Assembly: GCF_015709455.1 (NCBI RefSeq)
Contig: NZ_JADNQW010000005.1
Location: 620,001 to 684,000, forward strand
Origin: Methylosinus sp. H3A
Lineage (GTDB): Bacteria > Pseudomonadota > Alphaproteobacteria > Rhizobiales > Beijerinckiaceae
Direction of reading: 5' to 3'
DNA length: 64,000 nucleotides
This document shows positions 1-64,000 of this stretch, piece after piece. A program made the position numbers and the translations under genes. Position 1 is the stretch's first letter, and each line of letters begins with the position of its first letter. The notes below the pieces were generated by a model. It did not search any database. It was given only the letters and a program-made list of their open reading frames with translations, and was not told the origin of the DNA.

Positions 1-15
1 TATCGCTGAGCGATA
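1..15. promoter_or_regulatory. Palindromic operator candidate for the higBA operon
   Basis: TATCGCT-G-AGCGATA is a perfect 7-bp inverted repeat centred 34 bp before the toxin start codon. HigA-type antitoxins are DNA-binding proteins that autorepress their operon through such palindromes, so this is the natural operator. The repeat touches the left window edge, so more of the promoter may lie outside. Confidence 0.5.
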
Positions 16-41
16 CATAAAGGCCGGTAACAAGGCTGCTC

Positions 42-323
42 ATGATCCGATCATTCCGGGATCCGGCGACTGAGGCTCTTTTCCGCGGGCGGCTTCCGAA
101 GGGATATCCCGCGGACGTGTTCAAGGTGGCGCGGCGCAAGCTGGAAATGCTCAACGCCGCAGCTCGGCTCGACGACCTGCTCATTCCGCCGGGCAACCGG
201 CTCGAGGCGCTGTTCGGCGATCGGGCCGGACAACATTCGATCCGCGTAAACGACCGCTGGCGCATCTGCTTTGTCTGGACCGACGCCGGCGCCGAACAGG
301 CCGAGTTCGTCGACTATCACTGA
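42..323 (+). CDS. higB: HigB-type toxin of a type II toxin-antitoxin system
   Basis: This 93-residue protein matches the RelE/HigB fold family in size and pattern: an N-terminal FRDPATEALF helix start, a basic helical region (residues 25-50), then the C-terminal strands with NDRWRICFVW and a final DYH. Family members are ribosome-dependent mRNA endonucleases that act in the cytoplasm and are neutralised by the adjacent antitoxin. Toxin-first order and a 14-bp gap to an XRE-domain gene fit the HigBA arrangement, in contrast to most other type II modules. The exact catalytic residues are not assigned. Which mRNAs it cleaves cannot be read from sequence. Confidence 0.88.
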   Translation: MIRSFRDPATEALFRGRLPKGYPADVFKVARRKLEMLNAAARLDDLLIPPGNRLEALFGDRAGQHSIRVNDRWRICFVWTDAGAEQAEFVDYH

Positions 324-337
324 GTAGGAGTAGAACC

Positions 338-697
338 ATGGCGAGCGAGATGGAGATCGTCGAGACGCTTCCGCCGATGCACCCGGGCGAAGTGCTACGG
401 GAGGAATTCCTCGAGCCGCTCGGCCTATCCGCCGGGCGCGTCGCCAAGGCTTGCGGCGTGCCTCGGACGCGAATCGAGCGCATCGCCAGTGAAGAGATCG
501 GGATCACCGGCGACACGGCGGCGCGGCTGGCCCGCTTCTTCGGCACAACGGCGGAATTCTGGTTGAACCTACAGGTTCGCTATGAGTTGGCGACGGTCGA
601 GAGCGCCGCCAGCGCCGAGCTGGCGAAGATCACGCGGTTCGAGGCGACGGCGGCGATGAGGGCCCGCCCAGCATCATCGATCGCAAAAAAATTATAG
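338..697 (+). CDS. higA: HigA-type antitoxin, XRE-family DNA-binding protein
   Basis: This 119-residue protein opens with the HigA signature PPMHPGEVLREEFLEPLGLS followed by a helix-turn-helix (about residues 30-75, including VPRTRIERI and the FFGTTAEFWLNLQ helix). It should bind and neutralise the preceding toxin and repress the operon. A GGAG ribosome site lies 5-6 bp before the ATG. The C-terminal tail after residue 90 (alanine and lysine rich) is longer than in many HigA proteins and may be divergent. Both genes have the GC content of their neighbours, so recent transfer is not obvious. Confidence 0.88.
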   Translation: MASEMEIVETLPPMHPGEVLREEFLEPLGLSAGRVAKACGVPRTRIERIASEEIGITGDTAARLARFFGTTAEFWLNLQVRYELATVESAASAELAKITRFEATAAMRARPASSIAKKL

Positions 698-774
698 CCG
701 AACCGAAAACCGCAGCGACCCTTGCATCCGACCCCGCCAAAGCACGGGCGTCCTCGAGGACGCCCTATGGCGAG

Positions 775-803
775 GCCACCTTGTCCCGCAGGCGGGAGAA
801 GGA
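775..803. repeat. Partial GCGGGAGAAGG-type intergenic repeat
   Basis: CCACCTTGTCCCGCAGGCGGGAGAAGGAA resembles the arms of the longer inverted repeat at 13357-13541. It lies between higA and glmS in a 222-bp gap that otherwise shows nothing I can support. Confidence 0.4.
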
Positions 804-919
804 ATCGCTCGTGCTTCTCGCCGGCTCCGAGAAATGCCCTAATGCTCTGTCTAGGATAATCGTAACGGAAGCGGGCTAGTCTGCTCGCACCGTGGCGCTT
901 CGACCGAGGAGACATTTTC

Positions 920-2746
920 ATGTGCGGCATCGTCGGCATTCTCGGACGCGAGCCGGTCGCGCCCTCCCTGGTCGAGGCGCTGAAGCGGCTGGAATATCGC
1001 GGCTATGACTCTGCCGGAATCGCCACGCTCGAGAAAGGCAAGCTCACGCGCCTTCGCGCCAGCGGCAAGCTGCGCAATCTCGAGGAGAAGCTCGCGGCCG
1101 CGCCTCTGCTGGGGACGAGCGGCATCGGCCATACGCGCTGGGCGACGCATGGGCGCCCGACCGAGACCAACGCCCATCCGCATACGAGCGGCGGGCTCGC
1201 CGTCGTCCACAATGGCATCATCGAGAATTTCCGCGAATTGCGCGAGGAGCTGACCGCCAAGGGCCATGTCTTCGCCACCGAGACGGATACGGAAGTGGTC
1301 GCCCATCTCGTCGGCGAGGAGCGCAGCAAGGGCGCCGGGCCGCGCGAGGCGGTTGCGGCCACGCTCGCTCGGCTCAATGGCGCCTTCGCGCTCGCCTTCC
1401 TCTTCGAGGGCGAGGAGGATTTGCTCATCGGCGCGCGCCGCGGCGCTCCGCTCGCCGCCGGCTGGGGCGACGAGGGCGTCTATCTCGGCTCGGACGCGCT
1501 GGCGCTCGCGCCCTTCGCGCGGCAGATCGCCTATCTCGAGGAGGGCGACCATGTCGTGCTGACGCGCGAGAAGATCACCTTCTACGACGCCTCCGGCAAA
1601 GAGTCCGAGCGCCGCCGACAGCCGTTGCAGGCCGGCTCCTTCCTCGTCGACAAGGGCAATTTCCGCCATTTCATGGCCAAGGAGATTCACGAGCAGCCCG
1701 AGGTCGTCGGCCGCACGCTCTCGCATTATCTCGATCTCTCCGCTGGCGAGGTGCGCCTGCCCTTCGCTTTGCCCTTCGATCCCAAAAAGCTCTCGCGCGT
1801 CACCATCTCCGCCTGCGGCACGGCCTATTACGCCGGGCTCATCGCGCGCTATTGGATCGAGCGCTATGCGCGGCTCGCGGTCGACATCGATATCGCCTCG
1901 GAGTTTCGTTACCGCGAGGCGCCGCTCGCCGAGAATGGGCTGATGATCCTCGTCTCGCAATCGGGCGAGACGGCCGACACGCTCGCCGCGCTGCGCTACG
2001 CCAAGGCGCAGGGCCAGCACATTCTCTCCATCGTCAATGTCGAGACCTCGACGATCGCGCGTGAGAGCGACACGATCGCGCCGACGCTGGCCGGCCCGGA
2101 GATCGGCGTCGCCTCGACCAAGGCCTTCACCTGCCAGCTCGCCGTTTTCGCTTGCCTCGCCATAGCGCTCGGCCGCGCCCGCGGCGTGCTGAGCGAGGCG
2201 GAGGAGAAGCGCCTGGTGCGCGAGCTAGCGGCGACGCCGGGCCAGATGGCCGCCGCCCTCGCCCGCGAGGCGCTGGTCGAGCCGGTCGCCCGCGATGTGG
2301 CGCGGGCGTCGAGCGTTTTGTATCTCGGCCGTGGCGGCGCCTTTCCGCTGGCGCTGGAAGGCGCGCTGAAGCTGAAGGAGCTGTCCTATATTCATGCGGA
2401 AGGCTATGCGGCCGGCGAGCTGAAACATGGGCCGATCGCGCTGATCGACTACGCCATGCCGGTGATCGTTCTCGCGCCGCCGGACGCCACGCTGGAGAAG
2501 ACCGTCTCCAATCTACAGGAGGTCGCCGCGCGCGGCGGCCATCTCATCCTCATCGGCTCGGCGGCGGCGCGCGAGGCCGCGGCGGCCGAGCTCGCCGGCT
2601 TCATCGAGCTGCCCGACATGAGCGGCGCCTTCGCGCCGCTGGTCTATGCCGTCCCCGTGCAATTGCTCGCCTATCATGTGGCGGTGTTCATGGGGAAGGA
2701 TGTCGACCAGCCGCGCAATCTGGCGAAGAGCGTGACGGTGGAGTGA
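920..2746 (+). CDS. glmS: Glutamine--fructose-6-phosphate aminotransferase (isomerizing)
   Basis: GlmS makes glucosamine-6-phosphate from fructose-6-phosphate and glutamine, the first committed step towards UDP-N-acetylglucosamine for peptidoglycan and LPS. The protein is 608 residues, the usual length. It begins MCGIVGILG, whose Cys2 becomes the N-terminal nucleophile of the glutaminase domain (about 2-220). Two SIS sugar-isomerase domains follow (about 280-420 and 450-590), with the SQSGET and STKAFT phosphate-binding motifs and the conserved LAKSVTVE terminus. A GAGGAG ribosome site precedes the ATG. No glmS ribozyme is expected or seen in the short leader. Confidence 0.98.
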   Translation: MCGIVGILGREPVAPSLVEALKRLEYRGYDSAGIATLEKGKLTRLRASGKLRNLEEKLAAAPLLGTSGIGHTRWATHGRPTETNAHPHTSGGLAVVHNGIIENFRELREELTAKGHVFATETDTEVVAHLVGEERSKGAGPREAVAATLARLNGAFALAFLFEGEEDLLIGARRGAPLAAGWGDEGVYLGSDALALAPFARQIAYLEEGDHVVLTREKITFYDASGKESERRRQPLQAGSFLVDKGNFRHFMAKEIHEQPEVVGRTLSHYLDLSAGEVRLPFALPFDPKKLSRVTISACGTAYYAGLIARYWIERYARLAVDIDIASEFRYREAPLAENGLMILVSQSGETADTLAALRYAKAQGQHILSIVNVETSTIARESDTIAPTLAGPEIGVASTKAFTCQLAVFACLAIALGRARGVLSEAEEKRLVRELAATPGQMAAALAREALVEPVARDVARASSVLYLGRGGAFPLALEGALKLKELSYIHAEGYAAGELKHGPIALIDYAMPVIVLAPPDATLEKTVSNLQEVAARGGHLILIGSAAAREAAAAELAGFIELPDMSGAFAPLVYAVPVQLLAYHVAVFMGKDVDQPRNLAKSVTVE

Positions 2747-2770
2747 AGCGCGTTTGGCTCGAATACACCC

Positions 2771-2890
2771 ACGCCCTCATCCTGAGGCGCTTTTTGCGGA
2801 ACGCAAAAAGCCTCGAAGGATGCTCCAGGAGGCGCGGCGGCCCATCCTTCGAGACGGCCCCTTCGGGGCCTCCTCAGGATGAAGGGGTGA
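2771..2890. repeat. CCTCATCCTGAGG-type inverted repeat with internal hairpin
   Basis: Arms containing CCTCATCCTGAGG and CTCCTCAGGATGAAGG flank a perfect 10-bp hairpin (GCTTTTTGCG, loop GAA, CGCAAAAAGC at 2789-2811). The element sits between convergent glmS and the PadR gene and could act as a bidirectional terminator. A second family member is at 5401-5459. Confidence 0.6.
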
Positions 2891-2927
2891 GTTCGCCGCG
2901 AGGCGCGGCGCTCGACCCGAAGTCGCG

Positions 2928-3569
2928 TCACAGCCGCTCGATCTTGCGCGCCGCCTCGTCGATGAGATCGGCGACCTGGAACAGCAGCTCCTTATCGGCC
3001 TCGCCGCCGAGCCTTTGCGCCAGCACGGTCTTCAGATTGCCCATCGCCCGGAAGACGGGCCCGGCGTCCACCGATGCGCTCTTGGATCGCAGCGCCTCGA
3101 AGCGGGCGAGCGCCGCCTCCGCCTCCTTGCGATTTTCCGTCAGATGGGCGGAGCCCGCCGACGTGATCGCATAGAGCTTCTTGGCGCCTTCCGTCGCCTG
3201 CACCGCGACTTGCCCCAGCTCCTCGAGCAGAGTCAGCGTCGGATAGACGATGCCGGGGCTCGGCGCATAGGCGCCGCCGGTGCGCGTCTCGATCTCGCGA
3301 ATAATGTCATAGCCGTGCCGGGGCTCGCTCTCGAGCAGCAGCAGGATGACGAGACGCAGCTCGCCGCCCTCGAACATGCGCCGCCGCCCGCGGCCGCCGC
3401 GCTCGCCTTCGCCGGGACCGAAACCGCCATGACCGAATCCACCATGACCGAAACCGCGACGCCCGCGTCCGCGATCGCCGAAGGATTCGTCGTTTCCGCC
3501 GCGCATGCCACGCATCTGCTCGAACGCCGGATGCTCGCCCGGACCCCAGTGCCTGTGTCGATGGTTCAT
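2928..3569 (-). CDS. PadR-family transcriptional regulator with Gly/His-rich N-terminus
   Basis: The 213-residue protein has a PadR winged helix from about residue 66 to 150 (FEGGELRLVILLLLE, HGYDIIREIE, and the YPTLTLLEELG wing region), followed by a helical dimerisation tail. Residues 1-63 are a low-complexity region rich in Gly, His and Arg (MNHRHRHW, GFGHGGFGHGGF), seen in a subset of PadR proteins and possibly able to bind metal. A strong AAAGGAG site precedes the ATG. A palindrome overlaps its own promoter, which suggests autorepression. No obvious target gene is adjacent: glmS converges on it and the next gene beyond the promoter encodes a GFA-family protein. Confidence 0.9.
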   Translation of the reverse strand: MNHRHRHWGPGEHPAFEQMRGMRGGNDESFGDRGRGRRGFGHGGFGHGGFGPGEGERGGRGRRRMFEGGELRLVILLLLESEPRHGYDIIREIETRTGGAYAPSPGIVYPTLTLLEELGQVAVQATEGAKKLYAITSAGSAHLTENRKEAEAALARFEALRSKSASVDAGPVFRAMGNLKTVLAQRLGGEADKELLFQVADLIDEAARKIERL

Positions 3570-3594
3570 AAATATGTCTCCTTTTGTTTAGACG

Positions 3595-3627
3595 TATCTA
3601 AGATATATCTTATAACAATCTGGTCAA
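3595..3627 (-). promoter_or_regulatory. padR promoter overlapped by palindromic operator
   Basis: On the minus strand TTGACC (3622-3627) and TATCTT (3600-3605) are separated by 16 bp, a good sigma-70 layout. The perfect palindrome AAGATATATCTT (3600-3611), inside a longer TATCTAAGATATATCTTATA tract, covers the -10 element, so a dimeric regulator bound there would block transcription. PadR proteins commonly bind such AT-rich palindromes and repress themselves. Confidence 0.6.
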
Positions 3628-3676
3628 GCCCCGCGCCTGAAATTCGAGGCTCCGAACTCGGGTGAGCGCTTTCCAA

Positions 3677-3818
3677 CGTCATGGCCGCGCTCGTCGCGGC
3701 CATCCACGCCGCGCCGACCCTGAAAGCGAAGAACATGAGCGGAACATCGCCGCCCCTTCTCCCCGCGTGCCGCAATGTCACGGCGTGGATGCCCGCGACG
3801 AGCGCGGGCATGACGCGG
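3677..3818. repeat. Long imperfect inverted repeat (GTCATGCCCGCGCTCGTCGCGG type)
   Basis: The left arm (about 3677-3713) and right arm (about 3779-3818) are near-complementary copies built on CATGGCCGCGCTCGTCGCGG and CGCGACGAGCGCGGGCATG. Spurious peptides of the MPALVAGIHA type are read from both strands; such peptides recur from this element across alphaproteobacterial genomes. It fills most of the 350-bp gap between the padR promoter and the next gene. Confidence 0.6.
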
Positions 3819-3920
3819 CAAAGGGATTGTCGACCTGGATTCGGGGCCCTGGGGCCGTCATCGCGCGAATTGACAATGCGAAACCTCTCGCAACACTCGC
3901 CCTTCGGATAGGAGGGCCCG

Positions 3921-4322
3921 ATGCTGAAAGGTTCTTGTCACTGCGGCGCCGCCCATTGGACGCTCGAGGGCGATCCCGGCTCGGCCACCGCCTGCAATTG
4001 CACGCTCTGCCGCCGCTATGGCGCGCTATGGGCCTATGATTACGAAGGCGAGCGGATTCGCATTTTCGGCGAGACCCGCGCCTACACGCGCATCGGCGTG
4101 GCCGCGCCCGCTCTCGAAATCCGTTTTTGTCCGACCTGCGGCTGCGTGCTGTGCTGGCGCGGCCTGCGCCTCGACGCGGACGGCCGCCGCCGCATGGCGG
4201 TCAATCTCCGCCTCGCGCCGCCGGAAGAGGTGGCAAATCTGGCGATCGATTATTTCGACGGGCTGGAGACATTCGACGATCTGCCGGGGGATGGGCGATG
4301 TGTGCGGGATTTGTGGTTTTAG
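3921..4322 (+). CDS. GFA-family (glutathione-dependent formaldehyde-activating-like) zinc protein
   Basis: This 133-residue protein carries the Cys layout of the GFA/CENP-V fold: CHC at residues 6-8, CNCTLC at 25-30, and CPTCGC at 70-75 plus Cys78. In the family these bind structural and catalytic zinc. The name comes from a proposed role in S-hydroxymethyl-glutathione formation, but most members have no proven reaction, so only the family is firm. In a methylotroph a formaldehyde role would be attractive, though nothing next to it (padR, an HNH gene) supports that. An AGGAGG site lies just before the ATG. Confidence 0.85.
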   Translation: MLKGSCHCGAAHWTLEGDPGSATACNCTLCRRYGALWAYDYEGERIRIFGETRAYTRIGVAAPALEIRFCPTCGCVLCWRGLRLDADGRRRMAVNLRLAPPEEVANLAIDYFDGLETFDDLPGDGRCVRDLWF

Positions 4323-4526
4323 GGGTGGGCGATGCACGCAGGGGAGTTTCGGTTTGAATTTCCGTTCGTGACCCGAAGGGGACGTTCGCTGAATAGCCAC
4401 GGGCACCGGTGTGGATGACAAGGGCTCGCTGCATGTGGTTTGTGGATCAAATACCATCGCACTTATATCACTGCAAAAGTCTAACTCGGCTCTTTTCACC
4501 GTGGCTAAACGAGGCGACAATAGGAC

Positions 4527-5282
4527 ATGGGCGCTAGCAAACGATACAAAGGGAAGGATTGTGCCTACTGCGGTAAGCCTAGCTGCTCATCAACCAACGA
4601 CCATGTCATTGCAACATCGTTTTTCCTCGACACTGAGCGCGGGGCGGGCTTGCGGATACCTCAAGTTGCTGCATGTAAATGTTGCAATAATGAAAAGTCC
4701 AAGCTTGAGCTTTACATCGGTAGTACACTCTTGATCGGAAGCAGACACCCAGAAGCGAACCGCTATCGCCGTGAGAAAGTCCAGCCTCGGCTTGATCGGA
4801 ACCGGAAGCTTCGGAAAGAGTTGAACATCGATGCGCCGCCAGTTTTGACTAAGATCAACGGAATTTTGCAGCCGATGCACGCAATTATGATCGATGCCGA
4901 CAAGATTAGCCGACTCTTACAGTTAATTGTAAAGGGCCTCTATCGTCATCACTACGGCAAGCCGCTTCCTCATGAAATGGCCCCTGACGTGTCCATGATC
5001 CGCCCCGAGGCTGAGGCCTCCGTGTGGGCCAGCGTTTCCCATCTCTTCCCTCCAGAAGCGCCCCGCGTGAATTGCGACCTGGGGCGCGGCAGCTTCAGAT
5101 ACTCCGGGGTACAGAGTCCCATGAACGAAGGATTTACTGCTTGGATGATTGGCCTGCACGGTCAGATTCCCCTTCACGGTGAAGACGGTTCTGCCGATCA
5201 TTGGTGGTGTATGACCAGACCGATCCCGGAAGCGGTCGCCGCGGCGCGAAGTCACGCGGCCAGCCCCTGTGAGGGTAAGTAA
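4527..5282 (+). CDS. HNH-type zinc/nuclease-domain protein, possibly acquired
   Basis: The 251-residue protein has an N-terminal HNH-like zinc core: Cys12/Cys15 (CAYC), Asp25-His26 (NDHV), and Cys50/Cys53 followed by NNEKS. This fits an HNH endonuclease with two CxxC knuckles. The remaining 190 residues (with HHYGKPLP and a late GSADHWWC) match nothing I recognise. The DNA is visibly poorer in G+C than its neighbours, which suggests transfer. No restriction, toxin or phage partner is adjacent, so it appears as a lone cargo gene. Start at ATG 4527 is the first in frame. Confidence 0.6.
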   Translation: MGASKRYKGKDCAYCGKPSCSSTNDHVIATSFFLDTERGAGLRIPQVAACKCCNNEKSKLELYIGSTLLIGSRHPEANRYRREKVQPRLDRNRKLRKELNIDAPPVLTKINGILQPMHAIMIDADKISRLLQLIVKGLYRHHYGKPLPHEMAPDVSMIRPEAEASVWASVSHLFPPEAPRVNCDLGRGSFRYSGVQSPMNEGFTAWMIGLHGQIPLHGEDGSADHWWCMTRPIPEAVAAARSHAASPCEGK

Positions 5283-5400
5283 CAACGAATAAATTCGCTT
5301 AGCCGGCCAGTATGGAACCCTGCGGGCGAACGACCGGTTATGGCGCGACCTCGCCGTTCGTGAACGTAGCACGAGGGCGAGCTCCAGTAGACGCCGCATG

Positions 5401-5459
5401 AAGGTTTCCTCGTCCTTCGAGACGCCCGCTGGGCGGGCTCCTCAGGATGAGGAAACCTT
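5401..5459. repeat. CCTCATCCTGAGG-type inverted repeat, second copy
   Basis: The outer arms AAGGTTTCCTC and GAGGAAACCTT are perfectly complementary, with inner TCCTTCGAGACGCCC and GGGCGGGCTCCTCAGGA parts matching the element at 2771-2890. It lies in the 243-bp gap before cobT. Confidence 0.6.
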
Positions 5460-5525
5460 CACCCGATCGCGCTGCTTCCCCTCCCCCGCTTGACTCCCGC
5501 CCCCGCCATGCGCCACCCACGCCGC

Positions 5526-6539
5526 ATGAGCACGCCCTTCGACGACATCCGCCTTCTCCTCGCCGACCTCCCCTCCCCCTGCCGCGACAGCGTCGACGCC
5601 GTGCGGCGGCGGGACGCCGAGCTCACCAAGCCGCCGGGGGCGCTCGGGCGGCTGGAGGAGATCGTCGAATGGCTCGCCGCCTGGCAGGGCCGCGCCCCGC
5701 CTGCGATCGAGCGGCCGCTCGTCGCCGTCTTCGCGGGAAATCATGGCGTCGTGGCCAAGGGCGTCTCCGCCTTTCCCGCCGCCGTGACGCGGCAGATGCT
5801 CGATAATTTCACCGCCGGCGGCGCGGCGATCAATCAAATCTGCAAGGCCCATGGAATCGGCCTCAAAGTCTTCGAGCTGGCGCTCGACCATCCGACGCGC
5901 GACTTCACCGAGGCCCCCGCGATGGAGGAGCGCGAGGCCGCCGGCACGCTGCTCTATGGCATGGAGGCGGCAGACGGCGGGATCGACCTGCTCGCGCCGG
6001 GCGAGATGGGCATAGGCAACACCAGCTCGACGGCGGCGATCTACGCCGCGCTCTATGGCGGCCCCGCGAGCCGCTGGACCGGGCGCGGAACCGGCCTCGA
6101 CGACGCGGGCCTTTCCCGCAAGAACGCCGTCATCGATTCGGCGCTGGACTTCCACGCCGGACATTTGTCCGATCCGCTGGAAATCTTGCGCCGGCTCGGC
6201 GGCCGCGAGATCGCCGGCATGATGGGCGCGATTCTCGCCGCGCGGCGCAATCGCGTCCCCGTGCTGCTCGACGGCTATGTCGCCTGCGCCGCGGCGGCGC
6301 TGCTGCACGCCATGGATGCGGACGCGATCGCCCATTGCCTCGCCGGCCATGTGTCGGCGGAGGGCGCGCATAGAGAGGTGCTGGAGCGGCTCGGCAAAAA
6401 GCCGCTGCTCGATCTCGGCATGCGGCTCGGCGAGGGCTCCGGCGCGGCGCTGGCGATCGGCCTCGTCAAGGCGGCGCTCGCCTGCCACAGCGGCATGGCG
6501 ACCTTCTCGAGCGCCGGCGTCAGCGGCAAGGACGCGTGA
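5526..6539 (+). CDS. cobT: Nicotinate-nucleotide--dimethylbenzimidazole phosphoribosyltransferase
   Basis: CobT forms alpha-ribazole phosphate from dimethylbenzimidazole and nicotinate mononucleotide, for the lower loop of cobalamin. The 337-residue reading from ATG 5526 has the typical N-terminus (STPFDDIRLLLADLP), KPPGALGRLEEI, AGNHGV, the PGEMGIGNTSSTAA segment and a FSSAGVSGKDA end. In-frame ATGs at 5490 and 5508 would add 12 or 6 residues without family support. No other cobalamin genes adjoin it and I see no cobalamin riboswitch upstream. The B12 dependence of the methylmalonyl-CoA mutase at 36977 is a functional link. Confidence 0.95.
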   Translation: MSTPFDDIRLLLADLPSPCRDSVDAVRRRDAELTKPPGALGRLEEIVEWLAAWQGRAPPAIERPLVAVFAGNHGVVAKGVSAFPAAVTRQMLDNFTAGGAAINQICKAHGIGLKVFELALDHPTRDFTEAPAMEEREAAGTLLYGMEAADGGIDLLAPGEMGIGNTSSTAAIYAALYGGPASRWTGRGTGLDDAGLSRKNAVIDSALDFHAGHLSDPLEILRRLGGREIAGMMGAILAARRNRVPVLLDGYVACAAAALLHAMDADAIAHCLAGHVSAEGAHREVLERLGKKPLLDLGMRLGEGSGAALAIGLVKAALACHSGMATFSSAGVSGKDA

Positions 6540-6542
6540 ACC

Positions 6543-7340
6543 TCACGGCGCAGTCGCCGCGGCCTTGCGGCGCTTCACCTCCGCGCGCATCAGATCGAGG
6601 CATTCCTTCGTCGAGGCCATGTCGAGCGCCGTGAGTCCGAGATCGGTCTCGAAGGAGGGGTCGGCGCCCGCCGCGATCAATTGCGCCACCGCGCGGGCGC
6701 GGCCCGAGGAGGCGGCGAACATCAGCGGCGTCGCGCCATTCACATTTATGTGCTGAATGGCGATCCCGGCGCGGATCAGCAGCGCGATATTCTCCTCTAT
6801 CTCGCCGACGCAGGCGAGCCACAGCGCCTGATTGCCGTCCACATTGGTCGCATGGAGATCGGCGCCCGCCTGCAGCAGCTCGGCGACCAGCGCGGGCGGC
6901 GCGACGCGCGCGGCGACCATCAGCGGCGTCACATTGTCCTTGTTTCGGCCCGCGACGTCGCCGGGCGAGAAGCCGTGCTCGGCGAGGAAGGCTTCGAGCG
7001 CCGGGCTCAAAGCGACGGACGCAGGGGCGGTCCGCTCGGCCAGCGCCCAGGCCTCATAGCCGCCGTCGAGGCTGTAGACGTCCCGAAAACCCTGCTCGAC
7101 GAAATATTTGGCGTAGGCCTGGCTGGAATTGCCATGATAGCAGCAGAAGACGACCGGCCGGTCCTTCGGCGTCAGCGTGACGAAGGAGGAGATGTTCTCC
7201 CGCGTCGCCAGCTCGGCCCCGTCTATGTGCCCGCGCGCGAAAGACTCCGGATCGCGCACATCGATGACGAGCGCGCGGCCGCGGCCGATGATATCGCGCG
7301 CCATGGTGACGTCGATCCTGCGAAAACTCGCCTGCTGCAT
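6543..7340 (-). CDS. Rhodanese-ankyrin repeat fusion protein
   Basis: Residues 1-105 are a single-domain, GlpE-like rhodanese with the active-site loop CYHGNSS (catalytic Cys67) and the LDGGYEAW motif. Residues about 125-260 form three to four ankyrin repeats (NVTPLMVAA, DGNQALWLA, NGATPLMFAAS, LGLTALDMA). Rhodaneses transfer sulfane sulfur to cyanide or other acceptors; ankyrin repeats bind proteins. ATG 7340 has a GGGAGAG site. The open frame extends upstream to 7628 but that part is a low-quality Arg/Pro-rich shadow overlapping the divergent neighbour. No signal peptide, so cytoplasmic. The stop lies 3 bp past the cobT stop, in convergent orientation. Confidence 0.88.
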   Translation of the reverse strand: MQQASFRRIDVTMARDIIGRGRALVIDVRDPESFARGHIDGAELATRENISSFVTLTPKDRPVVFCCYHGNSSQAYAKYFVEQGFRDVYSLDGGYEAWALAERTAPASVALSPALEAFLAEHGFSPGDVAGRNKDNVTPLMVAARVAPPALVAELLQAGADLHATNVDGNQALWLACVGEIEENIALLIRAGIAIQHINVNGATPLMFAASSGRARAVAQLIAAGADPSFETDLGLTALDMASTKECLDLMRAEVKRRKAAATAP

Positions 7341-7474
7341 TGCCGCATCTCTCCCTTTCGATCGCCCGCGGGACATGCGAAGTCGGGGCCAACAGACGCC
7401 GAGCCGCGTCTCAGGGACCGCGCGCGCTGGTTTTCGGCGCCTCGCTCGGCTAGGCTCGCGGGAGGAGGCGAGCC

Positions 7475-9250
7475 ATGCGCAATTCGGCGGAGGAGGAGAA
7501 TTTCGAGGACCGGGCCAGGCTCGACGGCCGCATCGCGCTGGCGATCGCGACTTTCGCCTCCGCCTATGGACTCGTCGCTCTGCTCGACCGCGTCGGCGCG
7601 CCGGAGCGGCTGGTGGCGCTGGTCTCACCCTATTTCACCGTCGTCGCTCTGGCGGCGCTCGGTTTCCTACTGCATTCGATGCGCGTCTCCTTCTACTACG
7701 CCGCGGGACGGGCGGCGCCGGCCGCCTACGCCGGCTTCGCGCAGGCGGCGCTCGTCGCCGGCCTCGCGGCGCCTTTCGCGGCGCGGCTCACCGGCGCCGG
7801 CTCGCCGCTCGGCGTGACGCTCGGCCTGCTGCTCGGGGTCGCGCTCATCGGCGCGGCGACGGGGCCGATGCTGCGCAAGACCGGGGCCTTCTCGCTTTCG
7901 GACCTGCTGGCCGCGCGCTTTTCCCGCATGGAGCCGCGGCTCGGCATGATCGTCGTGGCCGCTCTCACCTCGGCGATCGTCGCGCTGGCCGGCTATCAGA
8001 CGGCGGTGGACGCGCTGGTCGGCTTCACCGGCGCGGGACGGCCTTTCGCGGCCTTTTTCATCGGCGCGGCGATCCTGCTGATCGCCGGGCCGGGCGGCGT
8101 CGGCGGCGTGCTGTGGAGCGCCTGCGCCGCCGCCGGCGTGCTCATCGCGGGCTTCGCCCTGCCGCAGATCGCCCTGATGCTCGAAGGCTTTCCGACTCCC
8201 TTGCCGCTCGTCGGCGACGAGGCCGCCTGGAGCGAGGCGGCGCGCATCATCGAGAGTTGGCGGCTCGCCCGGCCGGCGCCCCTCGCTCTCGAGATCACCA
8301 CGGCGCTCGGTCTCGCGCTCGGCTTGGCGACGCTGGCGCCCGCCCTGGCCCCGGCCGTGGCGACGAAAGACGCGGCGGCGGCGCGACGGGCCGGCGTCGC
8401 GGCGATGTTCTGGACGCTAGTCGCGGCGGCGCTGATCACGGCGACGGTCGCCTCCTCGGCGTTGATCGTCTCCCATGTCGTCGTCGGCCAGACGCCGGAG
8501 CGGCTGCCGGACGCCATCTATTCCGCGAGCGCCCACGATCTCGTGCAGATCTGCGGCGCGAAGGTCGACGGTCCGGCGCAGGCGCGCGCGGCCTGCCTCG
8601 TCCGCAAGCTGCCGCCGGGCGCGCCGCTGCGCCCCGCGGATATTTCCGTGCGCGCGGAATATCTCATCGGCGGTCTGCCGCAATTGGCCAAGCTCGGCGC
8701 GGCGCTCACCGGCCTGCTCGCCTCCGGGATCATCGCCGCGGGCCTCGCGCTGGCGAGCGCCAGCCTGCACGCCTGCGCCGCCGCCGTCGGCCATGACGCG
8801 CTCTATCGGCTGCGCGCCGAATCCGCTCTGACGAGCCGCCGCCTCGCGATCACCCGGCTGGCGCTGGTCGGGGTCACGGCGCTCGGCTCGGCGACGAGCG
8901 CCGCCAACGCCATAGACGCCCGCACTCTGGTCGGGATCGCGCTCGCTCTGTCGGCGGCGGGTCTGGTTCCGCTCGTCGGCCTCGCGCTGTTCGCGCGCGC
9001 TCAGGACCGGGACGCGATGATCGGCCAATTGGCCGGCCTCGCGACCATGGCGGTGACGCTCGTCTTCGACCAGGCGCCGCCGGACATCGAGCAGCTGGCC
9101 TGGGCGGGCCTCTGCGGCGCCATCGCGGGTCTGCTCGCCGGAAGCTTTTCGGCGGAGGCTTTTTCGCAAGAGACGCCGGAATCGCGCAATTTCGTCGATG
9201 AAATTCTGCGCGGCGACGGAAATGTGCTGCGCGAGGACAAGGGCGTCTGA
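7475..9250 (+). CDS. Multi-pass membrane protein, sodium:solute symporter-like
   Basis: This 591-residue protein has roughly 12-13 hydrophobic segments. The stretch HSMRVSFYYAAGRAAPAAYAG resembles the second-helix motif (YFASGR.VPA..TG) of the SSS family, in particular the VC_2705/ActP-like branch that carries small organic acids. Key sodium-site residues are not clear, and the protein is diverged, so transport of acetate-like substrates is only a guess. It is transcribed divergently from the rhodanese-ankyrin gene with a 134-bp gap. A GGAGGCGAGCC site precedes ATG 7475. Confidence 0.6.
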   Translation: MRNSAEEENFEDRARLDGRIALAIATFASAYGLVALLDRVGAPERLVALVSPYFTVVALAALGFLLHSMRVSFYYAAGRAAPAAYAGFAQAALVAGLAAPFAARLTGAGSPLGVTLGLLLGVALIGAATGPMLRKTGAFSLSDLLAARFSRMEPRLGMIVVAALTSAIVALAGYQTAVDALVGFTGAGRPFAAFFIGAAILLIAGPGGVGGVLWSACAAAGVLIAGFALPQIALMLEGFPTPLPLVGDEAAWSEAARIIESWRLARPAPLALEITTALGLALGLATLAPALAPAVATKDAAAARRAGVAAMFWTLVAAALITATVASSALIVSHVVVGQTPERLPDAIYSASAHDLVQICGAKVDGPAQARAACLVRKLPPGAPLRPADISVRAEYLIGGLPQLAKLGAALTGLLASGIIAAGLALASASLHACAAAVGHDALYRLRAESALTSRRLAITRLALVGVTALGSATSAANAIDARTLVGIALALSAAGLVPLVGLALFARAQDRDAMIGQLAGLATMAVTLVFDQAPPDIEQLAWAGLCGAIAGLLAGSFSAEAFSQETPESRNFVDEILRGDGNVLREDKGV

Positions 9251-9262
9251 GGCGCCGCCGGA

Positions 9263-10182
9263 TCAGCCGCCGGAGAGCGCCAACGCCAAAGGCATGGTGA
9301 CGCCGGCGACGAGCGTCTGCACGCTGATGATGCCGGCCGCCACGCGATGATCGCCGCCGAGCAGACGCGCCATTATATATAGGCGGACGGCGTGCAGGGC
9401 AGCGCGCTGAACAGCACCATTCCGCTCAGCGTCGCGTCGTCCAATCCGAGCCCCGCCCCGATCCAATAGGCGAAGAAGGGCAGAGCGACGAGCTTCACCG
9501 CGGAGGACTGCAGCACGGGGCCGAAAGAGACGCGCGCCGCGCCGAGATCGAGACCCGCGCCGACCGAGAGCAGGCCGAGCGGCAGAGAGGCGGCGCCCAG
9601 AACATGCAGCGTGTCGAGCGCGACGGCCGGCAGAGGAAGACCCGACACATTCGCCAGCGCGCCTGCGAGCACGGAGACGACCACCGGATTGCCGGCGATC
9701 GAGCGCGCCAAACGACGCGGGTCGGCGCTCTTCTGCTCGCCATAGAGGGCGAGGATCAGGATCGAGAGAATATTGAACAGCGGAATGGCAATGGCGATGG
9801 CGATGGATGTCGCCATCAGCCCCGGCCGGCCGAAAACGGCGGAGGCCGCGGCGACGCCGACATAAGTATTGGGTCGCACCGCCCCTTGCAGGACGGAGGA
9901 GAAGGTCGGCCCGGCCTGCGGACGCCACAGCCGGCCGGCGAAGATCAGCGCCCCGCCCGCAGTCGCCGCGCCGAGCACTGTCGCGGCGATGGCGCGCAGC
10001 GGCAAATCGGCGAGATCGGCCGTCCCGATCTGAGCGAACATCAGCGAGGGAAACAGGCAGAAATAATTGAGCCGCTCGCAAGGAAGCCAGAACTCTTCCG
10101 CCAGCAGGCGGCGATGGCGGAGCGCATAGCCCAGAAAGATCAGAAGGAAAATCGGCGCGAGCGCCGTGAGAACGGCCGACAT
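9263..10182 (-). pseudogene. AEC-family (auxin efflux carrier-like) transporter, frameshifted
   Basis: Residues 1-269 (10182 to 9376) read as a typical AEC permease of about ten helices (SAVLTALAPIFLLIFLGYAL, ALPCTPSAYI) and stop at TAA 9373-9375. The family-typical C-terminus (YIMARLLGGDHR, then a last helix ending LALSGG) continues in another frame to TGA 9263. The switch falls in a TATATATA tract (9374-9381): removing one TA unit restores a 305-residue protein of normal AEC length. So it is a recent pseudogene, a slippage-controlled gene, or a sequencing error. Substrate is unknown; bacterial AEC proteins export small carboxylates. Confidence 0.85.
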
Positions 10183-10551
10183 GTAAAATGCGTCTCCTCA
10201 CCCCGGCGGGGCCCAAGCGGACAAAGACCTTCAAGTGACTGTTATACTGATGATTTGTGACAGCGATCAAATGGATATAAAACCTTGCTGGAGCGCTTCC
10301 GGCGGAAATAATCGCTCGATATCCCGCCACGACGAGCAGAGTTTTCTCTTTCGCCCCGTAGCGACGCGGGGTCGAACCAGCCCCCGGCCGGCACGGAGCC
10401 GCGCCCCTATCCTTCCCCCCCTTTTCTGCTATAAGCCGCTCGCGCGCTCGGGTTTGCCTGGGCGGCTCCGCTCGCGGCGACCCTCGCTGGACGACATCCC
10501 GGCCCCGGCCGCGGCCTGCGGACCAACCACCATCAGAAAAGGACTTTACCG
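10183..10551. promoter_or_regulatory. Gap with rpsO promoter candidate
   Basis: The 369-bp gap separates the AEC gene from rpsO. On the plus strand TGCTATAAG (TATAAG at 10430-10435) is an extended -10 element about 120 bp before rpsO. No clear -35 accompanies it. I see no gene in the rest. Confidence 0.35.
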
Positions 10552-10821
10552 ATGTCGATCACGGCAGAGCGCAAGCAGGCGCTCATCAAGGAATATGCGA
10601 CCAAGCCGGACGACACCGGCTCGCCCGAGGTGCAGGTGGCCATCCTCACCGAGCGCATCACCAATCTGACCGGGCATTTCAAGACCCATGTGAAGGACAA
10701 TCATTCGCGTCGCGGTCTCTTGAAGCTCGTGTCGCAGCGCCGTCAGCTGCTCGATTATGTGAAGTCGAGGGACGAGCCGCGCTACCGCTCCATCATCGAG
10801 CGTCTCGGCATTCGCCGCTGA
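10552..10821 (+). CDS. rpsO: 30S ribosomal protein S15
   Basis: S15 is a primary 16S rRNA-binding protein of the small subunit. The 89-residue product is the universal length and has the family motifs [23 protein letters not shown], and [12 protein letters not shown], ending RLGIRR. AAAAGGA lies before ATG 10552. It precedes pnp, the classical rpsO-pnp order. Confidence 0.98.
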
Positions 10822-11198
10822 GCCTGCGCCGCTGAGCTCACGCCCGCCCGGCGGGCGAGCCTCGAAAGAGGCCGACAGAAAGCGAGATCGCGGTTCGCCG
10901 CGATTTCGCGTATGAAAAGAGAGTTCGGCCGATCGATTCGTCGGCCGCTTCATTACCGGAAGGGATGCGCGAAAGGGCGGCCCTTCCCCATCGTTCGGCG
11001 GGCGGCATAGGGCCGCGCCGCCGTACCCTCGGCAGGATCGTCATGGCAGGATCGCCGGACGCTGCGGCGAGGATATTTCGAAGCGTTCGCGGCTTCGCGT
11101 CTCGAAAATCCCGCCCCGCAGCCTCTCGCCGTCTTGCCCATGACGCCTCGCCCGCACCGACGCGCGATGAGGCGCGTCATGAGAGAAAGACGAAAGAC
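10822..11198 (+). promoter_or_regulatory. rpsO-pnp intergenic leader with hairpins
   Basis: The 377-bp gap carries a GC hairpin CGCCCG...CGGGCG (about 10842-10858) soon after rpsO and a stronger stem-loop near pnp: GGATATTTCGA (11071-11081) pairs with TCGAAAATCC (11102-11111), with an inner CGAAGC/GCTTCG stem. In enterobacteria RNase III cleaves such a leader and PNPase then represses its own mRNA; similar control is plausible here. A direct repeat of GGCAGGATCG occurs at 11031 and 11045. Confidence 0.4.
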
Positions 11199-13340
11199 AT
11201 GTTCCAGATCCATCGCGAAGAGCTCGACTGGGCGGGTCGCACGCTGGTGCTCGAGACGGGCAAGATCGCCCGTCAGGCCGACGGCGCCGTATTCGCCAGC
11301 TGGGGCGAGACCACCGTGCTCGCGACCGTCGTCTCGGCCAAGGCGCCCAAGCCCGGCCAGGACTTCTTCCCGCTGACCGTCAACTACCAGGAGAAAGCCT
11401 TCGCCGCCGGCCGCATTCCCGGCGGTTACTTCAAGCGCGAAGGCCGCCCGAGCGAGCGCGAGACGCTGATTTCCCGCCTCATCGACCGTCCGATCCGCCC
11501 CCTGTTCCCCGACGGCTATCGCAACGACACCCAGGTGATCGTGACCGTGCTGTCGCACGACCTCGAGAATGATCCGGACATTCTGGCCATGGTCGCGGCC
11601 TCAGCCGCCCTGACGCTCTCCGGCATTCCCTTCATGGGCCCGATCGGCGGCGCGCGCGTCGGCTATATCAACGGCGCGTTGAAGCTCAATCCGACCATTG
11701 AGGAAGCCAAGCTCTCGACGCTCGACCTCGTCGTCGCCGGCACCTCCGACGCCGTGCTGATGGTCGAATCGGAGGCGCAGGAGCTCTCCGAGGATCTGAT
11801 GCTCGAGGCGGTGATGACCGGCCATCGCGGCTTCCAGCCGGTGATCGACGCGATCATTCGCCTCGCCGAGCGCGCCGCCAAAGACCCGCGCGACCTCGTG
11901 GTGGTCGACAAGTCCGAGGTGAACGCGGCCGTCGCCGCCCTCGCCGAGGCCGAGCTGCGGCATGCCTATAAGATCACCGTCAAGCAGGACCGCTACGCCG
12001 CCGTCGACGCGGTGAAGGGCAAGGTGTTCGCCGCTCTGCTGCCGGAAGGCGAGGCGCAATTCTCCAAGGAGGCGGTCGCCGAGGCCTTCCACGATCTGCA
12101 GGCCAAGGTCGTGCGCTGGAACATTCTCGACGACGGCATTCGCATCGACGGCCGCGACGTGAAGACGGTGCGCCCGATCGTCGCCGAAGTGGGCGTGCTG
12201 CCGCGCGCGCATGGCTCGGCGCTGTTCACCCGCGGCGAGACGCAGGCGCTGGTCGTCGCGACGCTCGGCACTGGCGAGGACGAGCAATTCGTCGACTCGC
12301 TCGAGGGAACCTATAAGGAGCGCTTCCTGCTCCACTATAACTTCCCTCCCTACTCCGTCGGCGAGACCGGCCGCATGGGATCGCCCGGCCGCCGTGAGAT
12401 CGGCCATGGCAAGCTCGCCTGGCGCGCCATTCGCCCGATGCTGCCGGCCGCCGCCGAATTCCCCTACACGCTGCGCGTCGTCTCGGAGATCACCGAATCC
12501 AACGGCTCCTCGTCGATGGCGACGGTGTGCGGCTCCTCGCTCGCGCTGATGGACGCCGGCGTGCCGCTGAAGAAGCCGACGGCGGGCATCGCCATGGGCC
12601 TCATCCTCGAGGGTGAGCGCTTCGCGGTTCTGTCCGACATTCTCGGCGACGAGGATCATCTCGGCGACATGGACTTCAAAGTGGCCGGCACGTCGGAAGG
12701 CGTGACCTCGCTGCAGATGGACATAAAGATCGCCGGCATCACCGAGGAGATCATGCGCGTCGCTCTCGCCCAGGCGCGCGACGGCCGTCTGCACATCCTC
12801 GGCGAGATGTCCAAGGCGCTCACCACCTCGCGCGCCGAGCTCGGCGAGTTCGCGCCGCGCATCGAGACGTTGAAGATCCCCACCGACAAGATCCGCGAAG
12901 TGATCGGCACCGGCGGCAAGGTCATTCGCGAGATCGTCGAGAAGACCGGCGCCAAGATCAATATCGAGGACGACGGCACGGTGAAGGTCGCCTCTTCCGA
13001 CGCCAATTCGATCAAGGCGGCGATCAATTGGATCAAGTCGATCGCCTCCGATCCGGAGGTCGGCCAGATCTATGAGGGAACCGTGGTGAAGACCGCCGAT
13101 TTCGGCGCCTTCGTCAATTTCTTCGGCGCCAAGGACGGCCTCGTCCACATTTCGCAGCTCTCCAAGCAGCGCGTGAACAAGACGACTGATGTGGTGAAGG
13201 AAGGCGACAAGGTGAAGGTGAAGCTGCTCGGCTTCGACGATCGCGGCAAGGTGCGCCTCTCCATGCGCGTCGTCGATCAGCAGACCGGCGAAGACCTCGA
13301 GGCCAAGGAAAAGGCCGAGGCCGCCAACGCCGGCGAGTGA
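11199..13340 (+). CDS. pnp: Polyribonucleotide nucleotidyltransferase (PNPase)
   Basis: PNPase degrades RNA 3' to 5' by phosphorolysis and is part of the degradosome. The 713-residue protein starts [14 protein letters not shown] and holds two RNase PH domains (about 5-230 and 310-550), then KH (about 555-615, with [12 protein letters not shown]) and S1 (about 620-690, [13 protein letters not shown]). The open frame extends in frame to 10965, but the extra 78 residues are Arg/Ala-rich leader translation without family support; ATG 11199 follows an AGAAAGACGAAAG purine tract. Length fits the family. Confidence 0.97.
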
Positions 13341-13356
13341 CACGACAGATAGGGCT

Positions 13357-13541
13357 CGCCCGGCGGGCCCTCATCCGACCCTTGCTTCGCAAGGGCCACC
13401 TTCTCCCGCAAGCGGGAGAAGGAAACGCCCTTCTGTTCTAGTATGTCGGAGCTGAGACGGCGGTCTCGACGCGCGACTCCTTCTCCCGCCTGCGGGAGAA
13501 GGTGGCCCGGCAAAGCCGGGTCGGATGAGGGCCCGCTCAGC
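13357..13541. repeat. Long inverted repeat (CTCATCCGACCC / GCGGGAGAAGG type)
   Basis: The left arm (GGGCCCTCATCCGACCC, GGCCACCTTCTCCCGC, GCGGGAGAAGGA) and right arm (TCCTTCTCCCGC, GCGGGAGAAGGTGGCC, GGGTCGGATGAGGGCCC) are nearly perfect complements about 185 bp end to end, with internal small hairpins. It follows pnp. Related pieces occur at 775-803 and 27376-27412. Confidence 0.7.
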
Positions 13542-13568
13542 GACCGATTTCATCGGAGCTTTTTTCGA

Positions 13569-14138
13569 ATGCGCTTTCGTCTCGCCTTTCTCGCCGCCGT
13601 CCTTTTCGCCCCCTTCCCCGCTCTCGCCCAAACGCCCGGCCTCGAGCGCGTGCTCTCGGCGACGACGCTCTTTCTCTCGGATGGCGGCGGCTATGATCTG
13701 GCTCTGCTCGTCGACAATCTCGACGACGGCGCCGATCTCTATGTCTATCTCGGCCTCGAGCGGAACGCGCTCGTCGCCGGGGCCAAGCCGAGCTTGGTGA
13801 AGAAGAACGCCGCCTGGGCCGGCTCCATGGCGGGAACGCGGCCCTCGCTCGCCGTGAACGACAAAGGCTCGCTGCTCGTCAAATCCGAGAATGACTCGAT
13901 CGGCCGCGACCGCTGGAGCCAGACATTGACAGTGGTGCGCCGCAATGGCGCGCTTGTCGTGGCCGGCCTCACCTATACGGCGCGCGACACGCTCGACCCC
14001 AACGCCGGCGGAAGCTGCGATCTCAACTTCCTTTCCGGCAAGGGGACGCGCAACGGCAAGAAGCTGGAGATCAAGGCGCAGACCATTCCGCTCGCCGATT
14101 GGTCGGACGAGAAGCTGCCGAAAGAGTGCAAGTTCTGA
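13569..14138 (+). CDS. Exported hypothetical protein
   Basis: ATG 13569 gives a 189-residue protein with a classical signal peptide (MRFRLAFLAAVLFAPFPALA, cleavage near residue 20). The upstream in-frame part to 13443 is only repeat-derived sequence. The mature part has two Cys (one in GGSCDLNFLSGKG, one in the final KECKF) that could form a disulfide, and mixed beta-rich character. I do not recognise a named family. It is likely periplasmic. It lies between pnp and hisZ without close spacing to either. Confidence 0.75.
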   Translation: MRFRLAFLAAVLFAPFPALAQTPGLERVLSATTLFLSDGGGYDLALLVDNLDDGADLYVYLGLERNALVAGAKPSLVKKNAAWAGSMAGTRPSLAVNDKGSLLVKSENDSIGRDRWSQTLTVVRRNGALVVAGLTYTARDTLDPNAGGSCDLNFLSGKGTRNGKKLEIKAQTIPLADWSDEKLPKECKF

Positions 14139-14177
14139 CCGCGCCGGCGCTTCGTTCACTCTCCCTCCGGAAAGCGG

Positions 14178-15371
14178 ATGCCAATGTCCTCCGCCCTTGC
14201 TAAGGAAGGGCCGCAAAAGAGGGGCAAAGGCGTGAACGAGGCGGCGAAAACCGATTTTTCGAGCGGCGACGCTCTCGACGCGATATTGGCGTCGTTCCAG
14301 CGCGCGGGCTTTGCCCGCTGCGAGCCGGCGATCCTGCAGCCGGCCGGCGTCTTCCTCGACCGCTCGGGCGAGGATTTCCGCGGCCGCCTCTATCTCACCA
14401 GCGACGCCGCCGGGGCCGACGTCTGCCTTCGGCCGGAATTCACCATTCCCGTCTGCCTCGCCTATCTCGCTTCGCCGGCGGCCGCCGCGCCCGCCAGCTT
14501 TGCCTATGGCGGCACGGTGTTCCGCTTCCCCGCAGAGGGCGAGGCGGGGACAGGCGAGCTGTTGCAGGCCGGGCTCGAGAGCTTCGGCCGCGACGATCGC
14601 GAGGCCGCCGACGCCGAAATCCTCGCCGCCGCGCTCGAGGCCGCCGCCGATGCGGGCGGCGGCGCGCTCGATGTCGAGACCGGCGACGCCGGCCTCGTCT
14701 CGACCTTTCTGGACCGGCTCGACCTGCCGCCCGCCTGGCGCCGGCGCCTCGAGACGGGACACGCCCGCGGCGAATCCCTCGCCGAGATTTTCGCTCCCCC
14801 CGCCAATGGCAAGGAGCACGCCGGCGTGCTCGCCGCGCTCGAGAAAGTGGACGCCAAAGAGGCGCGCGCGCTCGTCGAGGATCTGCTCTCCATCGCCGGC
14901 ATATCGCCGGTCGGCGGCCGCAGCGCCGGCGAGATCGCCGAGCGCTTTCTCGATCAGGCAGCTCTCGCCGGCGGCGCTGGGGTGAGCGCCGAGACCCATG
15001 CGCTGGTCGACGCCTTCTTCGCCGTGCAGGGCCAGATCGACGAGGCCTCCGCGGCGCTGCGCAAGCTCGCGGCCGACGCCTCGCTCGATCTTTCCGCGGC
15101 GCTCGATTCGCTCGACACGCGCTCGGGCTTTCTCGCCGCGCGCGGGGTCGATCTGGAGCGCGTGCGCTTCTCGGCGAGCTTCGCGCGGCGGCTCGATTAT
15201 TACTCGGGCTTCGTCTTCGAGGCGCGTCTCGAGCCCGCCGGTCCGCCGCTCATCGGCGGCGGCCGCTACGACCGCCTGCTGAAGACGCTCGGCGCCAAAC
15301 AGGACATACCCGCCGTCGGCGCGGCCATATGGGTCGATCGCCTCACGGCGCGCAAAGGACGCGCGGCATGA
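14178..15371 (+). CDS. hisZ: ATP phosphoribosyltransferase regulatory subunit
   Basis: HisZ is a HisRS-like protein without aminoacylation activity that pairs with HisG for the first step of histidine synthesis. The protein (397 residues from ATG 14178) shows class II synthetase-like motifs: [40 protein letters not shown], and the late [13 protein letters not shown]. Family alignments usually begin near the [10 protein letters not shown] segment, so ATG 14184 or GTG 14232 (after AAGAGGGGCAAAGG) may be the true start. Its stop overlaps the hisG start by 4 bp (ATGA), so the two are translationally coupled. Confidence 0.92.
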
Positions 15372-16339
15372 CGCCGACCGACAGACTGATCGTCGCCGTT
15401 CCTTCCAAGGGGCGGCTGCAGGAGAACGCCAACGCCTTCTTCGCCCGCGCCGGCATAGAGGTGACGCAGGGCCGCGGGGCGCGCGACTATCGCGGCCAGC
15501 TCGCCGGCGTCGAGGACGCGGAGGCGGCCTTTCTCTCGGCCTCCGAGATCACAGCGCGGCTCGCCAGCGGCGACGTGCATCTCGGCGTGACGGGGGAAGA
15601 CCTCGTGCGCGAGACGATTCCCGATGCGGCGAGCAAGGTGGAGATTTTGGCGCCGCTCGGCTTCGGCAAGGCCAATGTGGTTGTCGCCGTTCCGCAGGCC
15701 TGGATCGATGTGCGGAGCATGGCCGATCTCGCCGATGTCTCGGCCGGCTTTCGCGCCCGCCATGGCCGCGGCCTGCGCGTCGCCACCAAATATGTGCATA
15801 CGACGCGCCGCTTCTTCGCCAAGCATGCGGTCGGCGATTATCGCATCGTCGAGAGCTCCGGAGCCACCGAAGGCGCGCCGGCGGCGGGCTCCGCCGATCT
15901 CATCGTCGACATCACCACCACTGGCGCGACGCTCGTCGCCAATGCGCTGAAGACGTTGGATGATGGCGTGATCCTGCGCTCGCAGGCCAATCTCGTCGCC
16001 TCGCTCGCCGCGCCCTGGACGCCGCGGGCGCGGGAGGCGGCGCGAATCATTCTCTCGCGCATAGCCGCCGAGGAGCTGGCGCGTACGACGCGCGAGATCC
16101 GCGCGCGCCTGCCCGCGCTGGACGATGCGCTGATCGCAGAGGCGGCGGAGAAATTTTCCGTCGAATTGCGCGAGCGCGGCGACGGCGGCTTCGCGACTTT
16201 CTCGGCCCCGGCGGAGTCCGCGCCGCAATTCGCCGATTGGCTGATCGCCAAAGGCGCGCGGACGGTGACCAGCGCGCGGCTCGACTATGTGTTCAGCGCC
16301 GAAAACGCGCTGTGGAGCCGGCTGCAGGGGCGGATTTGA
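15368..16339 (+). CDS. hisG: ATP phosphoribosyltransferase catalytic subunit
   Basis: HisG condenses ATP and PRPP to start histidine synthesis. The 323-residue product begins [20 protein letters not shown] and contains [22 protein letters not shown] and the PRPP-binding [13 protein letters not shown] loop. The length matches the longer HisG seen in Bradyrhizobium-like alphaproteobacteria that also keep HisZ. ATG 15368 overlaps the hisZ stop; an in-frame upstream extension to 15329 lies inside hisZ and is rejected. Confidence 0.96.
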
Positions 16340-16407
16340 CCGGGTTTTAGCCCGAAGAGTCGAAGGCCGTCACTCTTTCCCATTTTGAGAAATCGCCGAT
16401 AATCGGC

Positions 16408-16458
16408 TTCGTCCCCGGCGCTGGCGGAGTGGCGCGACGCGCCGGGGACCCGAAAGCC
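16408..16458. repeat. GTCCCCGGCGC inverted repeat
   Basis: GTCCCCGGCGC and GCGCCGGGGACC are complementary arms about 20 bp apart in the gap between convergent hisG and the WecG-like gene. It may serve as a transcription terminator or be another dispersed palindromic element. Confidence 0.4.
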
Positions 16459-16524
16459 GAACTCGTTACAAAGCGGCTTCGGACGCCCGCCGGCTTCGAC
16501 GCGCCGGCGGATGTGCGAGGACGG

Positions 16525-17304
16525 TCAATGCGTGTGGCGTAATAGCAACAGCAACGCGATCGGATTCGTCGTCACATAGCGCAAGAACAGCCGGCCGGGC
16601 TCGAGCTGCAGACGGAACGCCCATTCCAGGCCAGCCTTCTGCATCCACTTGGGGGCGCGCTTCTTGGCGCCGGCCAGGAAATCGAACAGGCCCCCAGATG
16701 TCTTGATCACTTTGACGTTTCCAAGGCGATCGCTCCACTTGGCCACGAATTCCTGCTCGCGCGGCACGCCCAGCGCGAGCCAGACGATATCGGGCGCGAG
16801 CTCGTCGATCTCGTCGATCTTGCGCTCCAGCTCCTCGCCGCTGAGATAGCCATGCGAGCGGCCGACGATGCGCAGGCCCGGAAAGCGGCGCTTGGTGACC
16901 TCATAGGTCGCGCGATTGATCTCTTCCGTCGCGCCATAGAGGTAGAAGGTGACGCCCTCGCGCTCAGCCATTTGGGCGACGAGCGGATAGAGATCGGTCG
17001 TCGCCACGCGCTCCGGCAGCGCCCGCGCGCCCAGGAGACGGGAGGCGAAGACGAGCGGTTGGCCGTCGGCGCTGATGAGATCGGCTCGATCGACGAGCTC
17101 GGCGAAATCGCGGCTGGCGCGGCGGCGCGCCAGCACCTCGCCATTGACGGAGGTGAGATAAAAGGGCCCGCTCTCCCGCGCGGGGCGGCCTGCCGCCTCG
17201 ATCATCAGCCGCGCGGTCTCGGCGAGATCGAGACGCGCGATGCGCGCGCCGCCGACGATGACCTCCTCGATGCCCTGGAACGCCTGGTTACGCTGGAACG
17301 ACAT
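16525..17304 (-). CDS. WecG/TagA/CpsF family glycosyltransferase
   Basis: The 259-residue protein fits the GT26 family that transfers N-acetylmannosaminuronic acid or N-acetylmannosamine to undecaprenyl-linked lipids. Visible motifs are YLTSVNGEVLARR near residue 45, the SADGQPLVF Asp-Gly motif, VTFYLYGATEE, and VWLALGVPREQEF. ATG 17304 (MSFQRNQ) is preferred to the longer frame to 17502, whose extra 66 residues come from repeat DNA. No polysaccharide genes flank it, so the acceptor is unknown. It probably acts at the inner face of the membrane. Confidence 0.9.
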   Translation of the reverse strand: MSFQRNQAFQGIEEVIVGGARIARLDLAETARLMIEAAGRPARESGPFYLTSVNGEVLARRRASRDFAELVDRADLISADGQPLVFASRLLGARALPERVATTDLYPLVAQMAEREGVTFYLYGATEEINRATYEVTKRRFPGLRIVGRSHGYLSGEELERKIDEIDELAPDIVWLALGVPREQEFVAKWSDRLGNVKVIKTSGGLFDFLAGAKKRAPKWMQKAGLEWAFRLQLEPGRLFLRYVTTNPIALLLLLRHTH

Positions 17305-17455
17305 GAATACGCTACCCTTTTTTACGCCTTGCCGTCCCGTTTCGAAACGCGGATGGCAATGTCGAAGGATAGGCTGAGAGATGTGTGCCAGAGAAAATCG
17401 GGGCTCGGCTGTGCGGATTCGAAACGCGCTGAGGACGCGTCCCGCCGCGAGAGGG

Positions 17456-17508
17456 GCGTCATTCCCGCCCCACGGCCCCGGATTGCTTCGCTGCGCTCGC
17501 AATGACGC
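17456..17508. repeat. CATTGCGAGCGCAGCGAAGCAATCC dispersed element
   Basis: The minus strand reads GTCATTGCGAGCGCAGCGAA followed by GCAATCCGGGGCC, a very common alphaproteobacterial intergenic element, here in the 281-bp gap between the GNAT gene and the WecG-like gene. Confidence 0.5.
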
Positions 17509-17585
17509 GGCGCTATCGAATCATTGTCCCGGACTCCGGGTGAGGCCTGCCGCCTGCCTCGAATGACGACAATTGCGCGGCCGGC

Positions 17586-18185
17586 TCAGACCGGCCGGCC
17601 CACCGGCGATGGATCGCTGTCGAGCCGGGCGAAGAGGAGATGGTCGCGCCATTGGCCGTTGATATTGAGATAGGCCCGCGCGAAGCCCTCCTGCTTGAAG
17701 CCATTGCGCTCCAATAGGCGGATAGAGGCGGCGTTGGACGGCAGGCAGGCGGCCTCTATGCGGTGCAGGCGTTGACGATTGAAGGCGTAGTCGAGCGCCG
17801 CCCGCACGGCGCGGGACATATAGCCCTTGCCGGCATAGGGCTCGCCCATCCAATAGCCGAGCGTCGCCGCCTGGGACACGCCGCGCCGCACATGGCCGAG
17901 CGTCAGCCCGCCGACGAGAACATCATCCGCCTCGCGGAAGACGAAGAAGGAATAGGCCTCGTCGCGGGCCATCTCCTCGGCATGACGACGCACGCGATAA
18001 CGGAAACTCGCGCGGGTGAGATCATCCGAGGGCCAGCTCGGCTCCCAGGGCGTCAAAAAGGCGCGGCTGCGCTCCCGGAGCGAGGCCCAGGCGACGAAAT
18101 CGCGCATCTCCGAGCCGCGGAGATAGACGCCATCGCCGCGCAGCGCCAGATCGCGATAGGCGGGGACGAGGCCGAAGAGCGCCAT
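17586..18185 (-). CDS. GNAT N-acetyltransferase, RimJ/RimL-like
   Basis: The 199-residue protein has the RimJ/RimL pattern: an N-terminal VYLRGSEMRD, the FVFREADDVLVGG strand, GYWMGEPYAGKGYMSRA with the acetyl-CoA-binding loop, and the C-terminal NAASIRLLERNGF plus LNINGQWRDHLLFA. RimJ-type enzymes acetylate protein N-termini such as S5; other members act on small molecules. It starts 10 bp after the thrC stop, so it is co-transcribed with thrC, a neighbourhood common in Rhizobiales. Confidence 0.88.
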   Translation of the reverse strand: MALFGLVPAYRDLALRGDGVYLRGSEMRDFVAWASLRERSRAFLTPWEPSWPSDDLTRASFRYRVRRHAEEMARDEAYSFFVFREADDVLVGGLTLGHVRRGVSQAATLGYWMGEPYAGKGYMSRAVRAALDYAFNRQRLHRIEAACLPSNAASIRLLERNGFKQEGFARAYLNINGQWRDHLLFARLDSDPSPVGRPV

Positions 18186-18195
18186 GGCCGTCCTC

Positions 18196-19608
18196 TCACG
18201 CCGCTGCGCGCGCCGCGCGGGCGCGCTCGGAAATAAAGGTCGCGACCTTCGTCACATCATTGTCGAGCACGGTGAAGCGCTCCTGCGCGGTCAGAATATG
18301 CGCGAGATGCTCGGGCAGCGGCGGCCTCTTGCCGATCGCCTTCTCGACCGCATCCGGGAATTTCGCCGGATGGGCGGTGGCCAGAGAGATGATCGGAGTC
18401 GAGGGGTCGATGGCCAGACGCTTTCGCGCGGCATGCACGCCGGTCGCCGCATGCGGATCGAGAATATAGCCGGTCTCGCGATAGGTGCGGGCGATCTCTT
18501 CCGTCGTATCCGCCTCATATGCGGAGCTCGCCTCGAACTCGGCGCGAATGGATTCGAGCGGCGCCGAAGCGACGGTGAAGCCCTTCGACTGCTCCAGCGC
18601 GCCCATGAGCCCACGAATCTGCGCGGCGTCGCGACCATAGGCGTCGAACAGCAGACGCTCGAAATTGGACGAGATCTGAATATCCATGGACGGCGATTGC
18701 GTCGGCGTCACCTCACGCAATTCATAGCGCCCGGTCGCGAGCGTGCGCGCGAGAATGTCATTGGCGTTCGTGCCGATGACGAGGCGGCCGACCGGCAGGC
18801 CCATGCGCTTGGCCACATAGCCCGCGAGCACATCGCCGAAATTGCCGGTGGGGACGGCGAAGCTCACTTCGCGCGCAGGCGCGCCGAGCGCGACGGCGCT
18901 GGTGAAGTAATAGGCCGTCTGCGCGACGACGCGCGCCCAATTGATGGAATTGACCCCCGCGAGTCCGACGCTCTCGCGGAACGGACGATCACGGAACAGC
19001 GATTTCAAGATCGACTGCGCGTCGTCGAATGAGCCTTCGAGAGCGATGGTGTGGATATTGTCGGCCGCCACCGTCGTCATCTGCCGGCGCTGCACATTGG
19101 AGACGCGCTCATGCGGATAGAGGATGAAGACGTCGACGCGCTCCAGCCCGGCAAAGGCCTCGATCGCCGCCGCCCCGGTGTCGCCGGAGGTCGCGCCGAC
19201 GATGGTGGCGCGCAGATCGCGTCTCGCCAGCACCGCATCCATCATGCGCCCGAGCAATTGCATGGCGACGTCCTTGAACGCCAGCGTGGGCCCGTGGAAC
19301 AGCTCGAGGACGAAGAGATTTTCGGCGATCTGCGTCAGCGGCGCGATGGCGCGATGGCGGAAGCCCGCATAGGCGCCATGCGTCAGCGCGCGCAGCGCCT
19401 CGCCGGTGAAGGCCTCGCCGAGGAAAGGCGCGATGATGCGCGCGCTCGCCTCTTCATAGGGAAGCCCGGCGAGAGCTGCGATGTCGCCGCGCCCCAGCTC
19501 CGGATAGGAGATGGGCGCATAGAGACCGCCGTCGGAGGCGAGGCCGGCGAGGAGAATTTCTTCGAAGGCGAGCTCGGGAGCTTCGCCGCGTGTGGATATG
19601 TAGCGCAC
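18196..19608 (-). CDS. thrC: Threonine synthase
   Basis: ThrC is a PLP enzyme converting O-phosphohomoserine to threonine. The 470-residue length and N-terminus (YISTRGEAPELAFEEILLAG) are typical of the longer bacterial form. The PLP lysine is in HGPTLAFKDVAMQ, and SGDTGAAAIEAF and SINWARVVAQTAYYF are conserved. Its pathway partner thrB lies about 27 kb away at 46951. It follows SURF1 by 138 bp in the same direction and is followed closely by the GNAT gene. Confidence 0.97.
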   Translation of the reverse strand: MRYISTRGEAPELAFEEILLAGLASDGGLYAPISYPELGRGDIAALAGLPYEEASARIIAPFLGEAFTGEALRALTHGAYAGFRHRAIAPLTQIAENLFVLELFHGPTLAFKDVAMQLLGRMMDAVLARRDLRATIVGATSGDTGAAAIEAFAGLERVDVFILYPHERVSNVQRRQMTTVAADNIHTIALEGSFDDAQSILKSLFRDRPFRESVGLAGVNSINWARVVAQTAYYFTSAVALGAPAREVSFAVPTGNFGDVLAGYVAKRMGLPVGRLVIGTNANDILARTLATGRYELREVTPTQSPSMDIQISSNFERLLFDAYGRDAAQIRGLMGALEQSKGFTVASAPLESIRAEFEASSAYEADTTEEIARTYRETGYILDPHAATGVHAARKRLAIDPSTPIISLATAHPAKFPDAVEKAIGKRPPLPEHLAHILTAQERFTVLDNDVTKVATFISERARAARAAA

Positions 19609-19746
19609 GGCGTCTCTTCTAACCCGCCGACCGGGCGCCGGGAAAGTCCGAAGGCGCCGAAAGTGGGCGAGAGCCGGTCTTCGCGCCCTTTGCGTCTTCG
19701 CGGGGTTTTCGTCGCCGAGACGCCGCGCGCGCGACGAATGGCCGCG

Positions 19747-20475
19747 TCAGCGCTGCTTCAGCCGCCCCGCCGCATAGAAGGCGAAGCCGCCGGCCACCGC
19801 CGCCGCCAGCGAGAACCAGGTGATGGCGTAGGAGAGGTGATTATTGGCGAGCTCGATATTGTGATCATAGACGCGCGGCAGGCCATGCGCCGGCGCGGCG
19901 GGGTCTAACTCCAGAATGAAAGGCGCGGCGTCGGAAAGGTTCAGATAGGCGGCGAGAGCGCCCGCGTCGCTCGTGTAGAAAAGCCCCTCCTGCGGCGAAT
20001 CGGCGGGCGTGAAGAGATTGCGCGCCTGCGGGCCGCGCAGCAGGCCGGTGAGCGCGATTTTGCCCGAGGGCTCGCGCTTGCGCGTCGCGTCCCCGCGCAG
20101 GGAGAGCGGCAGAAAGCCGCGATCGACGAGCACGGCCCCGCCGTCGTCGAGCAGGAAGGGCGTGATCACGCGATAGCCCGGCTCCACGCCCGCGCCCGAC
20201 GGCGGCGGCGAAAAGATCAGCGCCTCGCGCGCGAGATCGAAACGGCCAAAGATGCGCGCATGGAGGAAGTCATAGTCATTCGGCGAGAGATTCGTCCATT
20301 GTCCTCGCGGCGGGGCCTCGGCCGGCGCGGCCGCGGCGCGCGTCTCCACGCGGGCGATCAGCGCCTCTTTCCAGGCGAGGCGACGCAGCTGCCAGACGCC
20401 GAGGCCGGCGAGCAGCGCCACCATGACCGCGGTGAAGAGCGCCGGCCCGAGAAGAGCGCGCGCCTCAGTTCTCAT
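19747..20475 (-). CDS. SURF1-family cytochrome oxidase biogenesis protein
   Basis: The 242-residue protein has the SURF1 layout: an N-terminal membrane helix (FTAVMVALLAGLGVWQLRRL), a periplasmic domain with FDLAREALIF, GYRVITPFLL and VLVDRGFLPL, and a C-terminal helix (ITWFSLAAAVAGGFAFYAAG). SURF1 helps insert heme a into oxidase subunit I. It overlaps the preceding DUF983 gene by 11 bp and closes the oxidase cluster before thrC. Confidence 0.95.
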   Translation of the reverse strand: MRTEARALLGPALFTAVMVALLAGLGVWQLRRLAWKEALIARVETRAAAAPAEAPPRGQWTNLSPNDYDFLHARIFGRFDLAREALIFSPPPSGAGVEPGYRVITPFLLDDGGAVLVDRGFLPLSLRGDATRKREPSGKIALTGLLRGPQARNLFTPADSPQEGLFYTSDAGALAAYLNLSDAAPFILELDPAAPAHGLPRVYDHNIELANNHLSYAITWFSLAAAVAGGFAFYAAGRLKQR

Positions 20476-20845
20476 CGGCCCTGTGGCCTTCCTCCGCCTT
20501 GTTGAAATATTGCAGCGCGATCAGCAGACTCTTGGCTGGCCGCAGCAGGCCGGCGCAGACGATGACCGTCAGCGGCAGAAAGATCAGCCCATGCACCCAA
20601 TAGGGCGGCGAATAGGCGACTTCGACATAGAGCGCGGCGCCGACGACGATGAAGCCGGCGATGGTCATCACGAAAACGGCCGGCCCGTCGCCCGAATCGG
20701 CGAAGGCGAGATCGAGCCCGCAGACCTCGCAGGCGGGCGCGAGCTCCAGGAAGCCGCTGAACACATGCCCCTTGCCGCAGCGCGGGCAGCGACCGAGCAG
20801 GCCGGCGACATAGGGCGAGACGGGAGGATATTCGTCGGCGGCCAT
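20465..20845 (-). CDS. DUF983 family membrane protein
   Basis: From ATG 20845 this is a 126-residue protein with a treble-clef-like zinc site (LGRCPRCGKGHVFSGF and ACEVCGLDL, four Cys) followed by two membrane helices (VFVMTIAGFIVVGAALYVE; WVHGLIFLPLTVIVCAGLL). DUF983 genes sit beside cox genes in most Rhizobiales and presumably aid oxidase assembly, though the biochemical role is not established. An upstream in-frame Met at 20887 lies in repeat DNA and is rejected. Confidence 0.92.
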   Translation of the reverse strand: MAADEYPPVSPYVAGLLGRCPRCGKGHVFSGFLELAPACEVCGLDLAFADSGDGPAVFVMTIAGFIVVGAALYVEVAYSPPYWVHGLIFLPLTVIVCAGLLRPAKSLLIALQYFNKAEEGHRADEN

Positions 20846-20860
20846 GATTGTCCTATCCCT

Positions 20861-20963
20861 TAGAGCGTTTCCAGCCGAAGTGGACACCGGTTCGGCGTTG
20901 GAGGCGCGTCAAAACAAAAGCATAGAGTCTTTCCGTGTTTCAATGAAACACGGAAAGACTCTA
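20861..20963 (+). repeat. Structured ~105-bp dispersed element ending in an 18-bp perfect hairpin
   Basis: The element starts TAGAGCGTTTCC, holds GAAGTGGACACCGGTTCG and CAAAACAAAAGCA, and ends in TAGAGTCTTTCCGTGTTT, loop CAATG, and its exact complement (20923-20963). It lies between ctaE and the DUF983 gene. Related copies occur at 30023-30129 (minus), 35026-35123 and 46333-46390. Confidence 0.75.
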
Positions 20964-20990
20964 GCGAGGGCGAGAGGGCGTCGAAACGTA

Positions 20991-21021
20991 AGAAGCGCCG
21001 ACGTTCCCCGCCGGCGCTTCT
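20991..21021 (-). terminator. Hairpin after ctaE
   Basis: AGAAGCGCCG and CGGCGCTTCT form a perfect 10-bp stem with an 11-nt loop, 28 bp past the ctaE stop on the minus strand. The following T-richness is weak, so it may be an attenuator or mRNA-stabilising hairpin between ctaE and the DUF983-SURF1 genes. Confidence 0.5.
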
Positions 21022-21048
21022 TTCAGAAGCCGAAATGGGCCCGGTCGC

Positions 21049-21912
21049 TCATTCCATATGGCCGCCCCAGTTGCCCCACACGTAAATGGAGGCGAACAGG
21101 AACAGCCAGACGACGTCGACGAAGTGCCAATACCATGCGGCGAACTCGAAGCCGAGATGCTGCTCGGGCTTGAACTGGCCGACATAGGTGCGCACGAGGC
21201 AGACGATGAGGAAGATCGAGCCAACGATCACATGGAAGCCGTGGAAACCGGTCGCCATGAAGAAGGTCGCGCCATAGACCGAGCCTTTGAAGGCGAAGGG
21301 CGCATGGGCGTATTCATAGGCCTGCACGCAGGTGAAGATGAGACCGAGCGCGATGGTGGCGAGGAGGCCCTTCTTCAGCGCGCCGCGATCATTGTGCAGC
21401 AGGCCGTGGTGGGCATAGGTGAGCGTCGCGCCGGAGGTCAGCAGGATCAGCGTGTTGAGCAGCGGCAGATGCCAGGGATTGAGCACCTCTATCCCATGCG
21501 GCGGCCACACGCCCTGGAACAGCTCGGTGCGCGTGACCATCTGCGGATCGGCCGGGAAGATCGCCGAATTGAAGAAGGCCCAGAACCAGGCGACGAAGAA
21601 CATCACCTCGGAGAGGATGAAGAGGATCACGCCATAGCGGTGATGCAGCTGCACGACCGCGGTATGATGCCCCTCGTGCTCGGCCTCGCGAATGATGTCG
21701 CCCCACCAGGACCACATGGTGAAGAGAATGCCCGCGAAACCGGCGCTGAACAGGAGCGGGGCGCCGATCTTGACGCCGAGCAGCGGCAGGCCCTTCATCC
21801 AATAAATGGCGCCGATCGCGGTGAACAGCGCGGCGATCGAGCCGACGAGCGGCCACGGGCTCGGATCGACGAGATGATAATCGTGATTTGGTTTCGCGTG
21901 TCCGTCCGACAT
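21049..21912 (-). CDS. ctaE: Cytochrome c oxidase subunit III
   Basis: Subunit III of the aa3-type oxidase, an inner-membrane protein of seven helices that stabilises subunit I and holds lipids near the proton entry. The 287-residue protein starts MSDGHAKPNHDYHLVDPSPW and shows FFVAWFWAFFNSAIFP, VWPPHGIEVLNPWHLPLLNT, HGFHVIVGSIFL and WYWHFVDVVWLFLF, all family hallmarks. ATG 21912 is chosen because GAGGA lies 8 bp upstream; Met at 21918 is too close to it. Confidence 0.97.
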   Translation of the reverse strand: MSDGHAKPNHDYHLVDPSPWPLVGSIAALFTAIGAIYWMKGLPLLGVKIGAPLLFSAGFAGILFTMWSWWGDIIREAEHEGHHTAVVQLHHRYGVILFILSEVMFFVAWFWAFFNSAIFPADPQMVTRTELFQGVWPPHGIEVLNPWHLPLLNTLILLTSGATLTYAHHGLLHNDRGALKKGLLATIALGLIFTCVQAYEYAHAPFAFKGSVYGATFFMATGFHGFHVIVGSIFLIVCLVRTYVGQFKPEQHLGFEFAAWYWHFVDVVWLFLFASIYVWGNWGGHME

Positions 21913-22024
21913 GTTCATTATCCTCGAGATTTCGCCGGCCGGGCCGGTCTCGTTCACTGGGCTCCATTCGCTAGGGATGGTTCGCCCCGCCGCGGACGCC
22001 CCCCGTCGCATTCTCGTTTTCTTC

Positions 22025-22618
22025 TCAAGACTTCGGCTTCGTCGCCTGCTCGCTCGCCGCCTCCTTGGGCTTCTTGGTGGCGAAGAAAGAATAGGAGAGC
22101 GTGATCTCCTCGACGCGATTCATCGTCTCGTCGGCCTCGAGCGCCGGATCGAGGAAGAACACCACCGGCCATTCGGCGCTCTCATGCGGCGCGAGCTTTT
22201 GCTCCGAGAAGCAGAAGCAGGCGAGCTTGTCGAAATAGGCGCCGGCCTGGTCCGGGCTGACATTATAGGCGGCGACGCCGCTCGTCTCGCGATCGGAGAG
22301 ATTGACGACCTTGTAATAGACCGTCGCCGTCTCGCCCGTGCGGACCACGATGCGGGGCGTCTCCGGCTCGAAGCGCCAGGGCAGATCGCGCGCGACATTG
22401 GCGTCGAACCGCACGCCCAGCCGCCGCTCGCCGGGCTTGGCCGGCGCGAGCTTGGCGACCTGCGTGGTGCCGCCATAGCCCGTGGCCGAGCAGAAGGCGC
22501 GATAGAGCGGGACCGAGGCGAAGGACAGGACCAGCATGGCCACGGAGCCGACGAGCAGCATCCCTGCGCCTTTGCCGGCGCGGCGTCCGCCCTGTTTCTC
22601 TGTGCGATCCTCGCTCAT
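22025..22618 (-). CDS. ctaG: Cytochrome c oxidase assembly protein CtaG/Cox11
   Basis: Cox11 inserts copper into the CuB site of subunit I. The 197-residue protein has an N-terminal anchor (MLLVGSVAMLVLSFASVPLY), the RAFCSATGYGGTT segment, and the copper-binding CFCF motif in LACFCFSEQKLAP, then PVVFFLDPAL. It lies between the CoxF-like gene and ctaE, its usual place. Confidence 0.96.
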   Translation of the reverse strand: MSEDRTEKQGGRRAGKGAGMLLVGSVAMLVLSFASVPLYRAFCSATGYGGTTQVAKLAPAKPGERRLGVRFDANVARDLPWRFEPETPRIVVRTGETATVYYKVVNLSDRETSGVAAYNVSPDQAGAYFDKLACFCFSEQKLAPHESAEWPVVFFLDPALEADETMNRVEEITLSYSFFATKKPKEAASEQATKPKS

Positions 22619-22625
22619 GCCGACC

Positions 22626-22811
22626 TCACCCCGCCCGCGGAACGACGTTGCCGCCGAGCTTCACAATGGTGACGAAATAGAAGAGCGCCACGAATAGCGC
22701 CACGGCGACGCCGATCGCTATGTTGCGCGCGCGGCGGCTCTTCGCTTGCTCGGGCGTGAGGACGACGCCCTCTCGCCGCTCGGATGTGTCTTCGGGTCGA
22801 CCGATCGTCAT
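22626..22811 (-). CDS. Small single-helix oxidase-cluster protein (CoxF-like)
   Basis: A 61-residue protein with a charged cytoplasmic N-terminus and one membrane helix (IAIGVAVALFVALFYFVTIV), ending KLGGNVVPRAG. Proteins of this size and layout occur between ctaB and ctaG in Rhizobiales and are called CoxF. Function is unknown, possibly an assembly factor. It is 7 bp upstream of ctaG and 12 bp after ctaB, so clearly part of the operon. Confidence 0.85.
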   Translation of the reverse strand: MTIGRPEDTSERREGVVLTPEQAKSRRARNIAIGVAVALFVALFYFVTIVKLGGNVVPRAG

Positions 22812-22823
22812 GGGTTCCTCCGC

Positions 22824-23762
22824 TCAAGCGAGCCAGGACGAGAGGACAATAAGCCTCTCGACCACCAGAACCATGAACAATAGGGACAAATAGACGATGG
22901 AGAAGAAGAAGAGGCGCATCGCGGCGCGGCGCGCCGGCTCGCCGTCCCGGCGCAGATAGACCTCGATGGCGCAGGCGATCAGCGTCGCGCCGAGCAGCAG
23001 CGCCACGACGCCATAGACCGGCGAGGCGAAACCCAGGAGATAGGGCGCGACGCCGATGGGCGCGAGCGCGATGGAATAGGCGAGAATCTCGAGCCGAGTG
23101 CGCGTTTCGCCACGCACATTGGGCAGCATGGGAATGCCGGCGCGGCCATATTCCTCGCGCTTGACCAGCGCCAACGCCCAGAAATGCGGCGGCGTCCACA
23201 TGAAGATGATGCCGAACAGCACGACGCTGGAGAGATCGACGGCGCCAGTCGCCGCGGCGAAGCCGACGACGGGCGGCAGAGCGCCGGCCGCGCCGCCGAT
23301 GACGATATTCATCGGCGTCGAGCGCTTCAGCCACATCGTATAGACGACGACATAGAAGAAGATGGTGAAAGCGAGCAGCGCCGCGGCCAGCCAATTGGCG
23401 ACGAGGCCGAGCGTGAACACCGCCATGATGGACAGGAACAGGCCGAAGGCGAGCGCCTCCTGGCGGCCGAGCCGGCCCGCCGGAATCGGACGGCGGCGCG
23501 TGCGCGTCATCAGCCCGTCGATATCGGCGTCGTACCACATATTGAGCGCGCCGGACGCGCCGGCGCCGACGGCGATGGCGAGCAGCGAGGCGAAGGCGAG
23601 GAAGGGGTGCGGCGCGGAGGGCGCCAGCAGAATGCCGGCGAGCGCCGTGAACACGACGAGCGACATCACACGCGGCTTCAGCAGAGCGAAATAATCGCCG
23701 GGGGCCGCGACGGGCGCGCGCGGGGCCGAAGCGTCGTCGATGATGAAGGAGGCGTCGCTCAT
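22824..23762 (-). CDS. ctaB: Protoheme IX farnesyltransferase (heme O synthase)
   Basis: CtaB farnesylates heme b to heme O, the precursor of heme a for the aa3 oxidase. The 312-residue protein is a UbiA-superfamily membrane enzyme with two Asp-rich motifs ([19 protein letters not shown] near residue 75, and the later region around [13 protein letters not shown]), plus [16 protein letters not shown] at the N-terminus. ATG 23762 (MSDASF) is used; the frame runs upstream into the ctaD end. Nine or so helices are expected. Confidence 0.96.
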
Positions 23763-23848
23763 TCTCGTTCTCGTTCCAACGTCCTCGGGGAGATCGGATC
23801 GTTCATGTCGTCGGGCCGCGCCATTGCGCCGCGGCCCGACGAATCGCG

Positions 23849-25555
<1,707 letters not shown>

Positions 25556-25581
25556 TTACGGCTCGGAAAATCGCTCGACGT

Positions 25582-26460
25582 TCAGCGGGCGTCGCGCTCG
25601 ACGGCGACGCGCACGCGCCCGTCGTCGGCTTTGGCGAACTTCTTCTTCGCCTCGACCAGCCATTCGGCGTATTTCTCCTTGGAGACGACGCGGATGGCGG
25701 CCGGCATGAACGCATGATCCTTGCCGCAGATCTTCGAACACTGGCCGTAGAAGAGGCCTTCCTTCTCGGCCTTGAACCATGTCTCGTTGAGACGGCCGGG
25801 CACCGCGTCGATACGGATGGTGAAGGCCGGAATGGTGTAGGAGTGGATCACATCCGAGGCGATCACTTGCAGCTTGACCACCTCGCCGACCGGCACGACC
25901 GCCTCATTGTCGACCGAGAGCAGGCGGACGTCGCCATTCTCGGGCTTCAGATCCGCGTCGGGCTTGAGAAACTGATCGAAGGAGAAGCCGCCGCCTTGAT
26001 CCTCCGGATAGGCGTAGGACCAGTACCATTGATTGCCGGTGACCTTGATCGTCACCTTCGGCTCGGGGATCTCCATCTGATGCGCCAGCAGACGGAAGGA
26101 GGGGATGGCGATGAACACCAAAATCAGCACCGGCACCAGCGTCCAGACGATCTCCAGCCCGGTGTGATGCGTCAGCTTGGAGGGAACGGGGTTGGCGTGC
26201 TCGTTGAACCGCCAGCAGACATAAATGAGAAGACCCAGAACGAAGAGACCGATGAAACTGATGATGGGAAGCAGAACGACATTATAAAAAAATTGCGTCT
26301 CGGCGCCGACCTCGGTCACCGTCGCCGGGAGGCCTAGGCCGCCCGGAGTGGGCTGGCCCAACACCTCGGCGGATGCGACCCCTGCGAGCAGGAGGAGGGA
26401 ACATATGGCGCCGGCCGTCAAGGCTGCGCGGCGGAATGTGGGTCGTCTGCCGATGAGCAT
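25582..26460 (-). CDS. ctaC: Cytochrome c oxidase subunit II
   Basis: Subunit II carries the dinuclear CuA centre that takes electrons from cytochrome c. The 292-residue protein has a signal peptide (ending LLLAGVASA), two helices (about residues 55-130), the aromatic VTGNQWYWSYAYPE region, and a periplasmic cupredoxin with ASDVIHSYTIPAF and the CuA ligands CSKICGKDHAFM. It is the first gene of the minus-strand oxidase operon; an AGAGG site precedes the ATG. Confidence 0.98.
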   Translation of the reverse strand: MLIGRRPTFRRAALTAGAICSLLLLAGVASAEVLGQPTPGGLGLPATVTEVGAETQFFYNVVLLPIISFIGLFVLGLLIYVCWRFNEHANPVPSKLTHHTGLEIVWTLVPVLILVFIAIPSFRLLAHQMEIPEPKVTIKVTGNQWYWSYAYPEDQGGGFSFDQFLKPDADLKPENGDVRLLSVDNEAVVPVGEVVKLQVIASDVIHSYTIPAFTIRIDAVPGRLNETWFKAEKEGLFYGQCSKICGKDHAFMPAAIRVVSKEKYAEWLVEAKKKFAKADDGRVRVAVERDAR

Positions 26461-26805
26461 GAAGATCGCCTCTCGGACCTCAGGAACAAGGTCGTTATGA
26501 TTCTGTTATCCGGTTGTTTTGATCGAGCCGAACCCGCCACAAATCCGGCCCGTCAGGTATTCCCACGCGGGTTCAACCACAAACGGCGTTGCCGCGCAAT
26601 CGCTGCGGCGCCACAGTCTGCCTGACAAAAAGTCGCGCCACCCCCCTATGCGCAAAATTGCGGCGTCGGCGCCCTACCGCTTGACAGGCGCCGGCCATTT
26701 GCTACGCAGAGCCCCAACCTCGAGATTATTCGCAACGCCCAGTTTTGGCCGGGTTTCGACGCTAAGGGCCATTTGAATCCGCATCGAACGAAACATGGAG
26801 CGAAA
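26461..26805. promoter_or_regulatory. Divergent promoter region between ctaC and the ialB-like gene
   Basis: For the plus strand, TTGACA (26681-26686) and TACGCA (26703-26708) lie 16 bp apart, a good -35 and weak -10, about 100 bp before the ialB-like ATG. The ctaC side has an AT-rich patch (26495-26520) without a clear consensus. No gene is seen in this 345-bp gap. Confidence 0.45.
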
Positions 26806-27339
26806 ATGAGGCCGCACGCCGCCGTTCTCCGGCTCGCGAGGTTGCGACATGTGGTCGCGGGGCTGGTTTTCGCAGTCGCAGCATGGGCGACGGCCTCGCC
26901 CGCCACCGCGCAAGGCGCGGTCAAATCCAAATTTGGCGACTGGGAGATTCGCTGCGAGACGCCTGCCGGCGCCGCCGCCGAGCAATGCGCTCTGATTCAG
27001 AGCGTGGCTGCGGAGGACAAGGCCAATGTCAATCTGGTCGTCGTCGTGTTGAAGACGAGCGACGGCAAGAGCCGGCTGCTGCGCGTCATCGCGCCGCTCA
27101 ATGTGCTTCTCATCAAAGGCCTCGGCCTCACCATCGACAAGACCCGCATCGGCGACACGGGCTTCGTGCGCTGCCTGCCCTCCGGCTGCGTCGCCGATGT
27201 CGTCATGGACGATGCGCTCGTCGATCAACTCAAGAACGGCAAGACCGCGACTTTCGTCATCTATTTGACTCCGGACGAGGGCGTCGGCCTGCCGCTGTCG
27301 CTGGCCGGTTTCAAGGAGGGATTCGCCAAACTGCCGTGA
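26806..27339 (+). CDS. Invasion-associated locus B (IalB) family protein
   Basis: From ATG 26806 (after GGAGCGAAA) the 177-residue protein has a signal peptide (VVAGLVFAVAAWATASPATA) and an IalB domain starting KSKFGDWEIRCETP, with conserved Cys pairs (CETP...CALIQ; FVRCLPSGCVADV). IalB proteins are periplasmic or surface-exposed proteins named from Bartonella but common in free-living Rhizobiales, where their role is unclear. A Met 11 codons upstream is possible but lacks a ribosome site. Confidence 0.9.
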   Translation: MRPHAAVLRLARLRHVVAGLVFAVAAWATASPATAQGAVKSKFGDWEIRCETPAGAAAEQCALIQSVAAEDKANVNLVVVVLKTSDGKSRLLRVIAPLNVLLIKGLGLTIDKTRIGDTGFVRCLPSGCVADVVMDDALVDQLKNGKTATFVIYLTPDEGVGLPLSLAGFKEGFAKLP

Positions 27340-27375
27340 TGGCGGTAAGGCGTGCGTCGAGAGGGATGGAGCGCC

Positions 27376-27412
27376 CCTCCCCCGCTCCGCGGGAGAGGGC
27401 CGGGGGCAAGCG
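27376..27412. repeat. Short GC-rich inverted repeat (GCGGGAGAGGG type)
   Basis: CCCCTCCCCCGCTCCGCGGGAGAGGG forms a hairpin related to the element at 13357-13541. It lies between the ialB-like gene and the next exported protein. Confidence 0.4.
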
Positions 27413-27458
27413 CGAGCCTTCGAGCAAAGCAAGACTTCGAGCAGAGGGTGAAAGGCCG

Positions 27459-28118
27459 ATGGACACGGGACGGATGATGCCGCGCTTTTTCACGATTCTC
27501 TCGATTTCCGCGCTGACGGCGGGACTCGCGGCGGGTGGAGCCCGCGCCTTCGACATTCCCAATCCCCTCTCGGTCTTCGGCGGCGACGAGACGGAGCAGC
27601 AAAAGTCGGACAGGCCCGTGCAGGCCGCGCCCGGCGCAGCGGTCGATTGTCCCGAGATCCTCATCGACACCGGCGCCGCCACGCTGCGCGCGCCGCCGGG
27701 GGCGGATAATTCCTCGGTTCGCTATCAGCTCTCGCTATTGCATCTTGCGCGCGAATGCTCGGTTTCAGGAGACCAGATTCTCATCAAGGTCGGCGTCGAG
27801 GGGGCGGCCGTGCTCGGCCCCACCGGCCAGCCGGGCTCGTTTTCCGGCACGCTGAAGATCGCCGCGCGGCGGCAGAAGGACGAATCGATCCTCGCCTCCA
27901 AGAGCTATCACGTCTCGGCGAGCGTGCCCGCAGGCGCCGCACGCGGCGAGTTCCGCGTGATCTCGGAGCCGCTGTCGGTCCCCTATCTCGGCGCGCAGGC
28001 TGCCGACGACTATGAGATTCTCGTGGGCTTCGAAGGCGGCGCCGCCGACAAAGCCGCGCCGGCGCAAAAGCGCCGCAAGCGCCACGCCCGCACCCCTACA
28101 GAAGCTTCCCCGGATTGA
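27459..28118 (+). CDS. Exported hypothetical protein
   Basis: ATG 27459, after AAAGG, gives 219 residues with a signal peptide (FTILSISALTAGLAAGGARA) and a mature domain with CPEILIDTGAATLR, HLARECSVSGDQILIKVGVEG and a C-terminal basic tail (KRRKRHARTP). Two Cys may form a disulfide. The pattern resembles conserved alphaproteobacterial periplasmic proteins of unknown function. Its 3' end overlaps the convergent flavin oxidoreductase gene by 23 bp. Confidence 0.75.
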   Translation: MDTGRMMPRFFTILSISALTAGLAAGGARAFDIPNPLSVFGGDETEQQKSDRPVQAAPGAAVDCPEILIDTGAATLRAPPGADNSSVRYQLSLLHLARECSVSGDQILIKVGVEGAAVLGPTGQPGSFSGTLKIAARRQKDESILASKSYHVSASVPAGAARGEFRVISEPLSVPYLGAQAADDYEILVGFEGGAADKAAPAQKRRKRHARTPTEASPD

Positions 28119-29526
28119 GGATTCCTCTCGGGTCGAGCGCCGATTTGATCGCGCGCATCAGCCCGAGCGCCACCGGATCCTTCACCTTGCGCAAGAGATC
28201 GCGCTTCAGCACGCCGACGCCGTGCTCGGCAGAGACCGAGCCCGCATATTTCGTCACCAGCCCATGCACGATGTCGTTGATCTCCTCGCGGCGGGCGAGG
28301 AAGGCGGCGCGGTCGGCGCCCTCGGGCTGCGAGACATTGTAGTGGATATTGCCGTCGCCCATGTGGCCGAAGGGCGTCGGCCGCGCGCCGGGCGCATGCG
28401 CCGTGACGAGGGCGTTCGCCTCCTCCAGAAAGGCGGGGATCGATTCGAGCGGCACGGAGACATCGTGCTTGATCGAGCCGCCCTCCGGCTTTTGCGCCTC
28501 GGGTAGAGTCTCGCGCAGCTTCCAGAGGCCGGCGCGCTGCTCGAGCGTCGCGGCGAGCGCGGCGTCCTCGGCGATCCCCTGCTCCAGCGCCTCGCCGAGC
28601 AATTCGGTGAGCAATTCCTCGACGCCGCTCTCGGCGGGCGAAGCGAGCTCGATCAGCACATGCCATTCGTGCGCGCCGGCGAGCGGATCGCGAACCCCGC
28701 TGATATGTCGCAGCACGAATTCGACGCCGATGCGCGGGATCAATTCGAAGGCGACCAGCGCCGAGCCGGCGCGCGCCTTGGCGAGCCCCAGCAGCGCCAG
28801 AGCGGCGCGCGGATCGGCGAGGCCGACGAAGGCGGTCGCGCGTGACCGCGGCAGCGGAAAGAGCTTCAGCGTCGCGGCGGTGATGACTCCGAGCGTGCCC
28901 TCCGAGCCGATGAACAAATGGGCGAGGTCATAGCCCGTATTGTCCTTGCGCAGCTTGGAGAGTCCGGACAGGAGCCGCCCGTCGGCGAGCGCCACCTCGA
29001 GCCCGAGCGCGAGATCGCGCGTCGCGCCATAGGCGATCACATGCACGCCGCCGGCGTTGGTCGCGAGATTGCCGCCGATCGTGCAGCTGCCTTCGGCGCC
29101 GAGCGAGAGCGGGAAATAACGGCCAACGGCCTCCGCCGCGGCCTGCGCGTTGGCGAGAATGACGCCGGCTTCGACGGTCATCGTATCGGAGGCGGGATCG
29201 ACCTCGCGGATGCGGTCGAGCTTTTGCAGCGACAACAGGATTTGCGCGCCGCTCTCATCGGGCGTCTGGCCGCCCACGAGCCCGGTGTTGCCTCCCTGCG
29301 GCACGACGCCGACGCCGGCCTCGTCGCAGAGGGCGAGAACGGAAGCGACCTCGCGGGCGCTTCGCGGTTTGACGACGGCGAGAGCGCGGCCGTGAAAGGC
29401 GTCGCGCGGCTCGCAGAGATAGGCCGCCATGCCCGCAGGATCGACGATGACGCCGACAGATCCCACGATCGCGCTCAGCCGATCGAGCAGCGCCGTGTCA
29501 TCGCGTCCTTTTTCGACGGCGGTCAG
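28096..29526 (-). CDS. FAD-linked D-2-hydroxyacid dehydrogenase family protein, possible CTG start
   Basis: This is a PCMH-type FAD oxidoreductase of the D-lactate/D-2-hydroxyglutarate dehydrogenase family. PQGGNTGLVGGQ and GAEGSCTIGGNLATNAGG bind FAD; PFGHMGDGNIHYNV and SAEHGVGVLKRD form the C-terminal catalytic part. The first conventional start in frame is GTG 29466 (456 residues), but it cuts into the conserved N-terminal helix. CTG 29526 adds 20 residues including TALLDRLSAIVG, as family members have, and lies 6 bp after AAGGTGA; the frame closes at a stop just upstream. Substrate cannot be fixed from sequence. Confidence 0.85.
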   Translation of the reverse strand: MTAVEKGRDDTALLDRLSAIVGSVGVIVDPAGMAAYLCEPRDAFHGRALAVVKPRSAREVASVLALCDEAGVGVVPQGGNTGLVGGQTPDESGAQILLSLQKLDRIREVDPASDTMTVEAGVILANAQAAAEAVGRYFPLSLGAEGSCTIGGNLATNAGGVHVIAYGATRDLALGLEVALADGRLLSGLSKLRKDNTGYDLAHLFIGSEGTLGVITAATLKLFPLPRSRATAFVGLADPRAALALLGLAKARAGSALVAFELIPRIGVEFVLRHISGVRDPLAGAHEWHVLIELASPAESGVEELLTELLGEALEQGIAEDAALAATLEQRAGLWKLRETLPEAQKPEGGSIKHDVSVPLESIPAFLEEANALVTAHAPGARPTPFGHMGDGNIHYNVSQPEGADRAAFLARREEINDIVHGLVTKYAGSVSAEHGVGVLKRDLLRKVKDPVALGLMRAIKSALDPRGILNPGKLL

Positions 29527-29549
29527 AGAAGGTCACCTTGCTCCGAAAG

Positions 29550-29669
29550 TCACCAGTGGCGACGACGACGCGCTTCATCCGACCGGCGGACCCGCACATA
29601 AGCGGCGGCGGCGACCGGAAGTCCGCCGAGGATGATACTGCACAATGTCGCGGCGAGAAGCGCATTCAT
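29550..29669 (-). CDS. 39-residue single-helix membrane peptide
   Basis: ATG 29669 follows a strong AAGGAG site at 9-bp spacing and opens a 39-residue frame: NALLAATLCSIILGGLPVAA forms a membrane helix and the tail (YVRVRRSDEARRRRHW) is strongly basic, so the C-terminus should be cytoplasmic. It lies 24 bp upstream of the candidate CTG start of the flavin oxidoreductase and may be co-transcribed with it. No family recognised. Confidence 0.5.
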   Translation of the reverse strand: MNALLAATLCSIILGGLPVAAAAYVRVRRSDEARRRRHW

Positions 29670-29969
29670 GTGACCATCTCCTTCCAGATTCGAGCCTGGA
29701 CCCTCGAGGAGCCGGCTCCCCATGCTGGACATGGACGCAAATCCTATGCCCAACTCGCCGGGGCTGGCAAGAAAAATAACCTGCCCAGTCCCGAAATGCT
29801 TTCTGAAATCCGCTCTTTGTCACATGAAAGGCATTGTGAGAATCTAGGTTTCCCGGCCCATTCCGCCATAAGTGAACATACGTAGAAAAACGCGCTCTTG
29901 GCGAGCGTCGACGAAAGCTTAGGGCCGGCGAAGGCCGGATTCCGATCGCTCGAACCATTCCGTTCGAGC

Positions 29970-30129
29970 GGAACGCGCTATCCGAAGTGAATGCCGGCTC
30001 GGCGTTGAAAACGCGGAGAGATTCTAGAGTCATTCCGGTTCAGATTGAACCGGAATGACTCTAGATCTCCTTGTTCTGTCGTGTTTTCTTCACGCGAACC
30101 GGTTCCCACTTCGCTCGAAAAACACTCTA
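29970..30129. repeat. Two opposed structured elements sharing one 20-bp perfect hairpin
   Basis: TCTAGAGTCATTCCGGTTCA (30023-30042), loop GAT, and its exact complement (30046-30065) form the hairpin. On the minus strand 30129-30023 is a full copy of the element at 20861 (TAGAGTG..., GAAGTGGGAACCGGTTCG, ...AACAAGGA). On the plus strand 29970-30042 is a second, degenerate copy (CGAAGTGAATGCCGGCTCGG). The 457-bp gap between the RNA methyltransferase gene and the small membrane peptide is largely this. Confidence 0.75.
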
Positions 30130-31392
30130 GCGCGACAGCAGCCGCCGGCGCGGCGCGGCCTCCGCCGACCGCTCGAAGAGAGCGACGACCTCGAGATGAG
30201 GCGAATGCCGAAATTGATCGATCGGCGTGATGAATTTGGCGGCATACCCGCCCTTGCTCAGAATTGCGGCGTCACGCGCGAAGCTCTGCGGATCGCAGGA
30301 CACGGCGACGATGCGGCGCACGGCGGAGCCTGCGAGCGCCTGCGCCTGCGCCATCGCTCCGGCGCGCGGGGGATCGAAGACGACGGCGTCGAAATGGTTC
30401 AGCTCCTGCGCGTCCAGCGGGCGGCGGAACAGATCGCGCGCCTGCGCCGAGATCGGCCGCAGCCCTCTCGCCGTGCGGGCGGCGCGGTCGAGCGCCTCCA
30501 CCGCCGCCACATCCGAATCGACGGCCGTCACTTGCGCGCGCGCCGCGAGCCGCAGCGCGAAGGCGCCGACGCCGCAGAAGAGATCGGCGATTCTCTTGGC
30601 CTTCTCGCCGACGCCCTGCGCGACGAGGCGGGCGATGACCCCCTCCCCCTCGGCCGTCGCCTGAAGAAAAGCGCCGGGCGGCGGAAAGACTTGCGTGTTG
30701 CCGACCATCACGCCGGGCGGGAAGCGCAGAGTCACCAGCCGCCCGTGATTGGCGAGACGGGCGAGATCGAGGCTTTCGGCGAGCTCGAGCAGCGCCAGAG
30801 TCTCGCGCTCCTCGAGCGCGCCGGCGCCGCGAATATCGACATCGAGCCCTCCCGTCGTCAGCGTGACGGAGATATCTAGCGGCTTGCCCCGCCCGACCAA
30901 CGCCTGCGCGAGAGCGCGCGCCGCGGCGGGGGCGCCGACGAGGCCCGGCTCCAGCAATGGACAGGCGTCGATTTCGACGAGATCATGCGAGCGCGCGCGC
31001 ATGAAGCCCACGCGCGCCTCGCTTTTCTCGTAGCGCGCATGGAAGGTCACGCGCCGGCGCCCGGCGCCATGGGCGTCGACGAGCGGCTCGACGGGCCAAT
31101 CGAGGCCGGCGTTGCGCAGCGCCGTCTCGGCGAGGCCGCGCTTCCATCGCGCATAGGCCGGCTCGGCCAGCGTCTGCACGGCGCAGCCGCCGCAGATTCC
31201 ATAGTGCGGGCAGAAGGGCTCGATGCGATCCGGCGATGGCTCGAGGATATCCACGAGACGCGCGCGCTCGCCCTCCGCTTCGACGAGCACGGTCTCGCCC
31301 GGCAGAGCGAAGGGCACGAAGACGAGCCCCTCCTCCGCGCGGGCGACGCCCTCGCCGCGATGGCCCAAACGTTCGATGACGAGCCGCCGCAT
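30127..31392 (-). CDS. TrmA/RlmD-family RNA (uracil-5-)-methyltransferase
   Basis: The 421-residue protein has a TRAM-like N-terminus (RLVIERLGHRGEGVA), an iron-sulfur Cys cluster (FCPHYGICGGCAVQ), and a SAM-methyltransferase domain with ADLFCGVGAFALRLA, FDPPRAGAM and the catalytic Cys in VAVSCDPQSFARD. This matches RlmD/RumA-like enzymes that methylate U in 23S rRNA, or a TrmA-like tRNA enzyme; the target cannot be fixed from sequence. ATG 31392 overlaps the tlyA stop by 1 bp (TGATG). Last gene of the sigF-like operon. Confidence 0.92.
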   Translation of the reverse strand: MRRLVIERLGHRGEGVARAEEGLVFVPFALPGETVLVEAEGERARLVDILEPSPDRIEPFCPHYGICGGCAVQTLAEPAYARWKRGLAETALRNAGLDWPVEPLVDAHGAGRRRVTFHARYEKSEARVGFMRARSHDLVEIDACPLLEPGLVGAPAAARALAQALVGRGKPLDISVTLTTGGLDVDIRGAGALEERETLALLELAESLDLARLANHGRLVTLRFPPGVMVGNTQVFPPPGAFLQATAEGEGVIARLVAQGVGEKAKRIADLFCGVGAFALRLAARAQVTAVDSDVAAVEALDRAARTARGLRPISAQARDLFRRPLDAQELNHFDAVVFDPPRAGAMAQAQALAGSAVRRIVAVSCDPQSFARDAAILSKGGYAAKFITPIDQFRHSPHLEVVALFERSAEAAPRRRLLSR

Positions 31393-32132
31393 CACATCCG
31401 CCTTGCATGAAGAAGAAATTCGCGGTTTCCGTCGCCGCCCTCGATCGGCGAGGCGATCAGCGCGAGAACGCTCCAGGAGAGCGCCTCGACCTCCTCCCGA
31501 ACGCGTGCGCAGACTTGCGCATGAATGGTCTCGTCGCGCACGACGCCTTTTTTCCCCGCCTTGCGGCCGGCCTCGAACTGCGGCTTGACCAGAGCGACGA
31601 TTTGCGCCCCCTCGGCGGCGAGCGCAAGCACAGAAGGCAAAACGAGAGCGAGCGAAATAAAGCTCGCGTCGACGACGATCAACGATGGCGCCTCGTCGAG
31701 ATGCGCCATCGTCAAAGCCCGCGCGTCGAGCCCTTCGAGAGAGGTCACGCGCGGGTCGGCGCGCAATCTCGCATGCAATTGATCGTGGCCGACGTCCACC
31801 GCGGCGACATGGCGCGCGCCCGCCCGCAGCAGAGCGTCGGTGAAGCCGCCCGTGGAGGCTCCGACATCGAGGCAATAGCAATCTTTCGCGTCGACGCCGA
31901 AAGCCTCGAGCGCATGAGCCAGCTTCACGCCGCCGCGCGATACGTAAGGATGCGGCGCCTGCGCGACGATCTCGGCGTCGGGCGCGACCAGCTGCGAGGG
32001 CTTGGCGATCCTGCGGCCGTCGACCTCCACCAAGCCGGCGACAATGGCTTCGCGCGCCTTGGCGCGGCTCTCGAACAGGCCGCGCTCACACAGCGCCACA
32101 TCGACCCGGAGCAGCTCTCGCGCGCTCACCAT
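31392..32132 (-). CDS. tlyA: TlyA-family rRNA 2'-O-methyltransferase / hemolysin-like
   Basis: The 246-residue protein has an S4 RNA-binding domain (residues 5-65, RVDVALCERGLFESRAKARE) and an FtsJ-like SAM-methyltransferase domain (CLDVGASTGGFTDALL, VDVGHDQLH, IVVDASFISLALVLP). TlyA methylates ribose at cytidines of 16S and 23S rRNA in mycobacteria. Here it is placed between an anti-sigma gene (7-bp overlap) and a second RNA methyltransferase (1-bp overlap). Confidence 0.94.
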   Translation of the reverse strand: MVSARELLRVDVALCERGLFESRAKAREAIVAGLVEVDGRRIAKPSQLVAPDAEIVAQAPHPYVSRGGVKLAHALEAFGVDAKDCYCLDVGASTGGFTDALLRAGARHVAAVDVGHDQLHARLRADPRVTSLEGLDARALTMAHLDEAPSLIVVDASFISLALVLPSVLALAAEGAQIVALVKPQFEAGRKAGKKGVVRDETIHAQVCARVREEVEALSWSVLALIASPIEGGDGNREFLLHARRM

Positions 32133-32764
32133 TTGAGCAGTCGCGAACCGAGCGCCGAGCCGATGAGCGCCACCACGCCGATGGCCAGCGAATACCAGAC
32201 CGCGACGAAGAGCGGGCTGTCGTCCTGGCAGTGAGCCGCATAAAAGCTCGCCGCCAGCGCGCCCGCGACGAGTCCGGCGACGGCGCCGGCGAGCGCCGGC
32301 CGGCTCGGGGCGCCGCGCCTCAGCGCGAGCAGCAGGATTGCGAGCGGGCCGATCGCGATGAAGGGAATGAGCAGCAGGCAGGCGCGCGCGTTCAGCCCGA
32401 CGAGGCGTGCGCCCCAGGAGCCGGCCGGCGCGGCGAAAAGCTCGAGGACGACGGCGACGATGAGCACGACGAGCGCCAGAAGCGGCGCGAAACGCCAATA
32501 GCCGAGCTCGACGCCCGGCGTCGCGAGACGCCGCAGCAGGCCGACGCCGGCCGCGAGCAGACTGAGCGTCACGGCGAATTTCGCGAGCAGGCGCAGGCTC
32601 AGCATCGCGGAGCCGAGATCGGGCCGCACGCCGACGAAAAAGACGAGCGCGATTCCCGCGACGAGAGCGGCGGCCGCGAGCGACAGCGCGAAAATTTGCG
32701 CGAAGCGGAAACGCGAGCGCGAATGGTCCGCGACGAGCGCGCCGATCAGCTCTTCCGTTTTCAT
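32126..32764 (-). CDS. nrsF: NrsF/DUF1109-family membrane anti-sigma factor
   Basis: A 212-residue protein with six hydrophobic helices and a short cytoplasmic N-terminus (MKTEELIGALVADHSRSRFR). It matches DUF1109 (NrsF), the membrane anti-sigma factor paired with SigF in Caulobacter. Its only two Cys, at residues 129 and 179, fall where the metal-sensing pair of Caulobacter NrsF (reported at 131 and 181, from memory) lies. The ATG overlaps the sigma gene stop by 4 bp, so the two are translationally coupled. Confidence 0.9.
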   Translation of the reverse strand: MKTEELIGALVADHSRSRFRFAQIFALSLAAAALVAGIALVFFVGVRPDLGSAMLSLRLLAKFAVTLSLLAAGVGLLRRLATPGVELGYWRFAPLLALVVLIVAVVLELFAAPAGSWGARLVGLNARACLLLIPFIAIGPLAILLLALRRGAPSRPALAGAVAGLVAGALAASFYAAHCQDDSPLFVAVWYSLAIGVVALIGSALGSRLLKW

Positions 32765-33318
32765 TTCTCGCCTTTCCGATAGAGCGCCGCCAGAGTCTTG
32801 ATCGCCCGATGCAGGGCCACGCGGACCGCGCCCTCGCTCATGCCGTGGCGATCGGCCGCCTCCTTCACCGAATGGCCGTCGATCGACAGGAAACGCACCA
32901 GATCGCGCTGGCGTTCGCCGAGCTCGCCGAGCAAGCGGTCGACGTCCTGCCGGTCGAGCCCGTCGTCCGCCGCCTCGGGCGCGGCGAGATCGAACGCATC
33001 GTCGATCGGCAAAGGCGCCTTGGCGCCGCGCCTTCGGCGCGCGTCGACGAGCTTGTTGCGCGCGATCGTCATGATCCACGGGCCGATCGGCCTTCCCATG
33101 TCCCAGCTGTCGCGCTTCAAATGGATCGCGAGCAGCGTCTCCTGCACCACATCCTCCGCCTCGCCGACATCGAGGCCGAGACGCGCGCAATCGCGCCGCG
33201 CAATTCCGCGCAGCGCCGGGGTCAGCGACACGAGCAGCCGTTTATAGGCGCCGGAATCGCCCGCTATGGCGGCGCGCATCAGCACGGCCCATTCCTCCTC
33301 GGCTCTCGGCGATCCCAA
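32761..33318 (-). CDS. ECF sigma factor, SigF-like
   Basis: The 185-residue protein has sigma region 2 (about 25-95: AEDVVQETLLAIHLKRDSWD, PWIMTIARNKLVDARRRR) and region 4 (about 125-180: LSIDGHSVKEAADRHGMSEG, VRVALHRAIKTLA). With an NrsF-type anti-sigma factor directly downstream, it belongs to the ECF group of Caulobacter SigF, which responds to chromate, cadmium or oxidative stress. Start ATG 33318 is 16 bp past a SigF-type promoter, so transcription is probably autoregulated. No DNA target other than its own promoter was identified here. Confidence 0.93.
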   Translation of the reverse strand: MGSPRAEEEWAVLMRAAIAGDSGAYKRLLVSLTPALRGIARRDCARLGLDVGEAEDVVQETLLAIHLKRDSWDMGRPIGPWIMTIARNKLVDARRRRGAKAPLPIDDAFDLAAPEAADDGLDRQDVDRLLGELGERQRDLVRFLSIDGHSVKEAADRHGMSEGAVRVALHRAIKTLAALYRKGEK

Positions 33319-33333
33319 ACGTCCACCTTGCCA

Positions 33334-33359
33334 TTCGTGAAAAAGCGCCCTCTCGTTAC
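33334..33359 (-). promoter_or_regulatory. SigF-type autoregulatory promoter
   Basis: On the minus strand GTAACG (33354-33359) and CGAA (33334-33337) are separated by exactly 16 bp. This matches the GTAACC-N16-CGAA form reported for Caulobacter SigF promoters, with one change in the last -35 base. The start codon follows so closely that the leader would be very short. Confidence 0.65.
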
Positions 33360-33522
33360 GTCATGCGCAGGGCCTGCGTCGAGCGCCTTCGCGAATTTCG
33401 CAGCGCGTCACAAAAACGCCGGACTATTCGCGCCTTCTTAACGAAAGAATCGCAAATCTATCGACGCGCCGCGCGACCGCGGCCTCGCCCTCGACGAGGG
33501 CGCAGTCGGATTGGAGCTCCCC

Positions 33523-34848
33523 TTGCGTAGGTTTTCGAAGTCCGCCTTTTCGCGCAATGCTCTCGTCCTCGCGCTCGCCTGCGCCGCAGCGCCGGGCGCG
33601 ATCGCCGCAAACGACGCCTATGACGGCCAGGCGGAATGGGCGCAGCGCTACGACGCCGATCCGAAGCTGACCGTCTCGCGCTCGACGACCCCCATTCTCT
33701 CCGCGCAGACGGTGGCGGCGACCGAGACCGCCATCACGCAGCTGCAGGACATCGTCGCGCGCGGCGGCTGGCCCATGGTGCCGGCCGGCCAGCAGCTGCG
33801 CCTCGGCTCCAACGGGCCCGCCGTCTCGGCGCTGCGCCGCCGCCTCATCGTCTCCGGCGACATCGGCGCGGAGGCGGGCGCGAGCCCCGTCTTCGACTCT
33901 TACGTGGAAGCCGCGGTGCGGCGCTTCCAGGCGCGTCACGGCGTCAACGCCACCGGCGTCGTCGCGCAGCAGACCTTCGCCGCGCTCAACGTGTCCGCCG
34001 AGCTGCGCCTGCGTCAGCTCGAGACCAATCTCGTGCGCCTGCGCAGCTTCTCGCGCGATCTCGGCAATCGCTATGTGACGGCCAATATCCCCGCCGCCTC
34101 GGTGGAGACGGTGGAGAACGGCTATGTCGTCACCCATCACACCGCCGGCGTCGGCAAGATCGACCGCCAGTCGCCGGTCATGCAGACCAAGGCGATCCAG
34201 ATCAATTTCAACCCGTTCTGGACCGTGCCCGCATCGGTCATCCGCAAGGATCTGATCCCGAAGATGCAGGCGGACTCCAACTATCTCGCCGACAATCACA
34301 TCCGCGTCTACAATAAGGAGGGCGTCGAGCTCCCTCCGCAGCAGATCAACTGGAACTCGCTGGAGGCGCTGAACTACAAGTTCCGCCAGGACACGGGCGG
34401 CGATTTCAACTCGCTCGGCGTGGTTCGCATCGACATCGCCAATCCTTACGGCGTCTATATGCACGACACGCCGGCCAAGGGCATTTTCGGCGATGATTTC
34501 CGCTTCGTCTCCTCCGGCTGCATCCGCCTGCAGAATGTGCGCGATTATGTCGCCTGGCTGCTGAAGGAGACGCCCGGCTGGGACCGCGACCATATCGACG
34601 AGGCGATCCGCTCCGGCGAGCGCATCGATGTGAGGATCACGCCCGCCGTGCCGGTCTATTGGGTCTATGTCACCGCCTGGGGAGCGCCGGACGGGGTGAT
34701 GCAGTTCCGCGAGGATATTTATCAGCGCGACGGCCTCGGCCTGACGGCCGCCCTGCCGCAATCCGCGCCCGCGGCGACGCCGGTCGCCTCCCGGCAGGCG
34801 GCCCGCTCCTCGCAGCTCTTGCCGGTGTTCGGCGAAGAAGAGAACTGA
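33523..34848 (+). CDS. L,D-transpeptidase with peptidoglycan-binding domain
   Basis: The 441-residue exported enzyme has a signal peptide (ALVLALACAAAPGAIA), a peptidoglycan-binding domain (about 95-160, LGSNGPAVSALRRRL, FDSYVEAAVRRFQARHG) and a YkuD domain (about 185-380) with YMHDTPAKGIFG and the catalytic SSGCIRLQN. It forms 3-3 cross-links in the wall or links lipoproteins. TTG 33523 is preferred since GGAG lies 6 bp upstream; TTG 33511 is another in-frame option and there is no ATG. It is divergent from the sigF operon. Confidence 0.92.
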   Translation: MRRFSKSAFSRNALVLALACAAAPGAIAANDAYDGQAEWAQRYDADPKLTVSRSTTPILSAQTVAATETAITQLQDIVARGGWPMVPAGQQLRLGSNGPAVSALRRRLIVSGDIGAEAGASPVFDSYVEAAVRRFQARHGVNATGVVAQQTFAALNVSAELRLRQLETNLVRLRSFSRDLGNRYVTANIPAASVETVENGYVVTHHTAGVGKIDRQSPVMQTKAIQINFNPFWTVPASVIRKDLIPKMQADSNYLADNHIRVYNKEGVELPPQQINWNSLEALNYKFRQDTGGDFNSLGVVRIDIANPYGVYMHDTPAKGIFGDDFRFVSSGCIRLQNVRDYVAWLLKETPGWDRDHIDEAIRSGERIDVRITPAVPVYWVYVTAWGAPDGVMQFREDIYQRDGLGLTAALPQSAPAATPVASRQAARSSQLLPVFGEEEN

Positions 34849-35025
34849 GCAGGCGCCGGCGCGCTCGGCTGCCCGTGGAATAGGCGCGCGAGCGGCAGTC
34901 TTCGAGCAAGTCGGAAAGCGCACTCGTTTCGAGCCGTGCATCGCGCCACCGCCTCCGGCGCGTCGGTCGCCGCGCGATCGTCAGCCGGCTCAAATCAAGC
35001 CCGGCGTGTCTCGCCGCCGCATTAA

Positions 35026-35123
35026 AGCGCTTTCCGATCGAACGGAATCGTTCGATCGATCAGAATTCGCTCCAAAGAAAGCTAGAGCGCCATCCGATCC
35101 TATTGGATCGGATGGCGCTCTAG
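35026..35123 (+). repeat. Structured dispersed element, variant with 19-bp perfect hairpin
   Basis: AAAGCGCTTTCCGATCGAAC opens a variant of the 20861 element, and CTAGAGCGCCATCCGATCC (35082-35100), loop TATT, and its exact complement (35105-35123) close it. The 538-bp gap between the transpeptidase and the FkbM gene holds this, then about 260 bp of lower-GC sequence with no gene I can support. Confidence 0.65.
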
Positions 35124-35386
35124 ATGCGGCGCGTCCTTCCTCGTTCGACCTCTCGCCTCTCTCGCGCTCCCCGTTCACGCGCGTAGGAGAATACGGCGCG
35201 CAGCCTCACAATTTTTTCGAACAATTACGCGACTATGCCGCTCCAACCAACGACCGGCATCCGTGGACGGCGCACATAGGTCATGTTAGGAACACCTCAA
35301 ATTTCTCGTGTGGCATACCCACCAAATCCTGGCCCGAGTTTCCGAATCAGAAACGCCGCGCCCTCTTCAAAAGGAGATGAACCCAT

Positions 35387-36229
35387 ATGACGGACATTCT
35401 AGCTCGCGGCAGCGAAACTTCACTCGAGCTGAAAAGGGACAGTCTTCCTGAACGCTTTTATCACGAGATTCATAGAATTAATACGGAATACATGATAAAT
35501 GATTACTGGGGCTCGATGAATGAGGAAGTTTCGCTAGCAATCTACGCGTCTGTTCTTCAGCAGGGAGACATAGCTGTAGATTGCGGCGCCAATCGAGGCG
35601 AGCACACGAAAGTCATGGCCCGCCGTTGCGGACCCACAGGTCGAGTATACTCTTTTGAGGCTGTGCCAGAAATGATGGCGAAAGCCCAGCGAATAAACAT
35701 GGGATTCTCGAACATACAATGGATAAACAAGGCCGTCTGCAATGAAGCTGGCGCAGAAGTAGAATTTTTTTCTTACCCGAATGAAGACGGACTGTCCAGC
35801 TTACGTCCTGCGAGCGGGGACACCTCCACATGCAATCGTATCAGCGTCAAGACCACGACGTTGGACGATGAAATAGCCGAGAGCGTCACTCTCATCAAAC
35901 TCGACATCGAAGGGGCGGAGTATAACGCACTGCTCGGTGGCGCAAGAATACTAGAGCACAGCAAGCCCATTATTGTTTTCGAAAACGGAAGAGGAGTGGC
36001 CGCAGAAAGATTTGGGTATTCAAAAGAAGACTTTTTCAATCTTTTCAAAAGATTCGGATATTTTCTATTTTCTATCAGCGGAATGCCATTCACAGAGGAA
36101 TTGTGGGAGAGCACCTCCAATCCCTGGCAATTTATCGCAATCCATCCGACATCCCCGCGGATCGGGAGAGTTTTCTCGGTTACGAACTCTTACCTCTCCT
36201 ACGTCGCAGGGCTGCCTGGATCGCGATAG
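35387..36229 (+). CDS. FkbM-family methyltransferase
   Basis: The 280-residue protein has the FkbM layout: DCGANRGEHTKVMARRCG (SAM loop, about residue 65), VYSFEAVPEM, NKAVCNEAG, and TLIKLDIEGAEYNALLGGA. FkbM-type enzymes O-methylate sugars or polyketides, often in surface glycans. The gene is clearly richer in A+T (many AAT, ATA, AAA codons) than its neighbours, pointing to transfer. A strong AAAAGGAG site precedes ATG 35387. There is no glycosyltransferase next to it, so its substrate is not evident. Confidence 0.88.
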   Translation: MTDILARGSETSLELKRDSLPERFYHEIHRINTEYMINDYWGSMNEEVSLAIYASVLQQGDIAVDCGANRGEHTKVMARRCGPTGRVYSFEAVPEMMAKAQRINMGFSNIQWINKAVCNEAGAEVEFFSYPNEDGLSSLRPASGDTSTCNRISVKTTTLDDEIAESVTLIKLDIEGAEYNALLGGARILEHSKPIIVFENGRGVAAERFGYSKEDFFNLFKRFGYFLFSISGMPFTEELWESTSNPWQFIAIHPTSPRIGRVFSVTNSYLSYVAGLPGSR

Positions 36230-36468
36230 GCGAGCGTCGCCGGGCCGCCAAAGTCGAGTCCCAGCTCGCGAGAAATGGCGCGCGGGAAGCAGAACGCCGA
36301 TCCGATCGCGGTCGTCCGGCTGGCTCGTAGCCCGCCTTCCGACGGCCAAGATCGGGCCGGTTGCGTCGAGATCAGCGTAAGGAAAGCCTCACGGCCGCCG
36401 GTCGACTGCAAGAGACCAAGATCGCGCGCAATTGTGTGCGTTCGTTCCAAAGCGCTGTTCGAAACCAA
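36199..36468 (-). CDS. Orphan open frame, possible gene fragment
   Basis: From TTG 36468 the minus strand reads 89 residues with coding-like composition (ARSWPSEGGLRASRTTAIGS, ISRELGLDFGGPATLAYRDP). I recognise no family. It could be the tail of a broken gene, since the 307-bp gap 36230-36536 holds nothing else and borders the low-GC FkbM gene. There is no good ribosome site. Confidence 0.25.
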   Translation of the reverse strand: MVSNSALERTHTIARDLGLLQSTGGREAFLTLISTQPARSWPSEGGLRASRTTAIGSAFCFPRAISRELGLDFGGPATLAYRDPGSPAT

Positions 36469-36536
36469 TCGCGTCGTTCATATCGCGCGGACCGCACGCT
36501 CGTGATCGCCTTCCGCGGGGAGGCGGGAGTGCGCGC

Positions 36537-36977
36537 TCAGTTCACCGCGCTCCGCTCAGCGCGCTGGGCTCCGCCGCGATGGGCGCGCCAGGAGCCGCCG
36601 CACATGTCGGTGGAAGAGGACCAGGCGCCCTGGCCCGCATTGCCGCGCAAATTGCCATGGGCGCGCGCCACATGGCCGCCCTGTGAGGTGAAACGCGTCA
36701 TGATCGCGCCGTCGCCCTCCACATAGCCCCAATGCGCCATGCGGCCGCTCGCCAGCGTCGCCGCGACGGTTTTGGTGCCGACGAGGAGATCGCCGCTGAT
36801 CTCGATCGCATCAGGCAGCAGCGCCGGGCAGGAGCCGACGGTCGTGCGGACCTCGATCGTCCAGGCCCCGTCGAAGCGTCCCGCCTCGGCGGCGGCGCCC
36901 GTCGCTTCGCGCGGAGCGGCCTGCGCTCCGCCCGTCAAAATCATCGAACCCAAAATGGAGAGAACCAGCCCCCGCAT
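36537..36977 (-). CDS. Exported hypothetical protein downstream of mutA
   Basis: The 146-residue protein has a signal peptide (LVLSILGSMILTGGAQA) and a mature domain starting RFDGAWTIEVRTTVGSCPAL, with a second Cys in STDMCGGSWRAHR; such FDG.W...C...G.W proteins are small periplasmic beta-barrel-like proteins of unknown role in Rhizobiales. Its ATG overlaps the mutA stop by 1 bp (TGATG), so it is translationally coupled to a cytoplasmic enzyme, an odd pairing. Confidence 0.75.
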   Translation of the reverse strand: MRGLVLSILGSMILTGGAQAAPREATGAAAEAGRFDGAWTIEVRTTVGSCPALLPDAIEISGDLLVGTKTVAATLASGRMAHWGYVEGDGAIMTRFTSQGGHVARAHGNLRGNAGQGAWSSSTDMCGGSWRAHRGGAQRAERSAVN

Positions 36978-38836
36978 CACCCGGCCTCCTCGAACGCTCG
37001 TTGCAGCGTGTCGAACATATCGCCGCCAGCGTAAATAAATTCTGCAACGCCCGCCGCGCGCAGCGCCGTCTCGAGCTCTCCCGGCCGCCCGGCGAGATAA
37101 ACCCGCGCCCCGGCCGCCGCGAGATCGCGCGCCGCCTCGGCGGCTTTTTCCGCATAGATCGCGTCGGACGAGCAGACACAAGCGAGTTTTGCGCCGCTCG
37201 CGCGGAATGCGGCGACGATATCCGCGCCCTCTTCGCCGAACAGCGCCTCTATGCCGGCCGCCTCGAAGAAATTCTTGGCGAAATTCGCCCGCGCCGTGAA
37301 AACGGCGACGGAGCCGAGATTGGCGAGGAAAACGCGCGGCCGCGCGCCCTTCGCCGCGAGCGCCGCGTCGGAACGCGCGCGCAGCGCCTCGAAAGGCTCG
37401 GCGAGACGGCGCGGCCGCAGCGGCGGCGACGTCACGGCTCCGTTTGGCGCCGATGCGTCGAAACGCGCGGGATCGAAGGGCGCCAGCGTGGCGACGGGCA
37501 CCTCGCCAATGTCCGGAAAAGCATTGCAGCCGGTGATTTTGTCGCGCGCCCGCGCGACGCTTTGCGCGCGCTTGCCCGCGACCTCGGCGACGCGGCCCTG
37601 GAAAGAGCCCTTCTCCAGCGCCGTCGTCAGGCCGCCTTCGGCCTCGAGCCGCTGGAACTCCTCCCAGCCGCGCTCGCAGAGCGCCTCGGTCAGCGTCTCC
37701 ATGCCGCCCGAGCCGCTCGCCGGATCGTCGACGGCGTGGATATGCGATTCGTCCTGCAGCACGAGCTGCGTGTCGCGGGCGAGGCGGCGGGCGAAATCAT
37801 CCGGGGCGCCGAGCGCCTGCGTGAAAGGCAGCACGCTGATCGCGTCGGCGCCGCCGATCGCCGCGCCGAAAGCGGCGAGCGTCGCGCGCAGCAGATTGGT
37901 CCAGGGGTCGCGTCGCGTCACCATGCGCCACGCCGTTTCCGCATGGACATAGATGGGCGCCGGCGAAAGGCCGCAGACCTCCTCGACGCGGGCGAACAGG
38001 CGGCGCAGCGCGCGGAATTTGGCGATGCCGACGAATTCGTCGGCGTCGGCCGCGAGGCGGAAGGCGAGCAGCGAACGCGCCTCCTCCAGCGGCAGGCCGC
38101 CCTCCTCCAGCGCGCGCAGATAGGCGAGCGCGGCGGCGAGCGCGAAGCCGAGCTCCTGCGCCTCCGTCCCGCCGGCCGCATGGATCACGCGAGCGTCGGC
38201 CGCGACGGTCCCGAAGCGATAGCCGGCGTCGGCGAGGCTCTTGGCGCGCTGCGCGAAGGCCTTGCTCTCCTCCCCCCCCCAGGGAGCTGACGAAAAGCCG
38301 TGCAGCGCCCGCGCGCCGAGCGGATCGAGGCCGAAGGACAGGCGCGTGACGCCCGGCGCTATATGGGCGCGGTCGAGCAGGCGCAGCAGCGCGTCGACGG
38401 CCTTCGGAGCGCGCGGGGAGAACTCCACCAGCGCGGGAATTCCGTAGTCGAGGCGGATCTTGTCGAAGACATGGGCGAGCGCTTCCTCGCCGTCGTCGAG
38501 CAGGCCGCTCCCATAGGCGCCCTGGGCGCCGGCGAAAACAATGTGCAATCCGTCGGCGCCGCCCTCGAGATCGGCGAGCGCCAAAGCGTTGGCGGCATCC
38601 GGCTCGGCGAGGTCGACGCGCGCGAGAATGGACCAGCGGCCGGGCGCGGCGCGCAGCGCCCGCGGGCCCGGCGCCGTGGCGCGCGGATAGAGCGGCGCGA
38701 TGGCGACGCCGTCATAGGTCTTGGATGTCAGCCGGTCGAAGGACGCGCCCTTGAGCGCCCGATCGACGATTTTACGCCAGTCCTCCTCGTTTCCCGGTGG
38801 AAAAACGCCGGCCAGCGGCGCGTCTTGCAAACTCAT
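36977..38836 (-). CDS. mutA: Methylmalonyl-CoA mutase small (beta) subunit
   Basis: MutA is the non-catalytic partner of the B12-dependent MutB that interconverts succinyl-CoA and methylmalonyl-CoA. The 619-residue protein, of usual length, contains the TIM-barrel part (SKTYDGVAIAPLYPR, DPWTNLLRATLAAFGAAIGG, SHIHAVDDPASGSGGMETLT) and a C-terminal B12-like fold that lacks the catalytic DxHxxG motif, as expected for MutA. ATG 38836 is chosen. A run of nine G in the coding strand (38272-38280) lies inside codons for Trp-Gly-Gly-Glu. mutB is not adjacent, contrary to the usual mutAB order. Confidence 0.93.
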   Translation of the reverse strand: MSLQDAPLAGVFPPGNEEDWRKIVDRALKGASFDRLTSKTYDGVAIAPLYPRATAPGPRALRAAPGRWSILARVDLAEPDAANALALADLEGGADGLHIVFAGAQGAYGSGLLDDGEEALAHVFDKIRLDYGIPALVEFSPRAPKAVDALLRLLDRAHIAPGVTRLSFGLDPLGARALHGFSSAPWGGEESKAFAQRAKSLADAGYRFGTVAADARVIHAAGGTEAQELGFALAAALAYLRALEEGGLPLEEARSLLAFRLAADADEFVGIAKFRALRRLFARVEEVCGLSPAPIYVHAETAWRMVTRRDPWTNLLRATLAAFGAAIGGADAISVLPFTQALGAPDDFARRLARDTQLVLQDESHIHAVDDPASGSGGMETLTEALCERGWEEFQRLEAEGGLTTALEKGSFQGRVAEVAGKRAQSVARARDKITGCNAFPDIGEVPVATLAPFDPARFDASAPNGAVTSPPLRPRRLAEPFEALRARSDAALAAKGARPRVFLANLGSVAVFTARANFAKNFFEAAGIEALFGEEGADIVAAFRASGAKLACVCSSDAIYAEKAAEAARDLAAAGARVYLAGRPGELETALRAAGVAEFIYAGGDMFDTLQRAFEEAG

Positions 38837-39027
38837 GAGCGAGCCTCGAACAAATGACGGGGTTGCGGGCGTCTTCTTGCATGAAGCGGGCCCTGCCGCC
38901 ACCCATATCCGCAGCCTTCGTCGGCGCCGGGCTTTATTTTCACGGCGCGGCGCCTTAACGAGAACGCTGCGCCGCCCGCCCTCGGGAGGCGGTCCGACTG
39001 GCTGAATGACCCTGAACGGAGGTGGAC

Positions 39028-39303
39028 GTGGCTGAAGATCCGCAGGAAAAGGCCAAGCTCGTCGAAGAGATCGTCGAGGTCATCGCTTCGGAGGGGATGA
39101 TCGACCGCACCAAGGTCACGCCCGACGCGACGATCGAGAGCCTCGGCCTGAAATCGGTCGATATCGTCATGATCCTCACCGCCCTCGAGGAAAAGTTCAA
39201 CGTCTATATTCCGATGGATGGCGCGCTGCAGGACGCCAAGAATGTCGAGGGTCTGATCGACGCCATCGCGGAATATGTGCTGAAAGAGAGAGAGAAACAA
39301 TAA
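39028..39303 (+). CDS. Dedicated acyl carrier protein
   Basis: From GTG 39028, with GGAGG 5 bp upstream, this is a 91-residue acidic carrier protein. The phosphopantetheine Ser43 lies in LGLKSVD, in place of the usual DSL motif of housekeeping AcpP, so it is a specialised ACP. It would carry acyl chains for the ketosynthase encoded 1 bp downstream. GTG 39022 is a less likely start. It is first in a seven-gene operon and divergent from mutA. Confidence 0.9.
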   Translation: MAEDPQEKAKLVEEIVEVIASEGMIDRTKVTPDATIESLGLKSVDIVMILTALEEKFNVYIPMDGALQDAKNVEGLIDAIAEYVLKEREKQ

Positions 39304-39304
39304 T

Positions 39305-40549
39305 ATGGCCGCTTCGTCCGGGGGCGTCGGCGAGCGTCGGGTGGTGATTTCGGGAATGGGGACGGTCTCGGCGGCGGGCGTCGGAACCGCGGCGCTGTGG
39401 ACGGCGGCCCGAGACGGAATCTCGCAAGTCCGGCCCCTCGTGACCGAATATCCTTACGACGGGCGCATCCGGATCGCGGCGCAGGTGCCCGATTTCGACC
39501 CCGCCAAATATCTCGAGAAGGCGCTTCTCACCTTCTGCGACCCCTTCACGCAATTCACCCTGGTGGCGGCCGATGAAGCGGTCGCCCAGGCGGGTTTTGC
39601 GCGCGAGGAGCTCTCCGGCCCGCGCGTCGGCGTCATCGTCGGCTCCGGCATCGGCGGGATGACGACGATCGACAATGGCCTGCGCCACTATTACCAGGAG
39701 CGCATCCGGCCCGATCCGTTCAGCGTGCCGCGCCTCATTCCGAGCGCCGCGCCGACGACTCTCGGCATGCGCTATTCCGCCAATGGGCCGACTTTCGCGC
39801 TCGGCAGCGCCTGCTCCTCGGCGAGCCAGGCGGTAGGGCTCGGCGCGCAGATGATCCGCTTCGGCCTCATGGACCGCGCCATCGTCGGCGGCGCCGAGGC
39901 CTGCGTCATCAATGGAACCATCCGCGCCTGGGAAGGCCTGCGCGTGATGACGCCCGATTTCTGCCGCCCCTTCTCCATGGGCCGCAACGGCATGAGTCTC
40001 GGCGAAGGCGCCGCGGTTTTCGTGCTGGAGACGCTCGAATCGGCCCAAAAGCGTGGCCATGCGCCGCTCTGCGAGCTCGCCGGCTATGGCACGACGAGCG
40101 ACGCCAAGGATTTCGTGCGGCCCGATCTCGACGGAATGACCGGCGCGATGCAGGCGGCCCTCGCCGACGCCGGCCTCGAGACGGAGGCCATCGACTATCT
40201 CAACGCCCATGGCACGGCGACGCACGCCAATGACATCACCGAATCGGCCGCCATCGGCCGCGTGTTCGGCGAGCGCGCGGCGCGCCTGCCGGTGTCCTCG
40301 ACCAAGCCGATCCACGGCCATGCGCTGGGCGCCAGCGCCGGGCTCGAGCTGGCGCTGACGATCCGCGCGCTGCAGGAGCAGATCGCGCCGCCGACGATCA
40401 ATTTCCTCGATTTCGACCCGCGCTGCCCGATCGACGCCATCCCCAATGTGGCGCGGCCGATCGAGATTCGCACGGCCATGTCCAACTCCTTCGCCTTCGG
40501 CGGCATCAACGCCGTGCTGATCGTCCGCGCGCTCGCGGGAGGGGCGTGA
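39305..40549 (+). CDS. Beta-ketoacyl-ACP synthase (FabF-like)
   Basis: The 414-residue thiolase-fold enzyme has the Cys-His-His triad of KAS I/II: Cys170 in LGSACSSASQ, His302 in NAHGTATHAND, and His339 in IHGHALGASAG. It condenses malonyl-ACP with an acyl-ACP. The setting, one base after a dedicated acp and next to dehydratase and reductase genes, says it is not the housekeeping FabF but part of a special acyl-chain route. Confidence 0.92.
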   Translation: MAASSGGVGERRVVISGMGTVSAAGVGTAALWTAARDGISQVRPLVTEYPYDGRIRIAAQVPDFDPAKYLEKALLTFCDPFTQFTLVAADEAVAQAGFAREELSGPRVGVIVGSGIGGMTTIDNGLRHYYQERIRPDPFSVPRLIPSAAPTTLGMRYSANGPTFALGSACSSASQAVGLGAQMIRFGLMDRAIVGGAEACVINGTIRAWEGLRVMTPDFCRPFSMGRNGMSLGEGAAVFVLETLESAQKRGHAPLCELAGYGTTSDAKDFVRPDLDGMTGAMQAALADAGLETEAIDYLNAHGTATHANDITESAAIGRVFGERAARLPVSSTKPIHGHALGASAGLELALTIRALQEQIAPPTINFLDFDPRCPIDAIPNVARPIEIRTAMSNSFAFGGINAVLIVRALAGGA

Positions 40550-40966
40550 ATGGCCGCAGAGCCCGAAAGCGCAGAGACGCGCATCGGCCCGCTGCGCGTC
40601 TGCGCGGATGAAGAGCGCGTCATCCGCTACCGCCGCGAGATCGGCTTTCCCGACACGCTGGAGAAGATCGTGCCGGTCGCTTTTCCGGCCGTCTGGCTGA
40701 CGACCGAGGAGATCGACGCCGCGATCCGCGATATTCTCGCGGGCGAGGATGTGGTGCCGGTGCATGAATCGCAGAGCTTCCACTATTTCGCGCCGCTGCG
40801 CGTCGGCGAGAGCTATGACTTGACCGTGTCGCTGCGCCGCGAGGCCGAGCCGCCGCGCCTTTCGGTCAACGCCAGCCTCGCGACGCTGGCGGGCGAGACG
40901 CGCCTGCACGCCGAGACGCTCTTGCGCATCTTCCCCCGCCCGGCGGGCATGGAGCCGGTTCCGTGA
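40550..40966 (+). CDS. Small hot-dog fold protein, dehydratase-like (HadA-like position)
   Basis: The 138-residue protein looks like a single hot-dog domain of the MaoC/FAS1-like dehydratase group (central ESQSFHYFAPLRVGESYDLT), but the catalytic D...N..H motif of the family is missing. It follows the ketosynthase stop directly (TGAATG) and overlaps the next gene by 4 bp. By analogy with mycobacterial HadA, it may be the substrate-binding half of a heterodimeric dehydratase. Confidence 0.65.
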   Translation: MAAEPESAETRIGPLRVCADEERVIRYRREIGFPDTLEKIVPVAFPAVWLTTEEIDAAIRDILAGEDVVPVHESQSFHYFAPLRVGESYDLTVSLRREAEPPRLSVNASLATLAGETRLHAETLLRIFPRPAGMEPVP

Positions 40967-41382
40967 GCGGCGCGCGCCTGCCCGCTGTCGGCGAACGTCT
41001 GCCGGACTGGCGGATCGGCCCCTTCGACGCCGCGGCGCTGCGAGCCTATGCGGCAGCCTCCGGCGACGGCAACCGCCTGCATCTCGACGATGATCTCGCC
41101 CGCGCGATCGGCTTTCCCGCGCCGCCGGTCCATGGCATGAAGCTTCTCGCCGCCTTCGAGCCCCTGCTCTCCGCCTGGCGGCGCGATTTGTTTTTGGCTC
41201 GGCTCTCCGGCAAATTCGTGCAGCCGGTGCTGCGCGGCGAGCCGGTGACGCTCACCGGCCGGGTGCTGCGCTCGTCCCCCGAGGAGGGTGTGTTCTTGAG
41301 ACTTCTGGCCTATGGCGAGGCGCGCGCGCCGGCGATCGTCGGCGAGGCGCTGATGGCTCCGCCGCGAAAGTTCCGCCCGTGA
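40963..41382 (+). CDS. MaoC-type (R)-3-hydroxyacyl dehydratase (HadB-like position)
   Basis: The 139-residue protein has the hydratase-2 signature: YAAASGDGNRLHLDDDLA (Asp35, His40) and GFPAPPVHGMK. The position usually held by Pro in the motif is Arg-Leu here, while Asp and His are kept. It should dehydrate 3-hydroxyacyl-ACP to enoyl-ACP, together with the partner encoded just upstream. GTGA overlaps link it on both sides. Confidence 0.82.
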   Translation: MSGARLPAVGERLPDWRIGPFDAAALRAYAAASGDGNRLHLDDDLARAIGFPAPPVHGMKLLAAFEPLLSAWRRDLFLARLSGKFVQPVLRGEPVTLTGRVLRSSPEEGVFLRLLAYGEARAPAIVGEALMAPPRKFRP

Positions 41383-42176
41383 AGCGCGGGGCGAGACGCA
41401 TTCTCCTCACCGGCGCGTCGAGCGGCATCGGCCGCGCGCTGGCGCTGCGTTATGCGCAGGAGGGCAGGAGCCTCGCGCTGTTCGGGCGCGACGCGGCTCG
41501 GCTGGAGGCAGTCGCGACGGAATGCCGCGCCATGGGCGCGCAAGCCGATGTGACCATCGCCGATGTGCGCGACCGCCGCGCCATGGCGGAGCGCATCGCC
41601 GAGGCGGACGCGCGCGATCCGCTCGATCTCGTCGTCGCCAACGCCGGCGTCTCCACCGGCCTCTCCCCCGGCCAGATCGCCGAAGACCCGGAGGCGGTGC
41701 GCGCGACCTTGTCGATCAATGTGCTCGGCGTGTTCAACACGGTCGAGCCGACCATAGAGGCGATGACGGCGCGCAGGCGCGGCCAGATCGCCATCGTCGG
41801 CTCCATGGCCGGGCTGCGCGGCCTGCCCTATTCTCCGGCCTATTGCGCCAGCAAGGCGGCCGTTCACCTCTATGCCGATTCCCTGCGCGGCGCGCTCAGG
41901 CCGCATGGGGTGCATGTGAGCCTCATCGTGCCCGGATTCGTGGCGACGCCCATGAACGCCGAGCTCAAGGCGCCGCAGGCGGGAAAAATGAGCGACGAGC
42001 GGGCGGCGGAGATCATCGCGCGCGGCCTCGAGAAGCGCGCGGCGGTGATCGCCTTTCCGCTGTTCGTCTATTATGCGATGAAGCTGTTTGCGATGCTGCC
42101 GCCCCACGCCGTCGATTCGGTCATGCGGCTCTTCGAAGTGGCCGTGCCTCAGACCCATGAACGGGAGGAGCCGTGA
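41379..42176 (+). CDS. Short-chain dehydrogenase/reductase, likely ketoreductase
   Basis: The 265-residue SDR has TGASSGIG (residues 11-18) for the cofactor, NAG at 88-90, and the catalytic Ser142, Tyr155 and Lys159. A hydrophobic segment near residue 225 (VIAFPLFVYYAMKLFAMLP) suggests membrane association, as in 3-ketodihydrosphingosine reductase-like SDRs. In this operon it most likely reduces the 3-keto group made by the ketosynthase. Start GTG 41379 overlaps the previous stop by 4 bp. Confidence 0.85.
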   Translation: MKRGARRILLTGASSGIGRALALRYAQEGRSLALFGRDAARLEAVATECRAMGAQADVTIADVRDRRAMAERIAEADARDPLDLVVANAGVSTGLSPGQIAEDPEAVRATLSINVLGVFNTVEPTIEAMTARRRGQIAIVGSMAGLRGLPYSPAYCASKAAVHLYADSLRGALRPHGVHVSLIVPGFVATPMNAELKAPQAGKMSDERAAEIIARGLEKRAAVIAFPLFVYYAMKLFAMLPPHAVDSVMRLFEVAVPQTHEREEP

Positions 42177-43354
42177 TCGACAGCATCTTGTTTTGGCTCG
42201 TCGTTCTGTCGGCTGTCTTCTGGGCCTGCTCCGCCTTGCTGTTGCTTCTCTCGTCGCTCGCGGCCTTCGTTCATCCCTGGCTCATCGCCCGGCGCGGGAC
42301 CAGCGATGAGCAACCGCCCGTCTCGCTGGTCCTGCCGGTGAAAATGCTCGACCAGGGCTTCGAGCGGGCGCAGGAATCGGCCCTCGCGCAGAAATATCCA
42401 CAGATGGAAGCGCTCGCCTCGGCGACGGAGGCGGATTCGCCCGCCATCGCCGCCATGCGCGACATTTTCGCGCGCCATCCGCAGATTCCGTCGCGCATTC
42501 TCCACTCCACGGCGCGTTTCGCCGCGAGCCCCAAGGTCGACAATCTGTTCGCGCCCTTCAACGAAGCACACAACGATGTGATCTTCATGAAGGACTCCAA
42601 TGTCGTGCTGGAGCCGGACGATCTCGTCGAGACGATGCGGCATTTGAAGCCCGGCGTCGGCATGGTCTGCGCGATCCCCTATGCCGCGCGCCCGGAGAAT
42701 TTCGCCGCCCATGTCGAGGCCGGCATCATGAACGGCCCGCATCAGCGCATGTTGTTCGCGGCCTCCGCGCTCGGCGGCGGCTTCGGAGTCGGCAAGATCA
42801 TGCTGTTTCGGCGCAGCGATTTTTTGCGCGCCGGCGGCTTCGGCGCGATCGCGCATACGGTGGGAGAGGACAACGCCACCGCCAAGGCGCTGAGCCGCAT
42901 CAAGCTGCGCACCGTCTTCTCGCATCGACTGGTGCGCCAGGAGCTCGGCGAGCGCAATCTGCTCGACATCTACAATCGGCAATTGCGCTGGAGCGTCGTG
43001 CGCCGCGACGACGAGATTCTCTCCTTTCTGGCCGAGCCCTTCTGCCAGGCGCTGCCGGCCTTTGCGGCGGCGGCGATCGGGGCCCCGCTCGTCGGAGTCA
43101 CGCCGGCGACGACCTTGACCGTCACTTTTGGCTTGTGGCTGAGCACGGAGACGCTGCTTTCCATCGCCAAGGGCTGGAAAGTATCTTGGGCCGCGCCGGT
43201 GATCTTCCTGGCGCGCGAGGGATTGATGTTCGCAGTGTGGCTGCACGCTTGGACCGCCACCAAGGTCGTCTGGGCCAGGACGACGATCGACACGCGCTCC
43301 TGCGGCGAGACGGCCGCCGCGACGGAGCCGCGGGTCGCGAAGGAAGAAGGATAA
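42173..43354 (+). CDS. GT21-like membrane glycosyltransferase (ceramide glucosyltransferase-like)
   Basis: The 393-residue protein has an N-terminal helix (residues 5-35), a GT-A domain with SLVLPVKMLD, KDSN (Asp141), GEDN (231-234) and the NRQLRW motif (269-273), then two or three C-terminal helices (about 285-350). DxN-type motif plus Q/RxxRW is the signature of ceramide glucosyltransferases and HpnI-like enzymes. It probably puts a sugar from a nucleotide donor onto a membrane lipid. GTG start overlaps the SDR stop by 4 bp. Confidence 0.85.
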   Translation: MIDSILFWLVVLSAVFWACSALLLLLSSLAAFVHPWLIARRGTSDEQPPVSLVLPVKMLDQGFERAQESALAQKYPQMEALASATEADSPAIAAMRDIFARHPQIPSRILHSTARFAASPKVDNLFAPFNEAHNDVIFMKDSNVVLEPDDLVETMRHLKPGVGMVCAIPYAARPENFAAHVEAGIMNGPHQRMLFAASALGGGFGVGKIMLFRRSDFLRAGGFGAIAHTVGEDNATAKALSRIKLRTVFSHRLVRQELGERNLLDIYNRQLRWSVVRRDDEILSFLAEPFCQALPAFAAAAIGAPLVGVTPATTLTVTFGLWLSTETLLSIAKGWKVSWAAPVIFLAREGLMFAVWLHAWTATKVVWARTTIDTRSCGETAAATEPRVAKEEG

Positions 43355-43360
43355 AACCGC

Positions 43361-44659
43361 TTGATCCTCGCTCTTCTGCAGTTTCTCGTCGATAGCGTCT
43401 GGCTGATCGCGGCGCTGATCATGATCCTGATCGGCGCGGGCTTCGTCGCCATCATCGCGCGCTTCCTCTTCGACCAGTTGCGCGGCGCGCGCGACCTCGA
43501 GCCGATCGTCCTGGCCGAGGAGGAGTTGCCGCATGTGCTGCTGCAAATCCCCGTGTTCAACGAGGCCGAGGTGACAGAGCAGGCGCTGCGCTGCGTCGCC
43601 GAGCTCGACTGGCCGAAAGACCGGCTGCACATTCAATTGCTCGACGATTCGACCGACGAGACGCCCCAGCGCGCCGAGGCGGTGGCGATCGAGCTGCGCG
43701 CCAAGGGCGTCGACATTCATCATGTGCGCCGCGCCGATCGCTCCGGCTTCAAGGCCGGCGCCTGCGCCGAGGGGCTGAAGCTGTTCGACGCGCCTTTCGT
43801 CGCCATGCTGGACGCCGATTTCCGCCCGCCGTCGAACTGGCTGCGCCGCACCGTGCCGCTGCTGGTGAAGGACGATCGCGCCGGCTTCGTGCAATCGCGC
43901 TGCGAATTCTCCAACTACCGCAAGAACTGGCTGACGCGTGCGCAAGGTCTCGTGCAGGACGGGCATTTCCTCGTCGAGCAGCGCACGCGCGCGCTCGCCG
44001 GCTGGCTGTTCCAGTTCAACGGCACCGGCGGCATTTGGCGCCGCGCCACCATCGACGCCGTCGGCGGCTGGTCGGATTATTCGCTCTGCGAGGATTTGGA
44101 CCTCACCGTGCGCGCGGCGCTCGGCGGCTGGCACGGAATCTTCGTCTCCGAGCCGCCCATCCCCGGCCAGGTGCCGGAGGGGCTGCGCGACTATCGCCGC
44201 CAGCAGCGCCGCTGGTCCAACGGCTTCGTGCAAGTGGCGCAGAAGACCGTGCTGCCGCTGTGGAACGCGCCCTGGTCGCTGACCCGGCGCGTCGCCGCCA
44301 TCGTGCTCATCGTGCATCAGATCTTCTTCCCGACGGCGGCGATCGGCCTCATCGCTCTGCTGCTCGGCGTGATCCTGCGCGGCTCGCTGACGCCCTATCT
44401 GCCGGTGCTGGAGTTCATCTTCCTCGAGACGCTGGTCGTCGTGCTCGGCTTCACGCTTCTGCCCTATCTGGCGCTGAAGCGCGGCGCGCTGACCGATTAT
44501 GTGAAGACCATGGTCTCGGTGCCGCCGCTGATGATCTATCTCGCCTTCTCCAATGGCGCGAAAATCCTGCAGACGCTGCGCGGCCGCAAATCCACCTTCA
44601 AGCGCACGCCCAAGACGGAACATGCGCCCGCCGCGCCGACGATTCAGGAAGCGGAATGA
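43361..44659 (+). CDS. Processive-type family 2 glycosyltransferase
   Basis: The 432-residue protein has one N-terminal helix, a GT2 domain with LLDDSTDET (Asp95-96), DADF (151-153), CEDLDL (Glu244-Asp245) and the QQRRW motif (281-285), followed by four C-terminal helices. This is the cellulose/glucomannan synthase-like architecture. Start is TTG 43361 with AAGGA 9 bp upstream; no ATG is near. It ends the acp-ketosynthase operon and could extend the sugar that the preceding enzyme attaches to lipid. Confidence 0.88.
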   Translation: MILALLQFLVDSVWLIAALIMILIGAGFVAIIARFLFDQLRGARDLEPIVLAEEELPHVLLQIPVFNEAEVTEQALRCVAELDWPKDRLHIQLLDDSTDETPQRAEAVAIELRAKGVDIHHVRRADRSGFKAGACAEGLKLFDAPFVAMLDADFRPPSNWLRRTVPLLVKDDRAGFVQSRCEFSNYRKNWLTRAQGLVQDGHFLVEQRTRALAGWLFQFNGTGGIWRRATIDAVGGWSDYSLCEDLDLTVRAALGGWHGIFVSEPPIPGQVPEGLRDYRRQQRRWSNGFVQVAQKTVLPLWNAPWSLTRRVAAIVLIVHQIFFPTAAIGLIALLLGVILRGSLTPYLPVLEFIFLETLVVVLGFTLLPYLALKRGALTDYVKTMVSVPPLMIYLAFSNGAKILQTLRGRKSTFKRTPKTEHAPAAPTIQEAE

Positions 44660-44677
44660 AAGAGTGAATCGTGACTG

Positions 44678-44714
44678 GTGAGTAGCGAGCGAAACTTTTC
44701 TACTCGCTGCTCAC
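44678..44714. terminator. Hairpin between convergent genes
   Basis: GTGAGTAGCGAG (44678-44689) pairs with CTCGCTGCTCAC (44703-44714) with one wobble, loop of 13 nt containing TTTT. It lies between the GT2 stop at 44659 and the stop of yqgE at 44715, so it can serve both directions. Confidence 0.5.
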
Positions 44715-45449
44715 TCACGCATGGCCGGCGGCCGAGGACAGCCGCGCCAGATCGATGCCGATGAGGCGCAGCGCGCGGGCATATTTCGACTCGAGGTCGG
44801 TGTCGAAGAGAATGGCGGGATCGGCCGGGCAGTTGAGCCAGCCATTGTGCTGGATCTCATTCTCGAGCTGGCCGGGATCCCAGCCGGCGTAGCCCAGCGC
44901 CAGCAGCGCCTGATTGGGCCCCTCGCCGGCGGCGATGGCGCGCAGAATGTCGATCGTCGCGGTCAAGGAGACGCCGTCGTCGATCGGCAGCGTCGAATTG
45001 TCGATGAAGAAATCCGAGGAATGCAGCACGAAGCCGCGGTCGGTCTGCACCGGGCCGCCCTGCAGCACCTGAATGGTCTCGGTCTCCTTGGGCAGGCTGA
45101 TGCGCTCCTGCGGCGCGATGATCTGCAGCTGCACCAGAAGATCGGGAAAATTACGGACCTGCGAGGGCTGGTTGACGACAATGCCCATGGCGCCATCTTC
45201 CGAATGGGCGCAAAGATAGACGACCGAGCGGGCGAATCGCTGATCGACCATGCCGGGCATGGCGACGAGCATCTGCCCGTCGAGATAGCGCCGACCGGAG
45301 GATTTGGAGCCAGCGCTACGGTCCTGCTGCCCTGTTTCGGGGCCCCGGATGATCGGCACAGAGGAACCGGCGGAGCGCGAGCCCGCGGACCGCGACGCTG
45401 CGCGAACGGCCGAATTCTCCAGGCCTTGTTTCTTGCCGACCGGGCTCAT
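44715..45449 (-). CDS. YqgE/AlgH family protein with low-complexity N-terminal extension
   Basis: The 244-residue protein is a DUF179 member: [50 protein letters not shown] and [15 protein letters not shown] are hallmarks. The family has no settled function. The usual start is near residue 54 (RRYLDGQ); the first 53 residues are a Ser/Ala/Gly/Arg-rich extension with a [12 protein letters not shown] repeat, which could be disordered or an annotation artefact if translation starts later, e.g. at the Met of DGQMLVA. Confidence 0.88.
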
Positions 45450-45532
45450 AGGGTCATACTACGCTCGGCGCCCATTCATAACAAGCGCCGTTCGCCCAAG
45501 GAAAAAGTGGCGCGGGGGCGTCCCGAGGGTCC

Positions 45533-46333
45533 ATGAACATCGCAAATCCGACGACGGCCGCGCTCGCCATGGCCCTCCTCGCCTCGGCGCCCGGCGCGCA
45601 GGCGCAGGATGCGGACTTCGCCTCGCCGCCCGCCCGCGCGGCGCATTCGTCCGCGCGTCTCCTCTCGGCTGGCGCGCCGAGCGGCGGCGTTTATCGGCTC
45701 GGCGTCGAGATCGCGCTCGATCCGCGGACGGTGACCTATTGGCGCAGTCCCGGCGACGCCGGCGCGCCGCCCGTCTTCGACTTCTCCGCCTCGGAGAATG
45801 TCGCCGCCGTGGAGACGCTCTATCCGGCGCCCAAACATATCGTCGAAGCCGGGATGACGGTCGCGGGCTATGACGAGAGCCTGATTTTTCCGCTGCGCGT
45901 CACCCCGAAGCAGGCGGGAAAGCCCGTCGTGGTGAAGCTGGCGCTGAACTATGCCGCCTGCGCGGAAATCTGCCTGCCGGCCAAGGCCCGGCTCTCTCTT
46001 GCTCTGCCGACGACAGGAGCTTCGCCCTTCGCGGCGCGGCTCGCGACCGCAGAGGCGCTGGTTCCGCGCCCGATCGGCGCCGGCGAGGCGAAGCAATTTG
46101 TGGAGGTCGCGCGCGCCGGCGCGGGGGCCTGGCGGCTGCGCTATCTCGGACCCGGCCGGGCGGCGGATGTCTTCGTCGAGGCGCCGGAGCCCTTCATCAT
46201 CGACAGCGCCGCCGACGGCAAGGGCGGCTTCGAGCTGAAGCTCGGCGAAGGCAAGCAGGACGGCGCCATAGACGCCCGCGCGACGATCCGCACCGAGAGC
46301 GGCGGGCTCGAGCTGCCGTTGACGCTGGAATAG
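45533..46333 (+). CDS. DsbD-alpha-like periplasmic protein
   Basis: The 266-residue protein has a signal peptide (TTAALAMALLASAPGAQA) and a domain like the N-terminal immunoglobulin-like part of DsbD/ScsB (TYWRSPGDAGAPPVFDFSAS, LNYAACAEICLPAKA with the redox Cys pair). No membrane helices or thioredoxin domain follow, so it is a stand-alone periplasmic form. It may take electrons from a CcdA-like partner elsewhere. It is divergent from yqgE with an 83-bp gap. Confidence 0.85.
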   Translation: MNIANPTTAALAMALLASAPGAQAQDADFASPPARAAHSSARLLSAGAPSGGVYRLGVEIALDPRTVTYWRSPGDAGAPPVFDFSASENVAAVETLYPAPKHIVEAGMTVAGYDESLIFPLRVTPKQAGKPVVVKLALNYAACAEICLPAKARLSLALPTTGASPFAARLATAEALVPRPIGAGEAKQFVEVARAGAGAWRLRYLGPGRAADVFVEAPEPFIIDSAADGKGGFELKLGEGKQDGAIDARATIRTESGGLELPLTLE

Positions 46334-46390
46334 AGCGTTTCCGGTTCGGCGTTGGAAACGCGTCGAAACAAAAGCATCGAGCCTTTGGGC
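46333..46390 (+). repeat. Truncated copy of the structured dispersed element
   Basis: TAGAGCGTTTCCGGTTCGG, then GCGTTGGAAACGCGTCGAAA and CAAAAGCATCGAG, match the first two thirds of the 20861 element. The terminal hairpin is missing. Confidence 0.6.
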
Positions 46391-46393
46391 GCA

Positions 46394-46422
46394 ATAAAAA
46401 AGGCGCGGCCACCGGCCGCGCC
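46394..46422 (-). terminator. Rho-independent terminator of the ispH-thrB-rnhA operon
   Basis: On the minus strand GGCGCGGCC, loop GGT, GGCCGCGCC (46402-46422) is a perfect 9-bp stem followed directly by TTTTTTATT (46393-46401). It lies 77 bp past the rnhA stop. Confidence 0.8.
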
Positions 46423-46498
46423 CGGAGTAGAAGAAGAGCTCTGCTCCGATGAAAATGGTATTTAGAGTCTCATTCGACAAGGGGGCGACGGCCCGCGC

Positions 46499-46954
46499 TC
46501 ATCGCAATTTCGATCGCGACTGAAACGGCGCCATGCCCTTGCGGGCGAGGGCGTCGGCGCGCTCGTTCATCTCGTCGCCGGCATGGCCGCGCACCCAATG
46601 CCAGGCCACCTCGTGACGCTCGGCCGCGGCGTCGAGACGCGTCCAAAGGTCCATGTTTTTCACCGGCTTGCGGTCCGCCGTCTTCCAGCCGCGCGCCTTC
46701 CAGCCCTTGAGCCAAGAGGTGATGCCGTCGCGCACATATTGCGAGTCGGTGTGCAGATCGACATGGCAGGGCCGCGTCAGCGCCTCCAGCGCCTCGATCG
46801 CCGCGGTGAGCTCCATGCGGTTGTTGGTGGTCCCCGTCTCGCCGCCGCAAATCTCCTTCTCCCGCTCGCCGAAGCGCAAAATCGCGCCCCAGCCTCCCGG
46901 GCCCGGATTGCCCGAGCAGGCGCCGTCGGTCCAAATTGCGACGCGCCCACTCAC
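46499..46954 (-). CDS. rnhA: Ribonuclease HI
   Basis: RNase HI cleaves RNA in RNA-DNA hybrids. The 151-residue protein from GTG 46954 shows the four acidic catalytic residues: [35 protein letters not shown], and [18 protein letters not shown] overlaps the thrB stop by 4 bp (GTGA). The open frame extends upstream inside thrB but that part has no homology. Confidence 0.96.
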
Positions 46955-47916
46955 GCGCGCAGGCCATAGTCGCGGGCGGCGCGGATCGTCCTGTGGAAGC
47001 GCAGGCGCGCGAGATATTCGCGCGGGTCTTTGGGCCGCACCAAGGCGCCCGCCGGCACGTCCAGCCAATCGACGAAGCGCGTCAGCAGGAAGCGCAGAGC
47101 CGCGCCGCGGGCGAGCAGCGGAAAGGCCTCCACTTCCGCCGCCGACAGCGGGCGGGCGCGGGCGTAAGATTCGAGCAGCGCCGCGCCCTTGTCGGCGTCA
47201 TAGCTTCCGGCGGCGTCGAAACACCAAGCGTTGAGGCAGATGGCGAGATCATAGGCCAGCGAATCGACGCAGGCGAAATAGAAGTCGATGAGGCCGGAGA
47301 CGCGATCGCCGAGGAAGAACACATTGTCCGGAAAAAGATCGGCGTGGATGACGCCCTCCGGCAGCCCCTTCGGCCAATCGCGCTCGAGCGACTCGAGCTC
47401 GCTGGCGACGATCTCCCCCAAATCCTCCGCCACCTCGCCGGCGCGCGCGGAAAAAGGCGCATAGAGCGGCCGCCAGCCGCCGACCGAGAGCGCATTGGCG
47501 CGGCGCAGCGGAAAATCCGCCCCCGCGAGATGCAATTGCGCGAGCGCCTCGCCGAGCCGCGCGCAATGGGCGGACTCTGGATGATGGATGGAATAGCCGT
47601 CGAGAAAGGTGACGATCGCCGCCGGTCTGCCCGCCAGCCGTCCGAGCGCCGCGCCGGCGCGATCGCGCACCGGCTGGGGACAAGTGAGGCCCTTGGCGGA
47701 AAGATGCTCCATCAGCCCGAGGAAGAAGGGCAGATCGGCCTCCGCGACGCGCTTCTCATAGAGCGTGAGAATGTAGCTGCCGGCGCTCGTATGCAGGAAA
47801 TAATTGGAGTTCTCGACCCCTTCGGCGATGCCCTTGCAGGACAAGAGCGCGCCGAGATCATAACCGGCGAGAAAGGCGATCAGCTCCTCGTCGTCGACAT
47901 CCGTGTAGACGGCCAT
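46951..47916 (-). CDS. thrB: Homoserine kinase
   Basis: This type of ThrB is an aminoglycoside phosphotransferase-fold kinase (321 residues) that makes O-phosphohomoserine. It starts [20 protein letters not shown] and contains [25 protein letters not shown] (catalytic Asp) and GLIDFYFAC (metal-binding Asp). The ispH-thrB-rnhA order is a stable Rhizobiales block. Its product is the substrate of ThrC (18196). Confidence 0.97.
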
Positions 47917-47952
47917 GAGTTCCGCGCGGGTTGGAGGAAAGCGAGACGCGCG

Positions 47953-48924
47953 TCAGGCGAGCGCGCGCAACTCCTTGGGCAAGGGGAAGGCGACATCCTC
48001 CAGCGCGGCGGACACGGTCTCGACGGAGATTTCGTAACGCTCGGCGAAAGCCTCCATGATCTCCTCGACGAGCACCTCGGGCGCCGAGGCCCCGGCGCTG
48101 ATGCCGAGCGAAGCTATGCCGGTGAACATGCGCCAATCGATCTCGCTGCGGCCCTGGACGAGCTGCGCGGGCGCGCCGGCGCGCTCCGCCACCTCGCGCA
48201 GACGCTGCGAATTGGAGGAGTTGGGCGAGCCGACGACGATCACCGCGTCGACCTGTGGCGCGACCTGCTTGACAGCCGCCTGGCGATTGGTCGTCGCGTA
48301 GCAGATGTCCTCCTTATGGGGACCGACGATCTGCGGGAATCGCCGCGTCAAAGCGCTCACGATCTCCTGCGAATCGTCGAGCGAAAGAGTGGTCTGCGTC
48401 ACATAGGCGAGATTGGCCTCGCCCTCGAGCCGCAGCTCCGACACCGCCGCGACCGATTCGACGAGCACCACCGCGCCCGGCGGCAGCTGGCCCATGGTGC
48501 CGACCACCTCGGGATGGCCGGAATGGCCGACCAGCAACACTTTGCGACCGCGCTTGTGATGAATCTCCGCCTCGCGATGGACCTTGGTCACCAGTGGGCA
48601 GGTGGCGTCTATGGCGAGCAGATTGCGCGAGGCGGCCTCGGCGGAGACGGATTTCGCGACGCCATGGGCGGAGAAGATCACCGGCGCCGACGTGTCTGGC
48701 ACCTCCTCGAGCTCCTCGACGAAGATCGCGCCCTTGGCCTTCAACGCCTCGACCACATAGCGATTGTGGACGATCTCGTGGCGCACATAGACGGGCGGCC
48801 CGAATTTGGCGAGCGCCCGCTCCACCGCGTCGATCGCCCGCACGACGCCCGCGCAGAAGCCGCGCGGCGAGCACAGAAGAATTTTCAACGGCGGCTTCTG
48901 CGACGGGCGGTGCTGAATATTCAT
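47953..48924 (-). CDS. ispH: 4-hydroxy-3-methylbut-2-enyl diphosphate reductase
   Basis: IspH is the last enzyme of the MEP isoprenoid pathway, with an iron-sulfur cluster. The 323-residue protein holds the three cluster Cys motifs [20 protein letters not shown] and [10 protein letters not shown], plus HEIVHN and [14 protein letters not shown] 48924 opens [10 protein letters not shown]. It is followed by thrB after a 36-bp gap. Isoprenoids are needed by ubiA and ctaB in this window. Confidence 0.97.
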
Positions 48925-49116
48925 CCTCTAGCGCCTCTCTATCGAAGGGGGCGGCCGAAGCGCGCCGCGCTGTGATGTCCCGCGTGGGGATAGGTGTCAA
49001 GCCGAGGGTCCGCTCCCTCGCGGCCCGCCCGAAAATCTGCTAGACAGGCGATCGACGAAGACTGGCCGCGCGAATGCCGGAGTGTCTCGCGGCCCATCGA
49101 GGGGACGGAGGCGAAT

Positions 49117-49797
49117 ATGTCGAATATCGTCGATATAATACAGTCCGCCCAAGGCGGCCAGATCATCGAAAATCTCTCTGATCGCTTGGGTCTCGCATCC
49201 TGGCAGACGCGATCGGCCGTCGAAGCGCTGTTGCCCGCGCTGGTCGCGGCGCTGCGCAATGCGGCCGAGGAGCCGCAATCGCTGCGCCCGGTCATCGACG
49301 CCGCCAACGACTCCGCCCACCGCGCCGCCTTCGAGAGCGCCGAGGACGCCCATTCGCAGGCGAGCGTCGAAGGGGGCGACGCCATTGTCGCGCATTTGTT
49401 CGGCTCCGCCTCGGCCGCCGGCGAGGTCTCGCAATTCGCTGCGCGCGAGAGCGGGCTGCGCGCCGATGTGCTGCAGCGGCTGCTGCCGATTCTCGTCTCC
49501 GTCGCGGCCGGCGGGCTCGGCTCCACGCTGGAGCGCCAGGGCGTCGGCCATCCCGCGGAACAGCCCGCCCCCACGCCCGCGGCCCCCTCGGGCGGCTGGC
49601 TGAGCGCACTCTTTGGATCCCTGTTCGGGAATAAGCCGGCCGCGCAGCCGCAAGCGGCCACGCCGGCGAAGGCCGCGGACACGCTCGACGCGGCGCGGGA
49701 TCATATCCGAGAGACGCTCACGCCCCCGGCCAACGCCGACGGGCAGGCTGGACTCGACGAATTGCTGGCGCGGATTTTCGCCTCGGCGAAGAGTTGA
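49117..49797 (+). CDS. DUF937 domain protein
   Basis: From ATG 49117, with GGAGG 6 bp upstream, the protein has 226 residues. Residues 1-150 fit DUF937 (MSNIVDIIQSAQGGQIIENL, ALLPALVAALRNAAE, LQRLLPILVSVAAGGLG), and a Pro/Ala-rich linker leads to SGGWLSALFGSLFG and a helical tail. DUF937 proteins are of unknown function. No signal peptide is evident. The in-frame extension to 48994 lacks homology. Confidence 0.88.
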   Translation: MSNIVDIIQSAQGGQIIENLSDRLGLASWQTRSAVEALLPALVAALRNAAEEPQSLRPVIDAANDSAHRAAFESAEDAHSQASVEGGDAIVAHLFGSASAAGEVSQFAARESGLRADVLQRLLPILVSVAAGGLGSTLERQGVGHPAEQPAPTPAAPSGGWLSALFGSLFGNKPAAQPQAATPAKAADTLDAARDHIRETLTPPANADGQAGLDELLARIFASAKS

Positions 49798-49820
49798 CCC
49801 CGAGCGCTCGGATCGCGGCC

Positions 49821-49988
49821 TCAGGTCAGATTATTGGCGACGGGCAGATAATAGGCGGCCGATAATTTGGTGCCGATAATGCGCGTCGCCCCCAGGATCA
49901 CGATCGAGAGAAAGAAGCCGATCATCGCATATTCGAGGGCCGTCGCTCCGCGTTCGTCGGCCAAGAATCGGCGCAGGCAATTCGGCAT
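49821..49988 (-). CDS. Flp-family type IVb pilin
   Basis: The 55-residue protein MPNCLRRFLADERGATALEY... has the Flp pilin layout: a short basic leader, a GATALEYAMIG processing and assembly motif with the conserved Glu-Tyr pair, and one hydrophobic helix (MIGFFLSIVILGATRII). An AGGAA site precedes ATG 49988. Flp pili need the Tad/Cpa machinery, which is not in this window, so this is an orphan pilin gene here. Confidence 0.88.
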   Translation of the reverse strand: MPNCLRRFLADERGATALEYAMIGFFLSIVILGATRIIGTKLSAAYYLPVANNLT

Positions 49989-50151
49989 GGGGCAAATTCC
50001 TCGAACGGTCCGGCCGAGACGAGCGTCGCCTCGTCGCGCCCGGCCGCGTCCCCGCAACGGGAGCGCGATCGGGACGGTAACCGAAAGATAAGCATAATTC
50101 GTCTCGAAAGGGTTAAGCCTCCCTTCACCCGGCGCTCGCGCGGCCGGGGCC

Positions 50152-50255
50152 GTCTCGCGACGCGGTCTCGCGACGCGGTCTTGCGGCGTGGTCTTGTGGC
50201 GTGGTCTTGTGGCGTGGTCTTGCAGGGCGGTCTTCCAGGGCGGTCTTGCGCGCGG
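50152..50255. repeat. Eight-unit 13-bp minisatellite
   Basis: Eight back-to-back 13-bp units follow the form GTCTYGYGRCGYG: two GTCTCGCGACGCG, one GTCTTGCGGCGTG, two GTCTTGTGGCGTG, GTCTTGCAGGGCG, GTCTTCCAGGGCG and GTCTTGCGCGCGG. It lies in the 427-bp gap between the Flp pilin gene and gshA. The rest of the gap shows no gene. Confidence 0.85.
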
Positions 50256-50415
50256 GCGGCTTTTCCGCCAATTCAGCAGCCGGAACGCATATTGCTTCGG
50301 CGCCTGGGCCGGAAGCGCTGTCGTTCGCGCCCGCCCTTTCGCGCCCGCCGGAAGGGATGTCGACAAATACTGGCCGCCGCGCCATCTTCGCGCCGGTCCT
50401 CACTGAAAGTTGCTG

Positions 50416-51789
50416 ATGGCTCGCGACGTAAACGATACGACGCCGATCACGTCGCGCAATGCGCTCGTGGAGTGGTTCGAGGCTGGGATCAAGACGCCCG
50501 ACGATCTCAACGTCGGCACGGAGCATGAGAAAATCCCGTTTTTCGGGGCGAGCCGCGCGCCCGTCCCCTATGAGGGCCCGGCCGGCGGGATCAAGGATCT
50601 GCTCGAGGGGCTCGGCGCGGCGCTGGGCTGGGAGCCGATCACCGATCGCGGAGCGATCATCGGCCTCTATGACCCGCATGGCCTCGGGGCCGTGTCGCTC
50701 GAGCCGGGCGGCCAGTTCGAATTGTCCGGGGCGCCGCTGCCCACGATTCACGACGCGAAAGCCGAGCTCGACGTCCATTTCGCGGCGCTGGAGCCCATCG
50801 CGCGGCGGCTCGGCGTCTCCTTTCTCGATCTCGGCGCGAGCCCGAAATGGCGGCGCGCCGAAACGCCCGCCATGCCCAAGCAGCGCTACGTCATAATGGC
50901 CGGCTATATGCCCAAGGTCGGCTCGCTCGGCCTCGACATGATGTTTCGCACGGCGACCATTCAGGTCAATCTCGACTTCGTCTCCGAGACGGACATGGTG
51001 GACAAGCTGCGCGTCGGCCTGGCGCTGCAGCCGATCGTCACCGCGCTCTTCGCCAATTCGCCCTTCATCGACGGCGAGCCGGCCGGCGTGCTGTCGCAGC
51101 GCTCGCATATCTGGCGCGACACCGACGCCGACCGCACCGGAATGCTGCCTTTCGCCTTCGAGCCCGGCATGGGCTTCGAGCGCTATGTCGATTATGCGCT
51201 GGACGTGCCGCTCTATTTCGTCAAGCGCGGCGAGGTCTATCACGACGTCGCCGGCGCGAGCTTCCGCGACCTCTTGGACGGCAAGCTCGCGGCCCTGCCC
51301 GGCGAGCGCGCGACAATGTCGGACTGGGCCAATCATCTGGGCGCGATCTTTCCCGAGGCCCGGCTGAAGCGCTATCTGGAGATGCGCGGCGCCGACGGCG
51401 GCCCGCGCTCGCATATGGCGGCCCTGCCGGCGCTCTTCGTCGGTCTATTCTACGACCGCGCCGCGCTGGACGGCGCGCTGGCGCTCATCGAGGGCTGGAG
51501 CGCCGAGGAGCGCGACGCCCTACGGGCCGACGTTCCCCGCCTCGCGCTGGAGGCGCGCATCCGCGGCCGCCGGGCGCTCGACATCGCCCGCGACATGTTG
51601 GCGCTGGCCCGCGGCGGCCTCGCCCGGAGAGCGAGACTGGACGCGCAGGGACAGGACGAGACCATTTATCTCGCGCCGCTGGAGGAGATCGCCGAGAGCG
51701 GCCGCACGCTGGCGCAGCAGCGGCTCGAGGCCTATCACGGACGCTGGGGCCGTTCGGTCGATCCGGCCTTCGAGGATTGCGTGTTGTGA
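50416..51789 (+). CDS. gshA: Glutamate--cysteine ligase
   Basis: GshA makes gamma-glutamylcysteine, the first step to glutathione. The 457-residue protein belongs to the plant-like/alphaproteobacterial class: NVGTEHEKIPFF, SLEPGGQFELSGAPL, YMPKVGSLGLDMMFRTATIQ, and FEPGMGFERYVDYALDVPLYF are typical. ATG 50416 is chosen; TTG 50410 is upstream in frame. Glutathione would serve the GFA-type protein and stress responses. A 13-bp minisatellite lies upstream. Confidence 0.95.
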   Translation: MARDVNDTTPITSRNALVEWFEAGIKTPDDLNVGTEHEKIPFFGASRAPVPYEGPAGGIKDLLEGLGAALGWEPITDRGAIIGLYDPHGLGAVSLEPGGQFELSGAPLPTIHDAKAELDVHFAALEPIARRLGVSFLDLGASPKWRRAETPAMPKQRYVIMAGYMPKVGSLGLDMMFRTATIQVNLDFVSETDMVDKLRVGLALQPIVTALFANSPFIDGEPAGVLSQRSHIWRDTDADRTGMLPFAFEPGMGFERYVDYALDVPLYFVKRGEVYHDVAGASFRDLLDGKLAALPGERATMSDWANHLGAIFPEARLKRYLEMRGADGGPRSHMAALPALFVGLFYDRAALDGALALIEGWSAEERDALRADVPRLALEARIRGRRALDIARDMLALARGGLARRARLDAQGQDETIYLAPLEEIAESGRTLAQQRLEAYHGRWGRSVDPAFEDCVL

Positions 51790-51828
51790 CGATGTGCGAC
51801 GCCCGCGCCTGAACCGCGCGGGCGGCGC

Positions 51829-52137
51829 TCAGCGTGCGTAGAGGCCGGGCGCTCCTGGCGCGCGCACATAGGAATGGCCGATCGGCCGCATGCCATCCTG
51901 CGACCCCGCCGGGCCGCCGAGGCCGCCGGCGCGCACATGGCCGCCGAGACGCACGCAATTGTCGGAGCCGGAGACCGGGACGAAGCCCTCGCCGAAACGA
52001 GAGCAGCGCCCGCCGGAGGGAACGGAGCCCGTCGTCTGCGCCTGCGCGGCCGGCGCGCCCATTGCGGCGCACAGGCAGAGGCAGGCGAAAACGCGGCGAA
52101 CGTCGAGCCCGAACGGTTCGGCGGTGAAAACTGTCAT
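51829..52137 (-). CDS. Miniature porin-like exported protein
   Basis: The 102-residue protein has a signal peptide (VFACLCLCAAMGAPAAQA) and then GGRCSRFGEGFVPVSGSDNC followed by VRLGGHVRAGG. This is the N-terminal motif of Rhizobiales Porin_2 proteins (C..YG.GF..IPGTD.C...GGYVR), but the protein ends about 40 residues later instead of forming a 16-strand barrel. It is either a stand-alone Cys-loop module or a truncated porin. No porin remnant follows within 50 bp. Confidence 0.65.
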   Translation of the reverse strand: MTVFTAEPFGLDVRRVFACLCLCAAMGAPAAQAQTTGSVPSGGRCSRFGEGFVPVSGSDNCVRLGGHVRAGGLGGPAGSQDGMRPIGHSYVRAPGAPGLYAR

Positions 52138-52331
52138 TCGCAGATGAGCCTCGAAAATTCTCGCATCGCAACACCCGAGTCGACGCGATGTCGCGCCCCC
52201 TCTCGATGTTGCCGCCCGATGTTTACCAACTCGTTACTTCGCACGCTTCGACGCGAGAGGTCACGCGACGGCGACCACTTAGTTCCAATACAGTCGAACA
52301 TAGTGGCAGGATCGTGTCGCGCCGCGCGCCG

Positions 52332-53111
52332 TCAACGCCAATCTCCGAGCGCCGCCTGCACCAGGGTCAGCGCCGCGACGGCGGCGGTGTCGGCGCGCAG
52401 GATGCGCGGTCCGAGCGAGAGACGCGCGATGAGCGGCGCGGCGGCGAGAATCGCCTCGCGCTCGGCGGGATCGAAGCCGCCCTCCGGGCCGACCAGCACA
52501 TCGACGCCCTCATGCTCCGGCGCCGCGCGCAAGGCGGCGATCGGATCGGCGACCTCGGCGTCCTCGTCGCAGAAGACGAGCAGCCGCCCGGCCGGCCGCG
52601 CGGCGAGATGCGCCTCGAGCGAGAGCTCCTCGACGACCTCCGGCACGCTGAGCACGCCGCATTGCTCCGCCGCCTCCACCACATTGGCGGCGAGCCGCTC
52701 GAGATTGACGCGGCGCGCCTGGGTGCGGCGGGTGATGACAGGCGCGAGGCGCGAGACGCCCATCTCGGTCGCCTTCTGGGCCATATAGTCGAGCCGCGCA
52801 TGTTTGAGCGGCGAGAAGCAATAATGCAGATCGGCGCTCGCGGTCTGCTCGCGCAGGCGCTCCACCGGAACGAGAATCGCCTTGCGCCGCGCCACCTCCT
52901 CGAGCCGGGCCCGCCACTCCCCGTCGCGCCCGTTGAACAGCAAAATCGCGTCGCCCTCGCGCAGGCGCAGCACATTCAACAGATAATTGAGCCGATCGGC
53001 ATCCGGGACGATACGCGCCCCGGCCTCGAGGCGCGCATCGACGAAAAGGCGCTGCGCGGAAAAATCATAGTGTGACACGAGCTTTCCCGAGGATGAGGGA
53101 CGGGGCGCCAT
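52332..53111 (-). CDS. rsmE: 16S rRNA (uracil-1498-N3)-methyltransferase
   Basis: RsmE methylates U1498 of 16S rRNA. The 259-residue SPOUT-type protein has SHYDFSAQRLFVDARL, HYCFSPLKHARLDYMAQKAT, GVSRLAPVITRRTQ, VLVGPEGGFDPAERE and the LGPRILRADTAAVAAL knot motif. ATG 53111 adds 11 residues before the family start; GTG 53078 (VSHYDFSAQ), after GGGAAAG, may be the true start. It is divergent from a small exported protein. Confidence 0.95.
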   Translation of the reverse strand: MAPRPSSSGKLVSHYDFSAQRLFVDARLEAGARIVPDADRLNYLLNVLRLREGDAILLFNGRDGEWRARLEEVARRKAILVPVERLREQTASADLHYCFSPLKHARLDYMAQKATEMGVSRLAPVITRRTQARRVNLERLAANVVEAAEQCGVLSVPEVVEELSLEAHLAARPAGRLLVFCDEDAEVADPIAALRAAPEHEGVDVLVGPEGGFDPAEREAILAAAPLIARLSLGPRILRADTAAVAALTLVQAALGDWR

Positions 53112-53204
53112 CAAGCCGCCGCTTTGTCCGCGAAACTGCCGGATGCTTGCAACAGGCGCAAGTCTCTTGCTAAGACCTCTTGAACCATGAAGGGGATCGC
53201 CGCC

Positions 53205-53690
53205 ATGACGGCCATAAGCCGGAACGCGCAGATTGAGAGCGGGAACGCGCGCAAAGCGCGCGGAATTGCGCGCATGAGCGCCGGCGCGCCGATTTTGGGG
53301 ATTCTTCTCGCGCTGGCGGGGGCGGAGACGGCCCTCGCCCAATCCTGCCAGGAGGACTTCCAGAAGCTCTCGCAGCGGCGCATGTCGCAGATTCAGACGC
53401 TCAACAATATCGGCAAGGCGTCCAAGGGCAAGATGGACCCGGTCGCCGCCTGTCCGGTGGCGCGCAAGCTCGTCTCCATAGAGACGGAGATGGCCGCCTA
53501 TATCGATAAGAACAAGGAATGGTGCAACATTCCCGATCCTATGGTCGACGGCTTCAAGCAGGCGCGCAGCAAGACACAGACTTTCGCGGCTCAGGCCTGC
53601 GCCGTCGCCGCCAAAGCCAAGAAGATGCAGGAAGAACAGGCCGCCGGCATCGGCCCGCAGGCGCAGAAGCTCCCCTCCGGCCCATTGTGA
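53205..53690 (+). CDS. Exported hypothetical protein upstream of ubiA
   Basis: ATG 53205, after AAGGGGA, gives 161 residues with a signal peptide whose core is ILGILLALAGAETALA. The mature part is helical with four Cys (SCQEDFQ, AACPVARK, EWCNIP, AQACAVAAK) and a Lys/Gln-rich tail. ATG 53274 is an alternative with a shorter n-region. A promoter TTGCAA-N17-CTAAGA lies at about 53149-53178. Such proteins recur between rsmE and ubiA in Rhizobiales; function unknown. Its stop overlaps the ubiA GTG. Confidence 0.75.
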   Translation: MTAISRNAQIESGNARKARGIARMSAGAPILGILLALAGAETALAQSCQEDFQKLSQRRMSQIQTLNNIGKASKGKMDPVAACPVARKLVSIETEMAAYIDKNKEWCNIPDPMVDGFKQARSKTQTFAAQACAVAAKAKKMQEEQAAGIGPQAQKLPSGPL

Positions 53691-54640
53691 GCGCCGCGGA
53701 ACGGCCTCAGGAGGAGCGGCGACTGCCCGACGCCGTCGCGGACCATCCGCTCTGGCGGCTCGCTCCCGAGCCTCTCCGCCCCTATGTGCAGCTCGCCCGC
53801 CTGGATCGGCCGATCGGCTGGTGGCTACTGCTGCTTCCCTGCTGGCAGGGCGGCGCGCTCGCCTCCGCGGCGCTGGGCGACCCGCCGCGACTTTGGCATC
53901 TCCTCCTCTTTTTCATCGGCGCGGTCTCCATGCGCGGCGCCGGCTCCACCTATAACGACATCGTCGACCGCGACATCGACGCCAAGGTCGAGCGCACGCG
54001 CCTTCGTCCCCTCGCCAGCGGGCGCGTCTCCTTGCGCGCGGCGATCGTCTTTCTCGTGCTGCAATGTCTCGTCGGCCTCGCGGTTCTGCTGTCCTTCAAC
54101 GGCGTCACCATCGCATTCGGCTTCGCTTCGCCGCTGATCGTGCTGATCTATCCCTTCGCCAAGCGCTTCACCTCCTGGCCGCAGGCGGTTCTGGGGCTCG
54201 CTTTCGCCTATGGCGCGCTGCTCGGCTGGACGGCGCTGACCGGCGGGCTCGGCTGGCCGGCGGTCTTCCTCTACGCCTCGGCGATCCTGTGGACGATCGG
54301 CTTCGACACGATCTATGCGCTGCAGGACAAGCGCGACGACGCCATCGCCGGCGTGCGCTCGACGGCTCTGCTGTTCGGCGCGCATGTGCGTCTCGCCGTC
54401 GGCGCGCTCTATCTGGCTTCCGTCGTTTTCGCCGAATTCGCGCTGCTTTCGGCCGAGGTCGGCGGAGCCGCACAGATCGGCCTCGCCGCTTATGCGGCGC
54501 ATCTCGCCTGGCAGGTCCATCGCACCAGCGACGCCGCCTCGCCTCAGGTCGCGCTGATGTTGTTCCGCTCCAATCGCGACGCCGGCCTCTTGCTCTTCGC
54601 CGGCCTCGCGGCGCAGGCTGCGATCCTCGCTTACTCGTAG
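53687..54640 (+). CDS. ubiA: 4-hydroxybenzoate polyprenyltransferase
   Basis: UbiA attaches the polyprenyl tail to 4-hydroxybenzoate in ubiquinone synthesis, in the inner membrane. The 317-residue protein has the two Asp motifs (YNDIVDRDIDAKVERTRLRP and DTIYALQDKRDD), RLDRPIGWWLLLLPCWQG and eight to nine helices. GTG 53687 overlaps the previous stop by 4 bp. Ubiquinone feeds the respiratory chain ending at the aa3 oxidase above. Its end overlaps the convergent DUF6101 gene by 10 bp. Confidence 0.95.
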   Translation: MSAAERPQEERRLPDAVADHPLWRLAPEPLRPYVQLARLDRPIGWWLLLLPCWQGGALASAALGDPPRLWHLLLFFIGAVSMRGAGSTYNDIVDRDIDAKVERTRLRPLASGRVSLRAAIVFLVLQCLVGLAVLLSFNGVTIAFGFASPLIVLIYPFAKRFTSWPQAVLGLAFAYGALLGWTALTGGLGWPAVFLYASAILWTIGFDTIYALQDKRDDAIAGVRSTALLFGAHVRLAVGALYLASVVFAEFALLSAEVGGAAQIGLAAYAAHLAWQVHRTSDAASPQVALMLFRSNRDAGLLLFAGLAAQAAILAYS

Positions 54641-55164
54641 CAGACGATCTCACGCTCCTCGCGGTGGACCGTCGCCGTCAGCGCCTCATTCCCCTCTTTG
54701 CGGCGCGCGCAGAAGCGCGGACGACGCAGCGCGACCGTCGTATTCTTGCGGCGAGCGATCGTCTCGCGCAGAGCGACGCCGCCGAGACGCGGATCGACCG
54801 TCTCGAAATCCCCGCCGCGCGCGGCGAGGCGCGGCAGATCGAGATAGGACGCCCAATATTTCCAATCCGCCGAGATCGCGCCGCCATCCGCCGTCTCGGT
54901 GAGGACGATGTCGAGATCGGGATCGTTATGCGCGAGCGACAGGCGATAGGAGGCGCCGCCGTCGAGGCTCGGCTCGACATCCAGCGCGACGCCGCGATAG
55001 GCGCGCACCGGCACGCTGATGAGCATGGACATTCCGCCGAGCCGCCTCGAAATCAGAATGTCGCGACGTCCGACGCGCACCTGGCGCTGGCCGCCATCGG
55101 CGCGCCGATCGCGCTGAACGGCGAATTGAAGCGGCGTCTCCGCCATGCTGCCCGTCTCGAACAT
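54631..55164 (-). CDS. DUF6101 family protein
   Basis: From ATG 55164 (GAGGAG upstream) the 177-residue protein contains LISRRLGGMSMLISVPVRAY, GASYRLSLAHNDPDLDIVL and WKYWASYLDLPRL, followed by RETIARRKNTTVALRRPRF. It is a soluble protein conserved beside ubiA in Rhizobiales (DUF6101), role unknown. An upstream Met at 55254 is possible but without a ribosome site. Confidence 0.85.
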   Translation of the reverse strand: MFETGSMAETPLQFAVQRDRRADGGQRQVRVGRRDILISRRLGGMSMLISVPVRAYRGVALDVEPSLDGGASYRLSLAHNDPDLDIVLTETADGGAISADWKYWASYLDLPRLAARGGDFETVDPRLGGVALRETIARRKNTTVALRRPRFCARRKEGNEALTATVHREEREIVCYE

Positions 55165-55404
55165 GCGCTCGCTCCTCGAACTGTGATCTTCGCGTTGGTC
55201 TCGCGTTTTCTGAGGCGCATGTTGGGCGACGGTCTCGCCAGAGCTCGCTAACAAGGCTGGTGAATCCCCTGTAAACCATTGCCTTTTCGACCGATTCTGG
55301 AGCTTTGGGTTAGCAGTGGGAAAACAGAACCGTCGAAATTCGAGGCAATTCGCCGAAAAAAGGCGCCTTGCGGGGCGGGCCCGGCTCGCTTAACGACTGT
55401 CGTA

Positions 55405-56223
55405 ATGGCCGACATTCGAACCGACTTCGCGGCTCAGTTGCCGCTGCTCGAAGCCGTCGCGCGGCGAGCGGGCGAGATCGCCATGGCCTTTTTCCGGCCG
55501 GGCGAGAAGACCAGCGCGGCCGTCTTCTACAAGGACGGCGGCTCGCCGGTGACCGAGGCCGATATGGCCGTCGATCGTTTCCTACAGGAGGCGGCGCTCA
55601 CGCTGTTCCCGGACGCCGGCTGGCTGTCCGAGGAGACCGCCGACAATGAGCAGCGCCTCTCTCGCGCGCGGCTCCTCGTCGTCGATCCCATCGACGGGAC
55701 GCAGGCCTTTCTGCGCGGCGACGCGCGCTGGGCCGTGTCGATCGCGCTCATCGAGGCGGGACGGCCGGCGCTCGGCGTCATTCATGCGCCGGCGCTCGAA
55801 TGGACTTTCGCCGCCGCCGCCGGCCATGGCGCGGCGCTCAATGGCGCGCCGATCCGCGTCGCCGAGCGCGCCGTTCTGACGGGCGCGCGCCTCGAGGCGC
55901 CGCGCGGCCTCGCCGCCCGTTTCGCCGGCTCGGCCTATAAATTCGAGATTCAGGACCGCACGCCCTCGCTCGCTTTACGCGTCGCCGACGTCGCCTCCGG
56001 CCGCAACGATCTGACCATCGCTTCCGCGGATTCGAAAGACTGGGACATAGCCGCGGCCGATGTGATACTCACCGAGGCGGGCGGCGTTTTGTCCGAGCTC
56101 GAGGGCGTTCCCTTGCGCTACAATCGTCCGCAACTGCGGCGCGACATGCTGGTCGCCGCGCCGCAAGCAATCTTTCCGGAGAGTCTCGCCTTGGCGCGGG
56201 CCGTTTCGAAGGGCGTCATATGA
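55405..56223 (+). CDS. cysQ: 3'(2'),5'-bisphosphate nucleotidase / inositol monophosphatase family
   Basis: The 272-residue protein has the lithium-sensitive phosphatase metal motifs: GGSPVTEADMAVD, LSEETADN, VVDPIDGTQAFLRG and SKDWDIAAADVILTEAGG. CysQ removes phosphate from PAP(S) in sulfate assimilation; an inositol-phosphatase role cannot be excluded. ATG 55405 is the family start; the in-frame part back to 55279 is not. It overlaps the DUF4170 gene by 4 bp. Confidence 0.9.
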   Translation: MADIRTDFAAQLPLLEAVARRAGEIAMAFFRPGEKTSAAVFYKDGGSPVTEADMAVDRFLQEAALTLFPDAGWLSEETADNEQRLSRARLLVVDPIDGTQAFLRGDARWAVSIALIEAGRPALGVIHAPALEWTFAAAAGHGAALNGAPIRVAERAVLTGARLEAPRGLAARFAGSAYKFEIQDRTPSLALRVADVASGRNDLTIASADSKDWDIAAADVILTEAGGVLSELEGVPLRYNRPQLRRDMLVAAPQAIFPESLALARAVSKGVI

Positions 56224-56471
56224 GCGAAACGACTACACAGGACGGCGGCGCGCCGAAGCAGGCGCTGCATCTCGTTTTCGGGGGCGAGCTCGTCGACCTC
56301 CAGGGCGTCGCCTTCCGCGATCCGTCGAAAATCGACATCGTCGGCATCTATCCCGACAATGACGCCGCGCTCGCCGCCTGGAAGGCGAAAGCGCATGCGA
56401 CGGTCGACAACGCCCATATGCGCTATTTCGTCGTGCAGCTGCACAGCCTCCTCGATCCCGACGCGAATTGA
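56220..56471 (+). CDS. DUF4170 family protein
   Basis: An 83-residue protein with HLVFGGELVDLQGVAFRDPS, IDIVGIYPDNDAALAAWKAK and NAHMRYFVVQLH, typical of DUF4170. These small soluble proteins sit between cysQ and waaA in Rhizobiales; function unknown. ATG overlaps the cysQ stop (ATGA). Confidence 0.93.
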   Translation: MSETTTQDGGAPKQALHLVFGGELVDLQGVAFRDPSKIDIVGIYPDNDAALAAWKAKAHATVDNAHMRYFVVQLHSLLDPDAN

Positions 56472-56625
56472 GCTAATATCGCCCCTCGGCGCGGCCGATC
56501 GTCTGCGCGCGGCCGACTGGCCGGCCGCCGCAATCGAAATATTCATTCGAGGCCGGCGCGAGCCGGCCGAGCGGCGCGCCGTGGAATCGGCCGTCGCGAC
56601 ACTGGCGAGTTTCACCGGGGCGTCG

Positions 56626-57903
56626 ATGCCGGTCTTGACGATTTATCGGTTGCTGACCATCGGTTTGGCGCCTTTCGCCGGCGCAGTGCTGAGCTGGCGC
56701 GCGAGACAGGGCAAGGAAGACCCGGAGCGTTTCGGCGAACGCATGGGCGCTCCCGGCCTCGAGCGTCCCGCCGGCCGGCTCGTCTGGCTGCATGGCGCGA
56801 GTCTCGGCGAGAGCCTCGCGTTGCTGCCGCTGGTCGAGCGCTTCATCCAGCGCGGCGTCGAGGTGCTCGTCACCACGGGCACGGTCTCTTCCGCCAAAGT
56901 GCTGCGCGCGCGGCTTCCGGCCGGCGCCACGCATCAATTTCTCCCGCTCGACGCGCCGCAATTCGTCGAGAGATTCCTCGAGCATTGGCGGCCGGATATC
57001 GTGCTCTTCGCCGAGTCGGAGCTGTGGCCCAATATGATCCGCGCGATTCACGCGCGCAGGCTGCCGCTCGTTCTGGTCAACGCCACCATCTCGCGCCGCT
57101 CCGCTGCGCGCTGGCGGCGCCTGCCCGGCGGCGCGCGAACGCTGTTCGGCGAGATCGACCTCTGCCTCGCGCAGAACGCCGAGAGCGCGGCGCGCTATCT
57201 CGGCCTCGGCGCACCGCGCGTGCGCGTCTGCGGCAATCTGAAATTCGACGTGCCGCCGCCCCCCGTCGGCGCCGGCAAGCTCGCCGAATTCAACGGCGCG
57301 GTGGGCGCCCGGCCGGTGTGGGCGGCGATCTCCACCCATGCCGGCGAAGAAGAGATCGCGATCGACGCGCATCTTTCGCTCGCCGCCGAGGTTCCATCGC
57401 TGCTGACCATCATCGTCCCGCGCAAGCCCGAGCGCGGCGCGGAGATCGCCGCTCTCGCCCGAGCGCGCGGGCTCGACGTCGGATTGCGCTCGCGCGACGG
57501 CGAGCCCCGCCGCGGCGCGCAGATCTATGTCGCCGACACGGTCGGCGAGCTCGGCCTGTTTTTACGCGCAGTCAGCGTGGTTTTCACCGGCAAATCGCTC
57601 ACCGCAGAGGGCGGCCATAATCCGATCGAGCCGGCCAAGCTCGGCTGCGCGATTCTGCATGGGCCGCATGTCGAGAATTTCGCCGATATTTACGCCGAGC
57701 TCGCCGCCGCTCGCGCCGCCGCCCGCGTGACCGACGCCGAATCGCTGGCGCGCGCGCTGCAATTTCTGCTCTCCGACCCGTCCCGCATGCGCAAGATGGG
57801 GCGGGCGGGGGCCGAGGTGGTGAAGAAGCTCGGCGGCGCATCGCAGAGCATAATGGCCGCGATAGAACCCTATCTCGCACAATCGGCGCTCGAGCAGAGA
57901 TGA
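56626..57903 (+). CDS. waaA: 3-deoxy-D-manno-octulosonic acid transferase
   Basis: WaaA transfers Kdo to lipid IVA in LPS assembly. The 425-residue protein has an N-terminal membrane segment, the RQGKEDPERFGERMG motif, HGASLGESLALLPL with the catalytic Glu, ESELWPNMIRAI, NATISRRS and GGHNPIEPAKLG. ATG 56626 is the family start; GTG 56581 is an option. A 154-bp gap separates it from the DUF4170 gene where many relatives carry a lysophospholipid-acyltransferase gene. Confidence 0.95.
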   Translation: MPVLTIYRLLTIGLAPFAGAVLSWRARQGKEDPERFGERMGAPGLERPAGRLVWLHGASLGESLALLPLVERFIQRGVEVLVTTGTVSSAKVLRARLPAGATHQFLPLDAPQFVERFLEHWRPDIVLFAESELWPNMIRAIHARRLPLVLVNATISRRSAARWRRLPGGARTLFGEIDLCLAQNAESAARYLGLGAPRVRVCGNLKFDVPPPPVGAGKLAEFNGAVGARPVWAAISTHAGEEEIAIDAHLSLAAEVPSLLTIIVPRKPERGAEIAALARARGLDVGLRSRDGEPRRGAQIYVADTVGELGLFLRAVSVVFTGKSLTAEGGHNPIEPAKLGCAILHGPHVENFADIYAELAAARAAARVTDAESLARALQFLLSDPSRMRKMGRAGAEVVKKLGGASQSIMAAIEPYLAQSALEQR

Positions 57904-57924
57904 GTCCGCGGCGCGCGATCGAAA

Positions 57925-58911
57925 ATGCGCGCGCCTGAGTTCTGGCGGCGCGCGCCGGCCTCGCCGCTCGTGCGAGCGCTGGCGCCGCTCGGCGCGATTT
58001 ATGGGGCCGTGGCCGCGGCGCGAATGGCGCGGCCGGGCGCGCGCGCCGATCTGCCCACGATCGTCGTCGGCGGGCTGACGCTCGGCGGCGACGGCAAGAC
58101 GCCGGCGGCGCTCGCCCTTGCGTCGCTGCTCGCGGAAACGGGAGAGCGGCCTTTCTTTCTCACCCGCGGCCATGGCCGCCGAAACGCCCGCGGCGCGCCC
58201 TTCCTCGTCGATCCGCAAATCCACTCGGCTTGCGAGGTCGGAGACGAGGCGCTGTTGCTGGCGTGGCGCGCGCCGACCATCGTCGGCGTCGATCGCGCGG
58301 CGGGCGCAAAGCTCGCGCGTATGCTCGGGGCGACGACGCTGGTGCTGGACGACGGATTGCAGAGCCGGCGGCTCGAGCCCGATCTCGCTCTGGCGGTCGT
58401 CGACGGCTTCTATGGCGCCGGCAATGGGCTTTGCCCGCCCGCCGGCCCGCTGCGCGCGCCGCTGCAGCGCCAGCTCGCCGCCGTGGATGCGATCCTCCTC
58501 ATCGGGGAGGGCGTGGCCGGAGAGGCGGTCGCCCATCGGGCGCGGGCGGCCGGAAAATCCGTTCTACGCGCCCGCCTCGCGCCCCTCCCCTGCGCTCTCG
58601 CCGGTGAGCGAGCGCTGGCTTTTGCGGGGATCGCCCGGCCGGAGAAATTTTTCGCGACGCTGCGGGCCGCGGGCGTCGCGCTGGTCGGCGCGCGCAGCTT
58701 CGCGGATCATCATCTCTATACGGAGCGCGAAATCGCGGCATTGACGCGAGAAGCCGAACGCCTCGGCGCGACTCTGGTCACGACGGAAAAAGACGCGGCG
58801 CGTCTCGGCGCTGCGATACGTGCGCGCGTCGCGGTCCTGCCGGTCGAGCTCGTCCTCGAGGAGGCGGAAGCGTTGCGCGATCTTCTGCGCAGCGCCGTCG
58901 CGCGCGACTAA
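57925..58911 (+). CDS. lpxK: Tetraacyldisaccharide 4'-kinase
   Basis: LpxK phosphorylates the 4' position of the lipid A disaccharide at the inner membrane. The 328-residue protein has LAPLGAIYGAVAAARM, the P-loop GGLTLGGDGKTPAALAL, GHGRRNARGA, GDEALLLAWRAP and VLDDGLQSRRLEPDLALAVVD. It lies 21 bp after waaA, and its stop overlaps the convergent DUF2093 gene by 4 bp. Confidence 0.95.
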   Translation: MRAPEFWRRAPASPLVRALAPLGAIYGAVAAARMARPGARADLPTIVVGGLTLGGDGKTPAALALASLLAETGERPFFLTRGHGRRNARGAPFLVDPQIHSACEVGDEALLLAWRAPTIVGVDRAAGAKLARMLGATTLVLDDGLQSRRLEPDLALAVVDGFYGAGNGLCPPAGPLRAPLQRQLAAVDAILLIGEGVAGEAVAHRARAAGKSVLRARLAPLPCALAGERALAFAGIARPEKFFATLRAAGVALVGARSFADHHLYTEREIAALTREAERLGATLVTTEKDAARLGAAIRARVAVLPVELVLEEAEALRDLLRSAVARD

Positions 58912-59135
58912 GACTTCGGCGGGAAGGCGACGCCGATGCGGACGAGCTTCACCTCGGGGCTCGAATAGGCCTCCTGCAGGTCGACGTTCCAATAGCGGAG
59001 CTCTTCCAACGGGATGGCCTCTCCGGTCACCGCGCAGCGCACATAGGCGCCCGGGCGGCGAATGCGGAAATCGCCGTCGCGATACTCGACCTCGGCCTCG
59101 ACCGCGGCCTGCGGCTGTCGTTCGAACCGGTTCAT
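58908..59135 (-). CDS. DUF2093 family protein
   Basis: The 75-residue protein MNRFERQPQ... contains AEVEYRDGDFRIRRPGAYVR, CAVTGEAIPLEELRYWNVD and ends VAFPPKS, typical of DUF2093, a small Rhizobiales family of unknown function usually found next to lpxK. Met 59135 follows AGGATTCGT. One Cys lies in CAVTG. Confidence 0.92.
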   Translation of the reverse strand: MNRFERQPQAAVEAEVEYRDGDFRIRRPGAYVRCAVTGEAIPLEELRYWNVDLQEAYSSPEVKLVRIGVAFPPKS

Positions 59136-59300
59136 ACGAATCCTGCGTCTCGCGCGCTCAGTGAGGCGGCGCACTGACGAAATAAACGAGGTCATGCCGG
59201 ATTTTCAATAGGAGAGACGCGATTGGCAAGGCCGAATCGCATGTAAACGGCCGAGCTTGCGTCGTCGGGACGGCGTTTCGCCGCGCCGAAAGCCCCCGAC

Positions 59301-60962
59301 TCACCAGAAGACCTGGGCGCGCGCGAGGAAAAGACTCGGGTGGTCGCCGTTGAGAAAAGGACGATCGGAGGGCGCGATCAGCGTCATCGCGCGCGTCCAA
59401 TTGGCCTGGAATCGCACCCCGCGCACCGGATACCAATTGAGCGCGACCGTCAGATTCTCCTGCCGTCCGCCCAGCGTCGCGGTATTGGCGATCGCTTTTT
59501 GCGCGGCCGAGCCCGTGGCCGTCGCCAGATAGACGAAGCTCGCGGGAGCGACGCCGCCATTGTTCAGATCGATCCCGTCATAGCGCGCGGCGACCTCGAA
59601 GGCGCCATAGCCGCCCTTGTTCAGCGGATTTTTGATCCTCACATCGCCGAATGTGCCGGGCGAGCTCCAGTTCTTGTCATAGCCGTCATAAGAAGCGGCG
59701 CGCGATTCGCCGGTCAGGAACAGCGAAGCGGCGATTTGATAGGCGCTGTAATGGAGCCGCGATCCGCCGCCATTCGCATAGAGAAAGGCGAGCAGCGCAT
59801 CCCGCTCATATTGCGCGCCGACATATTCGGCCGTCACCGAGACCGGGCCATAGGCGGCGGCGGCCTCGAAGCCGTAATTATAGGAATATTTCAGGCAGCT
59901 CGGCCGCTGAACGAAGGGGGCGACGAGCTGGCCGGCGCCGGTCGTCGCGACATTGAGCGTGGCCGCCGAGGCCGCACAGGAGAGATCCTGAGCCGCCGGC
60001 ACGCGGACCGTCGCGCCGCCTGCGCCCAGAATTCCGGTCAGCTCCCGCTCGAAGCCAGACGCGCCCGGCGTGAGATTGGTGGCGTCGGTCGCGCCAGTCG
60101 AGCTGTTCGGTCGGTGATAGACGAAGGCCGCGCCGAGATGGACGAGCGCGTCCTCCTCGTGAACGGGCGCATAGATCGCCCGCGCCGAGGCGTCCCAATA
60201 TTGCGCGCCGCCTGGGGGCGGAGCGGTCGCCGTATCCTGAGGGCTCGTCGAGAAAATGCCGCCCTTGAGCGCCCAGCTCTCGTCGCCGACGCCAACGGCC
60301 GCGCCTATGTGGCGGGCCGGCCCCAGATTGGCGGCGAGGCCCCGCTCGATGAAGGTCATATGCTTGTCGCCGTCGAGAACCTCCCGGCCGAAGGGCTCGT
60401 GGAAATTGCCGATCTGCAAGGAGACCGGCTGCGCGCTGATCCAGCCGGGAAGGAGTTTTGCGCGATAGGCGAGATAGGCGTCGCGGATGCCGGCGACGCC
60501 GCCGGCGGCGGTGGCGAAATCATATTGGAAGCGATAGATCCAATTGCCGTAAGCGCGGCCGGCGACCTCGAGCTCGGCGCGGCGGAAGCCGGCGTTGCTG
60601 CGCCTGATCGTGTCGGCGGAGCTGGCGAAGCCGCCGTCCATATGGATGCGGCCGCCGATCTTGAAGTCGAAGCTCTTGTCCTCGCTCTCGACGAAAAGGC
60701 CGTTCTTGAAGCTGACGAAGACGGGCGGCGGGGCGTTCGCGGCCGGCGCGGCTTTCGTCGAATTCGGATGCGTCGTCGCCTCATGCGTCACGGATCGGGA
60801 GTCGAGCCTGGCCTCGAGACGCTTCAGCTCGGCCTTCAACGCTCGTATTTCGCTCGCCGTATCGGCCAGCGCCGGGCCGGGCGCGCCCAACGCCGCCGCG
60901 AGCGCGAGCGTGACGATGGCGCCGCCGCTGCGCCATCCATGAGCTTCGCCTCCGCCGAGCAT
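59301..60962 (-). CDS. OprO/OprP-family porin, paralogue 1
   Basis: The 553-residue outer-membrane protein has a signal peptide (LALAAALGAPGPALA), a short N-terminal coiled coil (DTASEIRALKAELKRLEARL), then a beta-barrel starting FVSFKNGLFVESEDKSFDFK and IGGRIHMDGGF and ending in an aromatic residue (ARAQVFW). This is the phosphate-selective porin O/P family; some members pass phosphate or pyrophosphate. GGGGGGAA precedes the ATG. It shares layout and many blocks with the next two genes. Confidence 0.92.
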   Translation of the reverse strand: MLGGGEAHGWRSGGAIVTLALAAALGAPGPALADTASEIRALKAELKRLEARLDSRSVTHEATTHPNSTKAAPAANAPPPVFVSFKNGLFVESEDKSFDFKIGGRIHMDGGFASSADTIRRSNAGFRRAELEVAGRAYGNWIYRFQYDFATAAGGVAGIRDAYLAYRAKLLPGWISAQPVSLQIGNFHEPFGREVLDGDKHMTFIERGLAANLGPARHIGAAVGVGDESWALKGGIFSTSPQDTATAPPPGGAQYWDASARAIYAPVHEEDALVHLGAAFVYHRPNSSTGATDATNLTPGASGFERELTGILGAGGATVRVPAAQDLSCAASAATLNVATTGAGQLVAPFVQRPSCLKYSYNYGFEAAAAYGPVSVTAEYVGAQYERDALLAFLYANGGGSRLHYSAYQIAASLFLTGESRAASYDGYDKNWSSPGTFGDVRIKNPLNKGGYGAFEVAARYDGIDLNNGGVAPASFVYLATATGSAAQKAIANTATLGGRQENLTVALNWYPVRGVRFQANWTRAMTLIAPSDRPFLNGDHPSLFLARAQVFW

Positions 60963-61060
60963 GCGCGTTCCCCCCGATCGCCAGCCTGGCTTTTAATCAC
61001 GGCTGGCTCGAGCGAGGCTCGCCTAGCGAGAGCAGAGGAAAGAGGGCCCCCTCGAATGCG

Positions 61061-61087
61061 AATGGCCGCCCACGAGGGGCGGCCATT
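61061..61087 (-). terminator. Hairpin after porin paralogue 2
   Basis: AATGGCCGCCC (61061-61071) and GGGCGGCCATT (61077-61087) form a perfect 11-bp stem with a 5-nt loop, 28 bp past the stop at 61115. The T-tract is poor, so termination is inferred from position. Confidence 0.5.
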
Positions 61088-61114
61088 GCGTCGATCGAGC
61101 TTCTGCGTCGATTC

Positions 61115-62773
61115 TCACCAAAAGACGTTGGCGCGGGCGAGGAAGAAGCTCGGATGGTCTCCATTGAGGAAGGGACGATCGGAGGGCGCGACCATCGTCA
61201 TCGCGCGCGTCCAATTGGCCTGCAGACGGAAGCCGTTGACCGGATACCAGTTCAAGCCGATCGTCAGATTTTCCTGGCGGCCGCCGAGCGTCGCCGTGCT
61301 GGCGAGCGCCTTCTGAAGCGCCGAGCCGGCCACGGTCGCCGCATAGACGAAATTGCCGTCGACGACCCCGCCATTGTTGAGATTGAGCTCGCTGAAGCGG
61401 GCCGCGACCTCCCAGGCGCCCCAGCCGCCCTTGTTGACGGGATCCTTGATCTGGACCGGGCCGATCGTGCCGGGCGTGAAGTAGTTCTTGTCGTAGCCAT
61501 TATAGGAGGCGGCGCGCGATTCGCCGGTCAGGAACACAGAGCCCTGGACATAGTAGCCGCTGTATTGGAGGCTGGAGCCGCCGCCATTGCCGAGCAGGAG
61601 CCCGTTGACCGGATCGCGCTCGTATCGCGTGGCGATATATTCGCCCTGCAGCGAGACCGGGCCATAGGCCGCGGAGGCTTCGAAACCGTAGCTATAAGCG
61701 TATTTCAAGCAGCCGTTCTTCAGGATGAAAGGCGCGGACAGGAGACCGAGGCCGGTCGCGCTCGTCGCCAGGCTGCCGGAGGCGGCGCAAGTCAAATCCT
61801 GAGCGGCGGACACGCGCGTCCAGGTTCCGCTGCCGCCCAGAATATCCGCCTCCTCGCGCTCCGTGCCGGCGCCCGGCCGCAGGAAGGCGGCATTGGTGGC
61901 GGCCGTCGTATCGTTCGGCTTGTGATAGCGGAAGGACGAGCCGATGTGCAGCAGCTTGTCCTCTTCCTGAATGGGCGCATAGGTGGCGCGCACCGCCGCG
62001 TCCCAATATTGCGCGCCGCCGGTGGGCGGAGCGACCGCAGTGTCCTGCGGCGAGGTGGAGAAGATGCCGGTCTTCACCGACCAAGTCTTGTCGCCCACGG
62101 TGACGGCCGCGCCCGTATGGCGGCTCGGCGCGAGGACGGTCGGCAGCGCGCGCTCGAGGAAGGTGATGTTGCTCGACGAGCTGTTCGTCTCCATGCTGAA
62201 CGGCTCGAAGAAATTGCCGATCTGGAAGGTGACGGGCTGCTTGGAGATCGCCTCCGGCAGCAGCTTGGCGCGATAGGCCAGATAGGCGTCGCGAATTCCG
62301 GTCACGCCGGTGTTGGTGAAATCATATTGGAACCGGTAGTACCAGTCTTTATAGGCCTTGCCTTCGATCCAGATCTGCGCGCGGCGGAAGCCGACATTGC
62401 TGCGCGACATGGTGTCGGCCGAGCTCGAGAAGCCGCCATCCGTCTGGATGCGGCCGCCGATCTTGAAGCTGAACGCCTTGTCCTCGGTCTCGACGAAGAG
62501 GCCGTTCTTGAAGCTGACGAACACCGGCGGCGGGGCGACGAGCCCGGGCAGGGTTTTGGCGGAATTCAGCGCATTCTTGACCTGGACATTGGTCTTGGCC
62601 TGATCGGCGACCTTGGCCTCGAGCCGCTTGAGCTGCTCCTTCAGCGCCTTGATCTCGCTCGCCGTGTCGGCCAGCGCCGCGGCCGGAACGCCCAGCAGCC
62701 CGCAAAAAGCGACGAACGCCACGCCGCCCGAGAGCCGCTGCGCCATTTTCGACTCGATTTTCTGTTCTTTCAT
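61115..62773 (-). CDS. OprO/OprP-family porin, paralogue 2
   Basis: The 552-residue porin starts at ATG 62773 (AGGGGG upstream) with a signal peptide (GGVAFVAFCGLLGVPAAALA), the coiled-coil DTASEIKALKEQLKRLEAKV, the barrel start FVSFKNGLFVETEDKAFSFK, and a C-terminal ARANVFW. It parallels paralogue 1 along the whole length. The frame runs upstream to 62908, but that part is the regulatory region. It is divergent from paralogue 3, with 625 bp between them. Confidence 0.94.
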   Translation of the reverse strand: MKEQKIESKMAQRLSGGVAFVAFCGLLGVPAAALADTASEIKALKEQLKRLEAKVADQAKTNVQVKNALNSAKTLPGLVAPPPVFVSFKNGLFVETEDKAFSFKIGGRIQTDGGFSSSADTMSRSNVGFRRAQIWIEGKAYKDWYYRFQYDFTNTGVTGIRDAYLAYRAKLLPEAISKQPVTFQIGNFFEPFSMETNSSSSNITFLERALPTVLAPSRHTGAAVTVGDKTWSVKTGIFSTSPQDTAVAPPTGGAQYWDAAVRATYAPIQEEDKLLHIGSSFRYHKPNDTTAATNAAFLRPGAGTEREEADILGGSGTWTRVSAAQDLTCAASGSLATSATGLGLLSAPFILKNGCLKYAYSYGFEASAAYGPVSLQGEYIATRYERDPVNGLLLGNGGGSSLQYSGYYVQGSVFLTGESRAASYNGYDKNYFTPGTIGPVQIKDPVNKGGWGAWEVAARFSELNLNNGGVVDGNFVYAATVAGSALQKALASTATLGGRQENLTIGLNWYPVNGFRLQANWTRAMTMVAPSDRPFLNGDHPSFFLARANVFW

Positions 62774-63398
62774 CAAAGCCCCCTGCGCTCGTCGTTCGGC
62801 GCTCGGCGTGAACGGTCCGGATTTCTGTTCGCCGGGCGGAATTTCATTCGATCGAATGAACATCTCGCATCGACGACAAGTCTCCCGGTCCGAAGCGGAC
62901 ACGCGCAACGCTCGACAATTGCGCCATTTGCCTGTTAATCGACAGATGACGCCTAAATTCCCGCCAACTCCGCTCGTCTGATGAGCTTCGACAGGCGAAA
63001 TGTTCTTTAGACTCGCTACATGTAATTGTCTTACATTTCGATTGGCCGTTTGCGCAAGGCCCGAGTCGGCGTCACGTAAGGTTTTTCACGTAAGTGTTGC
63101 CGATCGGCCACGATCGGGGCGCGCAGAATATGTGGTGCGACGATATTACGGACCCGCCATCGCCGCGCGGATATCCATCGTCGAAGCATGGGAGACGGCA
63201 CAAAATTGTTGTGATTTAAATGGTTTATATCGAGCTTGCGGTCACAAGCGCTCGCCCCGCCCGCGTGGCATTTGGGCCACACCTTACGTACAAACCGCCG
63301 TCACAATTCGCCGCCCCAGTCTTTTGTGATGAATGTGTCACAAAACGCCTCTAGCGCTGCCATAGCGGTAATCAATTCAAGGCTAGAGGCTGACGAAC
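62774..63398. promoter_or_regulatory. Divergent porin control region
   Basis: This AT-richer 625-bp gap lies between porins 2 and 3. It holds CACGTAAG at 63073 and 63087 plus an inverted ACCTTACGTAC at 63281, and five TTGTGA or TCACAA hexamers between 63209 and 63343, including TTTTGTGA and TCACAAAA facing each other at 63322-63345. These look like binding sites for one or two regulators. No gene is seen. Confidence 0.55.
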
Positions 63399-64000
63399 AT
63401 GACACAGGTACCGAACGTTCAGACGATCGCGAAAGGCGCGACGCCTTCGAAGCTGCTGGGAGGCGTGGCCGCCATCGCCCTCCTCGGCGCGTTCGGCGCG
63501 CCCACGGCGGCTCTCGCCGACACGTCGAGCGAGATCAAGGCGCTCAAGGCCGAGCTGAAGCGGCTCGAGCACAAGCTCGACGAGCAGGCCAAGACGACCC
63601 ATCAGGTCAAGAACGCGCTGAACTCGGCCAAGTCCGCCCCGGCGAGCAACGCCCCGCCGCCGGTGTTCGTCAGCTTCAAGAACGGCCTCTATGTCGAGAC
63701 CGAGGACAAGAGCTTCGACTTCAAGATCGGCGGCCGCATCCAGGTCGACGGCGGCTTCGGCGGTCGCGCCGACACCTTCTCCGCGAGCAATGTCGGCTTC
63801 CGCCGCGCTCGCCTCGAGGTGGAGGGCAAGGCCTATAAGAACTGGTATTACAAGTTCCAATACGACTTCACGGGCTCCGGCGCCGCCGGCATTCGCGACG
63901 CCTTCCTCGCCTATCGCGCCAAGCTGCTGCCCGAGCAGATCACCAAGCAGCCGGTCACCTTCCAGGTCGGCAATCAATACGAGCCCTTCGGCCTGGAGAC
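63399..64000 (+). CDS. OprO/OprP-family porin, paralogue 3 (partial, cut by window end)
   Basis: ATG 63399 opens MTQVPNVQTIAKGATPSKLL, then a signal peptide core (VAAIALLGAFGAPTAALA), the coiled coil DTSSEIKALKAELKRLEHKL, the FVSFKNGLYVETEDKSFDFK barrel start and IGGRIQVDGGFGGR. About 200 residues lie in the window; the 3' end is outside. It is clearly a paralogue of the two porins on the other strand. The longer frame starting at 63236 in another phase is a shadow. Confidence 0.92.
   Translation, partial: MTQVPNVQTIAKGATPSKLLGGVAAIALLGAFGAPTAALADTSSEIKALKAELKRLEHKLDEQAKTTHQVKNALNSAKSAPASNAPPPVFVSFKNGLYVETEDKSFDFKIGGRIQVDGGFGGRADTFSASNVGFRRARLEVEGKAYKNWYYKFQYDFTGSGAAGIRDAFLAYRAKLLPEQITKQPVTFQVGNQYEPFGLE

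Follow-up and report, generated by a model that had tools for sequence, protein, structure and literature searches.

A compact acyl-chain and glycosyltransferase operon of Methylosinus with a probable role in acyl supply and glycosylation within a split glycosphingolipid pathway

The 64,000-nucleotide stretch of Methylosinus sp. H3A DNA analysed here (the window) carries an operon in which genes for acyl-chain synthesis are followed by genes for two membrane glycosyltransferases, raising the question of which lipid its products build and glycosylate. Seven genes, all confirmed, form a plus-strand unit at 39028-44659 in the order acyl carrier protein (ACP), ketosynthase (KS), hot-dog proteins HD1 and HD2, short-chain dehydrogenase (SDR), GT21-like and GT2-like glycosyltransferases (Table 1). 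Neighbouring genes overlap by 4 bp at three junctions and are separated by 0, 1 and 6 bp at the remaining three, in agreement with the first-pass annotation of seven overlapping or nearly touching genes. The ACP gene starts where that annotation placed it, at a GTG codon with GGAGG upstream at a good distance; an in-frame GTG at 39022 overlaps this GGAGG. A divergent methylmalonyl-CoA mutase small-subunit gene flanks the operon on one side and a convergent YqgE/AlgH gene on the other. The gene content confirms a specialised acyl-chain and membrane glycosyltransferase operon, which is real, compact and conserved: 15 relative loci (L019-L033) were retrieved around HD1 matches, and 11 of them keep the complete seven-gene order, the remaining four lacking one to several operon members.

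Table 1. Features of the operon in the window and of a second locus on the same contig (C5)
Feature	Position	Strand	Basis
Putative intergenic control region, divergent mutA-like gene to operon	38837..39027	.	Gene positions
Specialised ACP, 91 aa, operon head	39028..39303	+	Pfam PP-binding, E 6.6e-8; own clade apart from AcpR
FabF-like 3-ketoacyl-ACP synthase (KS)	39305..40549	+	Pfam ketoacyl-synt; TIGR03150 387 bits, cut-off 494
HD1, non-catalytic-type hot-dog subunit, HadA-like	40550..40966	+	No Pfam/NCBIfam family; predicted fold
HD2, MaoC/HadB-like catalytic hot-dog subunit	40963..41382	+	Pfam MaoC, E 1.7e-10; HadB-type profile matches
SDR, short-chain dehydrogenase	41379..42176	+	adh_short, E 7.7e-46
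GT21 membrane glycosyltransferase, ceramide glucosyltransferase type	42173..43354	+	Glyco_transf_21, E 4.2e-42
GT2 membrane glycosyltransferase, cellulose-synthase-like catalytic core	43361..44659	+	Glyco_trans_2_3; NCBIfam; PDB cellulose synthases
SPT-like gene, own genome, locus L054	C5:4347335-4348504		
bCerS gene, own genome, locus L054	C5:4348712-4349845		

The ACP scores below the cut-off of every listed NCBIfam ACP model, and reaches 32.8 bits against a cut-off of 83 with the PRK06508 model, which we take to be AcpXL, the ACP of the very-long-chain system. In a tree from which 5 of 30 rows with out-of-frame coordinates were left out (module rows G508, G646, G624 and G507, and the AcpR of G057), and in which row x_G732, a wrong-frame read, is disregarded, 12 module ACPs form a 90/93 clade and six AcpR proteins a 97/95 clade, the sequences being short and E. 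coli AcpR lying on a long branch. The operon ACP does not group with the AcpR proteins adjoining aasR/spt, and G477 and G478 each contain both a module-type ACP and an AcpR, which fall in the separate clades. Residues Cys170, His302, Lys334 and His339 of the KS are invariant in a 13-row alignment, and the KS tree has a module clade of 19 rows (support 100/97), whose early branches include loci with an upstream gene for bacterial ceramide synthase (bCerS). Since a KS search at E 1e-100 also picks up relatives of 43-48% identity, and at least one of 51% (G817), outside this clade, the module KS is defined here by at least 49% identity together with context. Part of the refuting condition named by the first-pass annotation, that the ACP and KS might be the only housekeeping copies, does not hold: the genome (G000) has another ACP gene at C5:1339131, next to one for a FabF-like protein (C5:1337759) that is 36% identical to the operon KS.

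HD1 matches no Pfam or NCBIfam family, and its profile finds nothing useful among PDB sequences. The best Foldseek matches of its AlphaFold2 model (mean pLDDT 89.9) are the A chains of mycobacterial HadAB (4rlt_A, E 9.6e-7, TM 0.62), with thioesterase-type hot-dogs scoring nearly as well, so that the fold match is not exclusive to HadA. HD1 lacks the SGDxN..H motif. The best profile matches of HD2 are the HadB-type chains 4rv2_B and 5zy8_B, and its S33, G34, D35, N37 and H40 are invariant in an 11-row alignment. The two are paired hot-dogs of which one carries the hydratase motif, as in HadAB-type enzymes. This pair resembles the mycobacterial HadAB/HadBC long-chain 3-hydroxyacyl-ACP dehydratase in the fold of HD1 and the profile of HD2, but HD1 is just 14-18% identical to the HadAB chains among the matches listed, and the operon has no mycolate context.

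The conserved core across relatives is ACP-KS-HD1-HD2, with exceptions at L139, which lacks both hot-dog genes, and at L112 and L121, which lack HD2. A ketoreductase gene is often missing: no SDR follows the ACP in 23 of the 80 named relative loci, 16 of the 80 ending within 6.5 kb of the ACP. A class-wide HD1 profile search of 385 genomes matched the Methylosinus genome alone, and little is drawn from it because at most 11 candidates per genome were scored and few family members were in the sample. The first-pass annotation had taken the lack of an enoyl reductase to indicate a 3-hydroxy or unsaturated product. This does not necessarily follow, because the core frequently lacks the ketoreductase as well, and housekeeping FabG and FabI therefore probably complete the cycle. 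The SDR is a candidate 3-keto-sphinganine or keto-ceramide reductase, or 3-ketoacyl-ACP reductase, and the chance that it acts as a 3-keto reductase seems even. A bacterial precedent, the 3-ketosphinganine reductase BT_0972, is an SDR (PMC9278070), and a CerR (Epi) match at E 1e-20 is absent from those sampled family and Labrys genomes whose module includes an SDR. Both SPT and bCerS are present in G018 and Beijerinckia mobilis (G012), which lack an SDR at this position as well as an Epi match, and therefore another reductase must act there. A gene in the SDR position of Rhodoblastus was considered as CerR-like and rejected, since the 24-28% match is to what is presumably an NDUFA9-like reductase and the five genomes tested lack bCerS.

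Ceramide glucosyltransferase, which we take to be eukaryotic UGCG, is the only molecule in the PDB matched by the GT21 protein (E 3e-29). The D, D, D and RxxRW motifs, presumably those named D1, D2, D3 and (Q/R)xxRW in ceramide glucosyltransferases, align with the solved enzyme; domain and motifs place the protein in the GT21 type and bear out the ceramide-glucosyltransferase motifs noticed at first pass. Unlike UGCG, the operon GT21 is bacterial and sits in an acyl-synthesis operon. It is also related to the hopanoid glycosyltransferase HpnI, but its 148.5 bits with the HpnI model TIGR03472 are far under the curated cut-off of 310. The GT2 protein matches cellulose synthases in the PDB (best E 7e-17) and probably adds a further sugar.

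No serine palmitoyltransferase (SPT) gene adjoins the operon in the window genome, the sole match at E 1e-60 or better lying elsewhere. On the same contig, locus L054 encodes an SPT-like enzyme, bCerS, a sphingolipid-desaturase-like protein (DES) and an Scs7-like hydroxylase; the genome thereby has both SPT and bCerS, the pair that marks a bacterial ceramide pathway. These are 34% and 36% identical, respectively, to their E. coli BL21 homologues. The best solved matches of the SPT-like enzyme are SPTs, and because 2-amino-3-ketobutyrate CoA ligase scores close behind, its identity rests on its bCerS neighbour as well. The hydroxylase matches only Scs7 in the PDB, and the desaturase-like protein has no PDB match. 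The earlier statement that this is not a standard sphingolipid locus because it has no SPT is correct locally and fails genome-wide, given L054 and the presence of SPT, bCerS or DES within the fetched flanks of the module in 22 of the 80 named loci.

The link between module and ceramide genes is well supported. HD1, SPT (at least 63% identity) and bCerS (at least 54%) share exactly the same 16 of 36 sampled family genomes. In 5 of the 12 module-type loci fetched from an order-wide KS search, bCerS lies on the same strand directly upstream of ACP-KS, within about 110 bp of the ACP, and these loci represent four other families; in Phreatobacter an SPT-type gene adjoins the core. In the window genome the operon and the SPT/bCerS locus are unlinked, and among 10 genomes of the genus they are side by side in G006 alone. 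The operon is not the self-contained unit described by the first-pass annotation: judging from co-occurrence, it would need the SPT/bCerS locus. These observations make it very probable that the operon belongs to a ceramide or glycosphingolipid pathway, and likely that in Methylosinus this pathway is split between two loci, with acyl supply and glycosylation falling to the operon.

From gene content, conservation, co-occurrence, adjacency, motifs and the HD1 fold, we infer the following scheme, from its individual reactions to the length of the chain, the sugars and the enzyme that accepts the acyl-ACP. The KS would lengthen an acyl chain carried by the ACP of the operon, with reduction by the SDR or housekeeping FabG, dehydration by a predicted HadAB-like HD1-HD2 heterodimer and completion of each round by a housekeeping enoyl reductase. 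The acyl-ACP would be a dedicated donor for ceramide formation, most likely of the N-acyl chain installed by bCerS. SPT, bCerS, the desaturase-like enzyme and the Scs7-like hydroxylase would be supplied from the second locus. The missing 3-keto reductase would most plausibly be the SDR. The ceramide may then be glucosylated by GT21 and receive more sugar from GT2. Whether the acyl-ACP is used by bCerS rather than SPT is finely balanced.

In the ceramide pathway of Caulobacter crescentus and E. coli BL21 (SPT, AcpR, AasR, CerR/Epi and bCerS), SPT and bCerS are homologous to those described here and the ACP is likewise specialised. In contrast to that pathway, the 17 HD1-bearing genomes among 60 relatives yield nothing for CerR/Epi at E 1e-20 and their AasR matches do not exceed 39% identity, the ACP lies outside the AcpR clade, and the module adds a KS, HadAB-like hot-dogs, GT21 and GT2. 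The Methylosinus genome itself lacks the AcpR/AasR/CerR set, with no Epi match at 1e-20 and, as best AasR matches, open frames of 989, 2892 and 763 aa with 34, 37 and 33% identity, respectively. Identity to E. coli SPT is 34% at L102 and L124 and 49-53% for the five AcpR-neighbour SPTs compared; by these values the family's putative SPT is a lineage apart. Among the 60 relatives, four genomes other than the 17 have CerR and a close AasR, and a replacement of AasR/AcpR by the module for SPT was considered on this exclusivity. Of 34 genomes of the order whose KS reaches 49% identity, however, 6 also have CerR/Epi. The idea of exclusivity was therefore dropped: the module is not simply an AasR/CerR substitute, and in two of the six (G508 and G646) an SDR also lies beside the module, on the opposite strand.

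Loading of SPT by the module ACP, with KS-HD1-HD2 making the long-chain base precursor on that ACP itself, in place of the AcpR/AasR system used by other Proteobacteria, and bCerS using acyl-CoA, is retained as a rival and is unlikely. It would fit the preference of SPT for acyl-AcpR in other Proteobacteria (PMC9386255), the family's lack of CerR or a close AasR, and the Phreatobacter arrangement. However, an AcpR-AasR-CerR-SPT cluster coexists with module genes in G477, G478 and G508, as does an AcpR-AasR-CerR cluster cut by the contig end before SPT in G553, which makes the module dispensable for SPT there; at the loci concerned, detection of module genes was limited to ACP and KS in G477 (L198) and did not include HD1 in G508 (L199). 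Moreover, it is bCerS, not SPT, that stands in line with ACP-KS in the four families.

Rhodoblastus bears on a different rival, in which the acyl chain made by the core would go to another lipid (a hopanoid ester, lipid A or an ornithine lipid) and co-occurrence with SPT and bCerS reflects lineage history. At nine Rhodoblastus-type loci ACP-KS-HD1-HD2 is present but the SDR and glycosyltransferase genes are absent, and bCerS has no match in five of five tested genomes carrying this core, indicating that the core can exist without ceramide synthase. The nine genomes have no SPT above 42% identity to the Methylosinus SPT. Reading this as absence of SPT was rejected: E. coli-type SPTs score just 32-38% against the Methylosinus enzyme, and the SPT-type genes of Labrys and Phreatobacter, which share 42-46% identity with E. 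coli SPT, reach no more than 33-36% against it, so that only an SPT of the family's own type is shown to be absent. In the KS tree the only Rhodoblastus row lies within the family clade, a placement that points to secondary loss. The weak HpnI match of GT21 would also suit another lipid, but the repeated adjacency of bCerS or SPT in several families, the exact co-occurrence at the identity thresholds given above and the restriction of GT21 matches among solved structures to ceramide glucosyltransferase make this quite improbable. Least probable is an ordinary accessory FAS-II duplicate co-transcribed by chance with unrelated glycosyltransferases. The KS is FabF-like and has a solitary paralogue of 70% identity in the genome, but the seven-gene order is kept in most HD1-match loci, the ACP forms a distinct clade, and housekeeping AcpP/FabF lie elsewhere.

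Searches of open-licence PMC papers, mostly at the level of titles and abstract openings, gave no description of this gene set, in line with the first-pass annotation, which likewise named no described pathway with it, and no report of sphingolipids made by Methylosinus or Methylocystis. A large taxonomic survey describes sphingolipids as apparently restricted to Sphingomonadales within the class (PMC7179689), and Caulobacter is known to make them (PMC9386255). The sphingolipids of Pseudomonas fluorescens MYb115 made by SgaAB likewise couple dedicated ketosynthase chemistry to sphingoid lipid synthesis, but do so through a polyketide synthase, SgaA, that works together with an SPT-like enzyme (PMC12134224), whereas the module consists of stand-alone FAS-II-type proteins linked mainly to bCerS. 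We tentatively propose, at a little short of even chances, that bacterial sphingolipid synthesis has a further specialised acyl carrier system besides AcpR, in which a non-AcpR ACP with its own KS and a HadAB-like dehydratase would make the N-acyl group, perhaps elongating it to a very long chain, and deliver it to ceramide synthase in ACP-bound form; among alphaproteobacterial methanotrophs, its union in one operon with a ceramide glucosyltransferase would give a near-eukaryote-like glucosylceramide pathway. The module loci provide a specific ACP and enzymes as candidates for the acyl supply of bacterial ceramide synthase, whose donor could be either an acyl-CoA or an acyl-ACP. Glycosylated ceramides are best known from animals and plants, and glycosphingolipids are now predicted in Methylosinus and Methylocystis, which are important methane sinks.

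The seven genes that the first-pass annotation had read as one operon, encoding ACP, a FabF-like ketosynthase (KS), two hot-dog proteins (HD1 and HD2), a short-chain dehydrogenase (SDR), GT21 and GT2, are all present and compactly arranged on one strand, with three 4-bp overlaps and gaps of 0, 1 and 6 bp at their junctions. They are flanked by a divergent methylmalonyl-CoA mutase small-subunit gene on one side and a convergent YqgE gene on the other. The closest ACPs among named relatives are from Methylosinus (100, 96 and 88% identity). Alignments show that the catalytic residues are retained in KS and HD2, and the SDR contains GASSGIG and YxxxK, which we take to be the SDR motifs. All four motifs of GT21 align with a solved ceramide glucosyltransferase, in agreement with its earlier assignment to that type. 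HD1 has no Pfam or NCBIfam match; among the best 120 of its 393 relatives, none carries a Pfam domain, and wherever a name is given it is 'hypothetical protein', with 'acyl-CoA thioesterase FadM' as the one exception. The genome also has a solitary KS; the 18 kb of sequence retrieved around this gene showed none of the six other operon genes. A Methylocystis genome (G026) has a comparable extra KS copy (68%).

Coordinates of the operon and of other features in the window (G000:C5:620001-684000) and the genome
Feature	Coordinates	Observation
Seven-gene operon	window 39028-44659, +	best ACP start, 39028
Solitary KS	G000:C5:4140068-4141267 (L018:8072-9247)	70% identical to operon KS
Own ceramide-gene locus (L054)	G000:C5 about 4347332-4351547	four genes, listed below
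L054 gene 1		SPT; closest solved relatives serine palmitoyltransferases, 2-amino-3-ketobutyrate CoA ligase close behind
L054 gene 2		bCerS
L054 gene 3		sphingolipid delta-4-desaturase N-terminal domain and FA_desaturase
L054 gene 4		FA_hydroxylase; PDB matches, yeast Scs7 only
Two histidine kinase genes	L054:13663-16303	straight after the four genes; possible regulators
ACP domain with acyl-AMP-ligase domain (L167)	G000:C5:1395491-1397398	single 989-residue open frame
LptF/LptG-type permease genes	L033:12787-15215	Pfam-confirmed
LptF/LptG-type look-alike	L065:19921-22067	near SPT or module
Three neighbouring genes	window 59301-64000	similar starts; two on -, one on +; last cut by window end; look like a putative family of tandem porin-like proteins
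Lower-G+C stretch	window 34001-36000	G+C 0.586; overlaps the next gene
Presumed FkbM-type methyltransferase-like gene	window 35387-36229	possibly horizontally acquired

Related operons occur in Methylocystis, Methylocapsa, Methylocella, Methylovirgula, Beijerinckia, Rhodoblastus, Labrys and Phreatobacter. HD1 was matched in 17 of 60 relatives, among them every one of the 10 genomes in the genus (the own genome counted), and the seven-gene order pointed out in the first-pass annotation recurs, complete and in order, in 11 of 15 fetched loci (L019-L033). In 80 named loci kept of 83, the genes downstream of ACP are KS (79), HD1 (75), HD2 (73), SDR (57), GT2 (53) and GT21 (37), with 16 of the 80 loci ending less than 6.5 kb from ACP. 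By these frequencies ACP-KS-HD1-HD2 is the core, and SDR and the GTs are additions. When the 80 loci were sorted into taxon groups, the Beijerinckia/Methylocella/Methylocapsa/Methylovirgula group, which also takes every unplaced locus, had GT21 in 0/23 (8 loci truncated) and GT2 in 16/23.

The genome carries serine-palmitoyltransferase-like (SPT), bacterial ceramide synthase (bCerS), desaturase and hydroxylase genes at a second locus, 3.69 Mb from the operon along the 4.39 Mb contig, or at least 0.70 Mb if the contig is circular. Similar genes stand at the histidine-kinase position in congeners (L055, L057 and L060, the first gene of L060 being Pfam-checked). bCerS was matched in 23 and SPT (E ≤1e-60) in 27 of the 60 relatives. 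Of these relatives, 36 belong to the family Beijerinckiaceae; HD1 is present in 16 of them, and precisely these 16 have SPT at ≥63% and bCerS at ≥54%. Among the 20 family genomes without HD1, one (G032) has SPT at 54% and bCerS at 38%, another (G031) has bCerS at 37% alone, and four (G011, G017, G034 and G035) have SPT-type matches of 42-46% without bCerS; such lower-identity matches can be other alpha-oxoamine synthases.

Three of the relative loci inspected first have recognisable SPT-like, bCerS-like and desaturase-like neighbours, and SPT, bCerS or the sphingolipid-desaturase-like protein lies inside the fetched flanks of 22 of the 80 named loci: 10/23 in the Beijerinckia/Methylocella/Methylocapsa/Methylovirgula group, 3/3 in Labrys, 6/6 in Phreatobacter, 2/5 in the Hyphomicrobiales MAG group, 1/27 in Methylocystis-like loci (L124), 0/4 in Methylosinus-like loci, 0/2 in Methylobacteriaceae MAGs and 0/10 in Rhodoblastus-type loci (one truncated). 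At E 1e-100, an order-wide KS search matched 104 of 397 genomes, and in 34 of these KS reached ≥49% identity. Twelve of 16 KS loci fetched from this search are of module type, 11 by their position in the KS tree, inside the module clade, and one, a Labrys locus (L205), by its relative L137 inside that clade. bCerS lies upstream of ACP on the same strand in five of the twelve (L201, L202, L203, L205 and L207, from families f23, f220 (twice), f221 and f22), at a distance of at most about 110 bp and with one 4-bp overlap; it was not found nearby in the other seven, two of which sit on contigs 5.3 and 11 kb long. LptF/LptG-type permease genes recur near SPT or the module (L033, L030, L028, L100 and L065; annotated in E. 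coli BL21, look-alikes outside L033), as does an ABC-2 transporter in some loci, and both are candidate sphingolipid export genes.

The best matches of the HD2 profile are HadB-type chains. A predicted HD1 model (mean pLDDT 89.9) best matches the HadAB partner chain (14-18% identity, TM about 0.6); thioesterase hot-dogs score nearly as well. On these profile and model comparisons, HD1 and HD2 look like a HadAB-type heterodimer, a type that takes part in long-chain elongation in mycobacteria. In the proposed pathway KS would lengthen an acyl chain carried by the module ACP, FabG/FabI of the cell, or SDR, would presumably complete the elongation cycle, and the chain would then be supplied as the N-acyl group for bCerS; the recurrence of bCerS directly upstream of ACP argues for such a supply. 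In Caulobacter, bCerS has been assigned to the cytoplasm and the reductase CerR (Epi) to the periplasm (PMC11087976). It is reasonable to regard SDR as a candidate 3-keto reductase: Epi was not found in the sampled family and Labrys genomes with SDR in the module, and in Bacteroides an SDR serves as 3-ketosphinganine reductase (PMC9278070). Against this, G018 and Beijerinckia mobilis have neither SDR nor Epi at the module locus, and both G508 and G646 have Epi and, beside the module, an SDR.

AcpR and AasR belong to the known proteobacterial ceramide pathway described in PMC9386255, whose main text does not contain the terms ketoacyl, dehydratase, glycosyltransferase, Rhizobiales, Methylocystis or Beijerinck. 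With E. coli BL21(DE3) proteins as references, CerR/Epi matches at E 1e-20 and AasR matches at ≥42% identity were confined to the same four of the 60 relatives, none of which has HD1. No AasR match in HD1-bearing genomes exceeds 39%, and many of these matches lie in frames that are much longer than AasR; G018 has a 33% match in a frame of ordinary length, and G006, G012, G016 and G025 have no match at threshold. Of the 34 order genomes with KS at ≥49%, six have Epi too, and so the module and CerR/Epi are not mutually exclusive in general. Three of these six have an AasR-Epi-AcpR-SPT cluster elsewhere, and in a fourth the cluster is truncated where the contig ends. In the ACP tree, module ACPs (90/93) and AcpRs (97/95) form separate clades, and the two ACPs sampled from each of G477 and G478 fall apart. 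The module ACP thus seems to be a second specialised carrier, other than AcpR, in bacteria with sphingolipid genes. By sequence identity to E. coli SPT, the family SPT (34%) is set apart from AcpR-neighbour SPTs (49-53%), and the Labrys/Phreatobacter SPT-type genes (42-46%) are nearer the E. coli type. The order has two SPT lineages, the family's own (L054, L124 and L102) and an E. coli/Caulobacter-like one (L065) kept in Labrys, Phreatobacter and AcpR-bearing genomes. Three small ACP-like paralogues of the own genome (L164, L165 and L166), with similar carrier motifs (like LTSFAAVQLMLALE), form a group in the ACP tree that is separate from both AcpP and the module ACP, and congeners have ligase matches in frames about as long as that of L167.

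The four-gene core may have a ceramide-independent role, since nine Rhodoblastus-type loci have the core alone (a tenth is truncated) and bCerS was not found in any of five Rhodoblastus-type genomes tested. Family-type SPT was not found in any of nine such genomes tested, with a best match of 42%; an E. coli-type SPT may still be present in them, since Labrys/Phreatobacter genomes score 36-37% in the same own-SPT search. However, the Rhodoblastus row of the KS tree is nested in the family clade (96/95), which points to loss as the likelier history of these core-only loci.

PMC7179689 describes sphingolipids as apparently confined to Sphingomonadales within Alphaproteobacteria. In the open-licence papers searched, no description of the seven-gene set was found, nor, by title or abstract start, any report of sphingolipids made by Methylosinus or Methylocystis; in PMC6460317, the term stands twice, both times in the reference list. 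The operon is real, conserved and sphingolipid-associated, and it offers a testable new idea about what donates the acyl chain to bacterial ceramide synthase.
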